Below are positions 1-64,000 of a DNA stretch of 64,000 nt, piece after piece. Where the stretch lies: positions 1 to 64,000 of the forward strand of contig CAIUGM010000012.1 of assembly GCA_903898675.1 (NCBI GenBank). The letters are read 5' to 3'. Positions within the stretch are counted from its first letter, which is position 1. Every line of letters begins with the position of its first letter. The position numbers were made by a program, and so were the translations under genes. Under the pieces are notes generated by a model that made no database searches, had not been told where the DNA came from, and saw nothing but the letters and a program-made list of their open reading frames with translations. This stretch comes from an uncultured Verrucomicrobiota bacterium (GTDB lineage: Bacteria > Verrucomicrobiota > Verrucomicrobiia > Opitutales > Opitutaceae).

Positions 1-477
1 CCCTGCGGCTACCTCGGCGACGCCAAGCACGAATGCCGTTGCGCCCCCTCTCAGATCCAGCGCTACCGCGCCCGGATCAGCGGCCCGCTGCTGGACCGCA
101 TTGACCTCCATATCGAGGCGCCGGCGCTCTCCATCGCGGAGCTGCGCAACGACCAGGCCGGGGAATCCTCCACGGTGATCCGCTCGCGCATCGAGCAGGC
201 CCGCGCCCGGCAGCGGGTCCGCTTCCAGGGCAGTCCGGTCAACGCCAACGCGCGGATGTCCCCGCTCCAGTTGAGGAAATACTGCACGCTCGACCCCCGG
301 CTCGGTGACTTGCTCCAGCAGGCGATGGAGCAACTCTCCCTTTCCGCCCGCGCCTATGACCGCATCCTGAAGGTGGCCCGCACGATCGCCGACCTGGCGG
401 ACGCGAGCCGCATCGAGTCGCCGCACCTCCTCGAGGCCATTCAGTACCGCAGCCTCGACCGGAATGTTTTCTACTGA
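1..477 (+). CDS. comM: YifB/ComM-family Mg-chelatase-like AAA ATPase, C-terminal part
   Basis: The reading frame is open from base 1, so the gene is cut by the window edge; 158 residues remain. The visible part starts in a Cys-containing stretch ([14 protein letters not shown]), followed by [14 protein letters not shown], the arginine-finger and sensor region of ComM/YifB ATPases, and then the C-terminal helical Mg_chelatase_C domain with [19 protein letters not shown]. In characterised bacteria ComM is a hexameric branch-migration helicase that helps integrate incoming DNA in natural transformation. The ATP-binding half lies outside the window, so its integrity cannot be judged. The family assignment is firm. 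Confidence 0.9.
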
Positions 478-486
478 GGGTCCGCG

Positions 487-702
487 CTACCGTCGCGTGA
501 AAGCGGTCGAGTCGGCCAACTGCCGCATGTCGGCCGCCTCGGCCCGCAGCTGGGCCGGCGACTTGTACTCGAGTCCGGCCCGTTCGAAGGCCTGCCGGTC
601 ATCCATTTCCTTCTTCCACTCCGCGTAGGTCATAGGGACGGACGCACAACCCGCGATAAACGGACAAAGCAAAACGAAAAGGAAAAGCAAACGCACCTTC
701 AT
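487..702 (-). CDS. small putative lipoprotein
   Basis: A 71-residue product starting MKVRLLFLFVLLCPFIAGCA: charged N-terminus, hydrophobic core and a lipobox (IAGC) at residues 16-19, so it is probably lipid-anchored after signal peptidase II cleavage. The mature part has a YAEWKKEMDDRQAFERAGLEY stretch, charged and probably helical. An in-frame ATG 42 bases upstream would put 14 Arg/Pro-rich residues before the signal peptide, so the inner ATG is preferred. It converges with comM. I do not recognise a family and assign no function. Confidence 0.6.
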   Translation of the reverse strand: MKVRLLFLFVLLCPFIAGCASVPMTYAEWKKEMDDRQAFERAGLEYKSPAQLRAEAADMRQLADSTAFTRR

Positions 703-1045
703 GGGCCGCACAGGGCAATAGCGGCCCCGGGCGAAACAGGGCAAGCCAGCAATCTTCGACCAAACCGGGGCCGCACCGGGGCCGATTTGTTACAGACCTG
801 TAAACTCCGGCCGGAATCCCAACGGAATTGAACGGATCGCAGACGCCTGCGTCTGTCTCGTTGTAGTTCAAGGTTTGCTTGGTGTTAGGCTAGAAGGGCC
901 GTCTAGGGTAGACGGCCCTTCTTCGTGTCCGGAGGCCGGACCCGTTCGCCAGGGCTCGCCGGCCCGCAGGCCGATGGCGGGAAAGATGGGGTCTGACGAA
1001 TTATCTCCCCTCCCGTCACGGCTTCATCCATACGAAACCCCTTCG
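703..1045. other. 343-bp gene-free gap with three palindromes
   Basis: The gap lies between two divergent genes. It holds TTACAG-AC-CTGTAA at 790-803 (operator-like), CAGACG-CCTG-CGTCTG at 840-855, and a perfect 13-bp stem with a 5-nt loop at 892-922. No convincing ORF is present: the frame of the downstream gene is open from 875, but the peptide before 1046 is Arg/Pro-rich and unlike a protein. The last two hairpins could form a short structured transcript. Neither side of the 892-922 stem has a long T-run. Confidence 0.5.
892..922. repeat. perfect 13-bp inverted repeat (hairpin)
   Basis: The arms AGAAGGGCCGTCT (892-904) and AGACGGCCCTTCT (910-922) enclose a 5-nt loop AGGGT. The stem is strong and GC-rich, but the bases after it on the plus strand (TCGTG) are only weakly T-rich. 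It lies 124 bp before the DUF6172 gene. It could be the end of a small RNA or a processing site. Confidence 0.6.
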
Positions 1046-1402
1046 ATGAAAAAGACCTTCCAACTCAAGGAGCCCGGCCAGGCCGACCAGCGGGTGCTTG
1101 ATGCCATCAAGCACGAGGTGCGGAAATACGTGAAGCGCGAACGCCGCAAGCCGCTCACAACGGGCGTGGATTTCTGGGACTTCGACTGCAAGGTCGGCGC
1201 GAACCAGGCCGAGGCGGCGGTCAAGCACCCGGCGGAAGTCGCCGCCGCCATCGATGCGGTGGCTGCGGCTGAGGGGGCGACGACCGTCTATGTGGAAATC
1301 ATGGCAAAGCCCGGGCATCGCCTGAAAAAAGCGGTCGCAACGCCGGTCGAACCCGAGGCGACTGTTAGTTTGGAGTCAGGGGACGTTGCTCCATCTGATT
1401 GA
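1046..1402 (+). CDS. DUF6172 family protein
   Basis: A 118-residue protein starting MKKTFQLKEPGQADQRVLDA. The core KHEVRKYVKRERRKPL followed by VDFWDFDCKVG, and the later YVEIMAKPGHR, are the conserved blocks I associate with DUF6172, a small family of unknown function. A basic helix (residues 24-36) and a mixed alpha/beta core are apparent, with no signal peptide or membrane segment. The ATG at 1046 is chosen because the family motif begins immediately after it. The stop codon abuts a CACAGAGG repeat that starts at 1403. Confidence 0.75.
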   Translation: MKKTFQLKEPGQADQRVLDAIKHEVRKYVKRERRKPLTTGVDFWDFDCKVGANQAEAAVKHPAEVAAAIDAVAAAEGATTVYVEIMAKPGHRLKKAVATPVEPEATVSLESGDVAPSD

Positions 1403-1453
1403 ACCACAGAGGCCAGGAAACACCGAGGGCCGAGGTTCAAACCTTCTGTGAGC
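1403..1453. repeat. degenerate CACAGAGG-type element
   Basis: Directly after the TGA of the preceding gene the sequence reads ACCACAGAGG, CCAGGAAA, CACCGAGGG: three tandem CAC/CAG-purine units. A remnant of the opposite arm (CTTCTGTG) lies at about 1443-1450. It has the same layout as the better-preserved element at 8292-8415 and appears to be a decayed copy without an internal gene. Confidence 0.4.
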
Positions 1454-1483
1454 CATCAACCGCCGCCTTGGAAAGCGGAGAGT

Positions 1484-2137
1484 TCAATTCAGCCGGAATC
1501 CCAAGGCCTCGAGTTCGTTCATGTTGAACGGCGCACTCTCCAGGACTTCCTGCAATTTGGCGAGGGCCCCGGCCATGTCCGGCGCATCGAACAGCGCCGC
1601 GCCGTCGTCGTTATCGTGTAAATGCACCGCCCAGGGACTGGTCGCGGCGTCGGCCGTCACCTGAAAGGCCGAGCCATAGAGGTAGTTGCCCGGCAGCCCC
1701 GGATGCGGCCCCGTGCCCGGCACGAGGAAGAGCGTGTGGACCGGATCGTGAATCGCCACGATGCCCTGCTTGGCGCGATGATGGGCGACGCGGCCGGCAA
1801 CACTCAGGCGATGGCCTTCCGCCCGGACGCGGCGATCGGCCGGGAGCGACTGGACGTAGCGGCTGAAGATGCTGGCGTTGGACTCGAGGGCCTCCGCCGC
1901 AATCTGGCCGGCGATGAGCGCCGGGAGATTTTCCGCATGGAACGAAGGCAGCCGGGCCAGCGAGCGCGCGGTGACATGCCCCGACTTGTGATCGGCATCG
2001 GCATAGGCCTGATGTGAGGCATAAAGCCGCTTGATGGCATCCTGGTAGGAAGGGGTGACAGGCACGGCTCCGATGGGGCTGTGCTCGATCATGTCCAGCA
2101 CGGTCTGGTCGAATTGTGCGTTGGGGTCAGGGGTCAT
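1484..2137 (-). CDS. conserved hypothetical protein, 217 aa
   Basis: A soluble 217-residue protein with normal composition, no signal peptide and no transmembrane segment. The N-terminal half is helical (IKRLYASHQAYADADHK). The C-terminal half contains HDPVHTLFLVPGTGPHPGLP and WAVHLHDNDDGAALFDAPDM, which look like a beta-rich fold with several His residues. I do not recognise the family. A short overlapping plus-strand frame (1622-2017) is Arg/Gly-rich and is taken as a shadow. The gene starts 49 bp upstream of the next minus-strand gene's stop. Confidence 0.7.
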   Translation of the reverse strand: MTPDPNAQFDQTVLDMIEHSPIGAVPVTPSYQDAIKRLYASHQAYADADHKSGHVTARSLARLPSFHAENLPALIAGQIAAEALESNASIFSRYVQSLPADRRVRAEGHRLSVAGRVAHHRAKQGIVAIHDPVHTLFLVPGTGPHPGLPGNYLYGSAFQVTADAATSPWAVHLHDNDDGAALFDAPDMAGALAKLQEVLESAPFNMNELEALGFRLN

Positions 2138-2186
2138 GAATGAGGTCTAGCGGAGGCGGACGGACAACACGAGGCCGATCTCGCAA

Positions 2187-3470
2187 TCAGGTCGACTGAG
2201 GCGACCTTATGGATGACTGAAGCCCGCCCGTCCGCGGGCTAAGTGCGTAACAATCACTTCTTCTTGTCGTCGTCGGAGCGACCACCCTTGTCGTCCCCGC
2301 GGTCATCCTTGACCGGCGGTGGCGGCGGGGGCTGCCGCGGCGGGGGCGCCGGCTGACGGGCGGGAGCCGCGGCGGGAGGCCGGGGCGGATTGACGGCGCC
2401 ATCGCGGGACTCGCGGCCACGATTGTCCGGCGCACCGCGGTCAGGTTGAGGCAGAGGCTGGCGGCCGGGCATGGTTGCGGCTGGGCCGCCCGCGGCGGCG
2501 GCACGGACTGCGCGCCCGCCTGGGGCACCACGACGGGAGGAAGGTCAGAGCGGCGATTGGGCGGCGGGGTTTGCTCGCGATTAGCCGGCGGGCGATCCGG
2601 ACCATTGCGCCGCGGATCGTTCGGGTGCGCCGAACCGTTGGGAAAAGGCGATGGCCGCTGGATGTCCGGTCGCGGCGTGTTGGGCCGGTTGGCCGGGGGC
2701 CGCGGGGCATTCGGCTGCGGCTTCCAGGGATGCCGGTCCGGTTCGTGTTGGTAGCCCGGGCCGCCGGGAAAGGAAGGATGCCGCCAGTCACGATGGTCGC
2801 GCCAGTAACGCTCCCGATCCCGCGGGTCGATCGACCAGACGCGCCGATGCTGCCAGTCTAGATCGTAGCCGAGCCAGAAGCCCGTGGGATACCCCAACCC
2901 AAAACTCAGGTAGGAATCGGAGTAATATCCCGGCCGGCTGACATACACGACCTCCGGGTCGTAATCCGGGACATAGATCACATCAGGCTGGGCCGGCATG
3001 ATGCTGATGTATCCGTCGTCGATGATCACCTCTTGTTGCGGCGTATTGGTCAGGGAACCGGCAGCCCGGGCCTGGGCCCGCAGGCGCTGGATCGAGTTCA
3101 TCACCTCCGCGGGTTCCTGGACGAAGGCTTCACCAACCGACTTGGTCCAGGTGAGGTTGCGATCCATCCATTTCACGATGTCGGGATAATGGGCCAGCGC
3201 CTTGAGGCTGTCGTCCCACGGCTGGTCATCCGTGTCAGCGGGATCGCCGCCGTCCTGCAGGTAGCGCGCGGCCAGGACGACATCGGACGGGTCCGTGGCG
3301 GACGGCAGGATCAGCGCGATGAGTGCGTCGGGATATAAGGCGATCGGCCCGAGAGCCTGGTCGAGTTCCTGGGGCGAAGGCGGAGGTGCGTCAGGCGCCG
3401 CCGGCTGGGCCAGGAGGGGTCCGGCAATCAGCATAGTCAGGGCAAACAGGCGGCAAAGCTGAGGTTTCAT
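2187..3470 (-). CDS. DUF3300 domain protein with probable 3' frameshift
   Basis: The ORF encodes 427 residues. It has a signal peptide (residues 1-22), then the DUF3300 domain at about 30-190 (LGPIALYPDALIALILPSAT, DIVKWMDRNLTW, VIYVPDYDPEVVYVSRP), then a long Pro/Arg/Asn-rich tail. From about residue 334 the frame turns into Arg/Ser/Cys-rich sequence. The alternative frame continues the natural low-complexity tail (MPGRQPLPQPDRGAPDN ... GGRSDDDKKK) and stops at 2254, just before the stem-loop at 2221-2240. One missing base near 2470-2475 explains this. It may be a true mutation or an assembly indel. The protein is probably exported to the periplasm; its role is unknown. Confidence 0.8.
   Translation of the reverse strand: MKPQLCRLFALTMLIAGPLLAQPAAPDAPPPSPQELDQALGPIALYPDALIALILPSATDPSDVVLAARYLQDGGDPADTDDQPWDDSLKALAHYPDIVKWMDRNLTWTKSVGEAFVQEPAEVMNSIQRLRAQARAAGSLTNTPQQEVIIDDGYISIMPAQPDVIYVPDYDPEVVYVSRPGYYSDSYLSFGLGYPTGFWLGYDLDWQHRRVWSIDPRDRERYWRDHRDWRHPSFPGGPGYQHEPDRHPWKPQPNAPRPPANRPNTPRPDIQRPSPFPNGSAHPNDPRRNGPDRPPANREQTPPPNRRSDLPPVVVPQAGAQSVPPPRAAQPQPCPAASLCLNLTAVRRTIVAASPAMAPSIRPGLPPRLPPVSRRPRRGSPRRHRRSRMTAGTTRVVAPTTTRRSDCYALSPRTGGLQSSIRSPQST
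2221..2240 (-). terminator. stem-loop after the DUF3300 gene
   Basis: The arms AGCCCGC and GCGGGCT enclose a 6-nt loop. On the minus strand the stem follows 14 bases after the alternative (probably original) stop codon at 2254. It lacks a clean T-run, so it could equally be a dispersed palindrome used as a transcript end. Confidence 0.4.
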
Positions 3471-3649
3471 GGTTAAATCGCCGGAATTGGGCTCCTTATT
3501 GGACTCCTGATCCGGTCTTCGGTGCCGCCAAATCGGCTCGGGTTGGCTCCGGAAACGGGAGGTTCAGTCTCCGAAACTGCGAGTTGGCCTCCATCATCGA
3601 ATAAACTTTTTCCCTCGCTTTTAGGCCGTTTCCTCGCGGCATTCGCACC

Positions 3650-4954
<1,305 letters not shown>

Positions 4955-5055
4955 GCCGGAAACCAAGACCGCCGAAATTTCCTGGCACGGTCCCGTCCAG
5001 CGACTCCCCGTTGGCGTGAACGGGCTTGGCTCCTTCAGCCCGCAGCTGTTTTCCC

Positions 5056-5937
5056 ATGACTTCCATCGACACCATCCTGACCCACCCCGGCGGCGCACAT
5101 AAGGACGAGTTCCTCGCGTGCAGCGTGCTGCTGGCCCTCCATCCCGTGCCGGTGGTGCGGCGGGAGCCAACGCCCGACGACCTGGCAAGTCCGGCGACCT
5201 GTGTCGTGGATGTCGGACACCTGCACGAGCCCGCGCGCCACAACTTCGACCATCATCAGCTGCCCAAGGATCACCCGCCGACCTGTTCGCTCTCGCTGGT
5301 CCTGCAGCATCTCGGCCTGTACGAGGACGCGCGCCAGTTTTGCGACTGGCTGGAAGCGACCGAGTGGTTCGACTGCCGCGGGCTCGTGGCGACCGCCCAC
5401 TGGCTCGGGGCGGATCCGGCGACCGTGAGCAAGCTGATCTCCCCCATCGACAGCACCCTCCTGCGCCGCTTCGCGCTGGCCAGGCGGATCGCCCCGGGCG
5501 ACCCGCTCTGGGAAGTGATGCGGATGATCGGCGAGGATCTGCTCGGCTATGTGAAATCGATGCGGAGCCGGCTGGATTTCATCGGCCAGCACGCCGAGAT
5601 CTGGGACATGGAAATCGGGGGCGGACCCGCCAAGATCATTTTTATTCCCCGCACGGAGCCTCTGCCCGAGGAACCATCCATGGGCCTCGACCAGTTCATC
5701 GAAAGCCGCGGGCTGGTCAGCCAGGTTATCGGCACGGTTTATCCGGACCGGCGCAGCACCGGCTATGGCCTCTCACGCTTCCGCGACAACAGCCGGCTCG
5801 ATTTCACCCGGCTCGCCGGCCAGCCCGGGGTGCACTTCACCCACGCCCGCGGCTTTGTGGCGAAGACGTCGGTCGCCGAGGTGGAACAACTGAAGCAGCT
5901 GATGATTCAGGCGGGGACGAATTCCGCCGTCAGCTGA
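5056..5937 (+). CDS. MYG1 family (UPF0160) DHH-like metal-dependent hydrolase
   Basis: A 293-residue protein with THPGGAHKDEFLACSVLL near the N-terminus and HNFDHHQ at about residue 60, the metal-binding signatures of MYG1, a relative of DHH phosphoesterases. Eukaryotic MYG1 is a 3'-5' RNA exonuclease; bacterial members are mostly uncharacterised. The ATG at 5056 (MTSIDTILTHPGG) is preferred over one 30 bases upstream because the family motif starts right after it. The gene converges with the FKBP gene across a palindromic intergenic repeat. Confidence 0.88.
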   Translation: MTSIDTILTHPGGAHKDEFLACSVLLALHPVPVVRREPTPDDLASPATCVVDVGHLHEPARHNFDHHQLPKDHPPTCSLSLVLQHLGLYEDARQFCDWLEATEWFDCRGLVATAHWLGADPATVSKLISPIDSTLLRRFALARRIAPGDPLWEVMRMIGEDLLGYVKSMRSRLDFIGQHAEIWDMEIGGGPAKIIFIPRTEPLPEEPSMGLDQFIESRGLVSQVIGTVYPDRRSTGYGLSRFRDNSRLDFTRLAGQPGVHFTHARGFVAKTSVAEVEQLKQLMIQAGTNSAVS

Positions 5938-5987
5938 CGGGACAAACCGGTCGATCCACGGGTTGTTCAATTCTCACTGGTCGGCGC

Positions 5988-6042
5988 TCATGGTTCATTT
6001 CATCGGCCCGATGAACAGTGAACGATGAGAAATGAACCATGA
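5988..6042. repeat. palindromic element between convergent genes
   Basis: The left arm TCATGGTTCATTTCATCG (5988-6005) pairs with CGATGAGAAATGAACCATGA (6023-6042), apart from a 2-base bulge. It is clearly more AT-rich than its surroundings and sits between the ends of the MYG1 and FKBP genes. It could act as a two-way transcript end or be a dispersed repeat. Confidence 0.6.
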
Positions 6043-6057
6043 CCCGGGTTCACCGGC

Positions 6058-6390
6058 TCACGCGATACCCAGCAGCTCGACCTCGAAGACGAGGGTGGCA
6101 TTGGGCGGGATGGCGCCGGGATAGCCGGAGCGGCCGTACGCTAGCTCGGGCGGCAGCGTCAGCTTCACCTTGTCGCCGATCTTCATCGTCGCAACCCCGA
6201 GATCCCAGCCGGCGATCACCTGCCCGGCGCCCAGGACAAAAACAAATGGCTCGTCGCGATCGACCGAGCTGTCGAATTTCTTTCCGTCGGTGAACCAGCC
6301 CGTGTAATGAACGGTAACCGCCTCGCCCTTGTTCGGGGTGCGCCCGGTGCCGGCCTTGAGTGACTCGATTTTGATTTCGGGGGTAGCCAT
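6058..6390 (-). CDS. FKBP-type peptidyl-prolyl cis-trans isomerase
   Basis: A 110-residue single-domain FKBP without signal peptide, so probably cytoplasmic. Visible family motifs are [18 protein letters not shown], the [20 protein letters not shown] core and [25 protein letters not shown] at the C-terminus. It should catalyse proline isomerisation in folding proteins. The start at 6390 ([11 protein letters not shown]) fits the normal length for minimal FKBPs; an upstream ATG would add 21 atypical residues. Confidence 0.92.
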
Positions 6391-6535
6391 GCGCGCACCA
6401 TGATTACCGCACCCAATCGGGTCAAGGCACCAACGCCGAGACGCCCCGCGCACCCGCTAAATCCCATTCCAGGCGCGGGCAGTAACTGGCGCATACCTCG
6501 CCGTCTCCCGCTGCGGCTGGGTCGATCCTGAAACC

Positions 6536-6595
6536 TTAGTAGTCTATTAAACTACAAACAGTGCCTGCGCAGTTTGTAGTTTAATAGACTACTAA
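6536..6595. repeat. 24-bp perfect AT-rich inverted repeat
   Basis: The 24-base arms at 6536-6559 and 6572-6595 are perfect reverse complements around a 12-nt loop; the left arm starts TTAGTAGTCTATTAAAC. The element is strikingly AT-rich in GC-rich DNA, and its right arm covers the TAG stop of the methyltransferase-like gene (6592-6594). No T-run follows, so it is not a standard terminator. Confidence 0.85.
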
Positions 6596-7275
6596 CGGGC
6601 AGGCAGTTTATCGCCCACGAAGATCACATACGACGAACTTTTCGACGTCGCATGCAGCCGGGCCGGCACGACCTCGACCTTGAAGCCCGACTGGGCGAAA
6701 CGCCGGGCAAAGGCCCGGTCGGGGCCGGCCGACCAGATCGCCACCCGCCCCGCGGGTTTGAGCGCACTGAGCAGCCGCTGCAGGCCGCGATTATCGTAGA
6801 GCCGGGTATTGCCCGGCAGCACCATCGCGGCCGGGCCGTTGTCCACATCGAGCAGAATGGCGTCGTAAGGCTCGCGCGCGGCCCGGGCCAGCACCACGCC
6901 GACATCCTCCACCAGGATTTTCACCCGCGAATCCTTGAGCAGGGCGCCGTTCAGTCCGGCCAGGTGCGTGCGGTTCCACTCCACGACCTCGGGCATCAGC
7001 TCGGCGACATGTACCACGGCGCGCGCGCCGGTTTTCTCCAGGACCCGCTTCAGGGTAAAACCCAGGCCGAGTCCACCAATCAGGATGCGCGGGACGGCCC
7101 CGAGGGCGAGGGACGCCACCGCCAGGTCACCCAGGACCAGCTCGGAGGCCGCGGTCATCGAGTGCATCAGGTCGCGTCCGTCGAGGCGGATGCAGAAGCT
7201 GCCGTCGTGGGAGTGCAGCGTCAGGCGGGCGCCATCGGGCATGCGGGTCTCGGCGAGTTTGAGATTGGGCTTCAT
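6592..7275 (-). CDS. spermidine synthase-like class I methyltransferase-fold protein
   Basis: A 227-residue protein with a Rossmann nucleotide-binding loop (RILIGGLGLGFTLKRVLE), then VAELMPEVVEWNRTHLAG with the acidic residue that usually contacts the ribose, and YDAILLDVDNGP as the motif-post-I strand. This is the spermidine/spermine synthase-like architecture, but the N-terminal beta domain is short and the substrate cannot be read from sequence. The start at 7275 (MKPNLKLAETRMPDG) is preferred; the longer version runs into the 7294-7425 repeat. Its stop codon lies in the AT-rich palindrome. Confidence 0.75.
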   Translation of the reverse strand: MKPNLKLAETRMPDGARLTLHSHDGSFCIRLDGRDLMHSMTAASELVLGDLAVASLALGAVPRILIGGLGLGFTLKRVLEKTGARAVVHVAELMPEVVEWNRTHLAGLNGALLKDSRVKILVEDVGVVLARAAREPYDAILLDVDNGPAAMVLPGNTRLYDNRGLQRLLSALKPAGRVAIWSAGPDRAFARRFAQSGFKVEVVPARLHATSKSSSYVIFVGDKLPAR

Positions 7276-7293
7276 GAAAAAAGAGGAACTGAG

Positions 7294-7425
7294 TTGGCCA
7301 CGGATTGCACCGATAGGCACGGATAAAGCATTCCGATTATCGGGCCGGAATGAATCTCATTCCATCTGCGTCCGTTTTGCCTTTTGCTAAAACCATCCGT
7401 ACCCATTCGTGCAATCTGTGGCCAA
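7294..7425. repeat. CACGGAT-type inverted-repeat element, no internal gene
   Basis: The left arm (7294-7324) starts TTGGCCACGGATTGCACC and has three CAC-purine units; the right arm (7395-7425) ends in GTGGCCAA. By eye 26 of 31 arm positions match. The 70-bp interior has no ORF, only a small GGAATGA-type hairpin. It fills the space between the divergent methyltransferase-like gene and trhO. Its architecture matches the elements at 8292, 29339, 42849 and 61295. Confidence 0.65.
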
Positions 7426-7447
7426 CCAGCCTTGATCCGACCATTCC

Positions 7448-8290
7448 GTGGCTTCCTTCATCAATTTCTCCGTCTACAAGTTCACCCCGCTCGGCGACCT
7501 GCCCGCGTTGAAGGATCGCCTGTTCGCCCTGAGCCAGTCCGGCGGGCTGCGCGGCACGATCCTGCTGAGTCCGGAGGGCATCAATCTCTTCGTCGCCGGC
7601 CCGCGCGCACAGGTCGACGCCCTGCTGGCCGAGTTGCACCGCGTGCCCGGTCTCGAGGACCTGGCGCCCAAGGAAAGCGAGAGCGACGAGCAACCGTTCA
7701 ACCGGATGCTGGTGAAGATCAAGAAGGAGATCATCGCGTTTGGCGTGCCCGGCATCGATCCCGCGCGGCGCCCGACGCGCAAGCTCCCGGCGCGCACCTT
7801 GAAGCAGTGGCTCGACGAGGGCCGGGCCGTGACGCTGCTCGACACCCGCAACGACTACGAGGTGCGCATGGGGACGTTCCACGGCGCCCGGCCGGCGGGC
7901 ATCGACAACTTCCGCGATTTTCCCGAGGCCGTGAAACGGCTGCCGCCGGAACTGAAAAAGCAGCCGATCGTCATGTTCTGCACCGGCGGCATCCGCTGTG
8001 AGAAGGCCGGTCCCTTCATGGAGCAGGCCGGATTCGAGCAGGTGCACCAGCTCGACGGCGGCATCCTGAAGTATTTCGAGGAGTGCGGCGGGGCGCATTA
8101 CGACGGGGAATGCTTTGTCTTCGACCGCCGGGTCGGCGTCGACCCGGCGCTGCGGGAGACCAACTCAGTGATCTGCTTCAACTGCCAGATGCCGTTGACC
8201 GAAGCCGAGCAACAAGACCCGCACTATGTGCCGGATGTGACCTGCCCGCATTGCTTTGATGGGAAAAAGGCGAAACCAAGCAGTTTTTGA
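7448..8290 (+). CDS. trhO: oxygen-dependent tRNA uridine(34) hydroxylase TrhO
   Basis: A 280-residue rhodanese-family protein of YceA/TrhO type. An N-terminal acylphosphatase-like domain ([19 protein letters not shown]) precedes a rhodanese domain with [15 protein letters not shown] and the active-site loop [13 protein letters not shown]-terminal CFNCQ ... CPHC pair could bind zinc. TrhO makes 5-hydroxyuridine at tRNA position 34. The start is GTG at 7448; the next residues [11 protein letters not shown] match the usual N-terminus of the family. Inverted-repeat elements flank it on both sides. Confidence 0.9.
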
Positions 8291-8291
8291 A

Positions 8292-8415
8292 CCACAGAGG
8301 CACGGAGGCACAGAGTTCCGGAGTGCCGAACCAAGCAGTATTCATCGCTGTATGCCGAGTGTTCACTTCCCTCTCGAATTCCGGTGTCTTCACCCTGTGT
8401 CTCTGTGCCTCTGTG
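8292..8415. repeat. CACAGAGG-type inverted-repeat element, no internal gene
   Basis: Starts one base after the TGA of trhO. The left arm (8292-8315) has three 8-nt units CACAGAGG, CACGGAGG, CACAGAG; the right arm (8392-8415) ends in CTCTGTGCCTCTGTGG. About 21 of 24 positions match. The 76-bp interior has no ORF. Confidence 0.7.
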
Positions 8416-8501
8416 GCTAATCCGTTTTCTTAAATCCGCCTCTTTCGCTCTCGCCCACGATATAACTGTCAACCGGCACCATTCGCGGCTATGTTTCCAG
8501 C

Positions 8502-8822
8502 ATGGATATCAAACTGCCGCAGATGCCTTTCAAGTTCAACACGCCGGACGGCCTGATGGAAGTCACGGTCCGGAGCGGCAGCATGCAGGGTAAGATCGAG
8601 GTGCGCGATCTGTACGCCGCCGCCGCCACGTTCATCGACCACGGGCCCAAGGCACTGCAAAGGATCCAGATCACCCCCAACGCCAAGACGCACGGTGACG
8701 TGATGAAGGCGCTGTTGAACGGCTTCAAACTCGACTTCAAGGCGCACGCGAAGGACAGCCTCGACTACCGCGTGCTGGAAGCCCTGAGCACCGCGGAAGG
8801 CGTGGTGGATCTGGACAACTGA
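8502..8822 (+). CDS. hypothetical protein, 106 aa
   Basis: A small soluble protein (MDIKLPQMPFKFNTPDG...) with no signal peptide, membrane segment or known motif. Codon use and composition resemble neighbouring real genes, and the product has a plausible alternation of beta strands and helices (LYAAAATFIDHGPKALQRI). It converges with the membrane-protein gene that ends at 8836. I do not recognise a family. Confidence 0.6.
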   Translation: MDIKLPQMPFKFNTPDGLMEVTVRSGSMQGKIEVRDLYAAAATFIDHGPKALQRIQITPNAKTHGDVMKALLNGFKLDFKAHAKDSLDYRVLEALSTAEGVVDLDN

Positions 8823-8835
8823 GCGGCCGCCTGAC

Positions 8836-9285
8836 TCAGGTCCCGGCCACCGGTCTGACTTCGTACAGCTCGCGCACCGACTCGCGCAGCAGCACGATGA
8901 TCGTGAATACGCCCAGGATCGTGCCCAAGGGCATGTGAACGCAATTCAGCCCTGCAACGACCAGTGTGAACGTGCGGTGCCGCTTCGCGCGAAGACTGAA
9001 GGCGGCCAGCAGGTTCAGGATGAGGCAGGTCACCAGCCAGACGGCAGCCACCAGATAGAACCACTTGAAGATCGCAAAGAATTCCGCCGGGGGCGGCCCA
9101 CCCTTCTGTCCTTCCCACAGCTTCGGGTTGGCGAAGAAGAAATTCATGAACGAGTAGTGGGCGAAAACAAACAGCAGCCCGAGCAGGGCCAGGCCCGCCC
9201 CGACGAAGTGGAAGATCGCGAGCAGCTTCAGGTGATCGGCGTCCACTTTGCGTTGATCGCGCAGCAAGGGGGGAAGTTCGCTCAT
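8836..9285 (-). CDS. small membrane protein, about four transmembrane helices
   Basis: A 149-residue product starting MSELPPLLRDQRKVDADHLK, followed by hydrophobic stretches at about 20-43 (LLAIFHFVGAGLALLGLLFV), 73-96 (FKWFYLVAAVWLVTCLIL) and in the C-terminal third (FTLVVAGLNCVHMPLG, ILGVFTIIVLL). The DADHLKLLAIFHFV start resembles small DUF-type membrane proteins of Verrucomicrobiota and Planctomycetota. The start at 9285 gives a clean soluble N-terminus; the longer frame overlaps the divergent yedK upstream region. Function unknown. Confidence 0.7.
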   Translation of the reverse strand: MSELPPLLRDQRKVDADHLKLLAIFHFVGAGLALLGLLFVFAHYSFMNFFFANPKLWEGQKGGPPPAEFFAIFKWFYLVAAVWLVTCLILNLLAAFSLRAKRHRTFTLVVAGLNCVHMPLGTILGVFTIIVLLRESVRELYEVRPVAGT

Positions 9286-9408
9286 GGGGATGCACGAAAC
9301 ATGGGCCGACGGCGACGGCTTGTCGAGATTGGCGGGAAGTCCACTGCTCCGGGCCGGACCGCAACGGAACGGTTGCACCCGCGCCGGCAGCGGTTTGGCT
9401 CGGTCGGC

Positions 9409-10110
9409 ATGTGCGTCCGTTACACCCTGCATAACCTTGAGGCCGCGCTGAGCGCCATCGCCCGCGCCCTGGACCGTCAATTCGCCTCACCCGAGTGGGC
9501 GCGACCGAAGCACAACATCACGCTCACCCACGTCGTCTCGACGGTGGCCATCAGCGACGGGGAACCGGTCGTGCGCGGCATGGCCTGGGGGCTCGTGCCG
9601 CCTTACGCCGGCGGAGCCGCGCAGTTAATGCCCAATGCCGCCGCCGAGAAGGCCGCGTCCTCCCCTGCTTTCCGGGAGGCCACGGCCACCCGCCGGTGTC
9701 TCGTGCCCGCGAACGGCTTCTATGAGTGGGCGACGGCCGGAAAACTTAAACTGCCCCACCTCTTCACGCTGCGGGACGAAGAACCCTTCGCCTTCGCCGG
9801 GATTTGGTCCCCCCGGGCCGACGCGGATCTGCCGCCGGCGTTCGCCATCCTGACAACCGTGCCCAATGAACTCGTCGCCCCGATCCACCACCGCATGCCC
9901 GTGATTCTCACCCGGGAAACCATGCCCCGCTGGATCGGCACCGCGCCGTTGCCGGCGGCGGAGTACCACGCCTTGACGCGGCCGCTGGACTACCGGCGGA
10001 TGCAACAGCGTCCGGTCAGCCGCTTCGTGAATAACTCCCGCAATGACGGGCCGCAGTGCCTGGCCCCGGCTGAACCGGATTTCGCCGAACCCGAGCTTGA
10101 TTTCTCCTGA
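9409..10110 (+). CDS. yedK: SOS response-associated peptidase (SRAP/YedK/HMCES)
   Basis: A 233-residue SRAP protein. Catalytic Cys2 follows the initiator Met (MCVRYTLH), and the conserved NGFYEW and HHRMPVILT blocks, which supply the active-site Glu and His, are present. The enzyme forms a covalent crosslink with abasic sites in single-stranded DNA and so protects them from cleavage. The ATG at 9409 is certain because Cys2 must directly follow the start. It diverges from the small membrane-protein gene; the 123-bp gap between them must hold both promoters. Confidence 0.93.
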   Translation: MCVRYTLHNLEAALSAIARALDRQFASPEWARPKHNITLTHVVSTVAISDGEPVVRGMAWGLVPPYAGGAAQLMPNAAAEKAASSPAFREATATRRCLVPANGFYEWATAGKLKLPHLFTLRDEEPFAFAGIWSPRADADLPPAFAILTTVPNELVAPIHHRMPVILTRETMPRWIGTAPLPAAEYHALTRPLDYRRMQQRPVSRFVNNSRNDGPQCLAPAEPDFAEPELDFS

Positions 10111-10161
10111 AGCGCGCGGCGACCGCCGTCGAGCGCCCCCGGACAATCCCACCTCTGCCGC

Positions 10162-13100
10162 TCAGGTCGCCGGCTCGCGCTGCAATTCAATGGCCAGGCT
10201 GCGGCAGGCCTTCAGGTCGGTTTTCCCGGTGCCCAGCATCGGGATTTTCTCGACCCGACGCACGACCCGCGGAATCCACAGGTTGGGCAACCCGATCTCC
10301 AGCAGGCGCGCACGCAGCTGCTCGACCGTCACGTCCTGGGTGGTGAGCAACACGAGGGCTTCGCCCTTGGTCGGATCGGGCACACCCACCACGACCGCCG
10401 ACGGGCCGTCGGTCTGATCCCAGTCAAACGCCTCGATGATGCGCTGCTCGATCGTGCCGTGGGGCACAATCTCGCCGCCGATCTTGGAGAAGCGGGCCAG
10501 CCGCCCCTCGATGTGGAGGAAACCGTCATCGTCAAACCGGCCGAGGTCGCCCGTGACGAACCAGCCGTTCTTCAGGGCCGCGGCGGTTTTCTCCGGGTCC
10601 TTCAGGTAGCCGGAAAATACATTCGCCCCCCGCAGCCAGACCATGCCCGTGGAATTCATGGGCAGTTCCGCGCCCGTCTCGGGATCCACGATCCGGGCGG
10701 TCATGCCCGGCATAAGCCGGCCGACGGCGCCGGTCTTCTTGCCCAGCTGCGGCTCCGCGGTGGACGTCGTGATCGCCGGGTGGTGCTGGTTGATGTTGGT
10801 CGCCGGGGTCGTCTCGGTCAGGCCGTAACCCTGCAGGATCTCGATGCCGAACTGCGCGAGAAACGCATCGTACAGGTCCAGCGGCAGTTTTTCCGCACCG
10901 GTGACCACCAGGTTGAGCGACTTGAGCTCCTCGCGGGTGGCCTTCTTGAGGAACGGCCGGATGAAGGTCGGGGCGCCGACGAGGACCGTGGCCTTTTCCT
11001 GCTGGATGGCCTCGACGATTTTCCGGGTGTCGAGCGGGCTGGGCAGCGTCACGACCTGGCAGCCGCGGAGCAGCGGGTACCACAGCGTGACGGTAAACCC
11101 GAAGGAGTGGAACACAGGCAGGCAGGCCAGCATGACGGCGGTGTCGGGCAAAATCGAAAGCGAGGAAATCTGCGCGCAGTTCGCCAGGATGTTGCGGTGG
11201 GACAGCACCACGCCCTTCGGTTCGCCCGAGCTGCCGCTCGTGAACAGCAGGCTCGCCTCCGCCTTGTCGCCGATGCGGGGCAGCCCGAGCAGGTTCGGAA
11301 TCCACTGGTTCGGCAACAGCCAGGCGGCCAGCAGCCAGGGCAGGATCGCCTTCTTTCCGCCCATGGCCTCGATCTCCTGCTTGAGGTCGAGGGTGTGTTC
11401 CGGAAACGGAAAGCCGGGAATCTTGGCGCGCATCGCCTCGGCGGTAATGACCGTCTCGATCTCGCCGATGCGCAGGCTGGCTTCCACCGCGGCCCGGCCG
11501 GCCGTGAAGTTGAGGTTGACGGGGGTCTTGCCCGCGCAGGCGACCGCCAGGTTCACGATATGCGCGCCGGCGCCGGGCGGCAGGACGATGCCCACGCGTT
11601 TCCCGGGCACCGTCCGGCGGATGCGCCGCGAGAGCGCGGCCGCCACCGCGAGCAGTTCGGCGGCAGAAATCGCCCGCCGCTCAGCGGTCCGGTCGACAAT
11701 CTCCACATGCCGCGGGCGTCGCGCCAGCGAACGGACCACCTCGCGCGCCAAGTGCCGGCGGAGCACCGGCCGCTCCTGAAACGCCCGTTCGCCGAGGTCC
11801 AGCATCGCGAGGCGGGCCGCATCCCGGTCGGCCCGCTCAAAGGGAATCGGCCGCCCGAAGATGACGCAGACCGGCGTGGGCATGAGCCGCGGGGCCTTCC
11901 AAAGGTAGCGGTTGCCCGCGAAGGAATAGACGGAGCCCCACAACCCGTCGATCACGGCGGGTACCACCGGCACGCGGGCCTGCCGCGCCATCGCCTCGAA
12001 GCCGCGCTTCAGTTCCATCAACTGGCCGGTGCGCGAGATCGCGCCCTCGGGGAAAACACAGACCAGTTCCCCGCGCTGGAGCGCCTCGACCGCCGTGCGG
12101 ATGCCCTTGAGGGGTTTATTCGGCGCCACCGGAATCACGCCCAGGGCCCGGAACAGAAACCGGACCGTCGGGCTCCGGGCAAAGCCCGCAAATGCCACGA
12201 AGCGCAGCGGCCGCGGTGCGGCGATCTGCAGCACGACCGCATCCACGTAGGAAAGGTGGTTGCAGAGCACGAGGGCGCCACCCGCCGGCAGGAGCTTGTG
12301 GCCCCGCACCCGGACCCGGTAAAAAATCGGCCCGATCAGCCGCATCACCGTGCACAGGGTCTGGTGCGGCAGGTGCCAGAGCGCGTAGCCGAGCATGACC
12401 AGCGTCAGGCCGGTCAGCGCAAACAACTGCGTAGCCGGGTTCCAGTCGAGGAGAGTCTGCCCGGCACAAAGCACGAACAGGCCGTTGGCGGCCAGGCCCG
12501 CGATGCTGTCGAGCAGCCCGACGGCCGCCAGCACCCGGCCGCGCCGGCCCGCGCTGGCGGTTTCCTGAATGAACGCGTAGAGCGGCACGAGAAAAAGTCC
12601 CGAGGCAAAGCCGGCCAGCACGAGCCAGGCGTCGAACGCGGGGCCGGCGTGACCGATGAGCCCGAGGGCGAGCACCGCGCCCGCCAGCAGCACTCCGCCG
12701 ATCGGGGCGAGGCCGAGTTCCACGCCCCGGCGGGAAAGCGCCCCGGCCGTGAAGTTGCCCACCAGCGTGCCGACGCCGAGGAGCAGCGCCATGAAACCGG
12801 ATGCCGTCGCGGAGCCGACACTGCCCTCGTGCAGCTCGGCCCCAAGCTGGATCAGCAGCACGAGCAGGTAGGCGCCCATGCCATAGAAAAACATGATGCC
12901 GAACGTGGCGCGCATGAGCGGGCGCTCGCGCCACAGCTCCATGATCTGGTGGCCGTGCTGCCAGAACAGCCTGGCCCGGAAAGGTTCGTTCGATTGCGCC
13001 ACGGTCGGTGCGACCAGCTGGAAAACCAGCCACGAGAGCACCGAGAAAACCGCCAGCACCACCGCGGTGAGGAGCGCACCGTTCCAGGCCGCATCCACCG

Positions 13101-13626
13101 GCACCAAACCCTGGGAGAGTTTATACTGAGTCAGCTGGTCGAAGAGCCAGCCGCCGCCGAAGATGCCGCCGAGAATGAACGCGACTGACAGCATTTCCAT
13201 GAGGCCGACCGCGCGGGGGAGGCCCTGGGCGCTCACCAGCTCGCGCAAAATGCCGCGCTTGGCCGGGGCAAACACCGTCGCCTGCATCGCCAGCAGGACA
13301 AAGCAGGCCACGGCGCCCCACAGGGAATGCCACCAGAGCGCGGCCGTCAGCAACAGCATGCACACCGCCTGGACCCCGAGCGAAACACTCAGCACCTTGC
13401 TCTTCGCAAACCGGTCCACGACCCACCCGGCCAGGGGCGAAAACGCGATGAACGGCAACACCAGCAACGCACTGAGCAAACCGCGGATGACGTTGGGATC
13501 GGAGCCGCCGAGCACGCCCGGAAACTGCGCCAGGGCAATCAGCATGAACTTGGCCGCATTGTCATTGAAGGTGACCTGGGCCTGCGCGCCCAGGAGCGCA
13601 GCCAGTGAAACGCGGGGTGATTTCAT
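10162..13626 (-). CDS. LplT-PlsC-acyl-ACP synthetase fusion (Aas-like acyltransferase)
   Basis: A 1154-residue three-part protein. Residues 1 to about 420 form an MFS transporter of LplT type (FNDNAAKFMLIALAQF, multiple hydrophobic helices). The middle is a PlsC acyltransferase with the HX4D box in NHLSYVDAVVLQ and the FPEGAISRTG block. The C-terminal 500 residues are an AMP-binding ligase with LLFTSGSSGEPKGVVLSHRN, QGYGLTETTPATN and the TGDLGRFDDDGFLHIEGR signature. This set imports lysophospholipid, activates fatty acid and re-acylates the lipid at the inner membrane. The start at 13626 (MKSPRVSLAALL) is the family start. Confidence 0.92.
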   Translation of the reverse strand: MKSPRVSLAALLGAQAQVTFNDNAAKFMLIALAQFPGVLGGSDPNVIRGLLSALLVLPFIAFSPLAGWVVDRFAKSKVLSVSLGVQAVCMLLLTAALWWHSLWGAVACFVLLAMQATVFAPAKRGILRELVSAQGLPRAVGLMEMLSVAFILGGIFGGGWLFDQLTQYKLSQGLVPVDAAWNGALLTAVVLAVFSVLSWLVFQLVAPTVAQSNEPFRARLFWQHGHQIMELWRERPLMRATFGIMFFYGMGAYLLVLLIQLGAELHEGSVGSATASGFMALLLGVGTLVGNFTAGALSRRGVELGLAPIGGVLLAGAVLALGLIGHAGPAFDAWLVLAGFASGLFLVPLYAFIQETASAGRRGRVLAAVGLLDSIAGLAANGLFVLCAGQTLLDWNPATQLFALTGLTLVMLGYALWHLPHQTLCTVMRLIGPIFYRVRVRGHKLLPAGGALVLCNHLSYVDAVVLQIAAPRPLRFVAFAGFARSPTVRFLFRALGVIPVAPNKPLKGIRTAVEALQRGELVCVFPEGAISRTGQLMELKRGFEAMARQARVPVVPAVIDGLWGSVYSFAGNRYLWKAPRLMPTPVCVIFGRPIPFERADRDAARLAMLDLGERAFQERPVLRRHLAREVVRSLARRPRHVEIVDRTAERRAISAAELLAVAAALSRRIRRTVPGKRVGIVLPPGAGAHIVNLAVACAGKTPVNLNFTAGRAAVEASLRIGEIETVITAEAMRAKIPGFPFPEHTLDLKQEIEAMGGKKAILPWLLAAWLLPNQWIPNLLGLPRIGDKAEASLLFTSGSSGEPKGVVLSHRNILANCAQISSLSILPDTAVMLACLPVFHSFGFTVTLWYPLLRGCQVVTLPSPLDTRKIVEAIQQEKATVLVGAPTFIRPFLKKATREELKSLNLVVTGAEKLPLDLYDAFLAQFGIEILQGYGLTETTPATNINQHHPAITTSTAEPQLGKKTGAVGRLMPGMTARIVDPETGAELPMNSTGMVWLRGANVFSGYLKDPEKTAAALKNGWFVTGDLGRFDDDGFLHIEGRLARFSKIGGEIVPHGTIEQRIIEAFDWDQTDGPSAVVVGVPDPTKGEALVLLTTQDVTVEQLRARLLEIGLPNLWIPRVVRRVEKIPMLGTGKTDLKACRSLAIELQREPAT

Positions 13627-13753
13627 GCGGGGTGCGCAGAACTCTGCGGGTGTCCCGCCGGTCGGCAAGACCTTCCTTTGCCGCCACTAAGCGGAGAATT
13701 TTCCGCCCTCTGCCCGATCGAGCATGCTGACTCCGGCCGACGGCTGAACACCA

Positions 13754-14839
13754 CTAGCGCGCCGGCTCGGCGGACTTCCATTGCGCACCAATCTCGCGCA
13801 GGCGGGCCAGCTGTGGGCCGGAAATGAGCCCGTCCCGGTCGGGCGGCACGTCGAGGAGGTAATTCGTGCTGCGGGCATTGCAGGCCCGCAGCCGGGCCAC
13901 CACTTCCCCGGCGGTCTGCAAATCCGAGGGCCGGGTTGCCTCGCGCCAAAACCACCGCGCGCCGGTCTGGATCGTGTCGCAAACCTCCGTCGGCCGGGCA
14001 TTGCCCGCCGGCGGGAGCGTGGTCTTCCAGGGAAACTCGATGCCCAGCACATCGGACTCATCCAGGCTGCGGGCGTTGTTGCCCAGCACGAGGCAATGCG
14101 GCTGCAGCGACTTCAGGTATGCCCGGATTTCCGGCCACTGTGCCGCGGTGTACTTGTTGTCGTACTGGTCGATCCAAAGCAGATCCACCGGGCCGTAGTT
14201 GGTCAGCATTTCCGCGAGCTGGCGCTTCATGAACCCCACGTAGTCGCCGGCCGCCTCCGGCGGGAGGCCATGCAGGTTGGGCCGGCCCGGCGGCGGGGCG
14301 TTGTGATGGGCCGCATCGGAATAATCACCGGGGAAACAATAATAGAGCCCGACCTTCAGGCCGCGCGAACGGCAGGCGTCCACGAACTCGCGGACGATGT
14401 CGCCCTGCCCGCCACGAAAATTCTTGAACAACGTGATGTCGTGGGTCGTGACGGCGCTATCGTAGAGCGCGATGCCTTCCGTGTGTTTCACGGTCAGCAC
14501 CAGGTACGTCATGCCCGCGGCCCTGGCGGCATCGGCCCACTGCCCGCAGTCGAGCTTCGTCGGATTGAACAGCGCCGGGTCCTCGTAACCGCCCGCCCAG
14601 TCATTGTCGGCGAAGGTGCCGAGGTTGAAATGGATGAACATCCCAAAGCGCCAGGTCATGAAGTCGCGCTGCTCGGTCGATAGCGTCACCGTTTCCGCGG
14701 TCCCGGCGGCGATCGCGGACGAGGCCAGCAGGGCAAAAACCAGGACTGCCCGGGCGACGGGGTTGATCCGCGGGGTTGGCTTCACCCGGCGATTCAGCGA
14801 AGCGACAGGCCCGGCGTCAAGCGAGGCTTCGGCGCCCAT
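13754..14839 (-). CDS. GH29-type alpha-L-fucosidase, secreted
   Basis: A 361-residue protein with an N-terminal signal sequence (VARAVLVFALLASSAIAA) and a GH29 (beta/alpha)8 domain: WRFGMFIHFNLGTF, YLVLTVKHTEGIALYDS, VGLYYCFPGDYSD, and VDLLWIDQYDN, where the Asp after LLWI is expected to be the nucleophile. It lacks the C-terminal beta-sandwich of larger fucosidases. It probably trims fucosylated polysaccharide in the periplasm. An in-frame GTG at 14785 would give a shorter signal peptide. It starts 8 bp after the sigma-factor stop, suggesting cotranscription. Confidence 0.85.
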   Translation of the reverse strand: MGAEASLDAGPVASLNRRVKPTPRINPVARAVLVFALLASSAIAAGTAETVTLSTEQRDFMTWRFGMFIHFNLGTFADNDWAGGYEDPALFNPTKLDCGQWADAARAAGMTYLVLTVKHTEGIALYDSAVTTHDITLFKNFRGGQGDIVREFVDACRSRGLKVGLYYCFPGDYSDAAHHNAPPPGRPNLHGLPPEAAGDYVGFMKRQLAEMLTNYGPVDLLWIDQYDNKYTAAQWPEIRAYLKSLQPHCLVLGNNARSLDESDVLGIEFPWKTTLPPAGNARPTEVCDTIQTGARWFWREATRPSDLQTAGEVVARLRACNARSTNYLLDVPPDRDGLISGPQLARLREIGAQWKSAEPAR

Positions 14840-14847
14840 GCGCCGGC

Positions 14848-15600
14848 TCAGGCCATCGCAAAGCTCGGCGCCGGCAGCGAACGGACCGGCTCGAAGAAGC
14901 TGGTGACATTGGATTCCTCGCCAAATTCCGGTGCCAGTTGCAGCAGGAGCGCGCGCAGGCGTTCCCGCGCGCGGGCGATGCGGCTTTTCACCGTGCCCAC
15001 GTTGATGCCGAGGGCCGCGGCGATTTCCTCATACGAGAGGTTGCGGATGGTGCGCATCGTCAGGATTTCGCGGTGCGACTCCTCGAGCCGCTCCATGCAC
15101 TCGGAGATGAGCTCGACGAATTCGCTGGTCATGGATTCCGTGCGCGGTCCGGCGCTGCCGTCCGAAAGCACCCCGGCCAGCGAAACGCTGCTGCCTTCCA
15201 CCACCGCGCGGTCGATGGAGATCGTGTCCTGGCGGCGGCGGCGGAAATAAAACCAGTAGCGGTTGCGCGCGAGGTTGAGGCCGATGCAGTACAGCCACGT
15301 TGCGAGCGAGGAGTCCCCGCGGAAATTCGCCAGGGCCCGGTGGGCCCGGATGAAGGTGTCCTGGGCGACCTCCTCCGCGTCGGCCTGATTGTGCAGCGTC
15401 TGGTTGGCCAGCGAGCGGATGCGCGAATAATAGCGCTGGATGATCTCGCTGAAGGCGGATTCATCCCCGGCGTTGAAGCGCTGAACCAGCCCGGCATCAT
15501 AAGCCGCCTCGGCCTTGTTCTTCGACTTCGTCGTCGCTTGTTCGGTTTGCTCGGCGTCGCAATTTTCGGAACGGGAACGGTCAGGGCGCAGGTTGCTCAT
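14848..15600 (-). CDS. ECF-type RNA polymerase sigma factor
   Basis: A 250-residue sigma-70 family protein. Region 2 spans about 40-115 (GDESAFSEIIQRYYSRIRSL, DAEEVAQDTFIRAHRALANF, WLYCIGLNLARNRYW). Region 4 spans about 165-215 (SHREILTMRTIRNLSYEEI, GTVKSRIARARERLR). The linker is long, and a roughly 30-residue tail follows region 4. The first 35 residues are charged. No anti-sigma gene is adjacent; the gene seems cotranscribed with the fucosidase. The ATG at 15600 (MSNLRPDRSRSEN) is chosen over an upstream one with an atypical leader. Confidence 0.9.
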   Translation of the reverse strand: MSNLRPDRSRSENCDAEQTEQATTKSKNKAEAAYDAGLVQRFNAGDESAFSEIIQRYYSRIRSLANQTLHNQADAEEVAQDTFIRAHRALANFRGDSSLATWLYCIGLNLARNRYWFYFRRRRQDTISIDRAVVEGSSVSLAGVLSDGSAGPRTESMTSEFVELISECMERLEESHREILTMRTIRNLSYEEIAAALGINVGTVKSRIARARERLRALLLQLAPEFGEESNVTSFFEPVRSLPAPSFAMA

Positions 15601-15833
15601 GGGATGGGAGTGGGTGGATGGTTTATAATCGTCCCCACGCAGTAACTTAGCCCATGCCAGCAATCCCAGATTAAATGCATCACCCTGGCCATTAACGGTT
15701 TATTTCACATTCACTCCACAGGCTCCACCCTGCGCAAAGCACCCGATGATGCACTCTGCGAGATTCGCGCGCCACGTCCTTGCATTTTGCAAGAGCACTG
15801 GCGTGACGGAGCCCAGTGCCCCGATTCCACTGA

Positions 15834-18800
15834 TCAGTTATCCGGCGAGAGGATTTCCGAGAGCTTGGCCGTGGCGATTTTCGTGAAGTAAGCCGAGGGG
15901 TCGGGCTTCGCCAGGGAACCGGCGACCGTGACGGGCAGCTGCGTCTTCGCGTAGCCCAGCTCATCCTTGGTGCCGTCCAGCAGCCGCAGCTTGCCCAATA
16001 GCTGCTCGATTTTGCCGCGGCCGGCGAATGCCAGGGAAAGACTGAGCGGTTGGTCCAGGAGCGGCTTGCCCGCCGTGTACGTGACCGTGCCTTTGCCCAG
16101 CAGCCGGATCTCGGGCGCGATCAGGCTGATGTCCTCCAATGTGACGTTGAGCGATTCATCGCGGACGAGCCGCAGGCTGAGCTGGTCGTATTTGAGTTCG
16201 GCCACACTCTGCGCCAGCTGATCCACAAAGTAGGCGGATCCCGCCACCTTCTCCGCGGCCTTGGTGACCTTGTCCGAGCCAAAAATGGAACCGAACACCG
16301 AGGCACCCAGTTCCACGGCCTTCGAGGTCATCGAGACTTTGCTGCTGGTGCGTTGCAATCCGCGGAAGACGCCCTGCCGGCTGGTCAGTTCAAACCGGCC
16401 CCGGGTTTGTTCCGCCGTCTGTCCGACCGAGGCACCCTGCCCCTCGAGGTGCCCGTTGACCGCGAAGATGCCCTCGAGGGCCGCGGGTTTGGCCGGCTCG
16501 ATGGCCTTGAAGAATTTACCCGCATCAAACTCGGTCAGCGAAAAATCCCCCGCCAGCGCATAGGGCTGCGCACCGGCGGTGAACTTGAGTTCGCCTGCCG
16601 ACTTGAACCGGCTTTTTTCGCCGAAGGCGGCGTCGAGGCGGGTCAGCGTCACGCGCGCCGGAGTCAGCTGCACGAGACCGGTCAGGCCGGTCATCGACCA
16701 GTCCTTCCCCCGCGTGACGGACTTGACGTCGAGCGCCAGCTGCCCGTTGAAACGCGACCAGGCTGCGACCGCGTCCGCCGCCAGCGCTGGCGGCGACGTC
16801 ACCGGCCCGACCGGTTGCTCCACCGCGGCCGCGGAGGTCAGGAAAACCCCGAGCAGCGACAGCGCGTCCGCCAACTCGACGTGTTCGCCGGCCAGTTTGC
16901 CGTCCAGCGTGAAGCCGCGGCCGGCCGGGGCCAGCTCGAGGGCAAAGTTCAAATCGGAGCGCTGCCCGCCGCGATCCAACAGGAGCGGCGCCTGGACCGA
17001 CAGCTTGCCGTCCGCTTGGGCGATGGCCCGGAAGCTCAGGTTGGCAACCGGCAGGGTCTGGCCGCTGGCGGCCGAGACCAGGCCGTTCATCGTCAGGCGC
17101 GCCTCCACCTGCCGGGCCGCACCCAGTGCCACCCGCACCTCGCCACTCACATGGCCCTGCGCGACCGCCTCGGTGCCCGCAAACAACGGCTGCCGGGCGA
17201 GAGTCGGAACTTCCAGGGCGAAGGTCAGGTTGCCATGCAGTCCCGCCGCCTCCGTGTGCGTCCCTTCGCCCCGGAGCGTGACCACCGTGGCACCGGTCGT
17301 GTCCTTGACCGTCACCTCGCCGGTCTGCACCCGCCCGCCAATGCCACCGGTCAGCTCAAAGACCGGCAGGGCCTCAATCGCCAGCCCCGTGAGCGCCCGC
17401 TGTCCATCCTGCGTCAGGGAAACATCCGCCAGCTTGAACGCCGACACGGCGTGCAGTGAAAGCTTGTCGCCGTCGGCCGTCAGTACGAACTCCCCTTGCT
17501 CCACCTTGCCCCCGACCTGCGCGCCGGGCTGGCCCGCCGCGACACTGCCCAGCGGTATGTGACCGAACGTGAAACGCATCAGGTCCACGGCGGATTTTTC
17601 GTGGCCAGCCGTCTGGCGCGTCGCCAGGTCAAAATCGAACGCCCGCAGGGCTGCGGCCTGGAAGTAAGGCGCGCCGGCGGCATCCGTCACTGTGGCGCCG
17701 AGCCGCCGAAGCTCGATTTTTCCCCTGGCCAGATCGACCCCCGGCTCGGCATTTGGCAGGTCAACCTTCGCACCGGTCAGCGTGAAATCGGTTTCGCCCG
17801 TCGCCTTCACCGGACCCCATGGCAGCCACGGGGCCAGCAGCGCAGGCAGATCGGCCGTGCCACCGACCGAGATGGCCATGGCCGGGTTCTCCGACAGCGG
17901 AGCGGTAATAGTGAGTCGCGCCGCAACCGCATCGCCCGCTGCCGTGCTCAACTTGAACTCGCTGATCCTGACCTGCACTTCCTGACCGGTAAGCACCACT
18001 TCAGGATTCAGGCTGACGGCGGCCTTGGCGAGCAGCACCCGCCCTTCCTGCACCACCGTGAGCCCGTCAACCTTCAACGGTTCGGCCGCGCGGAGCAGCA
18101 GGCGGTCCGGCTCGGCCGAGACCATCAGCCGGCCGGTGATCATGCCGCCCGAAACATCCGCCTCGTGAATAAACGGCCGCACCCATGCCACAGGCAGGCC
18201 GTGCAACTGGAGGCTGAGCACATCACCCGCCGTCGAGCCGCCGACCTTGAGCCGGCCTTCCAGCAAATTGAACTCCGCCGCACTGGAGGCGTGCAGCTCA
18301 AGCACCGGTTGGTCGCCGCTGAGCTGCAGTTCCAGTTGACGCAGGCGGGCCACCCCATCCGTCTCGGCGAGGTCGAACTGGGCCTCCAGCTTGACCGGCC
18401 CGATGGCGCGCCAGGACGGGTCGATGGCCTCGAGCCGGCTCGCCGCCACCGCCAGGTTGCCCTGGAGGCTGACCGAGCGCGTTCCAGGCTTAACGGCAAA
18501 GCGCCCCGCCCCGCGCACATCGAAATCCGGCAGGGCCACGCCCAGCACGAAGGGCTCCACCTGGGGTGCGCTCGCCTTGAGGGTCCATTGGCCGGCATAC
18601 TCCTTCTGTCCCGCGGGCAAGGCGGCCTGCAGGGTCAGCAAATTCGCCGCGGTGCCGTGAATCAGCGTGTCCACACTGGCCGAGTAATTCTCGCCGGCCT
18701 GATCCCGGCTCAACGTCGCGGAGATCTTCAACTGGTTCTGCTCGGAAAACGTCTTGCCCTCCGCATCCACCACCGCAGTCAGGCTGATCCGGTCGAAGGC

Positions 18801-19436
18801 GCGCCGCTGTGTCTGGGTCGCCCGCAGGCTGACCTCGGCGTTCAACGCGGCGACATGGGCGTCAGCGGCCGGATTCCTGATGGTCGCGGACAGCAGCAGG
18901 GCGCCGGCCTGTCCGGGAGAAAATTTACCGCCCGTGATCTTATAGTCCGCCTCGATGGGCGGCTGGCCGGCGGCCCCGGGCAGCAGGGCCCGGCCAGTCA
19001 GGCGGCAGTCCTCGAGTTCAAGTGCCACCGGCAATTCAAGCCGGGCCAGCAAACCGGGAGCCGCCACCGGGCCGCCGGTGGCCGCGGCCCCGGCTTTGGC
19101 GCGGGATACCCGGCTCGCGTCCATCATCAGGCCGGTGGCGGTCAGCTGATGGATCACGAGCCGGCGGCTGAAGACGAGCTGCACGAGCGAATAATCCGTC
19201 TCGAGGCTGTCGAGCTGCACCAACAGGCCGTTCTGCGCCAGCCGCACCCCGTGCAGGGACAAGGTCGAGAATCCCGCCGAGACGTGCTCCACTTCCAGCT
19301 TGAGGCCAGGTTGGCCCGCGGCCGCCCGCAGCACCGCCCAGCGCTGAAGTGACGGCGTCAGGGCCAGGGTGAGGGCCAAGGCGCCAACCACCGCGAAAAC
19401 CCCGAGGGTGATGAGCAACAGGCGGGCGTACTTCAT
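15834..19436 (-). CDS. AsmA-like envelope protein, 1200 aa
   Basis: A very long protein with one N-terminal transmembrane helix (LLLITLGVFAVVGALALTLAL, about 5-27) and then a large repetitive beta-rich periplasmic part. The N-terminal block (LKLEVEHVSAGFSTLSLHGV) and the C-terminal block (LRLLGKGTVTYTAGKPLLDQ, PVTVAGSLAKPDPSAYF) are typical of AsmA/DUF748/TamB-like proteins, which form long hydrophobic grooves and are linked to phospholipid transport to the outer membrane. The exact subfamily is uncertain. It is read alone, with 104 bp between its start and the tolC gene. Confidence 0.8.
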   Translation of the reverse strand: MKYARLLLITLGVFAVVGALALTLALTPSLQRWAVLRAAAGQPGLKLEVEHVSAGFSTLSLHGVRLAQNGLLVQLDSLETDYSLVQLVFSRRLVIHQLTATGLMMDASRVSRAKAGAAATGGPVAAPGLLARLELPVALELEDCRLTGRALLPGAAGQPPIEADYKITGGKFSPGQAGALLLSATIRNPAADAHVAALNAEVSLRATQTQRRAFDRISLTAVVDAEGKTFSEQNQLKISATLSRDQAGENYSASVDTLIHGTAANLLTLQAALPAGQKEYAGQWTLKASAPQVEPFVLGVALPDFDVRGAGRFAVKPGTRSVSLQGNLAVAASRLEAIDPSWRAIGPVKLEAQFDLAETDGVARLRQLELQLSGDQPVLELHASSAAEFNLLEGRLKVGGSTAGDVLSLQLHGLPVAWVRPFIHEADVSGGMITGRLMVSAEPDRLLLRAAEPLKVDGLTVVQEGRVLLAKAAVSLNPEVVLTGQEVQVRISEFKLSTAAGDAVAARLTITAPLSENPAMAISVGGTADLPALLAPWLPWGPVKATGETDFTLTGAKVDLPNAEPGVDLARGKIELRRLGATVTDAAGAPYFQAAALRAFDFDLATRQTAGHEKSAVDLMRFTFGHIPLGSVAAGQPGAQVGGKVEQGEFVLTADGDKLSLHAVSAFKLADVSLTQDGQRALTGLAIEALPVFELTGGIGGRVQTGEVTVKDTTGATVVTLRGEGTHTEAAGLHGNLTFALEVPTLARQPLFAGTEAVAQGHVSGEVRVALGAARQVEARLTMNGLVSAASGQTLPVANLSFRAIAQADGKLSVQAPLLLDRGGQRSDLNFALELAPAGRGFTLDGKLAGEHVELADALSLLGVFLTSAAAVEQPVGPVTSPPALAADAVAAWSRFNGQLALDVKSVTRGKDWSMTGLTGLVQLTPARVTLTRLDAAFGEKSRFKSAGELKFTAGAQPYALAGDFSLTEFDAGKFFKAIEPAKPAALEGIFAVNGHLEGQGASVGQTAEQTRGRFELTSRQGVFRGLQRTSSKVSMTSKAVELGASVFGSIFGSDKVTKAAEKVAGSAYFVDQLAQSVAELKYDQLSLRLVRDESLNVTLEDISLIAPEIRLLGKGTVTYTAGKPLLDQPLSLSLAFAGRGKIEQLLGKLRLLDGTKDELGYAKTQLPVTVAGSLAKPDPSAYFTKIATAKLSEILSPDN

Positions 19437-19493
19437 GAGATGCGTTTAAGACCCACGGAAGCTAGGAAAGTTACAGCCAGGGGGCGAACGAAA

Positions 19494-19514
19494 AGGCCGC
19501 CTCAAGGGCGGCCT
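19494..19514 (-). terminator. intrinsic terminator of the RND efflux operon
   Basis: AGGCCGCC (19494-19501) and GGCGGCCT (19507-19514) form an 8-bp GC stem with a 5-nt loop. Read on the minus strand it is followed by TTTTCGTTCG. It lies 28 bp after the tolC-family stop codon at 19542. Confidence 0.75.
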
Positions 19515-19541
19515 CGCGAAAAGAAAAAAGCCGCCCGGGAA

Positions 19542-20921
19542 TTACTTGGCCGGGTAGGCCAGCTCCTTGGTTGGGCGCATCTCGTCGGTCAGGCCCATGG
19601 CCTTGCGCAGCGAGGCGACCGCGACATTATAAGTGTAGAAGGCCTGCAGCTGATTGAGCCGTGCCGTCGTCAGGTCAACCTGGGACGTGAGCACATCCAG
19701 CTGGGTGGCCGTGCCGGCCCCGAAGCGGGCGTTGGCCAGGCGGGCGGCTTCCTCGGCCTGTTCCACCACTTTCTTGGAGGCTTCGGCGAGTTCCGAAGCC
19801 TGCTGGAAGTTGGACACGGCGCGGCGCACGTCGACATCGACGATCAGCTGGGCTTCAGCGGCGGAAAGCTTGGCCTGCTCGAGGAGCGAGCGGGCCTGCG
19901 CGACGCGGCCGGCGGTGGCCCGGCCATCGAAGATGTTCCAGGTGGACTGCAGCCCCACTGTCCAGCCATGTAGCTGGCTCGGGCTGTTGGGCCCGAAGAA
20001 AATGCTGCCGTCAGTATACGCATAGGAGCCGAAGGCCGCCAGATTGGGATAATAGTTGGCCTTCCGGACATAGACACCCTGCTCCGCGGCATCGGCCAGC
20101 TTGGTCAGCCGCAACAAGTCCGGGCGCTTTTCCCGTGCACTCATGAGCGCGGACCGCAGGTCGAAGGTCGTCGGGGTAAAATCAAGCGTGCCGATGAACT
20201 CGGGGATTTTCGTGACAAAAGGCTCGGTGGCGGTCGTGAAACCGAGGGCCTGCCGCAGTTCCTCGATCGCCAGGCGGTAGTCGTTACGCGCGGTGATCAG
20301 CGCCGGCTGGGCATTGGCGAGGGAAACCTCCGCGCGCAGCACCTCGAAGTTTGAAACGGTGCCCGCCTCAAAGCGGTTCTTCACGTCCTGCAGCTGCCGC
20401 TGCAGCAGCTCGACGTTCTGCTCCTGCACCTTGATCTTCTCGCGGCTGACCAGCACGGTGTAGAACTTGGTGCGGACATCCAACAGGGCGGCGTTGATCA
20501 CCGACTGGAGATCGAGGGTGGCCGCCTCCAGGGCGAGCTTCTGGCTCTTGATCGAGGCCACCACGCCCCCGCCGGCGTACAAGGTCTGCTTGGCCGTGAT
20601 TGAAACACCCCAGTTGCTGTCCTTGCCGTTCTGCGAGATCTCCGTGGCGTTCCGCTGGTAGTTGCCCGAAGCCGAGACGTTGGGAATCTGCGGTCCGCGG
20701 ACCTCGAGCACCACGCCCTCCTGCTGCCGGATGCGCTCCTTGGCCTGGCGGATGGTGAAGTTGTTATCGAGCGCGAAGGCCAGCGCATACGGCAGGTTGA
20801 GCGAATCCGGCACGGGAAAACCCGGGTCGGGCTTGCCGTCGTTGAGCTGCGCGACCAGCGCGCCCGCCGGGAGCAGCAGGGCCAGGCCGAGGGAAAGGAG
20901 GGAGGATGGGACCAGTTTCAT
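19542..20921 (-). CDS. TolC-family outer membrane efflux protein
   Basis: A 459-residue protein with a signal peptide (residues 1-24, LGLALLLPAGALVA) and two outer-membrane-efflux (OEP) repeats. Conserved stretches include YALAFALDNNFTIRQAKERI, NRFEAGTVSNFEVLRAEVSL and ARFGAGTATQLDVLTSQVDL. The paired FxAGT segments at equivalent positions are the usual mark of the two structural halves. It should form the trimeric outer-membrane channel for the pump encoded just upstream, and it ends the operon before an intrinsic terminator. Confidence 0.92.
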   Translation of the reverse strand: MKLVPSSLLSLGLALLLPAGALVAQLNDGKPDPGFPVPDSLNLPYALAFALDNNFTIRQAKERIRQQEGVVLEVRGPQIPNVSASGNYQRNATEISQNGKDSNWGVSITAKQTLYAGGGVVASIKSQKLALEAATLDLQSVINAALLDVRTKFYTVLVSREKIKVQEQNVELLQRQLQDVKNRFEAGTVSNFEVLRAEVSLANAQPALITARNDYRLAIEELRQALGFTTATEPFVTKIPEFIGTLDFTPTTFDLRSALMSAREKRPDLLRLTKLADAAEQGVYVRKANYYPNLAAFGSYAYTDGSIFFGPNSPSQLHGWTVGLQSTWNIFDGRATAGRVAQARSLLEQAKLSAAEAQLIVDVDVRRAVSNFQQASELAEASKKVVEQAEEAARLANARFGAGTATQLDVLTSQVDLTTARLNQLQAFYTYNVAVASLRKAMGLTDEMRPTKELAYPAK

Positions 20922-20949
20922 AAGGCGAAGCGATCAGGGGATTGTCCGG

Positions 20950-23900
20950 TTACTTGGCGAGCACGGGTTCGGCCTCGGGCAGCGGGGCCGGGGCGGCGGC
21001 GTGCGCCCGGTGGTCCTTGGCGAGGAGCACGTAGAGCGACGGCAGCACGAAGAGCGTGAAGACCGTGCCGATCGTCATGCCGCCGACCAGCACAAGGCCG
21101 ATCGAGTTGCGCGCGGCAGCACCGGCCCCGGTCACGAGCGTGAGCGGGAAGTGGCCGGCGATCGTGGCGACGGACGTCATGAGCACCGGGCGGAGGCGCG
21201 TCATGGCGGCCTGGCGGACCGCGGCGATCTTCTCCATGCCCTCCTCCTGGAGCTTGTTGGCGAACTCGACGATGAGGATGCCGTTCTTGGCGATCAGGCC
21301 GACCAGCGTCACGAGGCCGACTTGCGCGTAGATGTTGAGCGTGGTCGTCCAGCCGTTGGTCCAGAACGGGATGTTGGGGTTCGGCATCTTCAGCACCGTG
21401 AACACCAGCGCGCCGAACATCGCGAGCGGCACGGAGCCGGCGAGGATGACGAGCGGGTCGCGGAACGAGTTGAACTGCACCGCGAGCGCGAGGAAGATCA
21501 GCACGACGGCGAGGGCGAAAGCGGGGAGGAACTTGTTGCCCTCCTGCCGGAGCTGGCGCGACTCGCCGGTGTAGTCGATCACGTAGCCGGGCGGCAGGAT
21601 CTCGCGCGCGGCGTCCTCCAGCACCTTCAGCGCCTGGTCGACCGTGCGGTTGGTCATGCCGGAGAGTTTGACGGCGTTGAGCTGCTGGAAGCGGTTGAGC
21701 GACCGCGGCACCGTGGTGTTGCGGATCGAGGCGATCGTGCTGAGCGGCACGAGCTGGCCGTTCGGGCCGCTGACATAGAGGTCCTCCAGCTGGTCGGCCG
21801 TGAGCCGGCTGTTGCGCTGGATCTGCGGAATGACCTTGTAGCTGCGGCCGGCGATGTTGAAGCGGTTGACGTAGTTGCCGCCCAGCGCGGCGTCGAGATC
21901 GGCGCCGACCTGCGAGAGATTCAGACCGAGAGTGGCGACCTTCTCGCGATCGATGACCAGCTCCGACTGCGGCTGGTCGATCTTCAGGTCGATCTGCGGC
22001 GGAAAGAAGAAAAAGCCGCTCTGGGCCGCCTTCATCGAGATTTTCTGCGCGAACTCGAGCATCTGCTTCGCATCGGCGGTCGAGGCGATGACGAACTCGA
22101 CCGGGAAGTTGCTGCCGCCGGGGAGCGCGGACGGAAGGGCGACGAACGACTGGAAGCCGGGCACGCGCGCCAGCCGCGCCTGCACGCCGGGCAGGATCTG
22201 GGCGGTCGTGCGAGTGCGCTTGTTCCACGGCTTGACCACCATTCCGCTGATGCCGTCGGCCCCGGCGACCGCCGAGCCGAGGGGGTTGGAGGGCGGCAGC
22301 AGGATCTGGAACGTGTGCTCGACCTCGGGCGTGTCGAGGAACGCCTTCTCGGTGGCGCGGCCGAAGAAGCTCTTCTGCTCGGCCGTGGCGTTGGCGGCGG
22401 AGTTGAGGATGCCGATGATGAAGCCCTGGTCCTCGGTGGGCGCGAGCTCCTTGGGCGAGAACATGAACATGGGGATCGTGCACAGGAAGACGACAACCCA
22501 CACGAGGTACACGGCGGGCCGGGCCGCGAGAGTGCCGGCGAGCACGCGGCCGTAGGCCTCGCGCACCTTGTCGAAGCGGTGGTTCACCCAGCCGGCGAAA
22601 CCCTTCTCCTCCTCGGCCGAGCTGTGCAGAAGGTAGGCGGACATCATCGGCGAGAGCGTGAGCGCCACGATGCCGGAGATGGTGACAGCGCCGGCCAGCG
22701 TGAGGGCGAACTCGCGGAAGAGCGAGCCCGTGAGGCCGCCTTGGAAGCCGATCGGCGCGTACACGGCGGCGAGCGTCACCGTCATGGCGATGATGGGGCC
22801 GACAAGCTCGCGCGCGCCCAGCAGCGCGGCGTCGAACGGGGTCCGGCCCTCGCGCAGGTGGCGCTCGACGTTCTCGACGACGACGATCGCGTCGTCCACG
22901 ACGAGGCCGACCGAGAGCACGATGGCGAGCAGCGTGAGGAGGTTGATCGTGAAGCCGAACACCTGCATCAGGAAGATGCCGCCGATGAGCGACACCGGGA
23001 TCGCCAGCACCGGCACGAGCACCGAGCGGAACGAGCCGAGGAAAAGGTAGATCACGATCACCACGATGAGCAGCGTGTCGAGGAGCGTGTGCGTGACCTC
23101 GTGGATCGCGTTGTCGATGTACTCCGAGGCGTCGTAGCCGACGCCTGCGATGAGGCCGGTGGGCAGCTCCCGCTGTAGCGCCGTCAGCTCGACCCGGACC
23201 CGCTTCACCACGTCGATGGTGTTGGCGTTGGGCAGCGGCCAGACGCCGATGAAGACCGAGGTCTGGCCGGTCATGCGCACCTCGGTGTCGTAGTCCTCGG
23301 ACCCGAGCACCACGTCGGCGATGTCCTCGATCCGCACGATGGTGTCGTTCTGCTGGCGGATGACGAGGCGCTTGAACTCCGCGATGGAGTGCAGGTCGGT
23401 GTTGGCGGTGAGGTTGACCTGCACGAGCGCGCCCTTGGTGGCGCCGACCGCGGCGAGGTAGTTGTTGGCGGCAAGCGCGGCGCGGACCTGCGCCGGGCTG
23501 ATGTTGTACGCCGCCATGCGGTCGGGCTTCAGCCAGATGCGCATCGCAAAGGTGCGCGCCCCGAGGATGTCCGCGCGCTGCACGCCCTGGACGGCGGAAA
23601 GCCGCGGCTGGACCACGCGCACAAGGTAGTCGGTGATCTCGCTCTGCGAGAGGATGTCGGAGGAGAAGCTGAGGTAGGCGGAGGCGATCTGGGAGTCGGC
23701 CGACTCGACGTTGATCGACGGTAGCTCGGCCTCGGGCGGCAGCTCATTGCGGACCTGGTTGACCTTGGCGGTGATCTCGGCGAGCGCCTTGATCGGGTCG
23801 TAGTTCAGCTTCAGGTGGATGTTGATGTAGGAAAAGCCCTGCAGGCTCTTCGAGTCGATGTAGTCGATGCCGTCGGCCGCCGCGACGGAGCGCTCGAGCG

Positions 23901-24102
23901 GGGTCGTGACAAACCCGCGCACCAGCTCGGCGCTGGCGCCGACGTAGACGGTCGAGATGGTCACGGACGCGTTATCGCTGCGCGGGTACTGCCGGACGTT
24001 GAGCGAGCGGACGGCCTGCAGGCCGGCGATGACAATCACGAGGCTGACCACGATCGCGAGGACGGGTCGGCGGATGAAGAGGTCGGTGAAAGAGGGTTTC
24101 AT
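20950..24102 (-). CDS. RND efflux transporter permease (AcrB/MexB superfamily)
   Basis: A 1050-residue inner-membrane proton-driven pump. The N-terminus MKPSFTDLFIRRPVLAIVVS is the typical RND start; VGLVVDDAIVVVENVERHL contains the intramembrane Asp pair needed for proton relay, and MTVTLAAVYAPIGFQGG and the repeat half VGLIAKNGILIVEFANKL are conserved. Two large periplasmic loops are present. It sits between the adaptor gene (47-bp gap) and tolC (28-bp gap), a complete tripartite drug efflux operon. Substrate cannot be read from sequence. Confidence 0.94.
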   Translation of the reverse strand: MKPSFTDLFIRRPVLAIVVSLVIVIAGLQAVRSLNVRQYPRSDNASVTISTVYVGASAELVRGFVTTPLERSVAAADGIDYIDSKSLQGFSYINIHLKLNYDPIKALAEITAKVNQVRNELPPEAELPSINVESADSQIASAYLSFSSDILSQSEITDYLVRVVQPRLSAVQGVQRADILGARTFAMRIWLKPDRMAAYNISPAQVRAALAANNYLAAVGATKGALVQVNLTANTDLHSIAEFKRLVIRQQNDTIVRIEDIADVVLGSEDYDTEVRMTGQTSVFIGVWPLPNANTIDVVKRVRVELTALQRELPTGLIAGVGYDASEYIDNAIHEVTHTLLDTLLIVVIVIYLFLGSFRSVLVPVLAIPVSLIGGIFLMQVFGFTINLLTLLAIVLSVGLVVDDAIVVVENVERHLREGRTPFDAALLGARELVGPIIAMTVTLAAVYAPIGFQGGLTGSLFREFALTLAGAVTISGIVALTLSPMMSAYLLHSSAEEEKGFAGWVNHRFDKVREAYGRVLAGTLAARPAVYLVWVVVFLCTIPMFMFSPKELAPTEDQGFIIGILNSAANATAEQKSFFGRATEKAFLDTPEVEHTFQILLPPSNPLGSAVAGADGISGMVVKPWNKRTRTTAQILPGVQARLARVPGFQSFVALPSALPGGSNFPVEFVIASTADAKQMLEFAQKISMKAAQSGFFFFPPQIDLKIDQPQSELVIDREKVATLGLNLSQVGADLDAALGGNYVNRFNIAGRSYKVIPQIQRNSRLTADQLEDLYVSGPNGQLVPLSTIASIRNTTVPRSLNRFQQLNAVKLSGMTNRTVDQALKVLEDAAREILPPGYVIDYTGESRQLRQEGNKFLPAFALAVVLIFLALAVQFNSFRDPLVILAGSVPLAMFGALVFTVLKMPNPNIPFWTNGWTTTLNIYAQVGLVTLVGLIAKNGILIVEFANKLQEEGMEKIAAVRQAAMTRLRPVLMTSVATIAGHFPLTLVTGAGAAARNSIGLVLVGGMTIGTVFTLFVLPSLYVLLAKDHRAHAAAPAPLPEAEPVLAK

Positions 24103-24149
24103 GGGTGTGGTGCGGGGAGGCGGCCGCCGTCGCCCGCGGTGGAAAGGAT

Positions 24150-25280
24150 TCAGGTGTTTTTCAACTTGGGCGCGAGCTGCGCGTCGGGTGCCATGGTGTT
24201 GTCCACGACCACCGCCATGCCGGGCCGGAGCTTGAACACACCGGTGGTGACGACCTGGTCGCCGGCCTTCAGGCCGTTCTCGACCACCACGAAGTCGCCG
24301 CGCGATGCGCCGACCCGGATGAACTGCTGGCGCAGCCGCTTTTCCACCTGGCCGCTCTGCTCGTTCTTCCCGTCCTCGATGACGAAGACGGAATCGCCAT
24401 AGGGCGCGTAGAGCACGCTTGTCGCCGGGATCGCGAGCACCTCACTCCGCACGGGCAGGACGATCTCGACGGTGGCAAACATGCCGGGGCGCAGAAGCTC
24501 GCCGGGGTTGGCCACGGACGCCTGGACGCGGACATTGCGCGTGGCGGCATCCACGTCGGGGTTGATCGCGTTGATCTTGCCCTCGAATTTCTGGCCGGCC
24601 GCGGCGTCCGTGAGCACGTGCACGGTGGCGCCGGACATGATCGCCGCGAGGCGCTGCTGCGGCACGGAGAAGTTCACGTAGATGGGATCGAGCGTCTGCA
24701 GCGAGACGATCGCATCGCCCTCCTTGAGTATCTGGCCGAGATTGACGAGGCGGATGCCGAGGCGGCCGGTGAAGGGCGCCCGGATGGTCTTCTTGGCAAT
24801 GAGGGCCCGGATGCCATCGGCCGCCGCGTCGGCCTGCTTGGCCGAGGCATCGGCGGCGTCGAGGTCGGCGGCGGCGTTGGTGTTCTTCTCGCGGAGGTCG
24901 CGGGCGCGGGTGAGGTTGATCTTGGCGAGGTCGGCGGTGGCCTCGGCGGCCCGGAGTTGGGCCTCCTCGGTGGAGGTGTCGAGCTGGACAAGGATGTCAC
25001 CCTGCGTGACGGCGGTGCCGGCCTCGAGGCTGAGCTTTGCGACCTTCCCGGGCACCTCGGCGGCCACGGTCACGCCCTGCACGGCGGCAAACGTTCCGGT
25101 GACATTGATGCTGTTATCCCAGGTCTCCGCCTTCACCGTGGCGGCGGTCACGGTCTCGGGCGGGGGCACCATCGTCGCGCCGGCGGCGGCCATGGTAGAA
25201 AACTGGAGCTTCTTGATGACGACTAGTGCGCCGACAATGATGACAAGGCCGACGATGGTGATGGTGATTTTCTTGAACAT
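24150..25280 (-). CDS. RND efflux periplasmic adaptor (MFP) subunit
   Basis: A 376-residue membrane-fusion protein. An N-terminal anchor helix (ITIVGLVIIVGALVVI) is followed by a lipoyl/barrel-sandwich half (GVTVAAEVPGKVAKLSLEAG), an alpha hairpin (about 95-165, rich in Ala, Asp, Lys), the second lipoyl half (IRAPFTGRLGIRLVNLGQIL) and beta-barrel/MP domains ending with KAGDQVVTTGVFKLRPGMAV. It bridges the RND pump and the TolC-type channel. It lies 31 bp after marR. Confidence 0.92.
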   Translation of the reverse strand: MFKKITITIVGLVIIVGALVVIKKLQFSTMAAAGATMVPPPETVTAATVKAETWDNSINVTGTFAAVQGVTVAAEVPGKVAKLSLEAGTAVTQGDILVQLDTSTEEAQLRAAEATADLAKINLTRARDLREKNTNAAADLDAADASAKQADAAADGIRALIAKKTIRAPFTGRLGIRLVNLGQILKEGDAIVSLQTLDPIYVNFSVPQQRLAAIMSGATVHVLTDAAAGQKFEGKINAINPDVDAATRNVRVQASVANPGELLRPGMFATVEIVLPVRSEVLAIPATSVLYAPYGDSVFVIEDGKNEQSGQVEKRLRQQFIRVGASRGDFVVVENGLKAGDQVVTTGVFKLRPGMAVVVDNTMAPDAQLAPKLKNT

Positions 25281-25311
25281 GAGACGTGGAGTTAGGTTGA
25301 AAATGTCAGGG

Positions 25312-25896
25312 TCATCCGGCCAGCGGGGCGACGGCCTCGCGGCGCGGGGCGAGGGCTGCGGCTTGGTGCTGGATTTTGCCCAGCAGCCGGACGAGGGTTT
25401 TGCGTTCGGACTCGGACAGGGTGCTCATGATGGCACCAGTGGACTTGAAGTGGCCCGGTAGAAACTCCCGGAGAAAATCCTCCCCCTTTTCCGTCAGTAG
25501 CACCGACATCATTCGGCGGTCCACGGGGTCGGGTTCGCGCGTCACGTACCCATCCCGCTCGAGGGTGTCGATCAGGCCGGTCATGGTCGCGCGCGTTACT
25601 CCGGCGGCCTCGGCCAGCTCGGCCGGGGTGCGCGGACTCGGGCTGTAGGGATCCGCCCCGAGCAGCTTGGCTGCCTTGGGCTTCAGGCTGCGCCAAAGGA
25701 GCATCAGCACGCAAAAGCGGCCTTGGGAGATGTTGTGATCCACCAGATTCCTTTCCGTTACTGCAAATGCCTCGTCACTGGTGCGCAACAAGTGAAGAAA
25801 CGCCTCCGCTGCCGAGGGATCAAGATCGGGGAATTCCTTGGCCGCCTCCAGAAGGCACTCATAGCGCGGCAAGTCTTTGAGAAGCAGGTAGGGCAT
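25312..25896 (-). CDS. MarR-family transcriptional regulator
   Basis: A 194-residue winged-helix regulator with the MarR core: helix-turn-helix AELAEAAGVTRATMTGLIDT and the wing GYVTREPDPVDRRMMSVLLT with its conserved DxRR. It is slightly longer than typical MarR proteins because of insertions before the HTH (LGADPYSPSPRTP). It leads the efflux operon and should repress it, with release on ligand binding. A palindromic site 23 bp upstream of its ATG supports autoregulation. Confidence 0.9.
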   Translation of the reverse strand: MPYLLLKDLPRYECLLEAAKEFPDLDPSAAEAFLHLLRTSDEAFAVTERNLVDHNISQGRFCVLMLLWRSLKPKAAKLLGADPYSPSPRTPAELAEAAGVTRATMTGLIDTLERDGYVTREPDPVDRRMMSVLLTEKGEDFLREFLPGHFKSTGAIMSTLSESERKTLVRLLGKIQHQAAALAPRREAVAPLAG

Positions 25897-25919
25897 TGTT
25901 CAGTCGCCTGAATTTATTG

Positions 25920-25946
25920 TTAGGCGGCTGACAGTTAGCCTCCTAA
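25920..25946. promoter_or_regulatory. candidate MarR operator
   Basis: TTAGGCGGCT (25920-25929) and AGCCTCCTAA (25937-25946) are reverse complements at 9 of 10 positions around a 7-nt spacer. The site lies 24-50 bp upstream of the marR start, where a repressor dimer would block transcription of the efflux operon. The spacer and arm lengths suit a MarR dimer. Confidence 0.55.
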
Positions 25947-26168
25947 TGAATTTGGCAAGCAGTCTTTTTAAAATTCTAGGCAGCCGGTGCCGTGCCAAAC
26001 CCAGGCGGTGGCGGGATGGATCGGCCGTGAACGCGCCAATTCCCTCTTTCTTGAGTGTTCGAAAAATTACTGTAGCAGCCGCGCTTGAGTCGTAGACGAA
26101 GGGGTGGTTCCGGGCGTCCACGTTGTGAACCAGCTCCACCGCCTCTGCTCCACGTATTGGCAATGCTC

Positions 26169-28160
26169 TTAAAGCGACTTCGCCGCGGCCACCACCGCCT
26201 CGGTCGTGATGCCGAGTTCCTTCATCGCGATGTTGCCCGGCGCGCTCAGGCCGAAACGGTCGATGCCGACCACCCTGCCCGCGAGCCCGACATACTTGTG
26301 CCAGAGGCCCGTGACGCCGGCCTCGATCGCCACCCGCTTGAGGCAGGTGGACGGGAGGATGGCCTCGCGGTACTCGGCGGTTTGCCGGTCAAAACGGAGG
26401 AACGAAGGCATGGAAACCACGCGTGTGCCGGGCCCGATGGCCTTGGCGGCCGCGACGGCCCACTGCACCTCGCTGCCGCTCGCGAGCAGGATCAGCGTCA
26501 ACGGAGCGGTCTCCTGAATCAGAATGTAGCCGCCCTTCAGCACGCCGGCCCGCCGCTCGTGCGGCGTGCAATCGTTCAACATCGGCACCGCCTGACGGCT
26601 GAGCGCCAGCAGCGTCGGTCCGTCGGTGCGCTCCAGCGCGGCAGCGAAGGCGCCGGCGGTTTCCTCGGGATCAGCCGGGCGGATCACATCGAAATTCGGG
26701 ATCAGGCGCAGCGCCGAGACCGTCTCGATCGGCTGGTGCGTCGGGCCGTCCTCGCCCACGCCGACCGAGTCGTGGGTGTAGATATAAATGACCGGCAGCT
26801 TCGCCAGGGCGGCGATGCGCATCGAAGGACGCGAGTAATCAGCGAAGACCAGGAACGTCGCGCACGACGGACGGAAAATCCCGTCGTAGGCCACGCCATT
26901 GTTGATCGCGGCCATGCCATGCTCGCGGATGCCGTAGCGCAAATTGCGGCCGGCGCGGTTGGTTTTGTCGAAGTCCTTGTCGGCGGCGATATAGTTGAGC
27001 GTCGAGCCAAAGAGGTCGGCGCTGCCCGTGATCAGCAGCGGCAGCTCGGCGGCCATGGGCTGGAGGACGTCCTTGCCCGCGGCGCGCGTCGCCAGCTTGG
27101 CGTCGGCGGGGAACAGCGGGATTTTCTCCATGAGATGCGCGGCGCTTGGCGTCTTGCCCGCGCTTTCGAGCAGCGCGGCCCTCTCCGGGTTGGCCGCGGC
27201 CCAGACCCCGTAGGCTTTCTTCCATTTGCCGTAACTGCGCTTGAGCCGCTTCTTGTGGTCGGCGAAATACGCGCGGACCGCGTCGCTCACATAAAAATGC
27301 TGGTCGGCGGGCAGGCCGAGACCCTGGCGCGCGGTCTCGGAGAACTTCGCCCCACCCTCGCCGTGAGCCTTCGCGGTCCCCTGCACTTCCGGGATGCCCT
27401 TGCCGATGATGGTCCGGGCGATGATCAGCTGCGGTTTTCCACTCTTGGCCTTCTTGGCCTTGTTGACCGCCTTGAGGATGGCCGCCAGATCGTTGCCATC
27501 GGCGACGGTCTGGACATCCCACTCGATCGCCTTGAAGCGCGCGGCGGTGTTCTCGCTCTGCGTCTTGTTCGCCATGGCGTCGAGCGTCACGTCGTTCGAG
27601 TCGTAAATCAGGATCAGGTTGTCGAGGCCCTGGTGACCGGCGAACTCGATGGCCTCCATCGCCACGCCTTCCTGCATGCAACCGTCGCCGGCGAGCGCGA
27701 TGACGTGATAATCAAAAATCTCCTGCCCGGGCACGTTGAAGCGCGCCGCCGCCATCTGGCCGGCCATGGCCATGCCGACCGCATTGCCGATGCCCTGGCC
27801 GAGCGGGCCGGTGGTCGCCTCGACGCCCGGGGTCTCGTGAAACTCGGGGTGGCCCGGGGTTTTGCTGTGCAGCACGCGGAAGTTCTCCACTTCCTTGATC
27901 GAGAGATCATAGCCGCTCAGGTGCAGCCAGCTGTAGAGGAACATCGAGCCGTGGCCGGCGGACAGGACGAAGCGGTCGCGGTTCAACCAGCGCGGCTCGT
28001 CGGGGTTGTGCACGAGGGCATGGCCATAAAGCACGGCGCCGATCTCGGCGCAGCCCAAGGGGAGGCCCAGATGGCCGGAAGAGCATTTATGCACGGCATC
28101 GATGGCGAGGCCGCGGGCCTGGGCGGAAGCTTGGGCAAGAATCTCAGTCTGAAGTTTCAT
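26169..28160 (-). CDS. tkt: transketolase
   Basis: A 663-residue enzyme of full family length. The thiamine-diphosphate motif [13 protein letters not shown] is at about 145-160, with the conserved Asn in [10 protein letters not shown]-containing [20 protein letters not shown] near the N-terminus; and the C-terminal pyrimidine-binding and transketolase_C domains ([37 protein letters not shown]). It moves two-carbon ketol units in the pentose phosphate pathway. The ATG at 28160 ([14 protein letters not shown]) matches the family start; an ATG 30 bases further upstream adds no homologous residues. Confidence 0.95.
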
Positions 28161-28233
28161 GATGGGAAAGTCGTGGGAGTGCCCAGTCATTTACGTGCCG
28201 GCCTCCCGGGGTGCAAAGCCCAATTTTTGACAT

Positions 28234-28260
28234 AAAAAAAGCGAGCCAGACGGCTCGCTT
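28234..28260 (-). terminator. intrinsic terminator after rplS
   Basis: AAGCGAGCC (28239-28247) and GGCTCGCTT (28252-28260) form a 9-bp stem with a 4-nt loop. On the minus strand the stem runs into seven T residues (28240-28234). It lies about 23 bp after the rplS stop and separates the ribosomal-protein operon from tkt. Confidence 0.9.
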
Positions 28261-28282
28261 GAAATTTAACTGGTGAGGAAGC

Positions 28283-28651
28283 TCAGGCCTTGACCGGTTT
28301 CTCGTAGCGCTTCTCCTTGACGGCCATGGCGGCCTTGCCGGTGCGGCCGCGCAGGTAGTAGAGGCGGGCTTTGCCGGGCTCGGAGTCCTTCTCGACCTCG
28401 ATCTTCTCCAGGTTCGGGGAGTTGACCGGGAACACGCGCTCGACACCCTCGCCGTAGCTGATGCGGCGGACGGTGAACGTCTCGTGGATGCCGCTGCCCT
28501 TGTGGGCGATGACAACACCGGTGAAAATCTGGACGCGCTCCTTGTCACCCTCGCGGACCTTGGTGTGCACGCGGACACCGTCGCCGACTTTGAACGGCGC
28601 AACTTTATGTTTCACCTGGGAGGCGGTGATTTCTTGGATGATGGGATTCAT
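28283..28651 (-). CDS. rplS: 50S ribosomal protein L19
   Basis: A 122-residue protein with the L19 signatures: FKVGDGVRVHTKVREGDKER, QIFTGVVIAHKGSGI, FTVRRISYGEGVERVFPVNS, and KARLYYLRGRTGKAA near the C-terminus. L19 lies at the subunit interface of the ribosome. It follows trmD by 6 bp, the usual order in the rpsP-rimM-trmD-rplS operon. Confidence 0.97.
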   Translation of the reverse strand: MNPIIQEITASQVKHKVAPFKVGDGVRVHTKVREGDKERVQIFTGVVIAHKGSGIHETFTVRRISYGEGVERVFPVNSPNLEKIEVEKDSEPGKARLYYLRGRTGKAAMAVKEKRYEKPVKA

Positions 28652-28657
28652 GGCTGG

Positions 28658-29326
28658 TTATTTGAGTAAATCGGGACGAACTTGCTTTGTTTTCTCCAAT
28701 TGCCGCGCGTGCCGCCACTTCTCGATTTCGCCGTGGTTGCCCGAGAGGAGCACTTCCGGCACGGACATGCCGCGGTAAACGGCGGGACGCGTGTATTGAG
28801 GAAAGTCGAGCAACTTGCTGGTGAAACTTTCGGTCGTCAACGACTTTTCTTCACCGAGCACACCGGGAATGAAACGGGCCAGCGCATCGATCAAAACCGC
28901 CGCCGCAAGTGTGCCGTTGGTAAGCACATAATCCCCGATACTGACCTCCTGATCGATGACTTTTTCCCGGATTCGCTGGTCGATGCCTTCATAGTGGCCG
29001 CTCAGCAGCACCAGGTGCTGCTGCTGCGACAGCTCCAGCGCCAGGGCCGGCGACAGCGGCGTGCCATCCGGCGTCAGGTAAATCCGCCGGCAACCGGGTG
29101 TCTGCAGCTGCTCAATGGCGTCAAACACCGGCTCACACTTGAGGACCATGCCCGCCCCGCCGCCAAAAGGCCGGTCGTCGGTGACGTGGTGCTTGTCCTT
29201 GGTCCAGTCGCGCAGGTTGTGCACCTTGATCTCCAGCAGCTTGGCCTCCTGGGCGCGCCCCATCATGCTTTCCGACAGAAACCCGTCGAGCATGGGCGGA
29301 AACAGCGTCAGGACGTCGATGCGCAT
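28658..29326 (-). CDS. trmD: tRNA (guanine(37)-N1)-methyltransferase
   Basis: A 222-residue SPOUT methyltransferase, starting MRIDVLTLFPPMLDGFL. The knotted SAM-binding region is clear (LLSGHYEGIDQRIREKVIDQ, EVSIGDYVLTNGTLAA), as is the VTDDRPFGGGAGMVLK block. It methylates G37 next to the anticodon and prevents frameshifting. In most bacteria rimM precedes it; here rimM is absent and a palindromic element fills the gap to rpsP. Confidence 0.96.
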   Translation of the reverse strand: MRIDVLTLFPPMLDGFLSESMMGRAQEAKLLEIKVHNLRDWTKDKHHVTDDRPFGGGAGMVLKCEPVFDAIEQLQTPGCRRIYLTPDGTPLSPALALELSQQQHLVLLSGHYEGIDQRIREKVIDQEVSIGDYVLTNGTLAAAVLIDALARFIPGVLGEEKSLTTESFTSKLLDFPQYTRPAVYRGMSVPEVLLSGNHGEIEKWRHARQLEKTKQVRPDLLK

Positions 29327-29338
29327 GGGTTTATTTCA

Positions 29339-29447
29339 CCACGAAGAACACGAAGGGCACGAAGATTCTCGGAAATAAAAAAGCCCCGGTTTGCACCGAG
29401 GCTGAGTGTACGGGAGCTGAGCTTCGTGTTCTTCGTGACCTTCGTGG
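29339..29447. repeat. CACGAAG-type inverted-repeat element, no internal gene
   Basis: The left arm (29339-29364) has three 9-nt units CACGAAGAA, CACGAAGGG, CACGAAG; the right arm (29422-29447) carries three units of the reverse complement and ends CTTCGTGG. The same arms flank the GxxExxY gene at 42875, but here the 57-bp interior holds only a terminator hairpin. It separates rpsP from trmD. Confidence 0.75.
29377..29403 (-). terminator. hairpin with T-run between rpsP and trmD
   Basis: AGCCCCGG (29382-29389) and CCGAGGCT (29396-29403) form a near-perfect stem with one mismatch. On the minus strand six T residues follow, then AT. It should stop or attenuate transcription after rpsP, so trmD-rplS may need read-through or its own promoter. 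Confidence 0.7.
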
Positions 29448-29457
29448 TTAAAACCAC

Positions 29458-29724
29458 TCAGGCCGTAACCGCAGCCGCCGGGACGGCGCGGCGGGCGCGC
29501 TTGATCATCGAGTGCATCGTCGCGGTGGGCTTGGCGCCCTTCGAGACCCAGTAGTCGACGCGGTCGAGCTTGATGGTCAGGGTGTTGCCCTTGGCGCGGG
29601 GATTGTAGGAGCCGATCTGTTCGACGGCGTCACCATCGCGGCGGGAACGTTCCTCGGCTACCACGACGCGATAGTGCGGTTCGTTCTTGGTGCCGACGCG
29701 GGAAAGACGGATTTTGAGTGCCAT
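29458..29724 (-). CDS. rpsP: 30S ribosomal protein S16
   Basis: An 88-residue S16 protein, starting MALKIRLSRVGTKNEPHYRV and continuing with the conserved VVAEERSRRDGDAVEQIGSY and VDYWVSKGAKPT blocks. S16 takes part in early assembly of the small subunit. It is the first gene of the ribosomal group, and its upstream region touches the end of the integron integrase gene. The Ala-rich tail (AVPAAAVTA) is ordinary for this family. Confidence 0.97.
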   Translation of the reverse strand: MALKIRLSRVGTKNEPHYRVVVAEERSRRDGDAVEQIGSYNPRAKGNTLTIKLDRVDYWVSKGAKPTATMHSMIKRARRAVPAAAVTA

Positions 29725-29870
29725 TTGATGTGTCTGGTTGCTTAGCTGGGAGCGGTATTCGTTTGGAAAAGGGGCAGAATTGACGGGACAAGTTTGCCCT
29801 TGTCAAGCCCCCAGTCAGCCGCCGGTTCCCGGGCTGGTTTTGCCCTTTCCTCCAAGGGAAAAGACGCGGG

Positions 29871-31238
29871 TCAGGATTGGTCCAGCGGGCTTTTCACGCC
29901 GAGGCCGGGCTTCTTCATCACATGCAGATAAATCTGCGTCGTCTCCACGCTGGCGTGGCCGAGCAACTCCTGCACGGTCCTGATGTCCGTGCCGGACTCC
30001 AGCAGGTGGGTCGCAAACGAGTGCCGCAGCACATGCGGGGTGACGCGCTTGTTCAGTGCAGCCTTGGCCGCCGCCTGCTTCAACGCCCGTTGGAAAAGAT
30101 TGTCACTGACATGATGCCGCCGGCGGATGCCCGAACGCGGATCCAGGCCCAGTTCGCGCGAGGGAAACACCCACTGCCACTCCCAACTCACCCCGGCCTT
30201 GGGATACTTCCTATCCAGCCCCTCGGGTAACCATACCCCCGGCACCTTGGCGGCCTGGTCTGCCTGCCAGAGTTTCTGCAGCCGGGCGAAGTGGGCCTTC
30301 AGTTCCGGGATCAACCGCTCCGACAACACAGTGATGCGGTCTTTGTCCCCTTTGCCCGCGAAGACCTGCAACCGCCCGCGATCAAAGTCGAGATGATGGA
30401 TCCGCAAGCGTAGCAATTCCATGAGGCGCAGTCCGGACCCATAGGCGAGTTCGGCCATGAGCCGCGGCGTGCCATTCATCTGGGCAAACAAAGACCTGGC
30501 CTCGGCCACCGACAGCACCATGGGCATCCGCTGTTTGGGATGGGCCCGTTTGAACTCCATCTTTCCCAGGTCCCGGTGGAGGGCCTCTTGCATCAGAAAC
30601 ACCAGGGCATTGAGCGCCTGCTTCTGCGCCGACGGACTCGCCCGGCCCTGCACGGCCAGGGCGCTCAGGAAGGCCGCGACCTCCTCCCCACCCGCTGCAT
30701 AGGGCGAACGCGGCGCGATGAACCGGGCGAACCGCACCGCCCACTCGCGGTAGGTCTGCTCCGTCCGCCACAGAAAGCCGCGTTCGCGGCTGGCCTTGAT
30801 CAGGTCCCGCTCCCACGGCTCGGAGCCGGGATCGTTTGCGGCGGGCGGTGGCTCCGAGGGCCGCGAGGCCGGACGGTAGACTGGAGCCGGAATGCCCTCG
30901 CCCCGGTGTTTTGACTGGTCCGTTTCCGATCCGGCGGCACCCTGCGCTGCGGCAAAACTTCGCTCCCCTTGCCGACTGGTCACGTCAGGCGGAGCCGATT
31001 TACGCGAACCTTCCCGATAGAACCACCGCAAGGCCTCCCGCGCGGGTCCGCCGGACTGCTTCTCCCGCCAGTCGAGGTATTGCTTTGCCAACTCTACCGT
31101 GGCCGCGGCATGGCCGTCTTTGCAGTGCTTGAGAAAGGTGAGGATTTCGCGCGTGTAGGCCGCTTTCAACTGCGGGCTGAACGCAGACCCAGCCAAGACC
31201 TGCTTCCAATGGGGAAATGAAATGGGCCGCTGATGCAT
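29871..31238 (-). CDS. intI: integron integrase (IntI-type tyrosine recombinase)
   Basis: A 455-residue tyrosine recombinase. The catalytic set is visible: R271 (YGSGLRLMELL), a Lys in GKGDKDR at about 296-299, H402 and R405 (TPHVLRHSFATHL), H428 (ELLGHASVE) and nucleophile Y437 (TTQIYLHV). Residues about 331-357 (VPGVWLPEGLDRKYPKAG, then SWEWQWVF) are the extra segment found only in integron integrases, needed to bind folded attC hairpins. IntI proteins are usually about 320-340 residues; this one has roughly 140 extra N-terminal residues (about 8-78 look like another SAM-like DNA-binding domain, then a Pro/Ser/Arg-rich linker). It is transcribed away from the cassette array, as expected. 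Confidence 0.95.
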   Translation of the reverse strand: MHQRPISFPHWKQVLAGSAFSPQLKAAYTREILTFLKHCKDGHAAATVELAKQYLDWREKQSGGPAREALRWFYREGSRKSAPPDVTSRQGERSFAAAQGAAGSETDQSKHRGEGIPAPVYRPASRPSEPPPAANDPGSEPWERDLIKASRERGFLWRTEQTYREWAVRFARFIAPRSPYAAGGEEVAAFLSALAVQGRASPSAQKQALNALVFLMQEALHRDLGKMEFKRAHPKQRMPMVLSVAEARSLFAQMNGTPRLMAELAYGSGLRLMELLRLRIHHLDFDRGRLQVFAGKGDKDRITVLSERLIPELKAHFARLQKLWQADQAAKVPGVWLPEGLDRKYPKAGVSWEWQWVFPSRELGLDPRSGIRRRHHVSDNLFQRALKQAAAKAALNKRVTPHVLRHSFATHLLESGTDIRTVQELLGHASVETTQIYLHVMKKPGLGVKSPLDQS

Positions 31239-31257
31239 GGATGGCGGCCCGCCGCAT

Positions 31258-31407
31258 AACTTACGCTTTTGCCGGGTTTGAAGGCAACCGCCAAAAGCGT
31301 AAGATGGGAAAACGAAGCTTGAGGATAAACAGCTTAAGATGCATTCATCCCGGCATGACCCTTCGGCAACTTACGCTTTCCGCTGAAGCTGAATAACACT
31401 GATCGGC
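31258..31407. other. candidate attI region of the integron
   Basis: Between intI and the first cassette lie three copies of an AACTTACGCTTT-like box: direct at 31258-31269 and 31368-31379, and inverted at 31292-31303. The first and third form a perfect 12-bp inverted repeat (31260-31271 with 31292-31303). attI sites normally carry direct and inverted integrase-binding boxes beside the crossover. The cassette junction is placed at GATCGGC (31401-31407). The region could also hold the cassette promoter. Inferred from layout, not tested. Confidence 0.45.
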
Positions 31408-31416
31408 GGAAGAAAG

Positions 31417-31740
31417 ATGCCCATTTTAGTGCGAGTATTCCAGCAGGTGCCTTCGAGGCCATGCCGCTTTTGCCTCAGTCTCCAAAACGACAGTGTGTTT
31501 GCTGACTTCGATGTCGATGAAGAGGGCCATGCCTTTCTTCGACGCATTTCCTTCGACGGTTACGGGTGCTGCTCTGGAGAGTTCAAGAAGATGGCTCTTG
31601 GTGATTCCCGCATCCTGATCGATTCGGTCGCGCGAGGCGTCGTCCAAGATCCGCAGATTGAAATCGTCTTGCGCACCTATTTCGAAGAGAACGCCGACGT
31701 GATTTGGAGCGATGCTCTAGCCAGCCATGACCTACTCTGA
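31417..31740 (+). CDS. integron cassette 1 protein, unknown function
   Basis: A 107-residue soluble protein, first in the array. A good purine-rich ribosome site (GGAAGAAAG) directly precedes the ATG. It has clustered Cys residues (PCRFC at 16-20, GCC at about 50), a D/E-rich segment (DFDVDEEGHAFLRRISFDGY) and no signal peptide. The DNA is visibly less GC-rich than the flanking chromosome, as usual for captured cassettes. No family recognised. It ends just upstream of attC1. Confidence 0.7.
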   Translation: MPILVRVFQQVPSRPCRFCLSLQNDSVFADFDVDEEGHAFLRRISFDGYGCCSGEFKKMALGDSRILIDSVARGVVQDPQIEIVLRTYFEENADVIWSDALASHDLL

Positions 31741-31750
31741 TTCCCAGAAG

Positions 31751-31816
31751 GCCGATCCAGTCGGCACAGACAACTCCGGGGCTTCGCCCCTCCGTGTCTG
31801 ACCTCAATCGTTGGGC
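31751..31816 (+). other. attC site 1
   Basis: A 66-nt imperfect palindrome ending in the core R' GTTGGGC (31810-31816). The left core box is GCCGATC instead of the usual RYYYAAC. Inside, GGCACAGACAACTCC and GTGTCTGACC form the paired L boxes around a GGGG/CCCC hairpin. About 40 internal bases are nearly identical to attC2 and attC3, so the three cassettes share one attC family, as in sedentary chromosomal integrons. Confidence 0.85.
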
Positions 31817-31824
31817 AACAAGCC

Positions 31825-32133
31825 ATGCCGATTCCTCGCATTCTGAAAGAGACTAGGTTCGATGCCGTCGAGGCCGACGAAGAAGAGATTGGCGGCAGCG
31901 TGACCTACGAGATTGAGGTGGGGTCGCGGAAGTTCGAGGTTCGCGCTTTCGATGATGAGCCGGGCGGCGCTACGATCTCGAAGCCAGGCGATGCCCATAC
32001 GTTGCCGGAGGCCCGTGACCTGATCGACTTCATTGTGTCAGTAATTGGGCGCGAGATCATTCAAGTCTACTCTAGCGCCGACGGTCGCTACCGCACCATT
32101 GATACTCAAAAGCTAGAGCTTAAGAAGTATTGA
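31825..32133 (+). CDS. integron cassette 2 protein, unknown function
   Basis: A 102-residue acidic soluble protein starting MPIPRILKETRFDAVEADEE. A regular beta pattern (VTYEIEVGSRKFEVRAFDDE) and a helical stretch (EARDLIDFIVSVIGREIIQVY) suggest a small alpha/beta fold. Its ATG lies 15 nt after the G of the attC1 core, the usual cassette spacing, and its stop lies 10 bp before attC2. No family recognised and no toxin-antitoxin signature seen. Confidence 0.72.
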   Translation: MPIPRILKETRFDAVEADEEEIGGSVTYEIEVGSRKFEVRAFDDEPGGATISKPGDAHTLPEARDLIDFIVSVIGREIIQVYSSADGRYRTIDTQKLELKKY

Positions 32134-32143
32134 CCATGAAGAA

Positions 32144-32213
32144 GCCCAACCAGTCGGCACAGACAACTCCGGGGAGCTGCGCTCCCCTCCGTGTCTGACC
32201 TCAATCGTTGGGC
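32144..32213 (+). other. attC site 2
   Basis: The best-preserved site, 70 nt: R'' GCCCAAC (32144-32150) and R' GTTGGGC (32207-32213) are exact complements and match the RYYYAAC/GTTRRRY consensus. Between them lie L boxes (CGGCACAGACAAC, GTGTCTGACC) and a central GGGGAGC/GCTCCCC hairpin. It should fold as the single-stranded hairpin recognised by IntI. Confidence 0.92.
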
Positions 32214-32219
32214 AAAAGC

Positions 32220-32645
32220 ATGACCTATCGGTCGCTAGTCTTTCTCTCTGTGATAGTGCTCGCTGGCTGCACCAGTTCCAAGCGCGTCGACATGGGCGCT
32301 CGCTTCTTCACGCGGCCAGTCCAGTTGCTTGTCGAGGTGAAGAGCGCGACTCCAGCGTTCGATTCCGCGCCCCTTCGCTACTCCACTGAGATCGTCGTCC
32401 AAGAGCCTGCCTCGAAAAGAGGGAAAGCGGTTCATCTGGTGATCGACGGCGTATCCTCCGATTGGCAGCCGCTTGTCGCTCCAGGATCCAGATGGTGGAT
32501 TAGCGCGGATGAATTGATATTCGACGAAGAGGCCAGATTTGGGCTTTCTTTCCTGAGCGTGGAGCAAATGAAGCCCAGAAAGACAGAGCCCAACCGGGCG
32601 GCACAGACAACTCCGGGGCTGCGCCCCTCCGTGTCTGACCTTTAA
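32220..32645 (+). CDS. integron cassette 3 lipoprotein
   Basis: A 141-residue protein with an N-terminal lipoprotein signal (SLVFLSVIVLAGC, Cys at about 17), so probably anchored in a membrane. The mature domain (VQLLVEVKSATPAFDSAPLR, VIDGVSSDWQPLVAPGSRWW) is beta-rich with no recognised family. The ATG at 32220 lies 13 nt after the attC2 core G. The reading frame runs through attC3 and stops inside it (32643-32645), so the last residues (about 20) are encoded by the recombination site itself. Confidence 0.72.
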   Translation: MTYRSLVFLSVIVLAGCTSSKRVDMGARFFTRPVQLLVEVKSATPAFDSAPLRYSTEIVVQEPASKRGKAVHLVIDGVSSDWQPLVAPGSRWWISADELIFDEEARFGLSFLSVEQMKPRKTEPNRAAQTTPGLRPSVSDL

Positions 32646-32653
32646 CGTTGATC
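32588..32653 (+). other. attC site 3
   Basis: R'' GCCCAAC (32588-32594), conserved L boxes (GGCACAGACAAC and GTGTCTGACC), a GGGGC/GCCCC hairpin, and R' GTTGATC (32647-32653). The last bases of R' belong to the next cassette, whose own start therefore reads TTGATCTAGC. It overlaps the 3' end of the cassette 3 gene. Confidence 0.88.
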
Positions 32654-33013
32654 TAGCTGCGTGCATTCAAGCGGAAAAATAAAATAGTTGTCCGCGGCGT
32701 GGGTGACGGCGGAAGGACAGATCCGCGAAGGAGGGCGGCAAAGGACAGGGACCGGGCACGATACTGGAGGAAACGCGTGCGTTGGTTGCGTCTCAGGTTT
32801 TCACCGTGAGCGTGCTGATCTTCGTGGGTTTGGGTATCCACGGTTCAATGGTGCGTCTTGCCCGCATACTCTAGGCTCGGACTTCGGTGGAGGCGGAGCC
32901 TCCACCCGTCCCGAACGTTATCATGCATGGGCCGGCCGCCCGGTCCCTGACTGTTACCGCCCTCGTTCGGCGGCGCTCAAAGAACAAAAATCATTCGCGT
33001 GGAGCGTGCCGCA
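32654..33013. other. 360-bp cassette remnant without a convincing gene
   Basis: This is the start of a fourth cassette (after TTGATC). An open frame at 32688-33176 gives an Arg/Gly/Cys-rich product that runs into the IS and does not look like a protein. A strong hairpin GGTGGAGGC-GGA-GCCTCCACC at 32886-32906 is followed ten bases later by GTTATCA (32917-32923), which vaguely resembles the right half of an attC. The left end of the IS110 element must lie near 32980-33013 but cannot be fixed. Confidence 0.4.
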
Positions 33014-34126
33014 TCACGCGGCTGGCACGGGCACCTGGGTGAGCAGCGCCCAGACGAAGCCGGCGAGCTCCCGCGCGAGGGCGACGGTCACCTTCGCCTT
33101 CATCACGCCGCGACCAATCAGATGTCGGCTGCGTTTGTACAGCCGGGTCTGGATCTTCCAGCTGAGTTCACGATAGGCCGTCGGCTGGCCCTGTTGACGC
33201 AAGGCCAGGTGCGAAGAGACCTTCGGCACGAGGAACGCGTGCTGGACCGCCTCGGTCAGGATCCAACGCGCGTGCGCATTGCCGGCCTTGGTGATGCCGC
33301 CGAGCTTGCGGCTCGTCCCGGTGGTGTGCTCGTGCGGCACCAGCCCGAGGAACGCCATCACATGGCGGGGATGGGTGAACCGTCGCACGTCACCCAACTC
33401 AGCCACCAATACCGCCGCCGCGGTGAGTTGGAACCCGCGCAGGCACATGACGGCCTGCACCGCCGGGTACATCCGCCACTGCGGCACCTGGGCGGCGATC
33501 AGGTCGTCCAGCCGCGTCACCCGTTGCATGGCCTGGTCGATGGCCAGCAGGTACTCCTCCAGCACCGCCTTCAACGCGGGCAGTGGCAGCACGAGTTCCC
33601 GCAGGTAACGCTGGTGCGCGTCCGACCAGTTGGCCTTGCCTTGGTAGCGGTACCCTTGGCGCAGCAGGAAGGACTTGAGCCGCTGCTTGGCCCGCGTGAG
33701 GTCGTGGACCGCATCGGCCCGCGCCCGCGTCAGGTCCCGGATCGACTCGTCCACTGCATCCGGCACATGGATCGCGCTCAGTTCGCCCGCGCGGTGCAAC
33801 CGGGCCAGTTGCTCGGCATCCCGGCGGTCGGTCTTCTGCCGCACGCCCTTGGCCTGCGGGGTCTTCGTTGGCGCCACCACGATGCAGCTGATCTCCAGCT
33901 GCACCAACCGCCGGTAAAGCACGTAGCCCGTCGGCCCCGCTTCATAGACGACGTGCAGGGTGACACCCTCGCCGCCGATCTTCCGCAGTGCCTTCTCCAG
34001 CGCATGCAGGTCACTCGAGATTGTGCCGTACAGGCGCACCTCGCCCGCACGGTCACCCTCGGCCACGGCAATCACCGTGGTATCTTTATGGACATCCAGG
34101 CCCACATATTTATTGGTCGTTTTCAT
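33014..34126 (-). CDS. IS110-family transposase
   Basis: A 370-residue recombinase starting MKTTNKYVGLDVHKDTTVIA. The N-terminal DEDD RuvC-like domain shows the catalytic Asp in VGLDVHK, Glu in VVYEAGPTGY and acidic residues in KTDRRDAEQLARL. The C-terminal transposase_20 domain contains CLRGFQLTAAAVLVAELGD, FLGLVPHEHTTGTSR and ITKAGNAHARWIL, with the conserved Ser in TGTSR. The gene appears intact, so the element may be active. The start codon and its ribosome site lie in the 3' arm of a 14-bp leader stem. Confidence 0.93.
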   Translation of the reverse strand: MKTTNKYVGLDVHKDTTVIAVAEGDRAGEVRLYGTISSDLHALEKALRKIGGEGVTLHVVYEAGPTGYVLYRRLVQLEISCIVVAPTKTPQAKGVRQKTDRRDAEQLARLHRAGELSAIHVPDAVDESIRDLTRARADAVHDLTRAKQRLKSFLLRQGYRYQGKANWSDAHQRYLRELVLPLPALKAVLEEYLLAIDQAMQRVTRLDDLIAAQVPQWRMYPAVQAVMCLRGFQLTAAAVLVAELGDVRRFTHPRHVMAFLGLVPHEHTTGTSRKLGGITKAGNAHARWILTEAVQHAFLVPKVSSHLALRQQGQPTAYRELSWKIQTRLYKRSRHLIGRGVMKAKVTVALARELAGFVWALLTQVPVPAA

Positions 34127-34231
34127 GTGCTTGTCTCCGTTCTTGGTTGGTTCGGTTGTTGTTCGTCCTTCAGCCCCAGCCCTGCGGCTCTGCCCTTCAC
34201 CGGGTAAACCGCGTCTAGGAGACAAGCACAT
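34125..34231 (-). ncRNA. structured IS110 leader, candidate bridge RNA region
   Basis: On the minus strand a 14-bp perfect stem (34218-34231 with 34125-34138; arm ATGTGCTTGTCTCC) encloses about 79 nt with further GC-rich pairing. The 3' arm includes GGAG and the transposase AUG, so the fold would hide the ribosome site. The same interval, upstream of the gene, is where IS110-group elements encode the bridge RNA that selects target and donor DNA. Which of the two roles applies is not decided by sequence. Confidence 0.5.
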
Positions 34232-34264
34232 TAACTTTTCCTGTGCGGTGAGCACGCAGCTATA

Positions 34265-34287
34265 GTGTCTCGGCGGAGAAGTTCACG
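34265..34287 (+). other. right half of an attC disrupted by IS110
   Basis: GTGTCT, then exactly ten bases, then GTTCACG repeats the spacing of L' to R' in attC1 and attC2 (GTGTCT, ten bases, GTTGGGC). The matching left half is not seen on the other flank of the IS. The most likely reading is insertion of the IS into an attC with some loss of DNA. Confidence 0.5.
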
Positions 34288-34290
34288 ACG

Positions 34291-34503
34291 ATGATCCAAA
34301 TTACCATTGAAGATCCAGACAAAGAGAAGATCGACCAGCTGTATCCGCTCGCGATGAAGGTGGGTGCTCCGTTTGCAACGGATGCCGGCCCGATGAAAGG
34401 TGAAGGTCGTTGCATTAGACGGAAGCTGACGCAAAGAGGTGGAATCCTTTTCACGATTCATTACGTCGACGGAACCATCAAGGAGTGGGAGTGGTTTGAC
34501 TGA
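34291..34503 (+). CDS. cassette protein after the IS, unknown function
   Basis: A 70-residue small protein (MIQITIEDPDKEKIDQLYPL...) with a beta-alpha-beta look and a C-terminal HYVDGTIKEWEWFD strand. Its ATG lies 10 nt after the GTT of the half attC, close to the spacing in the other cassettes, and its stop lies just before a degenerate attC. Composition is AT-richer than chromosomal neighbours. No family recognised. Confidence 0.6.
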   Translation: MIQITIEDPDKEKIDQLYPLAMKVGAPFATDAGPMKGEGRCIRRKLTQRGGILFTIHYVDGTIKEWEWFD

Positions 34504-34505
34504 GA

Positions 34506-34559
34506 GCCGAACCAGACGGCCAGAGAACAACGCGCGGGATGTCACCTAAATCGTATGCT
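34506..34559 (+). other. degenerate attC site 4, end of the array
   Basis: The left half GCCGAACCAGACGGCCAGAG clearly matches attC2 (GCCCAACCAGTCGGCACAG). The right half GTCACCTAAATCGTATGC aligns with GTCTGACCTCAATCGTTGGGC, but the GTT core has become GTA, so it is probably inactive. No further attC is seen downstream. Confidence 0.6.
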
Positions 34560-34825
34560 TCATCTCCGCTCAGCATCTTCCGTATTACAAAAGGGCTCAC
34601 TCCACGCTCGCCCGCGCGTGTCCCAGCCGCCACGACTGCTCGCACACCTTACCGACTCGCGCGAGCTGTCGACTTTGCGCAAACTCCGCGGAGGGGCCTT
34701 CGGGTAATGCGTCAGCTCCGGCCAGCGGCCTTCCCTCACCCCATCCCGCGAGGTCACTGCCCCATCCCCGGGCGGGAGAATTTCCGTTGACCGGGGCCGC
34801 TTGCCCGGCGACGGTCCCCAATCTT
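34560..34825. other. gene-free stretch between integron and ychF
   Basis: No gene, repeat or attC could be supported here. Short frames on both strands are Arg/Ser/Pro-rich and lack ribosome sites. Composition returns to chromosomal GC near 34690. It presumably holds the ychF promoter and decayed cassette DNA. Confidence 0.4.
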
Positions 34826-35929
34826 ATGCTTAAAGCCGGCATCGTCGGTCTGCCCAATGTGGGCAAATCCACCCTCTTCAACGCTCTCACCCGCTCCCGC
34901 AAGGCTGAGGCGGCGAACTATCCCTTCTGTACCATCGACCCGAATGTGGGGGTGGTAATCGTGCCCGACGAACGGGCTTACGTGTTGAAGGCCATTGCGA
35001 AGACCAACGTCGTCGTCCCGGCCGCCATCGAGTTTGTCGACATCGCCGGCCTCGTCGCCGGCGCCAGCAAGGGCGAGGGCCTGGGCAACCAGTTCCTCGC
35101 CACCATCCGCGAGGTCGACGCCATCGTGCAGGTCGTCCGCTGCTTCGAGGACCCCGACATCATCCACACGATGGGCAGTGTCGATCCCGTCCGTGACATC
35201 GAGGTCATCACGACCGAACTCGTGCTCGCCGACCTCGACGCCGTGGCGAAGCGCATGAGCAAGACGCAGAAAAACGCCAAGGCCGGCGACAAGGAAGCGA
35301 TCCTGGAATTGGCGCTCCTCCACAAACTCGAGCCCCACCTCAACTCCGGCAAGACGGCCAACACCCTCGCCTCCACGCCGGATGAAGTCGCGATGATGAA
35401 GCTGTTCCAGTTGCTCACGGCCAAACCCGTGCTCTTCGCCTGCAACGTTGCCGAGTCCGACCTCGCGACCGCCGAGCAAAATCCCTTTGTCATGAAGGTC
35501 GCGGAATATGTCCGCACACACCATGACGCCGCCTACGTGCCGATCAGCGCGCGCATCGAGTCCGAACTCATCGACCTGCCGCCCGAGGAGGCCAAGGCGT
35601 TCCTCAAGGATCTCGGCGTCGACGACTCCGGCGTATCCTCGCTGATCAAGGGCACCTACGATCTCCTCGGCCTGATGACCTACTTCACCGCCGGCGAGAA
35701 AGAGGTTCGCTGCTGGACCATCAAGAAGGGCTGGAAGGCCCCGCAGGCCGCCGGCGTCATCCACACCGATTTCGAAGCGGGCTTCATCAAGGCCGAGATT
35801 GTTTCCTACGCGGACCTCACGCGCCTCGGCAGTGTGGCCGCCGCGCGCGAAGCCGGCAAATACCGGCTCGAGGGCAAGGAATACGTCTTCCACGACGGCG
35901 ACGTCGCACTGTTCCGGTTCAACAACTGA
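34826..35929 (+). CDS. ychF: redox-regulated ATPase YchF (Obg-like)
   Basis: A 367-residue P-loop protein starting MLKAGIVGLPNVGKSTLFNALT (G1 at about 8-15). DIAGLVAGASKGEGLGNQFL holds the G3 and switch region; the NxxE type G4 (CNVAESD) replaces the NKxD of GTPases and explains the ATP preference. The C-terminal TGS domain contains VRCWTIKKGWKAPQAAGVIH and FHDGDVALFRFNN. YchF binds ribosomes and is tied to stress responses. The ATG at 34826 is the family start. Confidence 0.95.
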   Translation: MLKAGIVGLPNVGKSTLFNALTRSRKAEAANYPFCTIDPNVGVVIVPDERAYVLKAIAKTNVVVPAAIEFVDIAGLVAGASKGEGLGNQFLATIREVDAIVQVVRCFEDPDIIHTMGSVDPVRDIEVITTELVLADLDAVAKRMSKTQKNAKAGDKEAILELALLHKLEPHLNSGKTANTLASTPDEVAMMKLFQLLTAKPVLFACNVAESDLATAEQNPFVMKVAEYVRTHHDAAYVPISARIESELIDLPPEEAKAFLKDLGVDDSGVSSLIKGTYDLLGLMTYFTAGEKEVRCWTIKKGWKAPQAAGVIHTDFEAGFIKAEIVSYADLTRLGSVAAAREAGKYRLEGKEYVFHDGDVALFRFNN

Positions 35930-35945
35930 GCCGGTGGGTCCGGCG

Positions 35946-35999
35946 ATGTAGCAACCGTCGTGAGACGGCTGGCCAGCGGTCTTACGACCGCTGCTACAT
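35946..35999. repeat. 54-bp double-hairpin palindrome between ychF and pcp
   Basis: Two 27-nt arms (35946-35972 and 35973-35999) match at 23 positions with no spacer; the outer sequence is ATGTAGCA/TGCTACAT. Each arm also folds on itself (CCGTC-GTGA-GACGG; CGGTC-TTAC-GACCG). It sits between convergent genes and could end transcripts from both sides. Confidence 0.7.
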
Positions 36000-36030
36000 T
36001 AAAGAAACGGCGCGGCGGCGAGCGCCAACC

Positions 36031-36690
36031 TCAGCTCACCGCCCCACCCGGCCGGCGCACATCGCGGCGCCGCTGGAGCGAAACCTCGATCGCCGTCACG
36101 ATCGCCTCCGTCATCGTGGCCAGCGGCAGACTCGGTTCGCTCGCCTGGCCGGGGCCGGCATGGAGTGCGGTCTGCTCGGGCAGAAAGGGCACATGGATGA
36201 ATCCGCCGCGGATTTTTTCCTGCCCGCGCAGCTCGTGCATCAGGCCGTAGAACGCGTGATTGCACACAAAGGTGCCGGCGGTCTGCGAGACTGACGCGGG
36301 AATACCGCGCTTCCGCAGCGCCTGCACGATGGCCTTGATCGGCAGCGTGGACCAGTAGGCGGCGGGCCCGTCCTTCACCACCGGCCGGTCCACCGGCTGC
36401 TGGCCGGCGTTGTCCGCGATGCGCGCGTCATCCACATTCAACGCGACGCGCTCCGGCGTGATCTCCGCCCGCCCGCCGGCCTGCCCGAGGCCGACAATCA
36501 GCACCGGCTCGTGCAGCTGGATCAGATGCTTCAGCTCCTTGATCGCCGCGCCGAACACACAGGGCAGCAGTCCGCCGATGATCTGGTGCCGCGCGATCAC
36601 CGTGCCGTGCAACTGCCGGGAGATTTCCTCGGCGGGATTCAAGCTCTCGCCGCCAAAGGGTTCAAAGCCGGTGAGCAGGATGGTTTTCAT
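36031..36690 (-). CDS. pcp: pyroglutamyl-peptidase I
   Basis: A 219-residue C15 cysteine peptidase: start MKTILLTGFEPFGGESLNPA, the Glu-bearing LGQAGGRAEITPERVALN, the nucleophile Cys in TAGTFVCNHAFYGL, and the His in GGFIHVPFLPEQ. It removes N-terminal pyroglutamate from peptides. As the last gene of the pyroglutamate operon it would supply substrate for PxpABC. The frame is open far upstream but only this part is homologous. Confidence 0.93.
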   Translation of the reverse strand: MKTILLTGFEPFGGESLNPAEEISRQLHGTVIARHQIIGGLLPCVFGAAIKELKHLIQLHEPVLIVGLGQAGGRAEITPERVALNVDDARIADNAGQQPVDRPVVKDGPAAYWSTLPIKAIVQALRKRGIPASVSQTAGTFVCNHAFYGLMHELRGQEKIRGGFIHVPFLPEQTALHAGPGQASEPSLPLATMTEAIVTAIEVSLQRRRDVRRPGGAVS

Positions 36691-36704
36691 TTTTAAGCCG
36701 CGGA

Positions 36705-37667
36705 CTAAAACCGGTACACACAGAAATACATGAGCCCGATATTGAACGCCAGGATCCCCAGTGCAATCGGTGACTGCGCCTTGATGACGGCATTCTTGTC
36801 CTTCAATTCCAGCAGCATCGCCGGCACGAGGTTGAAGTTGGCCGCCATCGGCGTCAGCAGCGTGCCGCAATAACCCGACAGCATGCCGATGGCCGCCATG
36901 ATCGCCGGGTTGCCATGATGCAACTGGACGACAAACGGCAGCCCGATGCCGAGCGTGATCACCGGAAACGCGGCGAAGGCATTGCCCATGCAAATGGTGA
37001 ACAACACCATGCCCGCACAATAGGCGACCACGGCCACGAAGGGGTCCTGCGTCGGCAACGCCTGCGCCGCGAGACCGGCCACGACCGGCCCGACGCCCGC
37101 CTGGGCAAAAATGCCCCCGAGCGCCGCGAGCAATTGCGGCAAAATGAGCGCCCAGCCGACCGCCTCCACCAACCGGCCGCCTTCGCTGACGGGCGCAGCG
37201 AGCCGCGCCTTCGTCAACCGCAAGCCCGCCCCCACGGCGATGAGCGCCCCGAGACAGACCGATGTCACCGTCAGGTTGGCCGAATCCATGAGCCACCAAT
37301 CCCCGACATGCAGTTTGCCCAGCACCAGGGTGCCGGCCACGGCCGTGGCGGGAATGAGCAGCGCCGGCAGGAAAATCCAGTTCTTCAGTCTTTCCGCCGC
37401 AGCCGACCGTTCCCCGGCCGTGCTCCCGGCGGCGCGCGATGGGCCCATTTGTTTTGCCGCCGCCATCGCCACCATGAGCACCACCAGGTAGCCAACCGCC
37501 ACCTGGGGAAGAGATTTTCCGAAAATGAAGGTAATCGCCAACACCCCCCAGAACAACGCCGAGCCCCAGCGCTTCGGGTGGGTTGGGTCGAACGCAATCC
37601 GCCCGGCCACCAGCAGCAGGAATACGCCGGCGATCACATAAAAAAGATCCAAGGTCAGCAGTTTCAC
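36705..37667 (-). CDS. DUF979 family membrane permease
   Basis: A 320-residue polytopic membrane protein with nine or ten hydrophobic segments, e.g. LTLDLFYVIAGVFLLLVAG and VVAYCAGMVLFTICMGNAFA, ending with AFNIGLMYFCVYRF. DUF979 proteins are found with DUF969 and 5-oxoproline genes and are thought to be a pair of transporter subunits. The GTG start at 37667 overlaps the DUF969 stop by four bases, so translation is coupled. Confidence 0.9.
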   Translation of the reverse strand: MKLLTLDLFYVIAGVFLLLVAGRIAFDPTHPKRWGSALFWGVLAITFIFGKSLPQVAVGYLVVLMVAMAAAKQMGPSRAAGSTAGERSAAAERLKNWIFLPALLIPATAVAGTLVLGKLHVGDWWLMDSANLTVTSVCLGALIAVGAGLRLTKARLAAPVSEGGRLVEAVGWALILPQLLAALGGIFAQAGVGPVVAGLAAQALPTQDPFVAVVAYCAGMVLFTICMGNAFAAFPVITLGIGLPFVVQLHHGNPAIMAAIGMLSGYCGTLLTPMAANFNLVPAMLLELKDKNAVIKAQSPIALGILAFNIGLMYFCVYRF

Positions 37668-38356
37668 GGGCTGCCCTCCGGCCCGGATTTCGCGGCCGCC
37701 TCGCGCGCGATGCGGCGGTCGAGCACGCGCGCCCGCCACGCCAGGAGCCCGAACGCCACCACGGCCGTCGGGATGCCCCAGAAGGACAAGACCCACACGC
37801 TGACCTTGAGGCCCTGCGCCTCGAGCACGCCCTTGACGAGGTAAACCGCGCCGACGGCAAACACCGTGTCTTCCCCGAAAAAATTCCCCGTGTTTTCCGC
37901 CGCGGCCGCGTGCGCGCGAATGGCCTCGATGGTTTTCTCCGGCAGCGCGCCATGGCGGGCCCGGGCCGCGCCCTCCGCCATGGGCGAAACGAGCGGGCGC
38001 ACCATCGCGGCATGACCGCCAATGTTCACGCCGAAGGCGACCGAGAGCTGCCGCACCGCCGTGTAGACAATGAGCACCTTTCCCGCCGTGGCCGCCCTGG
38101 CCCGCTTGATGAGTGCCTCTGCCCGCTCGCGCAAACCGTGGCGCTCGAGCAACCCGACCACCGGCAGCATGATGACCACGGTCAGTGTGATGTAGCGGTT
38201 CTCAATGAAATATTTCCCGAACAGTCCCATGATTTCGTCGAACGACATCCCCGCCACCAACCCGGTGGCAATACCCGCCGCCATCACGACCAGCAGGGTG
38301 TTGAACCGCAGGGCGAACCCGAGTGCGACCACCACGATGCCGATGAGCTTGATCAT
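37664..38356 (-). CDS. DUF969 family membrane protein
   Basis: A 230-residue membrane protein starting MIKLIGIVVVALGFALRFNT, with five or six hydrophobic helices and the conserved VVIMLPVVGLLERHGL and FFGEDTVFAVGAVYLVKG. It pairs with DUF979; together they likely import pyroglutamate or short peptides. Overlaps of four bases with both neighbours (38353-38356 and 37664-37667) show tight operon structure. Confidence 0.9.
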   Translation of the reverse strand: MIKLIGIVVVALGFALRFNTLLVVMAAGIATGLVAGMSFDEIMGLFGKYFIENRYITLTVVIMLPVVGLLERHGLRERAEALIKRARAATAGKVLIVYTAVRQLSVAFGVNIGGHAAMVRPLVSPMAEGAARARHGALPEKTIEAIRAHAAAAENTGNFFGEDTVFAVGAVYLVKGVLEAQGLKVSVWVLSFWGIPTAVVAFGLLAWRARVLDRRIAREAAAKSGPEGSP

Positions 38357-39060
38357 GGACCGAAAGGCTTGATTTCCACGCGCGCCGCGGCCAGGGCCTC
38401 CCGCAGCTTGCGGGCGAAGAAGACCGCCTGCGGGCCGTCGCCATGCAGGCAGACGGTATCCGCGCCTTCCCGCGCGAGGCGCAAAACCTGCGCGACCGCG
38501 ACCCGGGCATCCGCAATCATCGCACCGGGCTGGTTGCGCGGCTGCAACGAACCATCCGCCAGGTAGGCGCGGTCGGCGAAAATCTCCCCGGCCACCCGCA
38601 ACCCGGCGGCCTTGCCCGCCGCGATCAGCTGGCTCCCGGCCAGTCCGAACAACACCAACTGGGGATCAGCCTCGTGCACGGCCCGCGCGACCGCGCCGGC
38701 AATCTCCGCGTCACGCGCCGCCATGTTGTAGAGCGCGCCATGCGGCTTCACATGCGTCACGGCCGCCCCGGACTGGCGGGCGATGATCTGCAGCAGGCGG
38801 GTCTGGCTGAGGACGAGCAGGCGCACCTCCTCCGGCCCGACGGGGGTCTCGATCCGGCCGAAATTCTCGCGGTCCGGCAGGCTCGGATGAGCGCCGACCG
38901 CCACCTTGTACCGCAACGCCAGCTCAACCGTCGCCCGCATCGTGTCCGCATCCCCGGCATGGGCGCCGCACGCAATGTTGGCCGAGGTGATCAACGGCAT
39001 GAGCTCGCCATCCTGGCCGGCGCCCTCCCCGAGATCACAGTTCAGGTCGATCCGTGGCAT
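38353..39060 (-). CDS. pxpA: 5-oxoprolinase subunit PxpA (LamB/YcsF family)
   Basis: A 235-residue protein starting MPRIDLNCDLGEGAGQDGEL, with the conserved SANIACGAHAGDADTM, VGAHPSLPDRENFGR and VTHVKPHGALYN blocks, where several His/Asp residues line the active site. With PxpB and PxpC it forms ATP-dependent 5-oxoprolinase, converting pyroglutamate to glutamate. An ATG two codons upstream (39066) is also possible. Confidence 0.94.
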   Translation of the reverse strand: MPRIDLNCDLGEGAGQDGELMPLITSANIACGAHAGDADTMRATVELALRYKVAVGAHPSLPDRENFGRIETPVGPEEVRLLVLSQTRLLQIIARQSGAAVTHVKPHGALYNMAARDAEIAGAVARAVHEADPQLVLFGLAGSQLIAAGKAAGLRVAGEIFADRAYLADGSLQPRNQPGAMIADARVAVAQVLRLAREGADTVCLHGDGPQAVFFARKLREALAAARVEIKPFGP

Positions 39061-39066
39061 GGGCAA

Positions 39067-40056
39067 TCAACCGGCCTGCCGGGCCAGACCCAGGCGAATG
39101 CGGCTGATGTCGCGCTCGCGGGCCAGCCAAAGCTCATGCGCCACCGGCAGCGTGATTTCCTGGAACCGCACCCTGTCGCCCGGCCGCAGCTGCGTGATGC
39201 GCCCGAGATCCGCCGCAGCCAACGCGGCAATCCGCGGATAGCCTCCGACCGACTGGCGGCTGGGCAACAGCACGATCGGCTGGCCGGCGGCCGGCACCTG
39301 CACCACCCCGGTGTTCACCGCCGAAGAGATCATCTCGCGGGGCTTGAGGAGCGCCAGCACCGGACCCTGCAGCCTGACGCCCATCCGGTCGGCCTCCTTG
39401 GTCGCCTCCCATTCGGCGGAAAAAAACGCCTGCTGCGCCTCCCGGGTAAACCACGCCCACTCGGGTCCGCGCATCGCCCGCACCGTGCCCAGCGCGGCTT
39501 GGCGGCCAAGGGTCTCCGGCCGGACGGTCCAGCCGGCGGCGCGCCGCGCCGCCGCTCCCAGCGAACCGAGCAGCGTTATCGCCCGGCCGGATGGCTGGCC
39601 AACTTTCAATTCATCACCAGCCACCAGCGGCCGGCCTTGGTGCCCGCCGATGCCCGCGCGCCGGTAGGTGCTCCGGCTGCCCAGCACGAGCGGGACCTCC
39701 ACCCCACCCGCCACCGCCAGCCACGCGCGCAATCCGCTCCGTGGAAAACCAAAACTGACGGTCTCACCCGCTGCGACGCGCACCGCGCGATCGCGGGGCA
39801 GCGGCTGGCCGCCGAGCTGCGCATCGAAGTCCGCGCCGCACCACGCCACGAGGGTGTCCTCCGCAAAGGTCAGGTCCGGGCCGGTCTGGGCCATCTCGAT
39901 CACGGCCGCATTGTCCTCGTTGCCCAGTATCAGGTTGGCCGTGCGCGCGGCGAACGCGTCCAGTGCGCCGCCGACCACGATGCCATACTGCTGGTAACCG
40001 GGCCGGCCCAGGTCCTGCACCGTCGTCAGCAAACCGGGTTTCACCACCCTGATCAT
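39067..40056 (-). CDS. pxpC: 5-oxoprolinase subunit PxpC (KipA family)
   Basis: A 329-residue protein of the biotin-dependent carboxyltransferase/KipA family: MIRVVKPGLLTTVQDLGRPG at the N-terminus, VGGALDAFAARTANLILGNE, and the C-terminal VNTGVVQVPAAGQPIVLLPS and GGYPRIAALAAADLGRI. It is a subunit of 5-oxoprolinase. The start overlaps the pxpB stop by four bases (40053-40056). Confidence 0.93.
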   Translation of the reverse strand: MIRVVKPGLLTTVQDLGRPGYQQYGIVVGGALDAFAARTANLILGNEDNAAVIEMAQTGPDLTFAEDTLVAWCGADFDAQLGGQPLPRDRAVRVAAGETVSFGFPRSGLRAWLAVAGGVEVPLVLGSRSTYRRAGIGGHQGRPLVAGDELKVGQPSGRAITLLGSLGAAARRAAGWTVRPETLGRQAALGTVRAMRGPEWAWFTREAQQAFFSAEWEATKEADRMGVRLQGPVLALLKPREMISSAVNTGVVQVPAAGQPIVLLPSRQSVGGYPRIAALAAADLGRITQLRPGDRVRFQEITLPVAHELWLARERDISRIRLGLARQAG

Positions 40057-40757
40057 CGGGCCGCCTCCAGCCGGGCAAACTCCTCGGCGGTGATGGCCCG
40101 GAACTTCACCTGGTCACCGGCCCGTAGCAGCGCGGGCGGATCCTCCGCCGGCTGGAAAAGACGCAGCGGGGTGCGGCCGATGAGATTCCATCCGCCGGGA
40201 GTCGAGAGCGGATAGATGCCCGTCTGGTTGCCGGCGATGCCGACCGACCCGGGGGGCACGACCATCCGCGGTCTCGCGTGGCGCGGCGTCGCAAGCTCCT
40301 TGGGCAGTCCGCCGAGATAGGGAAACCCGGGGGCGAAGCCGATCAGGTAAACGAGATACGCGGCCTTGGCGTGCCGCTTGATGACCTCCTCCGGCGCCAG
40401 CTTCGCTTGTTTCGCCACGAGCCCGAGGTCGGGACCGAAATCGCCGCCGTAGCAGACGGGGATTTCCACGGTGCGCGCCCGGGCCTTCTCCATCTTCGGC
40501 GGATTTTTCAGGCGGTCGCGGACCACGCCGGTCAGCCAGTCGGCGATTCCCGACTCCGGCGCGCCGGCCTGGACCGCCAGCCAGGGATCATAAAAGACCG
40601 TGACCGTGGTGTACGCCGGCACGAGTTCCGACACGCCGGGGAGCGGTGCCGCCGCCAGCGACCGCCAGGCGGTCTGCACGCGGCGATGGGTGGATTCATC
40701 GATGTTGTCACCGAGTTCCAGCACCAGGGCGGCGTCGCCGAGCGGAGTTATCTGCAT
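40053..40757 (-). CDS. pxpB: 5-oxoprolinase subunit PxpB (KipI family)
   Basis: A 234-residue protein with the KipI/PxpB core: MQITPLGDAALVLELGDNID, GVSELVPAYTTVTVFYDP, the nucleotide-binding-like EIPVCYGGDFGPDLGLVAKQ and FAPGFPYLGGLPKEL, ending with GDQVKFRAITAEEFARLEA. It opens the operon pxpB-pxpC-pxpA-DUF969-DUF979-pcp. In Bacillus KipI also inhibits kinase KinA, but here the gene set points to pyroglutamate metabolism. Confidence 0.93.
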   Translation of the reverse strand: MQITPLGDAALVLELGDNIDESTHRRVQTAWRSLAAAPLPGVSELVPAYTTVTVFYDPWLAVQAGAPESGIADWLTGVVRDRLKNPPKMEKARARTVEIPVCYGGDFGPDLGLVAKQAKLAPEEVIKRHAKAAYLVYLIGFAPGFPYLGGLPKELATPRHARPRMVVPPGSVGIAGNQTGIYPLSTPGGWNLIGRTPLRLFQPAEDPPALLRAGDQVKFRAITAEEFARLEAAR

Positions 40758-41019
40758 GCGAAATGCCTACGGGCTGCGCGGCGTTTGGCAGCTAAAATCT
40801 CAACTTAACAAGCACAGCGCCGGACAAAATATGCCGGGGCCATGCCGTCCCCGCCCGTCGGGGCGCTGACTCGCTGCGCCCCACCCTGAAACAACCTACG
40901 CGATCGTTTCGCCGGGGCTGATCAGCGTACACCCCCAAGCAGGACCGCCTAATCACCAGCTGCGGTCGGACTCATACGTTCGGGTTTGGGTTGCGGTCGG
41001 ACGGGGATTGCTAAAGTAA
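40758..41019. other. divergent intergenic region, no gene seen
   Basis: The region separates the pxp operon (leftward) from the lipoprotein-ccsB-ccsA group (rightward), so both promoters should lie here. GC drops near 40790-40820 (AAAATCTCAACTTAACAAGC). A GGTCGGAC motif appears twice (about 40965 and 41000). No clear operator or RNA structure was found. Confidence 0.35.
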
Positions 41020-41679
41020 ATGCCTGACATGCCTCCACGCCTGACCGCCCTCGCCGCCGCGTCACTGCTCATCCTGAGCGCATGCAAGGATCGCGAAATC
41101 ACGGCCTACCGCGCGCCCAAGGATCCGCTCCCCGCCGCGCCGGAAGCCCCGGCCGGCTTGGCTGGAGGGAACGATCTGCCCGCCAATCATCCGCCAACCG
41201 ACGGCACCCCTGCACCTGATGCCATGGCCAATGCCACCGTGCCAACCGCCGCGGGCGCCGATCTGGTCTGGACCGCGCCGGCACATTGGACCGCCAAGGC
41301 CGCTTCGGCCATGCGCAAGGGGAGTTTCTCCGTCAAGGGTGACAACGGGGCTGTCGCCGACCTCTCCATCACCGCCTTCCCCGGCTCAACCGGCGGCCTG
41401 CTCGCCAATCTCAACCGCTGGCGCGGCCAGCTGGCGCTGTCTGCCCTCGCCGAAAACGAACTCGCCGCCAGCCTGGAACACCTGGACGCCGGCGACCTGC
41501 ACTTCGACGTGGTGGATTATTCCGGCACGGCCAACGGTGCCCCCACGCGGATCCTCGGCGCGCTCGTGCCGCACGGGAGCAACACCTGGTTTTTCAAGTT
41601 GATGGGACCCGACGCCCTCGTCGCCCGCGAAAAGCCGGCGTTCCTCGAATTCCTGCACACGGTCAGGGCAGCCCGCTGA
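41020..41679 (+). CDS. putative lipoprotein of unknown function
   Basis: A 219-residue protein with an N-terminal lipoprotein signal (LTALAAASLLILSAC, Cys at 22) followed by a Pro/Ala-rich linker (about 30-75) and a compact domain (LVWTAPAHWTAKAASAMRKG, GTANGAPTRILGALVPHGSN, TWFFKLMGPDALVAREKPAF). The domain resembles small verrucomicrobial proteins found just before ccsB genes. Two bases separate it from ccsB, so it is probably cotranscribed with cytochrome c maturation genes. Confidence 0.75.
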   Translation: MPDMPPRLTALAAASLLILSACKDREITAYRAPKDPLPAAPEAPAGLAGGNDLPANHPPTDGTPAPDAMANATVPTAAGADLVWTAPAHWTAKAASAMRKGSFSVKGDNGAVADLSITAFPGSTGGLLANLNRWRGQLALSALAENELAASLEHLDAGDLHFDVVDYSGTANGAPTRILGALVPHGSNTWFFKLMGPDALVAREKPAFLEFLHTVRAAR

Positions 41680-41681
41680 AC

Positions 41682-42848
41682 ATGCCCCCGCTGCTGCGCC
41701 AGTTCCGCGACTTTTTCGTCTCCCTCCGGCTGACCGTCGGGCTGCTCGGACTGTCGCTGATCCTGGTCTTCTGGGCCACGGTCGCCCAGGTGAACCTTGG
41801 CATCTGGGGCGTGCAGGAGAAATTCTTCCACTCCTTCTTCGTGCTCGAGAAAATCCCGGGCACCGCGATCCCCGTGCCGGTGTTTCCGGGCGGCTACTTC
41901 CTCGGCGGCCTCCTGCTCATCAACCTCGTGGCCGCGCACGTCTACCGTTTCAAGCTCGAGGGGCGCAAGGCGGGTATTCTGCTGACCCACACCGGCCTCA
42001 TCCTCCTGCTGGTCGGCGAACTTCTCTCCGGCCTGCTGCAACAGGAAAGCCAGATGCGGCTTGATGCCGGTGAAAGCAAAAACTACTCGGAAAGCTACCG
42101 GCAGGACGAGCTCGTCGTCCTGGACACCACCGACCCGAAGTTCAACGAGGTCGTCGCCATTCCCGAGGCCGTCGTGGCCGAGGGCGGCCTGATCCAGCAC
42201 CCCAAGCTGCCGTTCCAGCTCCGCCTCCGCGATTATTACCCGAACGCGATCATCCAGCTGCGCGAGCAGCTGCCCAATGCCGCGCCGGCGATGGCGAACA
42301 ACGGGATCGGCCCGCGCGTCGCCCTCATCCCGATCCCCCTCACCTACAAGCAGGACGAGCGCAACGCCCCGGCCGCGAACGTCGAGCTCGTCGGCCCGGA
42401 GGGTTCGCTCGGGACTTGGCTGGTCTCACCGCTGCTCGGGATGCCGCAGGGCTTCACCTACCAGGGCCGGACCTGGGAAATCGCCCTGCGCTTCAAGCGC
42501 TATTACCACCCGTTCTCGATGACGCTGATCAATTTCACGCACGAGAAATACGCCGGCACGGACATCCCGAAAAATTTCGCCAGCCGCATCCGCCTGCAGA
42601 CGCCCGACGCGCACGAGGACCGCGAGGTGCTCATCTACATGAACAATCCGCTGCGCTACGCCGGGCTCACCTTCTACCAGGCCAGCTTCGACCCCAGCAA
42701 CGACCACAACACCATCCTGCAGGTCGTGCGCAACCCGAGCTGGCTGCTGCCTTACGTGTCGTGCCTGATGATGGGCCTTGGCCTGGTGATTCAATTCGGC
42801 CTCCACCTCACCGGCTTCATCCGCAAGCGGGCAGCCAAGGCGGTTTAA
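41682..42848 (+). CDS. ccsB: ResB/CcsB-family cytochrome c biogenesis protein
   Basis: A 388-residue membrane protein. Helices at about 15-36 (LRLTVGLLGLSLILVFWATV), 68-87, 98-116 (GILLTHTGLILLLVGELLSG) and near the C-terminus (VSCLMMGLGLVIQFGLHLTG) frame a large periplasmic domain with YMNNPLRYAGLTFYQASFDP, the ResB signature. With CcsA it delivers haem to apocytochrome c (system II). Its TAA stop (42846-42848) is formed by the left end of the inverted-repeat element. Confidence 0.88.
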   Translation: MPPLLRQFRDFFVSLRLTVGLLGLSLILVFWATVAQVNLGIWGVQEKFFHSFFVLEKIPGTAIPVPVFPGGYFLGGLLLINLVAAHVYRFKLEGRKAGILLTHTGLILLLVGELLSGLLQQESQMRLDAGESKNYSESYRQDELVVLDTTDPKFNEVVAIPEAVVAEGGLIQHPKLPFQLRLRDYYPNAIIQLREQLPNAAPAMANNGIGPRVALIPIPLTYKQDERNAPAANVELVGPEGSLGTWLVSPLLGMPQGFTYQGRTWEIALRFKRYYHPFSMTLINFTHEKYAGTDIPKNFASRIRLQTPDAHEDREVLIYMNNPLRYAGLTFYQASFDPSNDHNTILQVVRNPSWLLPYVSCLMMGLGLVIQFGLHLTGFIRKRAAKAV

Positions 42849-43277
42849 CCACGAAGTTCACGAAGGACACGAAGATGGAATTTGATCCCCTCTCGAAACA
42901 AATCCTGGGCTGTGCGATTGAGGTGCACCGCACCCTTGGTCCTGGCCTGCTGGAAAGCGTCTATGAACAGGCCTTGGCGTATGAGCTCATTTCAAATGGG
43001 CTGAAGATTCAGGCTCAATTGCCGGTGCCGGTAACCTACAAGGCCGTCAAGCTAGACTGTGGCTTCAGGCTCGATCTGGTCGTCGAAGACCGGGTGGTGG
43101 TCGAAATCAAGAGCGTGGAATGTCTTTTGCCAATCCATGACGCCCAATTGCTGACTTATCTAAAGCTCACCGGCCATACCTTGGGGCTCCTCATTAACTT
43201 TAATGTCCCGCTGCTTAAGAACGGCCTCAAGAGATTCGTTCTCTAACCTTCGTGCTCTTCGTGTCCTTCGTGGTTAA
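42844..43277. mobile_element. CACGAAG inverted-repeat element carrying a GxxExxY gene
   Basis: The left arm (TTTAACC then 42849-42874: CACGAAGTT, CACGAAGGA, CACGAAG) and right arm (43248-43273 then TTAAA) are reverse complements with few mismatches. The left arm ends at the base before the gene's ATG; the right arm starts two bases after its stop. The ccsB stop codon and the bases before the ccsA ATG are part of the ends. It splits the ccsB-ccsA operon and looks like a recently inserted cassette. Confidence 0.75.
42875..43246 (+). CDS. GxxExxY protein (PDDEXK_3 family)
   Basis: A 123-residue protein. The family motif is G24-LL-E27-SV-Y30. D67 (FRLDLVV) and E77-x-K79 (VEIKSV) are in the right order and spacing for a PD-(D/E)xK nuclease core. 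Function is unknown; the family is multi-copy in Verrucomicrobiota and related phyla. The ATG directly abuts the left inverted-repeat arm. No ribosome site other than the CGAAG of the repeat is seen, so the repeat may itself supply translation signals. Confidence 0.9.
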   Translation: MEFDPLSKQILGCAIEVHRTLGPGLLESVYEQALAYELISNGLKIQAQLPVPVTYKAVKLDCGFRLDLVVEDRVVVEIKSVECLLPIHDAQLLTYLKLTGHTLGLLINFNVPLLKNGLKRFVL

Positions 43278-43280
43278 AAA

Positions 43281-45197
43281 ATGAAACGCCTGATCCCCCT
43301 TTTGCTCCTGTTACTTGGTGCGGCTTACATCGCGTCGACCTTGCGCGCTCCGGCCACTGCGCCGGCGGACTTCGACCTCGCGGGCTTCGGCCGTTTGCCG
43401 GTGCTGGTCAACGGCCGGATCAAGCCGCTCGACACCGTCGCCCGGAATTCCCTGCTCGTCATGCAGGGTCGCCAGCGGGTCAGTGATCCCGTCAACAGCG
43501 CGCCCCTGGCCGCGTCCCCCACGGCGTGGCTGGCCGACGTGCTCTTCAACCCGGCGAAGACGGATGCCTACCCGACGTTCCGCATCGAGTCGCCGGAAGT
43601 CCTGTCGCTCATGGGCCTCGGTGAAACCGAGACGAGGATCGCCTACGACAACGCCGTGCAGCGCACGATGGCCGTGGTCGGCTTCCTGCCTTCCACCCGC
43701 TCGCGCTTCTCCTTCAAGCAACTCGAACCCAAGCTGGCCGAGCTCGACCGGCAGGCCCAGCTCGCGGAGCCCGTCGAGGAACAGGCCCGCACGCCCTTTC
43801 AGAAACAGGTCATCCGCCTGCGCGACACGGTCCTGCTCTACCAGCGCCTCAAGCACAGCGTGCAGGCCCCGGACAGCCCCGATTTCCTGGGCGAACTCGT
43901 GCAATTCCAAAAGGCGCTGCCGGCCGGCACCGAGGCGGTGCGCGCCCGCCAGAAGGGCGAGGCGCACAGCGAGGAGGCCTTCAAGGCCATGATGGCGATG
44001 GCGGAACGCTACGATTTCATGGACAAGATGGGCTACCTGCTGGCGATTCCGCCCGCCGCCGATGACTCCAATCCAACCAACTGGATCACCACCGGCCACG
44101 CGCTGCTCGAGACTTTCCAGAACGGCAGCGTGAATCCCAACGTCATGGCCTACGCCGCCCTTGGCCGGGCGTGGCACGACCACCAGCCCGCCGAGTTCAA
44201 CGAGATTGTCCGCCTCTACCGCGAACAGCTCGGCAAGCGCTTCGCCGACCAGCTGCGCAAGAGCGACCTCGAGACGCGCTTCAATGCCGCCGAGCCGTTC
44301 TACACCAGCATGACGCTCTACGCCGGCGCGTTCCTGCTCGCCATCTTCTCCTGGCTCAAGTGGCCCGCGGAACTCAGCCGGGGTGCATTCCACCTCATGC
44401 TGCTCGCGTTCCTGCTCGCCACCGCCGGCATCCTCACGCGCATGTGGCTCGAGGGCCGGCCGCCGGTCACGAACCTCTACTCATCGGCGCTCTTCGTCGG
44501 CTGGGGCTCCGTTGGCCTGTGCCTGATCCTCGAGGCAATCTACAAAAATGCCATCGGTTCCGTGGCCGGCGGCATGATCGGTTTTGCGACGCTGCTGATT
44601 GCCCACCACCTCTCACTCAGTGGGGACACGCTCGAGATGATGCGGGCCGTGCTTGATTCCAACTTCTGGCTGGCGACGCACGTCGTGGTCGTGACCACCG
44701 GCTACGCCGCGACCTTCCTCGCCGGTTTCCTTGCCATCATCTACGTGGTCCGCGGCACGCTGACCAGGTCACTGGACCAGGCGACCGCCGACACCCTCGC
44801 GCGCATGGTCTACGGCATCGTCTGCTTCGCCACGCTGTTCAGCCTGATCGGCACCGTGCTCGGCGGCATCTGGGCCGACCAGTCGTGGGGCCGGTTCTGG
44901 GGCTGGGACCCGAAGGAAAACGGTGCGCTCATCATTGTCATCTGGAACGCCATCATCCTGCACTGCCGCTGGGGCGGCCTCGTCCGACAGCGCGGCCTCA
45001 TGGCCCTCGCGATCTTCGGCAACATCGTGACGAGCTGGAGCTGGTTCGGCGTCAACATGCTCGGTGTCGGCCTGCACTCCTACGGCTTCATGGACGCCGC
45101 CTTTTACTGGCTCATTGCGTTTGTGGCCAGCCAGCTGGCGCTCATCGCCCTCACGCAAGTCCCGCTGACGAAGTGGCGGAGCTTCCGGACGACCTGA
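43281..45197 (+). CDS. ccsA: cytochrome c biogenesis protein CcsA/ResC
   Basis: A 638-residue protein longer than usual CcsA: a signal-anchor helix and an approximately 330-residue N-terminal periplasmic region (FDLAGFGRLPVLVNGRIKPL, a domain seen in Bacteroidetes and verrucomicrobial CcsA) precede the eight-helix haem-handling domain. The tryptophan-rich WWD motif is present as WGRFWGWDPKENGALIIVIW, with conserved His in LLIAHHLSLSGD, ATHVVVVTTGY and GLHSYGF. It attaches haem to apocytochrome c together with CcsB. Confidence 0.9.
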   Translation: MKRLIPLLLLLLGAAYIASTLRAPATAPADFDLAGFGRLPVLVNGRIKPLDTVARNSLLVMQGRQRVSDPVNSAPLAASPTAWLADVLFNPAKTDAYPTFRIESPEVLSLMGLGETETRIAYDNAVQRTMAVVGFLPSTRSRFSFKQLEPKLAELDRQAQLAEPVEEQARTPFQKQVIRLRDTVLLYQRLKHSVQAPDSPDFLGELVQFQKALPAGTEAVRARQKGEAHSEEAFKAMMAMAERYDFMDKMGYLLAIPPAADDSNPTNWITTGHALLETFQNGSVNPNVMAYAALGRAWHDHQPAEFNEIVRLYREQLGKRFADQLRKSDLETRFNAAEPFYTSMTLYAGAFLLAIFSWLKWPAELSRGAFHLMLLAFLLATAGILTRMWLEGRPPVTNLYSSALFVGWGSVGLCLILEAIYKNAIGSVAGGMIGFATLLIAHHLSLSGDTLEMMRAVLDSNFWLATHVVVVTTGYAATFLAGFLAIIYVVRGTLTRSLDQATADTLARMVYGIVCFATLFSLIGTVLGGIWADQSWGRFWGWDPKENGALIIVIWNAIILHCRWGGLVRQRGLMALAIFGNIVTSWSWFGVNMLGVGLHSYGFMDAAFYWLIAFVASQLALIALTQVPLTKWRSFRTT

Positions 45198-45478
45198 ATC
45201 GGGATCGGGCGGTGGGAACCTGCCGCAGGCGCTGCCATTAAACCTGCGGCCATCAATGGTCCGATCCAGGTTGATCCCAACCTTGCGAGCCCGTCTCTAA
45301 AAACGAAAACCGGCTTCCTCTTGGTCTAGGAGAGGAAGCCGGTGGTTCTGTCTACTCACACACGAGACACCACGGAGGTGTACTCAAATTTGCGGACCGG
45401 CCGGGAATTTTGTCGGGCAGGTCCGGCGGAAAGGGAGGCCCCGGCACATCAAGTCCGGGGCGACCCGCCGGCATGATC
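45198..45478. other. intergenic region between convergent ccsA and amt
   Basis: Holds an 8-bp inverted repeat GCCGCAGG/CCTGCGGC (45222-45229 with 45243-45250) that may end the ccsA transcript, the strong terminator at 45309-45343, and a small ACACC/GGTGT palindrome near 45379-45393. No gene is seen. Confidence 0.45.
45309..45343 (-). terminator. intrinsic terminator of amt
   Basis: ACCGGCTTCCTCT and AGAGGAAGCCGGT are perfect 13-bp arms with a 9-nt loop. Read on the minus strand the stem is followed by TTTTCGTTTTT. It lies about 135 bp after the amt stop and could also stop plus-strand read-through. Confidence 0.85.
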
Positions 45479-47083
45479 TCAATGCGAGGATGTCTTGGTA
45501 TCGGGATACGCGGTACCGCCATGTTCATGGAGGTCGAGGCCTTCCTCCTCGATTTGCGCGGAAACCCGGAGGGTGCCCGTGGCCTTGACGGCATACATCA
45601 GGATCATCGCCGCGGCAAAAACCGCGAGCCCGATGGCCGCGTTGCCAATGACCTGGGCGACCAGTTGGTCGGTGCCGCCGCCGTAGAACAGGCCCTTGAC
45701 GACCGCGCCCGCGGAATTGTCCGCGCCCGTGGGAGTCGGGGCACCGAACTGGCCCGTGGCAAAGAGCCCCAGGCTCAGGGTGCCCCAGATGCCGCAGGCG
45801 CCGTGGACGGGCCACGCGCCGCAAGGATCATCAATGCGCAGGTACTCCAGCAGATCGGTCGCCAGAATGACGAGCACGCCGGCTACCGCACCGAGGATGA
45901 TGGCGCCCAACGGCGACACCCAGTAGCAGGGGCAGGTAATGGCAACGAGGCCGGCCAGCAGGCCGTTGACCGTTGCGCCGCAGTCCCACTTCTTGAAGCG
46001 GGGATAAACAAAGAACAGGGCGGCCAGACCGCCGGAGCAGGCGGCGAGCGTGGTATTGGCGGCGACGCGGGCGATGCCGGCGGTGTCCATGGCGGAGAGC
46101 GTGCTGCCCGGATTGAAGCCGTACCAGCCGAACCACAGGATGACGGCACCGACCGAGGCGATGGTCATGTTGTGGTAAGGCATGGGTCCGCCGCCATCGC
46201 GCTTGAATTTGCGACCCAACCGCGGCCCGAGCACAATCGCACCCGCAAGGGCGATCATGCCACCGATGGTGTGCACCACCGTCGAGCCGGCGAAGTCATG
46301 GAACGGCGCGGCCTTCCAGAACGGGATGGCGTTGAGCCAGCCGTCCGGACCCCAGGCCCAGTGGCCGAAGATCGGATAGAGGATACCGCTCACCCCGATG
46401 CTGTACCAAAGATCGCCCCAGAAACCGGTGCGCCCGAGCATCGCGCCCGACGTGATCGTCGAGCAGGTGTCGGCGAAGGCGAATTGGAAGAGGAAGAAGG
46501 CCAGCGTCGCGACGCCGGTCGATTCATAGGTGTCGGGCAGGTTCTGCAGGAAGTACCAGCTGTGGCCGGCGCCGTCGCCCCAGCCGATGTAGCCGTTGCC
46601 GTGGCCGAACATCCAGGCAAAGCCCCAGGCGTAGAAAAGAATACCGCACAGGCAGGTGTCCACGATGCCCTCGAGCAGCACGTTGATGGTTTCCCGCTCC
46701 CGTGCGAAGCCGGCTTCGAGGAACATGAAGCCCGCCTGCATGAAGAAGACGAGAAACGCGGTGACCAGCACCCACATGGTGTTGATCGGATTGACGTACG
46801 CCGGGTTGGGCGGGGGCGTCGCATCAGCGGCCGGGGCGGCCGCCGGGGCCGCAGGCGTCGCGGCCGCCGGGGCGGCATCGGTCTTGGGCGCAGTCTCGGT
46901 GGCCGCCGGCGCCGTCTGGGCGTGGGCGTTGGCCGGACGTCCCAGGTACAATGAAACCGCGAACATGATCAGGAAACACATGCCCACCCCGATGAGTTTG
47001 CCGCCGAAAAGCGCGTAAAAATACTTACGCTGCTGAGGGTCACGCATCTTGGTGACGAAGTTGGTTAGACTGAATTTTTTCAT
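45479..47083 (-). CDS. amt: ammonium transporter (Amt/Mep/Rh family)
   Basis: A 534-residue protein. An N-terminal hydrophobic segment and an Ala/Pro-rich linker (about 50-95) precede the 11-helix Amt domain. Conserved blocks include FFMQAGFMFLEAGFARERET, FAFADTCSTITSGAMLGRTG, the first pore His in DFAGSTVVHTIGGMIAL, and the second in WPVHGACGIWGTLSLGLF. It imports ammonium. The long linker before helix 1 is unusual. No glnK gene lies nearby in the window. The ATG at 47083 has GGAGCACCGG upstream. Confidence 0.93.
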   Translation of the reverse strand: MKKFSLTNFVTKMRDPQQRKYFYALFGGKLIGVGMCFLIMFAVSLYLGRPANAHAQTAPAATETAPKTDAAPAAATPAAPAAAPAADATPPPNPAYVNPINTMWVLVTAFLVFFMQAGFMFLEAGFARERETINVLLEGIVDTCLCGILFYAWGFAWMFGHGNGYIGWGDGAGHSWYFLQNLPDTYESTGVATLAFFLFQFAFADTCSTITSGAMLGRTGFWGDLWYSIGVSGILYPIFGHWAWGPDGWLNAIPFWKAAPFHDFAGSTVVHTIGGMIALAGAIVLGPRLGRKFKRDGGGPMPYHNMTIASVGAVILWFGWYGFNPGSTLSAMDTAGIARVAANTTLAACSGGLAALFFVYPRFKKWDCGATVNGLLAGLVAITCPCYWVSPLGAIILGAVAGVLVILATDLLEYLRIDDPCGAWPVHGACGIWGTLSLGLFATGQFGAPTPTGADNSAGAVVKGLFYGGGTDQLVAQVIGNAAIGLAVFAAAMILMYAVKATGTLRVSAQIEEEGLDLHEHGGTAYPDTKTSSH

Positions 47084-47743
47084 CCGGTGCTCCTTGATTT
47101 TGTAGTGTGTGGGTTTGGGTTGTTGGGACTCGATCACTCCGACTGATCAAAATTTGACTGCTTCCCGACATCGCGGGAGTCCGGACAATTCGCCGGCCTC
47201 GGCACCGGGCAGTGCCAGGCCAACCACGGGCGCTTCGTTTGCTTTGAGACCAGCTTTAGACTTTGGGCGTGCATCTTGAGCGCTTCGCCCGCCGGGGACT
47301 GAACGGCAGTGAAGCATCAGTCCCCGTTTAGCACCTCGCATACCACGACCTTAATTTTTCGTTATGTTTTCTATATTTTTTATCAATATGACATCAAAAC
47401 CGCGGGGCTTAATGCTATTAGGTGATCACTGCCCTCGCCGGTGAGTTCGGCTGCGCTCGCGGTTGCCAGGCTCACGAAGATTGCCGTCCAAAGGATCAAA
47501 AATCCGCCTACCAGACACAAAAAGTGATTTCCTACTGCTATTTGGCGAAGCCAACCACCCGCCTCCACAGCCTAAAATCGTCCCAAGCCAGATCAGTCCG
47601 GCTGCCAGAATGGAGCGTGGTCAGCCATATCCATCGCGCAGACCACTTTTCGATCTAACCAAGCGTTTAGATTACGTTGAGCTTTAGTTTAGCCCATTGG
47701 CCCACCCGGAATAGACGGGAGACCGCGACCCAGTCGGGACGAA
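47084..47743. other. 660-bp gene-free region upstream of amt
   Basis: The largest gap. It contains an AT-rich block (about 47349-47400, with TATGTTTTCTATATTTTTTATC) that could hold a promoter. On the minus strand TGGCACTGCCCGGTGCC, about 120 bp before amt, partly resembles a sigma-54 site but lacks the TTGC box. A 61-codon minus frame (47383-47568) has one hydrophobic helix but no supporting feature. Several CGGTGAG/GCCTGGC-type short repeats occur; no clear RNA was recognised. Confidence 0.4.
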
Positions 47744-48433
47744 TCAGCCGACGAAACGGTACCCGATGCCAGATTCCGTTCGAAAATAAACCGGCTCGTC
47801 GGGATCCTCCTCCAGCTTTTCCCGGAGCCTGCGCACATAGACATGGAGATAATGCGTCTGCAGCTTGGCGTCGGCTCCCCAGATCTCGCTCAGAATCTGG
47901 CGGTGCGTCAGCACCTTGCCCCGATGCTGGATGAAGAGCCGGAGCAGGGAGTACTCCTTGCCGGTGAGTTTGACCTGAACCCCCTTGAGCGAGACGGTGC
48001 GATGCAGTGAATCCACCTCGATGTTCCCGTAGCGGGCGGTGGCGGCTTCATCCGCCGGCTTCGGCCGGCGGAGCAGCACGCGAATCCGGGCGAGCAGTTC
48101 GCTTTCCCCGAAGGGCTTGGTCAGATAGTCCTCGGCGCCCGCATCGAGCGCCTCGACCTTGCGGTCTTCCTCCCCATGCACGGACAGGATCAACACCGGG
48201 GTCTTGCTCCATTCCCTGAGCTGCTTGAGCACCTCCATGCCGGATAGATCGGGCAAGCCCAGGTCGAGGATGATGGCGTCAGGATGACGATACGCCGCCT
48301 CCTTCAGCCCGAGAGTGCCCGTGGCGGCCACGAGGGCGGTGTAGCCCGCCTCGACCAGGGTGTTGGAGAGCAGCCGGCGAATCTGGATTTCGTCATCAAT
48401 GACGAGGATGCTCGTTTTTTCCGGGGAGGTCAT
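47744..48433 (-). CDS. kdpE: KdpE-like OmpR-family response regulator
   Basis: A 229-residue two-domain regulator. The receiver domain has the DDE pocket (VIDDEIQIRRLL), phospho-acceptor D57 (AIILDLGLPD) and Lys in YLTKPFGESELLAR. The winged-helix DNA-binding half has KEYSLLRLFIQHRGKVLTHR and HYLHVYVRRLREKLEEDP. The sequence closely follows KdpE. It overlaps the kinase stop by four bases. No kdpFABC genes lie in this window, so the target is unproven. Confidence 0.88.
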   Translation of the reverse strand: MTSPEKTSILVIDDEIQIRRLLSNTLVEAGYTALVAATGTLGLKEAAYRHPDAIILDLGLPDLSGMEVLKQLREWSKTPVLILSVHGEEDRKVEALDAGAEDYLTKPFGESELLARIRVLLRRPKPADEAATARYGNIEVDSLHRTVSLKGVQVKLTGKEYSLLRLFIQHRGKVLTHRQILSEIWGADAKLQTHYLHVYVRRLREKLEEDPDEPVYFRTESGIGYRFVG

Positions 48434-49989
48434 TCTTCCGGCACAGTTTCGGGCGTATGATACGGCAGGTAAATGGAAAAGACGGCCCCGCCACCCGGAT
48501 TGTCGCCGGCGACCACTTCCCCGCCCTGGGCGGTGACAAAGCCTCGCACGATGGACAGACCCAGGCCCAGGCCGCCGGGCAGCGCCTGCCGGCCGCGCTG
48601 GAATTTGACGAAGAGCGCATCCTTCAACTCAGCCGCCAGGCCCGGTCCCTCGTCACTGATGGAAATATAGATCGCCGGCTCGGGACCGCGCCTGATGCCG
48701 CCCTCGATCCGGACCGGCGTCCCGCCCGGGGTGTGAAACGCGGCGTTGTGCAGCAGATTCGTGATGGCTTGCTCCAGCAGCGCGGGATCAGCCTGCATGA
48801 GCAACATGCCGGGAGGAATGGTCACGGTCACGGGATGATCCTTGAGCACCTCCGCCGTGTTGCGCAGTGCGTCATTGATCAGGTCCCGCAGGTTGCACCA
48901 GTCCATCCGGGGTTTCAGGGTGCCCGATTCCAGCCGGTTCAGGTTCAGCAGATTGGCGACGAGCCGGTTCAACCGGTTGGTCGCGGTGCTGATCTCGAGG
49001 GCGAGTTCGACCCGGTTCGCTTCCTTCGGTGCGCCCAGCTTGGCGGTGGCCGCGCTCAAAACCGCCAGCGGGGTCCGCAATTCATGGGAAACACTGTCGA
49101 GGAGGGTCCGGTGCAGTTTCTCGGACTCGGCCAGGAGTTTCTCCCGCTCGGTGATGACCCGCAGCTGTTCCCGCTCGATCTGCATCGCGACCTGTGCCGC
49201 CAGTCCATCGAGGAGATCCTGCAGCGCGGGCAGGTTCGCCACGGCCCCGGCCGGCAGGTAAATCGCGAGCACGCCGACGACGCTCCGGGCGCGCAGCAGC
49301 GGCAGATAGTGGCCCGTCACCCGCGGCAGGTGCGGCGTGAAACGCCCGGCCTTGACCCCCTGCTTCCACGCCCACTCGCCCGCCGCCCGCTCCTCATCGT
49401 GGTACAGCTCGACCGCCCCGCCGTGCGGCCGCAACTGGCCCTCCGCCGAGACGAGCAACAGCGCGGAGCGACCCTTGAACAGCTGGTCCGACTGGCGGAG
49501 GGCGATCGTAATCGCCTCCTCGAAAGTCTTGGCCTCCGCCAGGGCGCGGGCCAGTTGCAGCAGCGCCGAGGCCCGTTGCTCCCGGATCCGCTCGGTGCGT
49601 TCCTGCTGGCGCACCCGGGCATTGGACCGTCCGGTCACCAGCGCCACGATCACGTAGGTGCCCAGCATCATGACGTCCTCGAAGCTGGTGATCGCCAGCG
49701 AACCGACGGGTGGAATCACAAAGAGATCCCACATCAGGGCGCTGAACAGGCCGGCGAAAATCACCGGCCCCAGGCCGACCCGCATGCTCAGCGTGACCAC
49801 CGCGATCAAGTAGACGATGCCGAACGGGAGGTGGCTGGTCGGGGCGACATACAGCGCCGCGACTGTCACGGCACAAACCACCACAAACACCTCCACGTAT
49901 TCCCGGACCTGCGAAGTCTTGCGTTCGGTCAGCTCGAAAGTGTGGACAGGCGGGTGCACAGGTGGGGGTGGACGTAACAATTCGTCCAT
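48430..49989 (-). CDS. KdpD-like sensor histidine kinase (DUF4118), lacking the KdpD N-terminal domain
   Basis: A 519-residue kinase. Four close transmembrane helices (about 32-122) form the DUF4118 module, followed by a GAF-like domain (about 140-270), the HisKA domain with H302 (LLDSVSHELRTPLAVLSA) and an HATPase domain (NLLHNAAFHTPGG, DEGPGL, GGLGLGLSIVRGF). Classical KdpD is about 900 residues with a cytoplasmic K+-sensor and USP region before the helices; that part is missing here. The start at 49989 (MDELLRPPP) is used; the upstream extension is Arg/Pro-rich and not convincing. Confidence 0.88.
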   Translation of the reverse strand: MDELLRPPPPVHPPVHTFELTERKTSQVREYVEVFVVVCAVTVAALYVAPTSHLPFGIVYLIAVVTLSMRVGLGPVIFAGLFSALMWDLFVIPPVGSLAITSFEDVMMLGTYVIVALVTGRSNARVRQQERTERIREQRASALLQLARALAEAKTFEEAITIALRQSDQLFKGRSALLLVSAEGQLRPHGGAVELYHDEERAAGEWAWKQGVKAGRFTPHLPRVTGHYLPLLRARSVVGVLAIYLPAGAVANLPALQDLLDGLAAQVAMQIEREQLRVITEREKLLAESEKLHRTLLDSVSHELRTPLAVLSAATAKLGAPKEANRVELALEISTATNRLNRLVANLLNLNRLESGTLKPRMDWCNLRDLINDALRNTAEVLKDHPVTVTIPPGMLLMQADPALLEQAITNLLHNAAFHTPGGTPVRIEGGIRRGPEPAIYISISDEGPGLAAELKDALFVKFQRGRQALPGGLGLGLSIVRGFVTAQGGEVVAGDNPGGGAVFSIYLPYHTPETVPEE

Positions 49990-50118
49990 TGAATGCAATC
50001 CCCCGATCCCTCGGCAATGGCGGAAGACCCGCGCGCGAGGATCAGGCGGGGCGGTCCGGTGACCGAACAGGCCCGGGCAGGCGCGCAAAAACCGCGGCGC
50101 GCCGGCCGGGGTTAAACC

Positions 50119-51018
50119 TTACGGCTTGAACTCCGGGAGCGTGTCGGCGCCGGGCGCGACGGCCTGGCGGTTGGGCTTCACATCCGCGGATTTGCGGCCG
50201 CCGGCCCACTCGATGCCGCCCACGAGGATCGCCTGGAACTTGGGGTTATCCCACACGTCCTCGCGGTGCCCCATGGCATTGAACCACACCCGGCCGTGGC
50301 CAAAGGGATGCGCCCAGGCTAGCGGATAGGACGGCCGGGCATAGTCCGGGCCCTGCATGCCGGTCGTGTCCATCAGCAGCAGAACATGCAGGTCGGGGGC
50401 GAACTCCTTGAGCGAATACCACTCCTCGGTGACCTCGATCACGTCCCCGGCGCCGGCAAACCCGGGAAACGCCGGATCAATGACCCGCGCCTTCGCCACC
50501 TGCTGGGCGTTGTGCTTCAGAAACTCGCCACCCAGCATCTTGAGATAGGGGTCGGCCGCGGCGCCGTGATTCTTATAGCGGTCGCTCGCGATGGGATTGT
50601 TGCCGCCACCGCTCTCCCCGGTGTGGAAGGTATCGCTGGCCGCGTGCAGCCCGACAAAGCCCTTGCCGCCCGCAATCGCATCAAACAGCGCCTGCTTGCC
50701 CGCGGCGGTCATGGCCGGCTGGCCGTCGGTGCCGACACTCAGCAGGTCGCCGGTGGTGTAGAACATGAAGACGTCAAACTGGGCGAGATAAGCCGGCGTG
50801 AAAAGGCTGCCATCCTTGCTGAAGGTGAAGGCCAGGTCGTTTTTGGCGGCCAGCGCACTCAGGACATTTTCCGAGTAGCTGGGCTTGCCGTCGACATGCT
50901 TGACGACGCTGTGCTCGTAGCCCGCCGACTTGGTAAAATAAAGGACGCGCAGGGGCGCGGCCGAGAGAATGGCGGAACTCAGGCCGAGCAGCACGATCAG
51001 ACGGGGGTAGGATTTCAT
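50119..51018 (-). CDS. secreted ThuA-domain protein
   Basis: A 299-residue protein with a signal peptide (LIVLLGLSSAILSAAP) and a ThuA trehalose-utilisation domain: LRVLYFTKSAGYEHSVVKH, FDVFMFYTTGDLLSVG, GKGFVGLHAASDTFH, WYSLKEFAPDLHVLLLMDTT and LAWAHPFGHGRVWFNAMGH. ThuA proteins have a glutamine-amidotransferase-like fold; in Planctomycetota and Verrucomicrobiota secreted versions are common and linked to sugar breakdown. The ATG at 51018 starts the signal peptide; the frame is open further upstream but not homologous. Confidence 0.88.
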   Translation of the reverse strand: MKSYPRLIVLLGLSSAILSAAPLRVLYFTKSAGYEHSVVKHVDGKPSYSENVLSALAAKNDLAFTFSKDGSLFTPAYLAQFDVFMFYTTGDLLSVGTDGQPAMTAAGKQALFDAIAGGKGFVGLHAASDTFHTGESGGGNNPIASDRYKNHGAAADPYLKMLGGEFLKHNAQQVAKARVIDPAFPGFAGAGDVIEVTEEWYSLKEFAPDLHVLLLMDTTGMQGPDYARPSYPLAWAHPFGHGRVWFNAMGHREDVWDNPKFQAILVGGIEWAGGRKSADVKPNRQAVAPGADTLPEFKP

Positions 51019-51120
51019 CGGGACAGAAAATAAAGCCAGCCGGTCTGGTTCTGCAATCAAGGAGAATGGCAGTCCGCATTCCTGCATCCCGGTCAGTTGG
51101 ATTCGGCTTAAACTTGTAGG

Positions 51121-51222
51121 GGCGCAGACTTGCTGCGCCTTTGGAACGTGATGCTGCGCACCTGGGCGCAGCCCCTCGACATGCTCTGGGCCCTGAGCAC
51201 GTCGAACGGGCCAGACTGCGCC
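51121..51222. repeat. nested palindromic repeats between thuA-like and TIM-barrel genes
   Basis: First hairpin: GGCGCAG-ACTTG-CTGCGCC (51121-51139). Second: CTCGACATGCTC and GAGCACGTCGAA arms inside 51172-51210, flanked by GGGCGCAG (51164-51171) and CTGCGCCC (about 51215-51222), giving a longer imperfect cruciform. The inner motif resembles a CTCGAC/GTCGAG dispersed repeat common in GC-rich bacteria. Confidence 0.6.
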
Positions 51223-51254
51223 CATACACCGGAGGAAACGACGACCCGGCCAGC

Positions 51255-52166
51255 TCAGACGTCGCAGATCCGCACACCCTGGCGCAGCGACGCCAGCACG
51301 TCCGGCCGCTTCGGGACGAATTCCTGCGCCACGTAGCCCTTGAAGCCGGTCGCAAGGATGGCGCGCATGATCGCCGGGTAGTTGAGCTCCTGCGTGTCGT
51401 CGATTTCCGCGCGGCCGGGCACGCCGCCCGTGTGGTAGTGCCCGAAGTACTGGTGATTCGCCTGGATCGTGGCGATCACGTCGCCCTCCATGATCTGCAT
51501 GTGGTAAATATCGTAGAGCAGCTTGAAACGCTCCGAGCCGAGCCGCTGGCACAGCTCGACGCCCCACGGGGTCCGGTCGCACATGTAGTCCTTGTGGTTC
51601 ACGCGGCTGTTCAGGAGCTCCATGCAAACGGTCACGCCCAGTTTCTCGGCCAGCGGCAAAATCCGCTTCAACCCCTTCACGCAGTTTTCCAGCCCCTGCT
51701 CGTCGGCCATGCCATCCCGGTTGCCGGAGAAGCAGATCAAGTTGGGGTAACCCGCCTCGGCGGTCGCGCGCAGGTGCGCTTCGTAGGCCGGCACGAGCGC
51801 GTCGTGATACTCGAGCCGGTTGAAAGCCTTGGTGATGCCGCCCACCTTGACGTCGCCCGAGGGCACGGTGGGGTTGCTCACCATCGCGCAGATCAACCCG
51901 TGCTTTTTCAAGGTCGGAAAATCCTCGGGCTGGAGCAGCTCGACCGACTTCAGGCCCATGCCCACCGCGGCCACGCACATTTCCTCGAGCGGGACCGACT
52001 GGTAGCACCACTTGCAGACCGACTGTTTGACCCGGCCGCCGGCCGGCGCCGGGCTGTTCTGATCGAGGGCTTTCATGGTTTGGGGTAAGGCCGTGACACC
52101 GGCCAGGACGGCGGTGCCGAGACCAAGTTGCTGCAACGCAGTCCGACGCGAGATGGGGTGGCTCAT
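51255..52166 (-). CDS. Tat-exported sugar phosphate isomerase/epimerase-like TIM barrel (hydroxypyruvate isomerase family)
   Basis: A 303-residue protein. The N-terminus ISRRTALQQLGLGTAVLAG has a twin-arginine-type signal (SRR). The AP_endonuc_2/hydroxypyruvate-isomerase barrel shows VKQSVCKWCYQSVPLEEMC, VTVCMELLNSRVNHKDYMC (metal-binding Glu), LLYDIYHMQIMEGD and IGHYHTGGVPGRAEIDD-like YFGHYHTGGVPGRAEI. It likely isomerises a sugar or hydroxy-acid outside the cytoplasm, fitting its partner ThuA-like gene and the oxidative sugar pathways of this phylum. Confidence 0.88.
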   Translation of the reverse strand: MSHPISRRTALQQLGLGTAVLAGVTALPQTMKALDQNSPAPAGGRVKQSVCKWCYQSVPLEEMCVAAVGMGLKSVELLQPEDFPTLKKHGLICAMVSNPTVPSGDVKVGGITKAFNRLEYHDALVPAYEAHLRATAEAGYPNLICFSGNRDGMADEQGLENCVKGLKRILPLAEKLGVTVCMELLNSRVNHKDYMCDRTPWGVELCQRLGSERFKLLYDIYHMQIMEGDVIATIQANHQYFGHYHTGGVPGRAEIDDTQELNYPAIMRAILATGFKGYVAQEFVPKRPDVLASLRQGVRICDV

Positions 52167-52245
52167 GTCCGGCAGTTAGACCAGCCGCCGTGCTTTTGGC
52201 AAAGCTTAATCGCGTGCCAACCGCCGAATCACACCGGACCGGCCG

Positions 52246-53904
52246 CTAGCGCAGCAGCTCCTCGGCATGCGCCAGGGCGCTCTTCGCACTGCGGTCACCC
52301 AGCATCCGGGCGAGTTCACTGACGCGGGCCTTGCGCTCGCCGTGGATGGCGGAGATGGCGACGCTCGCCCGCTCGCCGCTCTGGTCCTTGGTGACGACAA
52401 AGTGGTTCTGCGCCTGCGCCGCGACCTGCGGCAGGTGGGTCACGCAGAGTACCTGGTGCTTTTCCGCGATGTCGGCCATCTTTTCGCCGACGATCCGGCC
52501 GATTTCACCGCCGACGTTCGCATCGACCTCGTCGAAGACCAGCAGCGGGACATCGTCGATTTCCGCCAAGACGGCCTTGAGGGCCAGCATCACGCGCGCG
52601 AGTTCCCCGCTGGAGGCAATCCGGTTCAGCGGCAGCGGGGGTTCGCCCACGTTGGGGGAGAAGAGAAACTCGACCCCGCAGTCACCGTAAGGTCCCAATT
52701 CAGGCAGCGGCGTCAGCTGGACGCGAAAATCGGCCTTCTTGAACCCCAGTTGCGCGATGACCTTGCCGCTGGCCTTGGCCAGTTGCAGCGCGGCCTTCTC
52801 GCGCGTGAGACGCAATTCGGCGGCCAGCTTGCGGGCCAGCTTCACGGCCTCGGCAATTTCTTTTTCCAGCTTCGCCAGCGACCCCTCGACATCGCTCTGC
52901 AGCTCCAGCCGCCGGCGCATTTCGTCGCGCGCGGCGATGACCAGCTCGACCTTGGCGCCGTGTTTGCGCTTCAGGTCCAGCCAGGCGTTCATCTTCGACT
53001 GCAGGAGCTCCGCCTGCTCGGGATCGAAGTTGAGCGACTGCGCCAGCGAGGAAAATTCCGCCTCGAGATCGCCAAGCTCCACCGAAGTCGACAGCAGCCG
53101 GTCCGCGAGCGGCTTGCTCGCCGTGTCGAGCGACTCCAACTGCCGCGCCTGGCGCAGCAACATGGCCAGCCGGCCGAGCAGGCCGTCCTCGCCGCTGAGC
53201 CCGTTGCTCAGGCCGGAGGCGAGCTGCATAATCTCCTGCGCGCTTTGCTGCCGGTTAAAATCGCGCTCGAGGGTGGCGATGGCCTCCTCGGTCAGGTCGA
53301 GGTCATCGATCTTCGCGAGCTGCCCCTGCAGAAATTCAATCTGGTCGGCCGAAAGTTTTTCCGCCCCCGCCAGCCGCGCACGCTCGTCGACCCGTTCGCG
53401 CCAGGCCCGGTAGTGCAGTTGGTATTTCTCCAGTTCAGCCCCGTTCTTCGCGAAGAGGTCGAGCAATTCCCGCTGGCAGCCCTCCTTGAGCAGCCGGCGC
53501 GGCTCGCCCGGGCCATGGAAGTCGATCCAGTATTCCCCGAGGTCCTGCAGCGCCGCGAGGGTCGCCATGCTGCCATTCACTGAAATCTTCGGCGGCTTGT
53601 CGCGCGGCAGGCTCCGCTTGAGGATAAGGACGCCGTCGTCGCAGGGCGGCAGGTCGAGCCCGGCCAGCGCCGCGTCGAGCTTGCGGCTGTCGGTGAAAAA
53701 CAGCGCCGCCTCGACCTCCGTGGCGGGTGCCCCCTGCCGGATGACGGTCTTGTCGGCCCGCGCCCCGGCCAGCAGCGAGAGCGCGCCGAGCAGGATGCTC
53801 TTGCCCGCGCCGGTTTCGCCCGTCACCGCCGTGAACCCGGTCTCGAAGTCCAGCTCGACCTCCTCGAGCAGGGCCAGGTTGCGGATGCGGAGCGTTTGCA
53901 GCAT
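52246..53904 (-). CDS. recN: DNA repair protein RecN
   Basis: A 552-residue SMC-like ATPase. Walker A is in [20 protein letters not shown] (about 29-36), the coiled-coil middle runs from about 155 to 365, the ABC signature is [18 protein letters not shown], Walker B is [17 protein letters not shown], and [14 protein letters not shown] gives the H-loop. RecN acts early in double-strand break repair. The ATG at 53904 ([18 protein letters not shown]) is the family start; the open frame upstream is not homologous. Confidence 0.94.
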
Positions 53905-54039
53905 GGCCCGATAAGGGCACAAAACCGGCGCGGATTTCAAGCGGCGTGTGGCCGGCGCCGTCATTTTCTTTTGGCTGTTTCCGAGGCACTTGCCGCCCGG
54001 CCGAGCGGCCGGGCGGGAAAATCGGCTTGCGCGCCGGAC

Positions 54040-54065
54040 CATGCGTGCAAGTAGTTGCTTGCATG
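54040..54065. promoter_or_regulatory. candidate TetR operator over the tetR start codon
   Basis: CATGCGTGCAA (54040-54050) and TTGCTTGCATG (54055-54065) are reverse complements at 9 of 11 positions around a 4-nt spacer. The right arm includes the ATG at 54063. The length and symmetry suit a TetR dimer and predict autorepression of the tetR-emrB-emrA operon. Confidence 0.6.
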
Positions 54066-54674
54066 AAAGCTCCCGCCTCCGCCTCGCCGCCCACCACCCG
54101 CCAGCGCCTGCTGGAGGGCGCCGCCCGCGTCTTCGCCCGCGAGGGTATCGCCGGCTCGACGACCCGCGCGATTGCCCGCGAGGCCGGGGTGAACGAGGTC
54201 ACGCTCTTCCGTCATTTCCAGACCAAGGACCGTCTCATCACCGCGGTCGTGGGCGAAAACTTCGGCGCCCAGGCGGTGTCGGCCCGCCAGCCCGCGCCCG
54301 GGCCCAACACCGACCTGCGCAGCGACCTGACCGAGCATGCCCACCGCTACGAGAAGTTGATCAAGGACAACCTGCCGCTCATCCGGATCATGATCGGCGA
54401 GATCCAGCATCACCCGGACCACGAGCGCCAGGTCTTCAAGGCCATCTTCCGGCCGTCGCGCGAAGCCCTCGTGGCCCGGCTGGAGGCCGCGCAGGCCGAC
54501 GGCCGGCTGGCCGCCACCGCCCACCCGGAGGTGCTGGCCGACCTGTTCGGCGCCATGATCTTCATGGGGGTGCTCCGCCGCAACTCCGCCCACGCGAAGC
54601 TCGAGTACTCCGCCGGCAGCTACCTCGCCACCGCCGTGGACCTCATTGTGCGCGGCGCCGTGCCCGCCACCTGA
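54063..54674 (+). CDS. TetR/AcrR-family transcriptional regulator
   Basis: A 203-residue regulator. The N-terminal HTH is clear ([20 protein letters not shown], then [20 protein letters not shown]), followed by the helical ligand-binding part with [20 protein letters not shown] and a TetR_C-like end. It is the first gene of an efflux operon, four bases before the MFS gene. It probably represses the operon until a substrate binds. The start is taken at the ATG inside the palindrome. Confidence 0.9.
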
Positions 54675-54678
54675 TGCC

Positions 54679-56325
54679 ATGAGCCCGCCGCTGAAAGGCC
54701 TCTACGGCTCCGACCGGAGCCTCCTCTCGCCCGCCGCCGCCCGGCTCGCCGACCGCGGCATCCTGAAGTGGGTGATCGCCATCACCGCGGCGCTCGGGGC
54801 GATCCTCGAGGTCATCGACACGAGCATTGTCAACGTCGCCATGCCCGACATCCAGGGCAACCTCGGCGCCACGCTTGCCGAGGTTGGCTGGATCTCCACC
54901 GGTTACGCCTGCGCCAACGTCGTGATGATCCCGCTCACCGCTTGGCTGAGCGACCGCTTCGGCCGCAAGCAATACCTGCTCTTCTCCCTCATCGGCTTCA
55001 CCGCCGCCTCCGTGCTCTGCGGCCTGGCCAACAGCCTGAGCCTGCTGATCGTCGCGCGCGTCCTGCAGGGACTCTGCGGCGGCGGTCTCCTCGCCAAGGC
55101 CCAGTCGATCCTGTTCGAGACCTTCCCCCGGAGCGAACAGCCCGCGGCCCAGGCCCTGTTCGGCATCGGCGTAATCGCCGGCCCGGCGCTCGGCCCGGTG
55201 CTGGGCGGCTACCTGACCGACACCCTCGGCTGGCGCTGGATTTTCTTCATCAACCTGCCCTTCGGCATCCTCGCGGTGCTGATGACGATCATCTTCCTGC
55301 CGCGCGACGAGGCCTCCGAGCTCGACCACACCCGGGTCGATTGGGCGGGGATCGGGCTGCTCACCGTCGGGCTCGCCTGCTTTCAGACCATGCTGGAGGA
55401 AGGCCAGCAGGAGGACTGGTTCAGCTCGCGTTTCATCCTCACCATGGCGGCCGGCGCCGCCCTGGGCCTCGGCCTTTTCATCTGGCGGGAACTGAGCATC
55501 GAGCATCCCGCCGTCGACCTGCGGGTGCTGCGGCACCGCTCGCTCGCCGCCGGCAGCGCGTACTCGCTGGTGCTCGGCATGGGGCTCTACGGCGTGATGT
55601 TCGCCGTGCCCATTTTTGTGCAGGACTACCTGCACTTCACCGCGACGCAGAGCGGCCTCCTGCTCATGCCCGGCGCCCTGGCCTCGGCCGTGATGATGAT
55701 CGTGATGGGCCGGCTGTCCGGCCGGGTCGATGCCCGCGTGCTCATCGCCTGCGGCGCGCTCATGACGGTCAGCACGGCGATGATGCTGGCCGACATCAAT
55801 CCCTCGACCAGCACCAGCTCGCTGTTCTGGCCGCTCGTCCTGCGCGGCCTGGGCAGTGTCACGATGTTTCTGCCCCTGAGCCTGGCCACGCTCGGCGACC
55901 TGCCGAAGCGCGATGTCGCGGCCGGCGCGGGCTTCTACAACCTGACCCGCCAGATGGGCAGCAGCATCGGCATCGCGCTGATCACCACGGCCCTGGCCCA
56001 CCGCGAGGCCATCCACCGCGCGATCCTGGTCGAGAAGGTCACGCCGATCGGCGGCAGCCCCGCCACCCAGGCGCACCTGTTCGGCCCGGCCCTCTCGGCC
56101 CACCTGCAGCTTTACGACTTCATGTTCATCTTTCACTCGGCCGACCCGGTCCGCGCCCAGCATCAGGCGCTGATGATGATCGACCAGACCATCAACAGCC
56201 AGGCCACCCTGCTCTCCTTTGCCGATGTCTTCCGTTACGTCGCCATCGCGTTTTTCCTCACCCTGCCGCTGCTGTTGCTGCTGGGCCGGGGCCGGAACAA
56301 GGCCGTCGCGGCCGCCGCGCATTGA
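54679..56325 (+). CDS. DHA2-family MFS drug efflux permease (EmrB/QacA)
   Basis: A 548-residue membrane protein with 14 predicted helices. Family motifs: VIDTSIVNVAMPDIQGNLGA (motif D1), WISTGYACANVVMIPLTAWL, LSDRFGRKQYLLFS (motif A), GPVLGGYLTDTLGWRWIFFI (motif C region) and NLTRQMGSSIGIALITTALA. It works with the HlyD-type partner that follows 28 bp downstream to export drugs using proton force. No TolC gene follows, so another channel must serve it. Confidence 0.93.
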   Translation: MSPPLKGLYGSDRSLLSPAAARLADRGILKWVIAITAALGAILEVIDTSIVNVAMPDIQGNLGATLAEVGWISTGYACANVVMIPLTAWLSDRFGRKQYLLFSLIGFTAASVLCGLANSLSLLIVARVLQGLCGGGLLAKAQSILFETFPRSEQPAAQALFGIGVIAGPALGPVLGGYLTDTLGWRWIFFINLPFGILAVLMTIIFLPRDEASELDHTRVDWAGIGLLTVGLACFQTMLEEGQQEDWFSSRFILTMAAGAALGLGLFIWRELSIEHPAVDLRVLRHRSLAAGSAYSLVLGMGLYGVMFAVPIFVQDYLHFTATQSGLLLMPGALASAVMMIVMGRLSGRVDARVLIACGALMTVSTAMMLADINPSTSTSSLFWPLVLRGLGSVTMFLPLSLATLGDLPKRDVAAGAGFYNLTRQMGSSIGIALITTALAHREAIHRAILVEKVTPIGGSPATQAHLFGPALSAHLQLYDFMFIFHSADPVRAQHQALMMIDQTINSQATLLSFADVFRYVAIAFFLTLPLLLLLGRGRNKAVAAAAH

Positions 56326-56353
56326 TTTTCACCCACTCCCGTCATTCCCATTT

Positions 56354-57517
56354 ATGAGCACCACGTCCACCAAGCCCGCCGCTTCGTCCCAGCCCGCTGC
56401 GCAAGCGGAGCATTCATCGGAACACGCGCACCCGAAAAAGCGTCCCGCCCGCTCCCTCACCTGGAAATCCGCGCTGCTCGGGATCGTCATTCTCGGCCTC
56501 GCCGGGTGGCTGGGTGGGCTCGCGATCCACGCGTACCGCTACGTTGAAACCGACAACGCGTACCTCGCGGGCCATCTGCACCAGGTCAGTCCGCTGCAGG
56601 AAGGCCGGGTGCTGGCGGTCCTCGTGACCGACAACCAGACGGTCAACGCCGGCGACGTGCTCGTGCGGCTGGATCCCCTCGAGTTCGAACTGGCCCTGCA
56701 AAAGAGCCGGGCGGCAATGGAGCAGGCGCGAGCACAGGAAGCCCAGACCCGCGCCGCCGCCGCCCAAGCCGACGCCCAGATCACGGAGGCGGAAGCCCGC
56801 GTGAAACAGGCGGTCGCCCAGGTCGCCCAGACCACCGCGCAGCTCGAACTCGCCCGGCTGACCCTCACGCGCGACGAGCAACTGTTCGGCAAGGGCGGAG
56901 TGATTGCCCAGTCGGATCTGGACAACGCCCGCAGCACCTTCACCGCGGCCGAAGCCGCCGGGGCGGCCAATCAGGCCAATGTCGCCGCCGCGGAATCGAG
57001 CCTGGGCTCCGCCCAAGCCGCGCAAAAGTCCGCCCACGCGCAAATCGCCGCGGCCAGCGCCGGGCTGGCCGTCACCGAGTCCGCCGTGCGCGATGCGGAG
57101 CGCAAGCTGAGCTACGCGACCATCACCGCCCCGGCCGCCGGACGCGTCGGCAACAAGATGGTCGAGGCCGGCAACTACGTGCTGCCCGGACAAATTCTTC
57201 TGTCCCTGGTCGAGCCCGCCCCATGGATCGTCGCCAACTTCAAGGAAACCCAGCTCACCCTGCTCCAGCCCGGCCAGCCGGTCGAAATCACGATCGATGC
57301 CTTTCCCGGCACCGTGCTGCAGGGCCACATCGACAGTCTCTCGCCCGCCAGCGGCGCCCAATTCGCACTGCTGCCCCCGGACAACGCCAGCGGCAACTTC
57401 AACAAGGTGGTCCAGCGCGTTCCGGTGAAGATCACCCTGGACCAGGCAAGCCTCAGCTCCTTGGGCGACCGGCTCCGGCTGGGTTATTCGGTCGTCGTCA
57501 GCGTCCGGATCCGTTAA
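56354..57517 (+). CDS. HlyD/EmrA-family efflux adaptor
   Basis: A 387-residue membrane-fusion protein: a cytoplasmic His/Pro/Ala-rich start, one membrane helix (about 42-62, LLGIVILGLAGWLGGLAIHA), then the YRYVETDNAYLAGHLHQVSP barrel-sandwich start typical of EmrA, a long Ala/Gln-rich coiled coil (about 118-240) and ITAPAAGRVGNKMVEAGNYV with FKETQLTLLQPGQPVEI. It links the MFS pump to an outer-membrane channel. Confidence 0.92.
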   Translation: MSTTSTKPAASSQPAAQAEHSSEHAHPKKRPARSLTWKSALLGIVILGLAGWLGGLAIHAYRYVETDNAYLAGHLHQVSPLQEGRVLAVLVTDNQTVNAGDVLVRLDPLEFELALQKSRAAMEQARAQEAQTRAAAAQADAQITEAEARVKQAVAQVAQTTAQLELARLTLTRDEQLFGKGGVIAQSDLDNARSTFTAAEAAGAANQANVAAAESSLGSAQAAQKSAHAQIAAASAGLAVTESAVRDAERKLSYATITAPAAGRVGNKMVEAGNYVLPGQILLSLVEPAPWIVANFKETQLTLLQPGQPVEITIDAFPGTVLQGHIDSLSPASGAQFALLPPDNASGNFNKVVQRVPVKITLDQASLSSLGDRLRLGYSVVVSVRIR

Positions 57518-57584
57518 AACCGGCCGGGAATAATTTTCCTTGCACGGACGGCCCGCGGTCGTGCTTAGTAGCGAGCCAATTTTT

Positions 57585-57661
57585 GGACCTTTAGCTCAGT
57601 TGGTTAGAGCGTTTCGTTGACATCGAAAAGGTCACTGGTTCGAGTCCAGTAAGGTCCACCA
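57585..57661 (+). tRNA. tRNA-Val (GAC anticodon)
   Basis: A full cloverleaf. The acceptor stem GGACCTT pairs with AAGGTCC, with discriminator A and encoded CCA at the end. The D arm is GCTCAGTTGGTTAGAGC. The anticodon stem TTTCG/CGAAA holds the loop TTGACAT, giving anticodon GAC (valine, GUC codons). The T arm contains GGTTCGAGTCC. It stands alone and is followed by an intrinsic terminator. Confidence 0.97.
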
Positions 57662-57665
57662 TTTA

Positions 57666-57688
57666 CCCTCCTGCCAAGGAGGGTTTTT
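57666..57688 (+). terminator. intrinsic terminator of tRNA-Val
   Basis: CCCTCC (57666-57671) and GGAGGG (57678-57683) form a 6-bp stem with a 6-nt loop, followed by TTTTT (57684-57688). It starts five bases after the tRNA end. Confidence 0.85.
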
Positions 57689-57798
57689 GCTTGGGAAAAA
57701 TGACCGCGGGTCCTGCGGCCGAACACCTTAACTGCAGCTTGGATAAAGCTTTTCGCCCGCATGGCCCGCGGGTATAAGAGAGGTCAGACTTGGATCCC

Positions 57799-59664
57799 AT
57801 GCCGCAAGCCGTCCCAGCCCCCCATTCGGAGAGTGTGCCCCAAGTCCGGGCGGAACTGGCCAGCATGGCCAACAAGGACCTGCCCCCGGGGCTGCTCATC
57901 ACTTTTATGGTCGCGGCCGGTCTCGCCTGGTTTGTGGTCCGGTCCAATGCCCCCATCCACGCCTGGAGCTGGTTGTTTATCATGGGCGCTTTGAGCCTGG
58001 TCCGGCTGGGCAATGTCATCTGGTTCCACCGCTCCCACCGCAGCGAAACCCTCCCGCGCTGGGAGAAACGTTTTCTCGCCGGGGCGCTGTGCACCGGCCT
58101 CGCCTGGGGTTACGCGGCGTGGGCCTTCTATCCCATCCTCGGCGTCCTGGACCGTTCGCTGCTGATTCTGGTGCTGGCCGGGATCACCGCCGGGGCCACC
58201 CGCTCCCTGTCACCCGTCCTGCCCGCGTGCTGGGCCTTTCAAATCACGACCCTGCTGCCGCTGATCCTGCGTTTCATGCTCGGCTCGGAAGCGGTGCAAA
58301 CGGTCATGGGCGTCATGGCGCTGCTCTACCTGGGCTTCCTGCTGGTCATGGCGCGCAGCTACCGCAACTCGCTCAGCCGTTCCCTGCGCCTCGGCTTTGA
58401 ATACGCCGACCTCGTCGGCGAGTTAAACCAGAAGAAACTCATGACCGAGGAACTCAACCGCGGCCTGACGGAGGAGAACGCCCGCCGCCGGAAGATCGAG
58501 GACGAGCTGCGCACGGCCAAGGAGCACGCCGAGTCGGCCAACCAGGCGAAAAGCGAATTCCTCGCCACCATGAGCCACGAGATCCGCACCCCGATGAACG
58601 GCGTGCTCGGCATGCTCGAACTGTTGAAGACCACGCCGCTCAACCCCCGGCAGCGTGAACAGGTGGAGACCGCGGCCAGTTCCGCGGACGCCCTGCTGCA
58701 TGTGCTCAACGACATCCTCGATCTGTCCAAGATCGAGGCGGGCTCGCTGAACTTCGAGTCGATCCCCTTTCATCCCGCCGCCGTGGCGGAGGAAGTCGCC
58801 TCGCTGCTCCGCGCGCGGGCCCACGAGAAGAAACTTCTCCTCAGCATGCAGACCGATGCCGCCAGCCGCACCCGGGTCCGCGGCGATCCCACCCGCCTGC
58901 GCCAGGTCCTCCTCAACTTGCTGGGCAACGCCATCAAGTTCACCGAGCGCGGCGAGATCGAGCTGACCCTCCAGGGCATGGTCGAGGCCGGCTCCCACCT
59001 GGACCTGACGGTCCACGTGCGCGACTCCGGCATCGGCATGAGCCAGGAAACCGTCGCCAATCTCTTCCAGGCGTTCACCCAGGCCGACAGCTCGATGAGC
59101 CGGCGCTATGGCGGCACCGGCCTGGGCCTGGCGATCTCGCAAAAACTGGTGCAACGCATGGGCGGACGCATCACGGCGGAAAGCGCCGCCGGCCGCGGCT
59201 CGCTCTTCCGCTTCAAGGTCTCCTTTTCCCTCGACCTGGAGCACCCGGTCGCGCCGACGCCGGTGCCGGCCGAGCCCAAACTGCCGCAGTTCACCGGGCG
59301 CATCCTGGTGGTGGAGGATGATCCCGTGAACCAAAAGGTGATCACGATGATGCTGGAACGCCTCGGCGTGCAATCGCTGGTCGTCGGCGACGGCCATGGC
59401 GGGTTGCGGGAACTGGCCGCCGGGGGCTGGGATCTCGTCTTCATGGACTGCCAGCTGCCGGGCATCGACGGCTTTGAAACCACGCGCCGGGCCCGCGTCG
59501 CGCTGGCCGGCCGGCCGCTGCCGATCGTCGCCTTGACCGCCAATGTCCGGCCGGAAGACCGCGAGGCGTGTCTGGCCGCCGGGATGGATGATTTCCTCGG
59601 CAAACCGGTGAGGACGGAAAAGCTGCGCGCTTGCCTGACACGCTGGCTGCCGAAGGCGGAGTAA
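57799..59664 (+). CDS. hybrid sensor histidine kinase/response regulator
   Basis: A 621-residue membrane kinase. About six hydrophobic helices (33-185) form the sensor, followed by a coiled coil, a HisKA domain with H260 ([20 protein letters not shown]), an HATPase domain ([40 protein letters not shown]) and a C-terminal receiver ([14 protein letters not shown]) with phospho-acceptor Asp in [15 protein letters not shown]. No DNA-binding output is encoded, so a phosphotransfer protein or another regulator is needed. A TTG three codons upstream is an alternative start. Confidence 0.9.
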
Positions 59665-59739
59665 TCCGCGCCCTTGGGTTGGCCGCGCTTACCCTTTGCG
59701 CTGGACGAGTCCCGCACCGCCCTACAATACGATAGCCTC

Positions 59740-60309
59740 GTGGCCACCCCTCCGAAGCACGACGCACCAACGATTGACCAAGCCATCGATCGCCTTGCTT
59801 CCGCCATTGTCGCCCGCCACCGCAAAACCGACCGGCTGCTGCTGCTGGGCATCGCCAACGGGGGCGTCATTCTGGCCCGGCGCCTGGCCGATCGGGTAAA
59901 AAAAGCCGGCCTGCAACCCGGCCTGGGGACGATCGACATTTCATTTCACCGCGATGATATCGGCCGGCACCCGATTCCCAAGGAATACGCGCCCACGGTG
60001 ATTCCGCATGATGTGAACGGCGCCGCCGTCATTTTGGTGGACGACGTGCTTTACTCCGGTCGCACCGTCAAGGCGGCCCTCGCCGAACTCTTTGATCACG
60101 GGCGCCCCGCCGGCGTGGAACTCGCCGTGCTGGTGGATCGCGGGGGCCGCCGGCTCCCCATCGCCGCCGACTACTGCGGCCTGGTCGTGCCCGCGACCGA
60201 GAGCGAGAAAGTGGTGGTTACTTTCTCCGACGGCAAATCCGGCGTCGACTCCGTCCTCGTGCTGCCGGCCGGCGGCAAGAAAATACCTTCGCCTGCTCCC
60301 GCGGCCTGA
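59740..60309 (+). CDS. pyrR: PyrR: pyrimidine operon regulator / uracil phosphoribosyltransferase
   Basis: A 189-residue PRTase-fold protein. The PRPP loop is [20 protein letters not shown], preceded by [19 protein letters not shown] and followed by [20 protein letters not shown]. In many bacteria PyrR binds pyr mRNA and causes attenuation when UMP is high. It leads pyrB and pyrC here. The GTG start at 59740 gives the usual N-terminal length. A TACAAT box ends 13 bases before it and no ribosome site is seen, so the mRNA may be nearly leaderless. Confidence 0.9.
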
Positions 60310-60335
60310 TCCCCCTTTTAAAATCCCCTTTCACC

Positions 60336-61280
60336 GTGCCCTGGCATCGCAAACATCTCCTGACCATCGAGGATCTCTCCCGCGCCGAGATCGAGCAGCT
60401 GCTCGCCACGGCCGGCGCGTTCCGCCGCATCCTCGACCGCAAGGTCAAGAAGGTCCCCGCCCTGCGCGGCAAGACGATCGTCAATTTCTTCCTCGAGCCC
60501 AGCACCCGCACCCGCATCTCGTTCGAGATGGCGGCGAAACTGCTGAGCGCGGACGTCATCTCCTTCGACGCCGCGACCTCGAGCACGAGCAAGGGCGAGA
60601 CCCTCCGGGACACGGCCCAGAACATCCAGGCGCTCAACGCCGACATGATCGTGCTGCGCCACTCGGCCAGCGGCTCGCCGCTCTACCTCAGCCGGGTGCT
60701 GGACATCCCCGTCATCAACGCCGGGGACGGCGCCCACGAACATCCGACGCAGGCCCTGCTCGATGTTTTCACCATGCGTGAAAAACTCGGCGACCTGCAG
60801 GGCCGCAAGGTCGTCATCCTTGGTGACATTCTCTTCAGCCGCGTCGCCCGCTCCAACATTCACGCCCTGACCAAGCTCGGCGCCGATGTCACAATCGTCG
60901 GTCCCTCCACCCTCGTGCCGCACTGGTTCGAGGCGATGGGCGTCAAGGTCTCGCACAACCTCCGCTCCGCCCTCGCCGACGCCGACGTGGTCATGCTGCT
61001 GCGCATCCAGCACGAGCGGCAGGCCTCCAGCCACTTTCCGTCCCTGGGCGAGTACACCAGCATGTTCGGCCTCAACAAGACCCGCGCCGGCTGGCTCAAG
61101 CCTGACGCCATCATCATGCATCCGGGCCCGATCAACCGGGGCGTCGAGATCGACAGCGACCTCGCCGATTCCCCGCGCAGCGTGATCCTCCAGCAGGTCA
61201 CCAACGGCATCGCCGTCCGCATGGCCGCGCTCTACCTCTGCGCCGGCGGCCAGCCGGAAGCCGTCCTGACGCCGGCGTGA
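60336..61280 (+). CDS. pyrB: aspartate carbamoyltransferase catalytic subunit
   Basis: A 314-residue enzyme starting at GTG ([20 protein letters not shown]). The carbamoyl-phosphate site [19 protein letters not shown] is intact, followed by [38 protein letters not shown], the Asp-domain [12 protein letters not shown] and the [12 protein letters not shown] signature. It makes carbamoyl-aspartate, the second step of pyrimidine synthesis. It follows pyrR by 26 bp. Its end is 14 bp before the GxxExxY element. Confidence 0.96.
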
Positions 61281-61294
61281 TTAGTTTTCAAACG

Positions 61295-61743
61295 GGCCAC
61301 GAAAAACACCAAAAACACGATAAAACCCACCGATATCAACCAGCTCTGCGACATCGTCAGGGAAACCAGCTTCGCCATTCACTGCTATCACCGAAACGGA
61401 CACATGGAGAAAATCTATGAGAACGCCCTGGTCCATCGACTGCGCAAACAGGGTTTGGACGTTAAACAACAACACCCACTTTCCGTTTGCGATGAAGACG
61501 GCACACCGCTCGGTGATTTCTTTGCAGACCTTTTTCTGGAAAATCGACTCATTGTCGAGTTGAAGGCCGCCCGCAATGTTGCCGAGGAACACATCGCCCA
61601 ATTGCTCGGTTACCTGCGGTCCAGCCGGATCGAAACCGGACTGCTCATCAACTTCGGATCCCCTCGCCTCCACGTTAAGAAATACCTCATGTCCGATGTC
61701 CGGTTTTAATCGTTTTTTTGTGTTTCTCGTGTTTTTCGTGGCC
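61295..61743. mobile_element. CACGAAAAA inverted-repeat element carrying a GxxExxY gene
   Basis: The left arm (61295-61319: GG, CCACGAAAAA, CACCAAAAA, CACG) and right arm (61719-61743, ending TTTTTCGTGGCC) match at 22 of 25 positions. It lies between pyrB and pyrC, 14 bp after the pyrB stop and 11 bp before the pyrC ATG. Its layout (arms hugging a GxxExxY gene) copies the 42844-43277 element although the repeat unit differs. Confidence 0.72.
61320..61709 (+). CDS. GxxExxY protein with lost ATG (ATA start position)
   Basis: Codons from 61320 read IKPTDINQLCDIVRETSFAI, the normal N-terminus of a GxxExxY subgroup, but the first codon is ATA. A single G-to-A change from ATG explains this. Motif residues are G27, E30 and Y33; D70 and E80-L-K82 fit the PD-(D/E)xK core. 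The first real ATG (61404) lies within the motif and would drop its Gly and 28 residues. So the gene is either silenced or begins at a rare codon. The rest (129 codons) is intact. Confidence 0.75.
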   Translation: MKPTDINQLCDIVRETSFAIHCYHRNGHMEKIYENALVHRLRKQGLDVKQQHPLSVCDEDGTPLGDFFADLFLENRLIVELKAARNVAEEHIAQLLGYLRSSRIETGLLINFGSPRLHVKKYLMSDVRF

Positions 61744-61754
61744 AACTCCTAAAA

Positions 61755-63044
61755 ATGCCTGCCTTCCTCATCATCAAAAACGGCCGCGTCATCGATCCCG
61801 CCTCGAAGCGGGACAAGGTCGGTGACGTCTTCATTGCCGACGGCAAGTTTGTGGCGGGCCTTACGGCGGCGCAGAAGAAGAAAGCCCGGACCATCGACGC
61901 CCGCGGCCTCGTGGTCTGCCCCGGGCTGGTTGATATCCATGTGCATTTCCGCGAGCCCGGCCAGACGCACAAGGAGACCATCCTCACCGGTTCCCACGCC
62001 GCCGCCGCCGGCGGGTTCACCACCGTGGTCTGCATGCCCAACACTTCCCCGGTGGCCGACAACGCGGGCACGATCGAGCTGATCAACAACGCCGCCCGCA
62101 AGGCCGCCGTCCACGTCTACCCGACCGGCTGCATCACCGTCGGCATGAAGGGCCAGCAGCTGGCGCCGCACGGCTCGCTCAAGAAGGCCGGGGTCGTCGC
62201 CATCACGGACGACGGCCTTTGCGTCGAGAGCAACGAGCTCATGCGCCGCGCGGTCGAGTACGCCAAGATGTTCGATCTCACGGTCCTCGACCACTGCCAG
62301 GACGAATCCCTGACCAAGGGCGCCGTGATGAACGAGGGCACCGTCTCGACGCGGCTCGGCCTGCGCGGCTGGCCGCACGCCGCCGAGGACATCATCGTCG
62401 CGCGCAACATCATCCTCTCCGCCTACTCCGGCGCCCACATCCACATGCAGCACATCAGCTCCGCCATGTCGGTCGAGCTGGTGCGCCGGGCGAAAAAGGA
62501 CGGCATCAACGTCACCGCCGAGGCCACCCCGCACCACATCGCGCTGACCGAGGAGGCGCTCGGCACCTACGACACCAATTTCAAGATGAACCCGCCGTTG
62601 CGGACCGAAAAGGACCGCCGCGCGATCATCGCCGGCCTGAAGGACGGGGCCCTGGACTGCATCGGCACCGATCACGCGCCGCACACGCCCGACGAGAAGG
62701 ACCGTGAGTTCGACTATGCACCCAACGGCATCACCGGGCTCGAGACCGCCCTGCCCGTTTGCCTCGACGTGCTCGTCCGGCAGAACAAATTCAAGCTGCC
62801 GTACGTCATCGACCTGCTGACGCGCCGCGCCGCCGCCATCCTGAAGCTGCCCGCCGGCACGCTCGCCCCGGGCGCGGCCGCCGACGTCTGTATCTTCGAC
62901 CCGGCGGCGACCTGGACCTATGACGCGAAGCAGGGCTTCAGCAAGTCGCTGAACTCCCCGTGGTCGGGTCAGAAGATGACCGGCCGCGTGCAGACCACCA
63001 TCGTGGACGGACGCATCGTCTTTGCGGCGGGCAAGATCGTGTGA
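61755..63044 (+). CDS. pyrC: dihydroorotase
   Basis: A 429-residue amidohydrolase of the long PyrC type. Metal ligands are in VDIHVHFREPGQTHKETILT (HxH), DHCQDESL, HIHMQHISSAMSVEL and the Asp in CIGTDHAPHTPDEKD. The PPLRTEKDRRAIIAGLKDG block is also conserved. It closes carbamoyl-aspartate to dihydroorotate. It follows the GxxExxY element, so transcription from pyrR must cross the two repeat arms to reach it. Confidence 0.95.
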   Translation: MPAFLIIKNGRVIDPASKRDKVGDVFIADGKFVAGLTAAQKKKARTIDARGLVVCPGLVDIHVHFREPGQTHKETILTGSHAAAAGGFTTVVCMPNTSPVADNAGTIELINNAARKAAVHVYPTGCITVGMKGQQLAPHGSLKKAGVVAITDDGLCVESNELMRRAVEYAKMFDLTVLDHCQDESLTKGAVMNEGTVSTRLGLRGWPHAAEDIIVARNIILSAYSGAHIHMQHISSAMSVELVRRAKKDGINVTAEATPHHIALTEEALGTYDTNFKMNPPLRTEKDRRAIIAGLKDGALDCIGTDHAPHTPDEKDREFDYAPNGITGLETALPVCLDVLVRQNKFKLPYVIDLLTRRAAAILKLPAGTLAPGAAADVCIFDPAATWTYDAKQGFSKSLNSPWSGQKMTGRVQTTIVDGRIVFAAGKIV

Positions 63045-63105
63045 CGGTGCGGGCGCAATCCGGCCAGCAGAGCCACGGCTACCGGCCAACCGCCAGTTAA
63101 CCCAG

Positions 63106-63729
63106 ATGCCCCCGGGAAACCCCAACCGCCCCCTGAAGCTGTCGGACGACCAGGCCGTCCGTTACTGCACGAAGATCGACGATCAGGTGGCCGGACCATA
63201 CACTTTCGAGGGCATCGAATCCCTCGTCTTTCTGCATAAAATCACGGCGGACACGTTGATCGCCCGCGAAGGCAGTGGGGAGTTTACGCCGCTCAAGGCC
63301 ACCGAACTCGGCCCGGTCCTGTTTCCCACGATTCACCTGCCCAAGCCGCCGCAGGATTGGGCTCCGCCCGGCCAGGAGAACCTCGCGGCGCACGCCAACC
63401 GCCAGCGCTACCGCATGACGGAGGCCATCTTTGACAAGGTGAATGCGGCCCCGGGGCAGCTGCCGCGGATCGAGGTGCACGAGATTCTCGACGGGAACCG
63501 GCAGGCGGAGATCGAGGCGGGGCTGGATCTCCCGCCCCCGCCGAGTCGCTTCCGGATTTCAAAGCGCAGCCTGGATTTCTGGTTCATGGTGATTGCGGGC
63601 AACGCCCTCATCCTCGGCGGCGCCATCTATTTCCAGAACACGGCCAGCCTCGTCTTCGGCATCGCCGGCTCGGGGCTGTACACGTTCGGACTCGTCTGGT
63701 GCCTGTACGGCGTCATGGATCGCTACTGA
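63106..63729 (+). CDS. GYF_2-domain membrane protein
   Basis: A 207-residue protein. Residues about 18-70 (YCTKIDDQVAGPYTFEGIES ... LIAREGSGEFTPLKA) look like a GYF_2 domain, a small module that binds peptides. Two hydrophobic helices at the C-terminus (FWFMVIAGNALILGGAIYF and LVFGIAGSGLYTFGLVWCLY) anchor it. The ATG at 63106 follows the pyrC stop by 61 bp; the longer frame overlaps pyrC and is not used. Function unknown. Confidence 0.75.
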   Translation: MPPGNPNRPLKLSDDQAVRYCTKIDDQVAGPYTFEGIESLVFLHKITADTLIAREGSGEFTPLKATELGPVLFPTIHLPKPPQDWAPPGQENLAAHANRQRYRMTEAIFDKVNAAPGQLPRIEVHEILDGNRQAEIEAGLDLPPPPSRFRISKRSLDFWFMVIAGNALILGGAIYFQNTASLVFGIAGSGLYTFGLVWCLYGVMDRY

Positions 63730-63737
63730 ACGTGGCC

Positions 63738-64000
63738 ATGACCGACGCACCCGTGGTGAAACGCGAGGGTTTCCTGTTTGCCGGAATTTTCTGTGCGGCA
63801 CTGGCGCTGCATTTCTATCTCGCGACCTCGAACTGGAGCTCCGGCTTCCTGCCCGGGCACGAATTCCGGCAGACGCAAACCGCGCTCGTCTCCCATTATA
63901 TCGAGCTGGATCATAACTACACCCCGCTCTACGAAACCCCGCTCGTCGGCAAACCCTGGGTTTCCATCCTGCTGGAATTTCCCCTCTATGAATGGAGCGT
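63738..64000 (+). CDS. GT39/ArnT-like glycosyltransferase, N-terminal part
   Basis: The gene is cut by the window edge; 87 codons are visible. A first membrane helix (FAGIFCAALALHFYLATS) is followed by LPGHEFRQTQTALVSHYIEL, which resembles the first outer loop of GT-C fold mannosyltransferases (PMT/ArnT), where acidic residues and the Arg act in catalysis. It likely moves a sugar from a polyprenyl carrier outside the membrane. Only this region supports the call. Confidence 0.7.
   Translation, partial: MTDAPVVKREGFLFAGIFCAALALHFYLATSNWSSGFLPGHEFRQTQTALVSHYIELDHNYTPLYETPLVGKPWVSILLEFPLYEWS

Follow-up and report, generated by a model that had tools for sequence, protein, structure and literature searches.

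Between putative pyrB and pyrC genes of an uncultured Verrucomicrobiota bacterium lies a cassette of about 450 bp, a small GxxExxY gene enclosed by two inverted arms, which we interpret, with a probability of roughly 60%, as a selfish miniature element whose nuclease would recognise the element's own arms. This interpretation is built on sequence comparison, and the binding, cutting and mobilisation that it entails are proposed from the patterns described below. The cassette was found in a stretch of 64,000 nucleotides, referred to here as the window, which also holds another GxxExxY gene with arms and a gene-less hairpin. The features discussed are the following.

60336 to 61280, plus strand: upstream gene, named pyrB in a preliminary description of this DNA, with stop codon TGA at 61278-61280
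61295 to 61326, no strand assigned: left arm of three CACGAAAAA-like units, its last bases overlapping the ATA codon
61320 to 61709, plus strand: GxxExxY open frame of 129 codons without a canonical start, first codon ATA, stop codon at 61707-61709
61404 to 61406, plus strand: first in-frame ATG, residue 29, inside the GxxExxY motif
61712 to 61743, no strand assigned: right arm, inverted
61755 to 63044, plus strand: frame of the downstream gene, named pyrC in the same description
42844 to 42874, no strand assigned: left arm of the 42.8-kb copy, made of CACGAAGNN units
42875 to 43246, plus strand: the other GxxExxY gene, ATG start, TIGR04256
43248 to 43278, no strand assigned: right arm of the 42.8-kb copy
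29334 to 29452, no strand assigned: gene-less hairpin with CACGAAGNN arms

The two arms of the pyrB-pyrC cassette are 32 nt each, complementary at 28 of 32 positions (88%) and separated by 385 nt. Their score of 42 exceeds the best score, 38, obtained from 4000 random placements of the same geometry within the window. The preliminary description had given 22 matches in 25, which a count by eye bears out for the first 25 nt, and we likewise confirmed that the arms enclose a TIGR04256 gene whose expected ATG reads ATA at 61320. The cassette has terminal inverted repeats enclosing a single small ORF and lies between two protein-coding frames, not in 23S rRNA. Third-position GC is 63-65% in both GxxExxY genes of the window and 92% in the genes that flank the 61.3-kb copy. 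Inverted-arm features also occur in the window at 8292-8417 and 5988-6043, with CACAGAG-like words and GTTCATT-like words.

The protein of frame 61320-61709 matches the GxxExxY family, TIGR04256, at E=3.9e-31 and 107.8 bits, and that of 42875-43246 matches at E=2.7e-45 and 153.5 bits, against a curated cut-off of 35 bits. Among 46 sequences, E30, D70 and K82 are invariant and E80 nearly so, and all four residues are kept in the 61.3-kb protein. A structure model of high confidence (pLDDT 95.0) has nuclease folds as its top matches, the closest being SSO0001 (Z 9.4), which we take to be a Cas4 protein, with the BpuSI nuclease at Z 8.5. Fold and residues together mark the protein as a predicted nuclease of the PD-(D/E)XK type, the Z values speaking to fold and not to function. 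A sequence search of solved structures returned 2f8l only (E=0.63), and a search of a defence-gene library gave weak partial matches at most (best E 5.9e-4).

Between the ATA codon and the TGA at 61278, which closes the upstream gene in the same frame, there is no in-frame ATG, GTG or TTG. The first ATG does lie within the motif, at 61404, as had been pointed out, and a protein started there would, according to the model, keep E30, D70, E80 and K82 without helix 1. In 97 of the 98 loci where the motif was found (the motif pattern failed in three loci), an ATG, GTG or TTG precedes it by 12-60 codons; the sole exception is the 61.3-kb copy. An opening M-K-x-x-D-I-N, which had been put forward as typical of the family, does not fit: the orthologues here begin MRKNPIN, MIKNPIN or MNEP, and the wider family varies.

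The start defect had been ascribed to silencing by a point mutation or to a rare ATA start. Placing the ATA opposite the ATG of the orthologue in genome G002 scores 58.5, poorer than the 74 of the best alignment, in which 13 nt are removed from the G of ATG onward and one base is added in the arm. The alignment suggests that the ATG was probably lost through a deletion of about 13 nt rather than through a change of ATG to ATA; the exact event is uncertain because the best alignment to the G008 orthologue spreads the gap differently. Silencing itself is still favoured, in that the gene is probably silenced, or else weakly started at an isoleucine codon, with its frame and catalytic-type residues intact. 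We consider it somewhat unlikely that the gene is intact and translated from the ATA or another isoleucine codon, or that the missing ATG is an assembly error. The open frame and retained residues do point that way, as do a pairwise dN of only 0.10 to G002 (dS is too high to compute), the absence of any stop codon in the frame when 3.5% of random substitutions would create one, and the fact that ATA is a listed start codon of translation table 11. What weighs on the other side is the canonical start at all the other motif loci and, for an assembly error, that one of about 13 nt would be needed on the better G002 alignment. Since the frame is intact and dN is 0.10, either the loss of the start is recent or an isoleucine codon serves as the start.

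Comparison of copies at different sites indicates that the arms and the gene form one unit. A relative, G043, carries two copies with 2.3 kb between them and 95.5% identity across 465 nt; their flanking genes differ, and the similarity begins and ends within 10 nt of the arm edges. The G012 copy L141 matches three copies located elsewhere (L003, L029 and L032) at 69-71% over 450-453 nt, the match stopping no more than 5 nt from the arm edges. For L151 compared with L002 and L039, at different sites, that distance is at most 8 nt. The preliminary description had argued that arm and gene move together; these boundaries, and words that track the gene tree (below), support the joint unit, its movement being the part that we infer. 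By position the unit sits close to gene ends. The elements L037 and L147 (G043:C92) both begin before the upstream frame has ended, within its 3' end, and the stop codon of that frame falls in the arm. No target-site duplication was seen by eye at the G043 copies or at the 42.8-kb junction, the species compared being diverged.

We then surveyed the two junctions of the window among species of the genus. Of 21 species searched at pyrB-pyrC, 20 were readable (G001 is at a contig end), and a GxxExxY element is present in seven of the 20, its gene belonging to one clade throughout; the copy therefore has a long history at this junction in the genus. The window's two copies had been described as independent insertions of the same gene and repeat plan, and the two proteins are indeed only 31% identical, at different junctions and between arms of different words; what does not hold is a fresh insertion at pyrB-pyrC. 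Inverted arms scoring at least 30 occur at this junction in 14 of the 20 species. Five more have weaker arms (G015 24, G003 24, G019 27, G016 21, G005 19), near chance as scores though their words can be made out by eye; in G006 the gap measures 49 nt and no arms are present. Such persistence is what one would expect if the pyrB-pyrC hairpin were a host regulatory element kept for control of the operon, with the gene incidental. We regard this as very improbable: one and the same junction has different words and cargo from species to species, and the plan recurs elsewhere in the genome and at the 42.8-kb junction, which in 4 of 19 readable species is empty, the two genes overlapping by 4 nt. 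In the other species the 42.8-kb junction is occupied by GxxExxY elements, among which three kinds of word occur, by hairpins that score weakly and show TAGCGAG words by eye, or by inserts of other types. Among the matches listed, PF13366 falls at these junction coordinates in G000, G004, G009, G012, G018 and G020, while G015 and G019 are alike by eye only. TAGCGAG-like words also surround an IVP gene of G014 (L084) and, by eye, are present in gene-less inserts at the 42.8-kb junction in G010, G014 and G017 (L213, L220, L221).

The arm plan is general. In the source genome itself (3.52 Mb, 40 contigs) all six PF13366 matches have paired inverted arms scoring at least 42, the units of one (L006) being degenerate. 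Together with relatives, 82 of 101 GxxExxY loci have arms scoring at least 30, mostly of three 9-11-nt units, and 19 have none at that score; in 72 loci of this set the true partner arm ranked second or better. The 101 loci comprise 6 from the source genome, 29 from a search of relatives (among the strongest matches listed), 60 taken by region and 6 from a pyrC search, so that weak family members are under-sampled in the relatives, where loci were taken from the matches listed, strongest first. Element length is 428-476 nt in 64 of 80 measured elements, and the longest is 634 nt. We also examined named loci from Bacteroidota, Proteobacteria, Planctomycetes, Chloroflexi, Cyanobacteria, Acidobacteria, Methanosarcinales and others. 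Arms were present in 51 of the 77 that could be tested (those of 80 with at least 60 flanking bases) and absent at score 30 in 26; these loci were picked by a GLLE-type pattern and are not a sample of all GxxExxY genes. Mismatched partners drawn from different named loci reach a score of 30 in 563 of 5852 pairs. The preliminary description had raised the prospect that the arms are unrelated across many genomes, and this is not what these loci show. At one locus, G039:C73:118564-120203 (L190), arm motifs in the same orientation recur every ~112 nt on both sides of the GxxExxY gene, in the manner of a tandem array.

Within the arms it is the words that are maintained. Partner arms are identical at 1346 of 1415 word positions (95%) versus 221 of 357 spacer positions (62%), a comparison that somewhat favours word agreement as the words were located by a left-arm pattern. 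The difference implies that conservation acts on the word and not on the stem. Words also follow the protein. On the gene tree, 79 rows with 22 words require 30 changes, where shuffled labels require a mean of 63.7 (minimum 58); with one row per site, 36 rows require 24 changes versus 27.9 in shuffles (minimum 25), none of 300 shuffles being as low. This test covers only loci with a word label, and the 36-row set predates the merging of one-sided junctions. The seventh letter of the word is G at all 17 junctions with a GPGLLE-type protein and at 1 of 16 others (p=1.5e-8), in a test that used 75 of the 101 loci (21 were dropped for scores below 30 and 5 had no word), with junctions seen on one side only merged. 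Before this merging the counts were 16/16 and 2/18, and across all 75 rows they are 23/23 and 6/52. Named loci with arms have G as seventh letter in 48 of 51, with no word in three; being all of GLLE type, they agree with the rule and offer no contrast of their own, the contrast coming from the relatives. The simplest reading of this match between word and protein type is that the encoded protein would recognise the word sequence-specifically.

The word conservation also bears on an RNA-level explanation, in which the cassette resembles a 23S rRNA intervening sequence (IVS), the arms pairing in the operon transcript, RNase III excising the unit and the gene being a leftover. The likeness is close. 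The Coxiella 23S rRNA IVS, as described in the available text of PMC4990558, is 428 nt long; its terminal stem measures 28 bp, and three tandem heptamers immediately precede the start of a single small, decaying ORF, of the S23p/IVP family (PF05635); the cassette shares the length of about 430 nt, the terminal inverted repeats, the tandem words and the decay near the start. Genes of PF05635 (23S_rRNA_IVP) in the source genome (L007-L010) and relatives (L072-L100) often lie between inverted tandem-word arms as well, 19 of 33 scoring at least 30, with words that are mostly different, G-rich and ~7 nt long. In addition, the GxxExxY gene is co-oriented with its neighbours in 37 of 44 cases where both neighbours point the same way, by a crude call that takes the longest frame on each side as the neighbour. 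A stem in sense RNA nonetheless fits poorly, with spacers inside it only 62% matched and A.C mismatches (84) outnumbering the G.U mismatches (37). Of 80 elements, 56 have the more stable duplex in antisense and 15 in sense (p=0.011 with one element per site), a result whose strength is overstated by the relatedness of the rows and whose direction is still against a sense-RNA stem. No Rfam family scored above threshold in 61000-62000 (one fell below: ar35, 20 bits versus 45). We judge the RNA-level explanation improbable, and a sense-strand RNA stem as the sole selected feature was rejected on the mismatch counts and the poorly paired spacers. The cassette further differs from the 23S rRNA IVS in that its ORF is a PD-(D/E)XK GxxExxY protein and not an S23p/IVP four-helix protein, and in that it lies between protein genes and gene-less hairpins carry words of the same kinds.

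We counted 137 arm motifs in the source genome versus 0 for a reversed control, and fetched 30 of these sites for inspection. An inverted partner was found within ~220 nt at 20 of the 30, some of which are the two arms of one hairpin; two of the 30 belong to the 42.8-kb gene copy as its arms, and at the remaining sites the same method gave no inverted partner. Hairpins are 69-145 nt long, except that one outer hairpin of 255 nt contains another, and their middles differ by eye despite similar arms, save for two nested ones that share sequence. At C14:131539-131936 and C14:133297-133537 (L063-L067) a hairpin is nested in a hairpin of another word class, twice within 2 kb. By their sequence, the gene-less hairpins carry words of the same kinds as the gene-bearing copies.

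Across 57 genomes, arms are found in 40 of the 42 that have GxxExxY and in 3 of the 15 that lack it (p=5e-8). The association is as strong for PF05635 (39/40 with, 4/17 without) and weaker for the transposase family Y1_Tnp (37/41 with, 6/16 without; p=1e-4). G007 has 31 arm matches and no PF13366 match in a genome that is 86% complete, and G038 and G047 have GxxExxY and no match to the arm pattern used. Individual words follow the same trend, in that CACGGAA and CACTAAT arm motifs are commoner in family genomes with a fetched gene of that word (p=4e-4 and 5e-5). Motifs also occur with no same-word gene among the loci fetched, which are only part of each genome's genes: CACTAAT in G031 (18) and G016 (8), and CACGGAA in G035 (24), G005 (21) and G014 (12).

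The Y1 association is relevant since the arms could be hairpins of the REP kind that a Y1 (RAYT) transposase, encoded elsewhere in the genome, mobilises, with the GxxExxY gene a passenger. REPINs share the plan of inverted doublets served by a gene acting in trans, and in the available text of PMC3116915 they are dispersed doublets to which one gene or a few are linked, every group of repeats lying beside a gene of its own; in population behaviour this is the system closest to the dispersed inverted doublets seen here. The source genome has one Y1_Tnp frame (two partial matches). We find this explanation quite improbable. Around that frame a crude 10-mer seed check revealed no tandem-word arms, and a Y1 mover leaves the match between word and GxxExxY type unexplained. 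Five genomes (G002, G006, G008, G019 and G055) have 5-21 arm matches and no Y1_Tnp match, on which ground RAYT as the only mover was rejected. Compared with REPIN-RAYT, moreover, the cassette encodes a TIGR04256 protein and not a Y1/HUH enzyme, its arm is three tandem words and not a palindrome, and its gene lies inside the arms. The cassette thus fails to carry the defining protein of either the 23S rRNA IVS or REPIN-RAYT. MITEs with an autonomous partner are also alike in having short copies that lack a gene and resemble the gene-bearing copies at their ends. They differ in that the middles here look unrelated, by eye, between most copies with near-identical arms, and the cassette has neither a visible target duplication nor a known transposase.

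A selfish element that recognises its own arms would work as follows. A unit consists of one predicted PD-(D/E)XK nuclease gene flanked by two inverted arms, in each of which three tandem 6-7-nt words are spaced about one DNA turn apart. The nuclease may bind the word in its own arms and cut there or at targets, after which repair would copy the unit into gene junctions; gene-less hairpins would be moved in trans. More tentatively, and at a little less than even odds, the cassettes may represent a transposase-free class of bacterial and archaeal elements in which the nuclease, a single small PD-(D/E)XK enzyme, has evolved together with its arms through a protein-to-word recognition code and spreads both cassette and gene-less hairpins into gene junctions, with a parallel IVP class that has the same plan and other words.

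GxxExxY proteins occur in many phyla, and the available text of papers that name the family assigns them no function. In the open-licence PMC literature, as far as its accessible text extends, we found no link of GxxExxY, TIGR04256 or PF13366 to arms or mobility; prior work elsewhere is possible. If the link to the hairpins is true, it would give the GxxExxY family a role and would explain a class of repeats that is common in these genomes. The cassettes would then also provide a naturally occurring panel of nucleases matched individually to their target words. The unexplained intervening sequences of rRNA would be placed in a wider family of elements, and their mobility would become testable.
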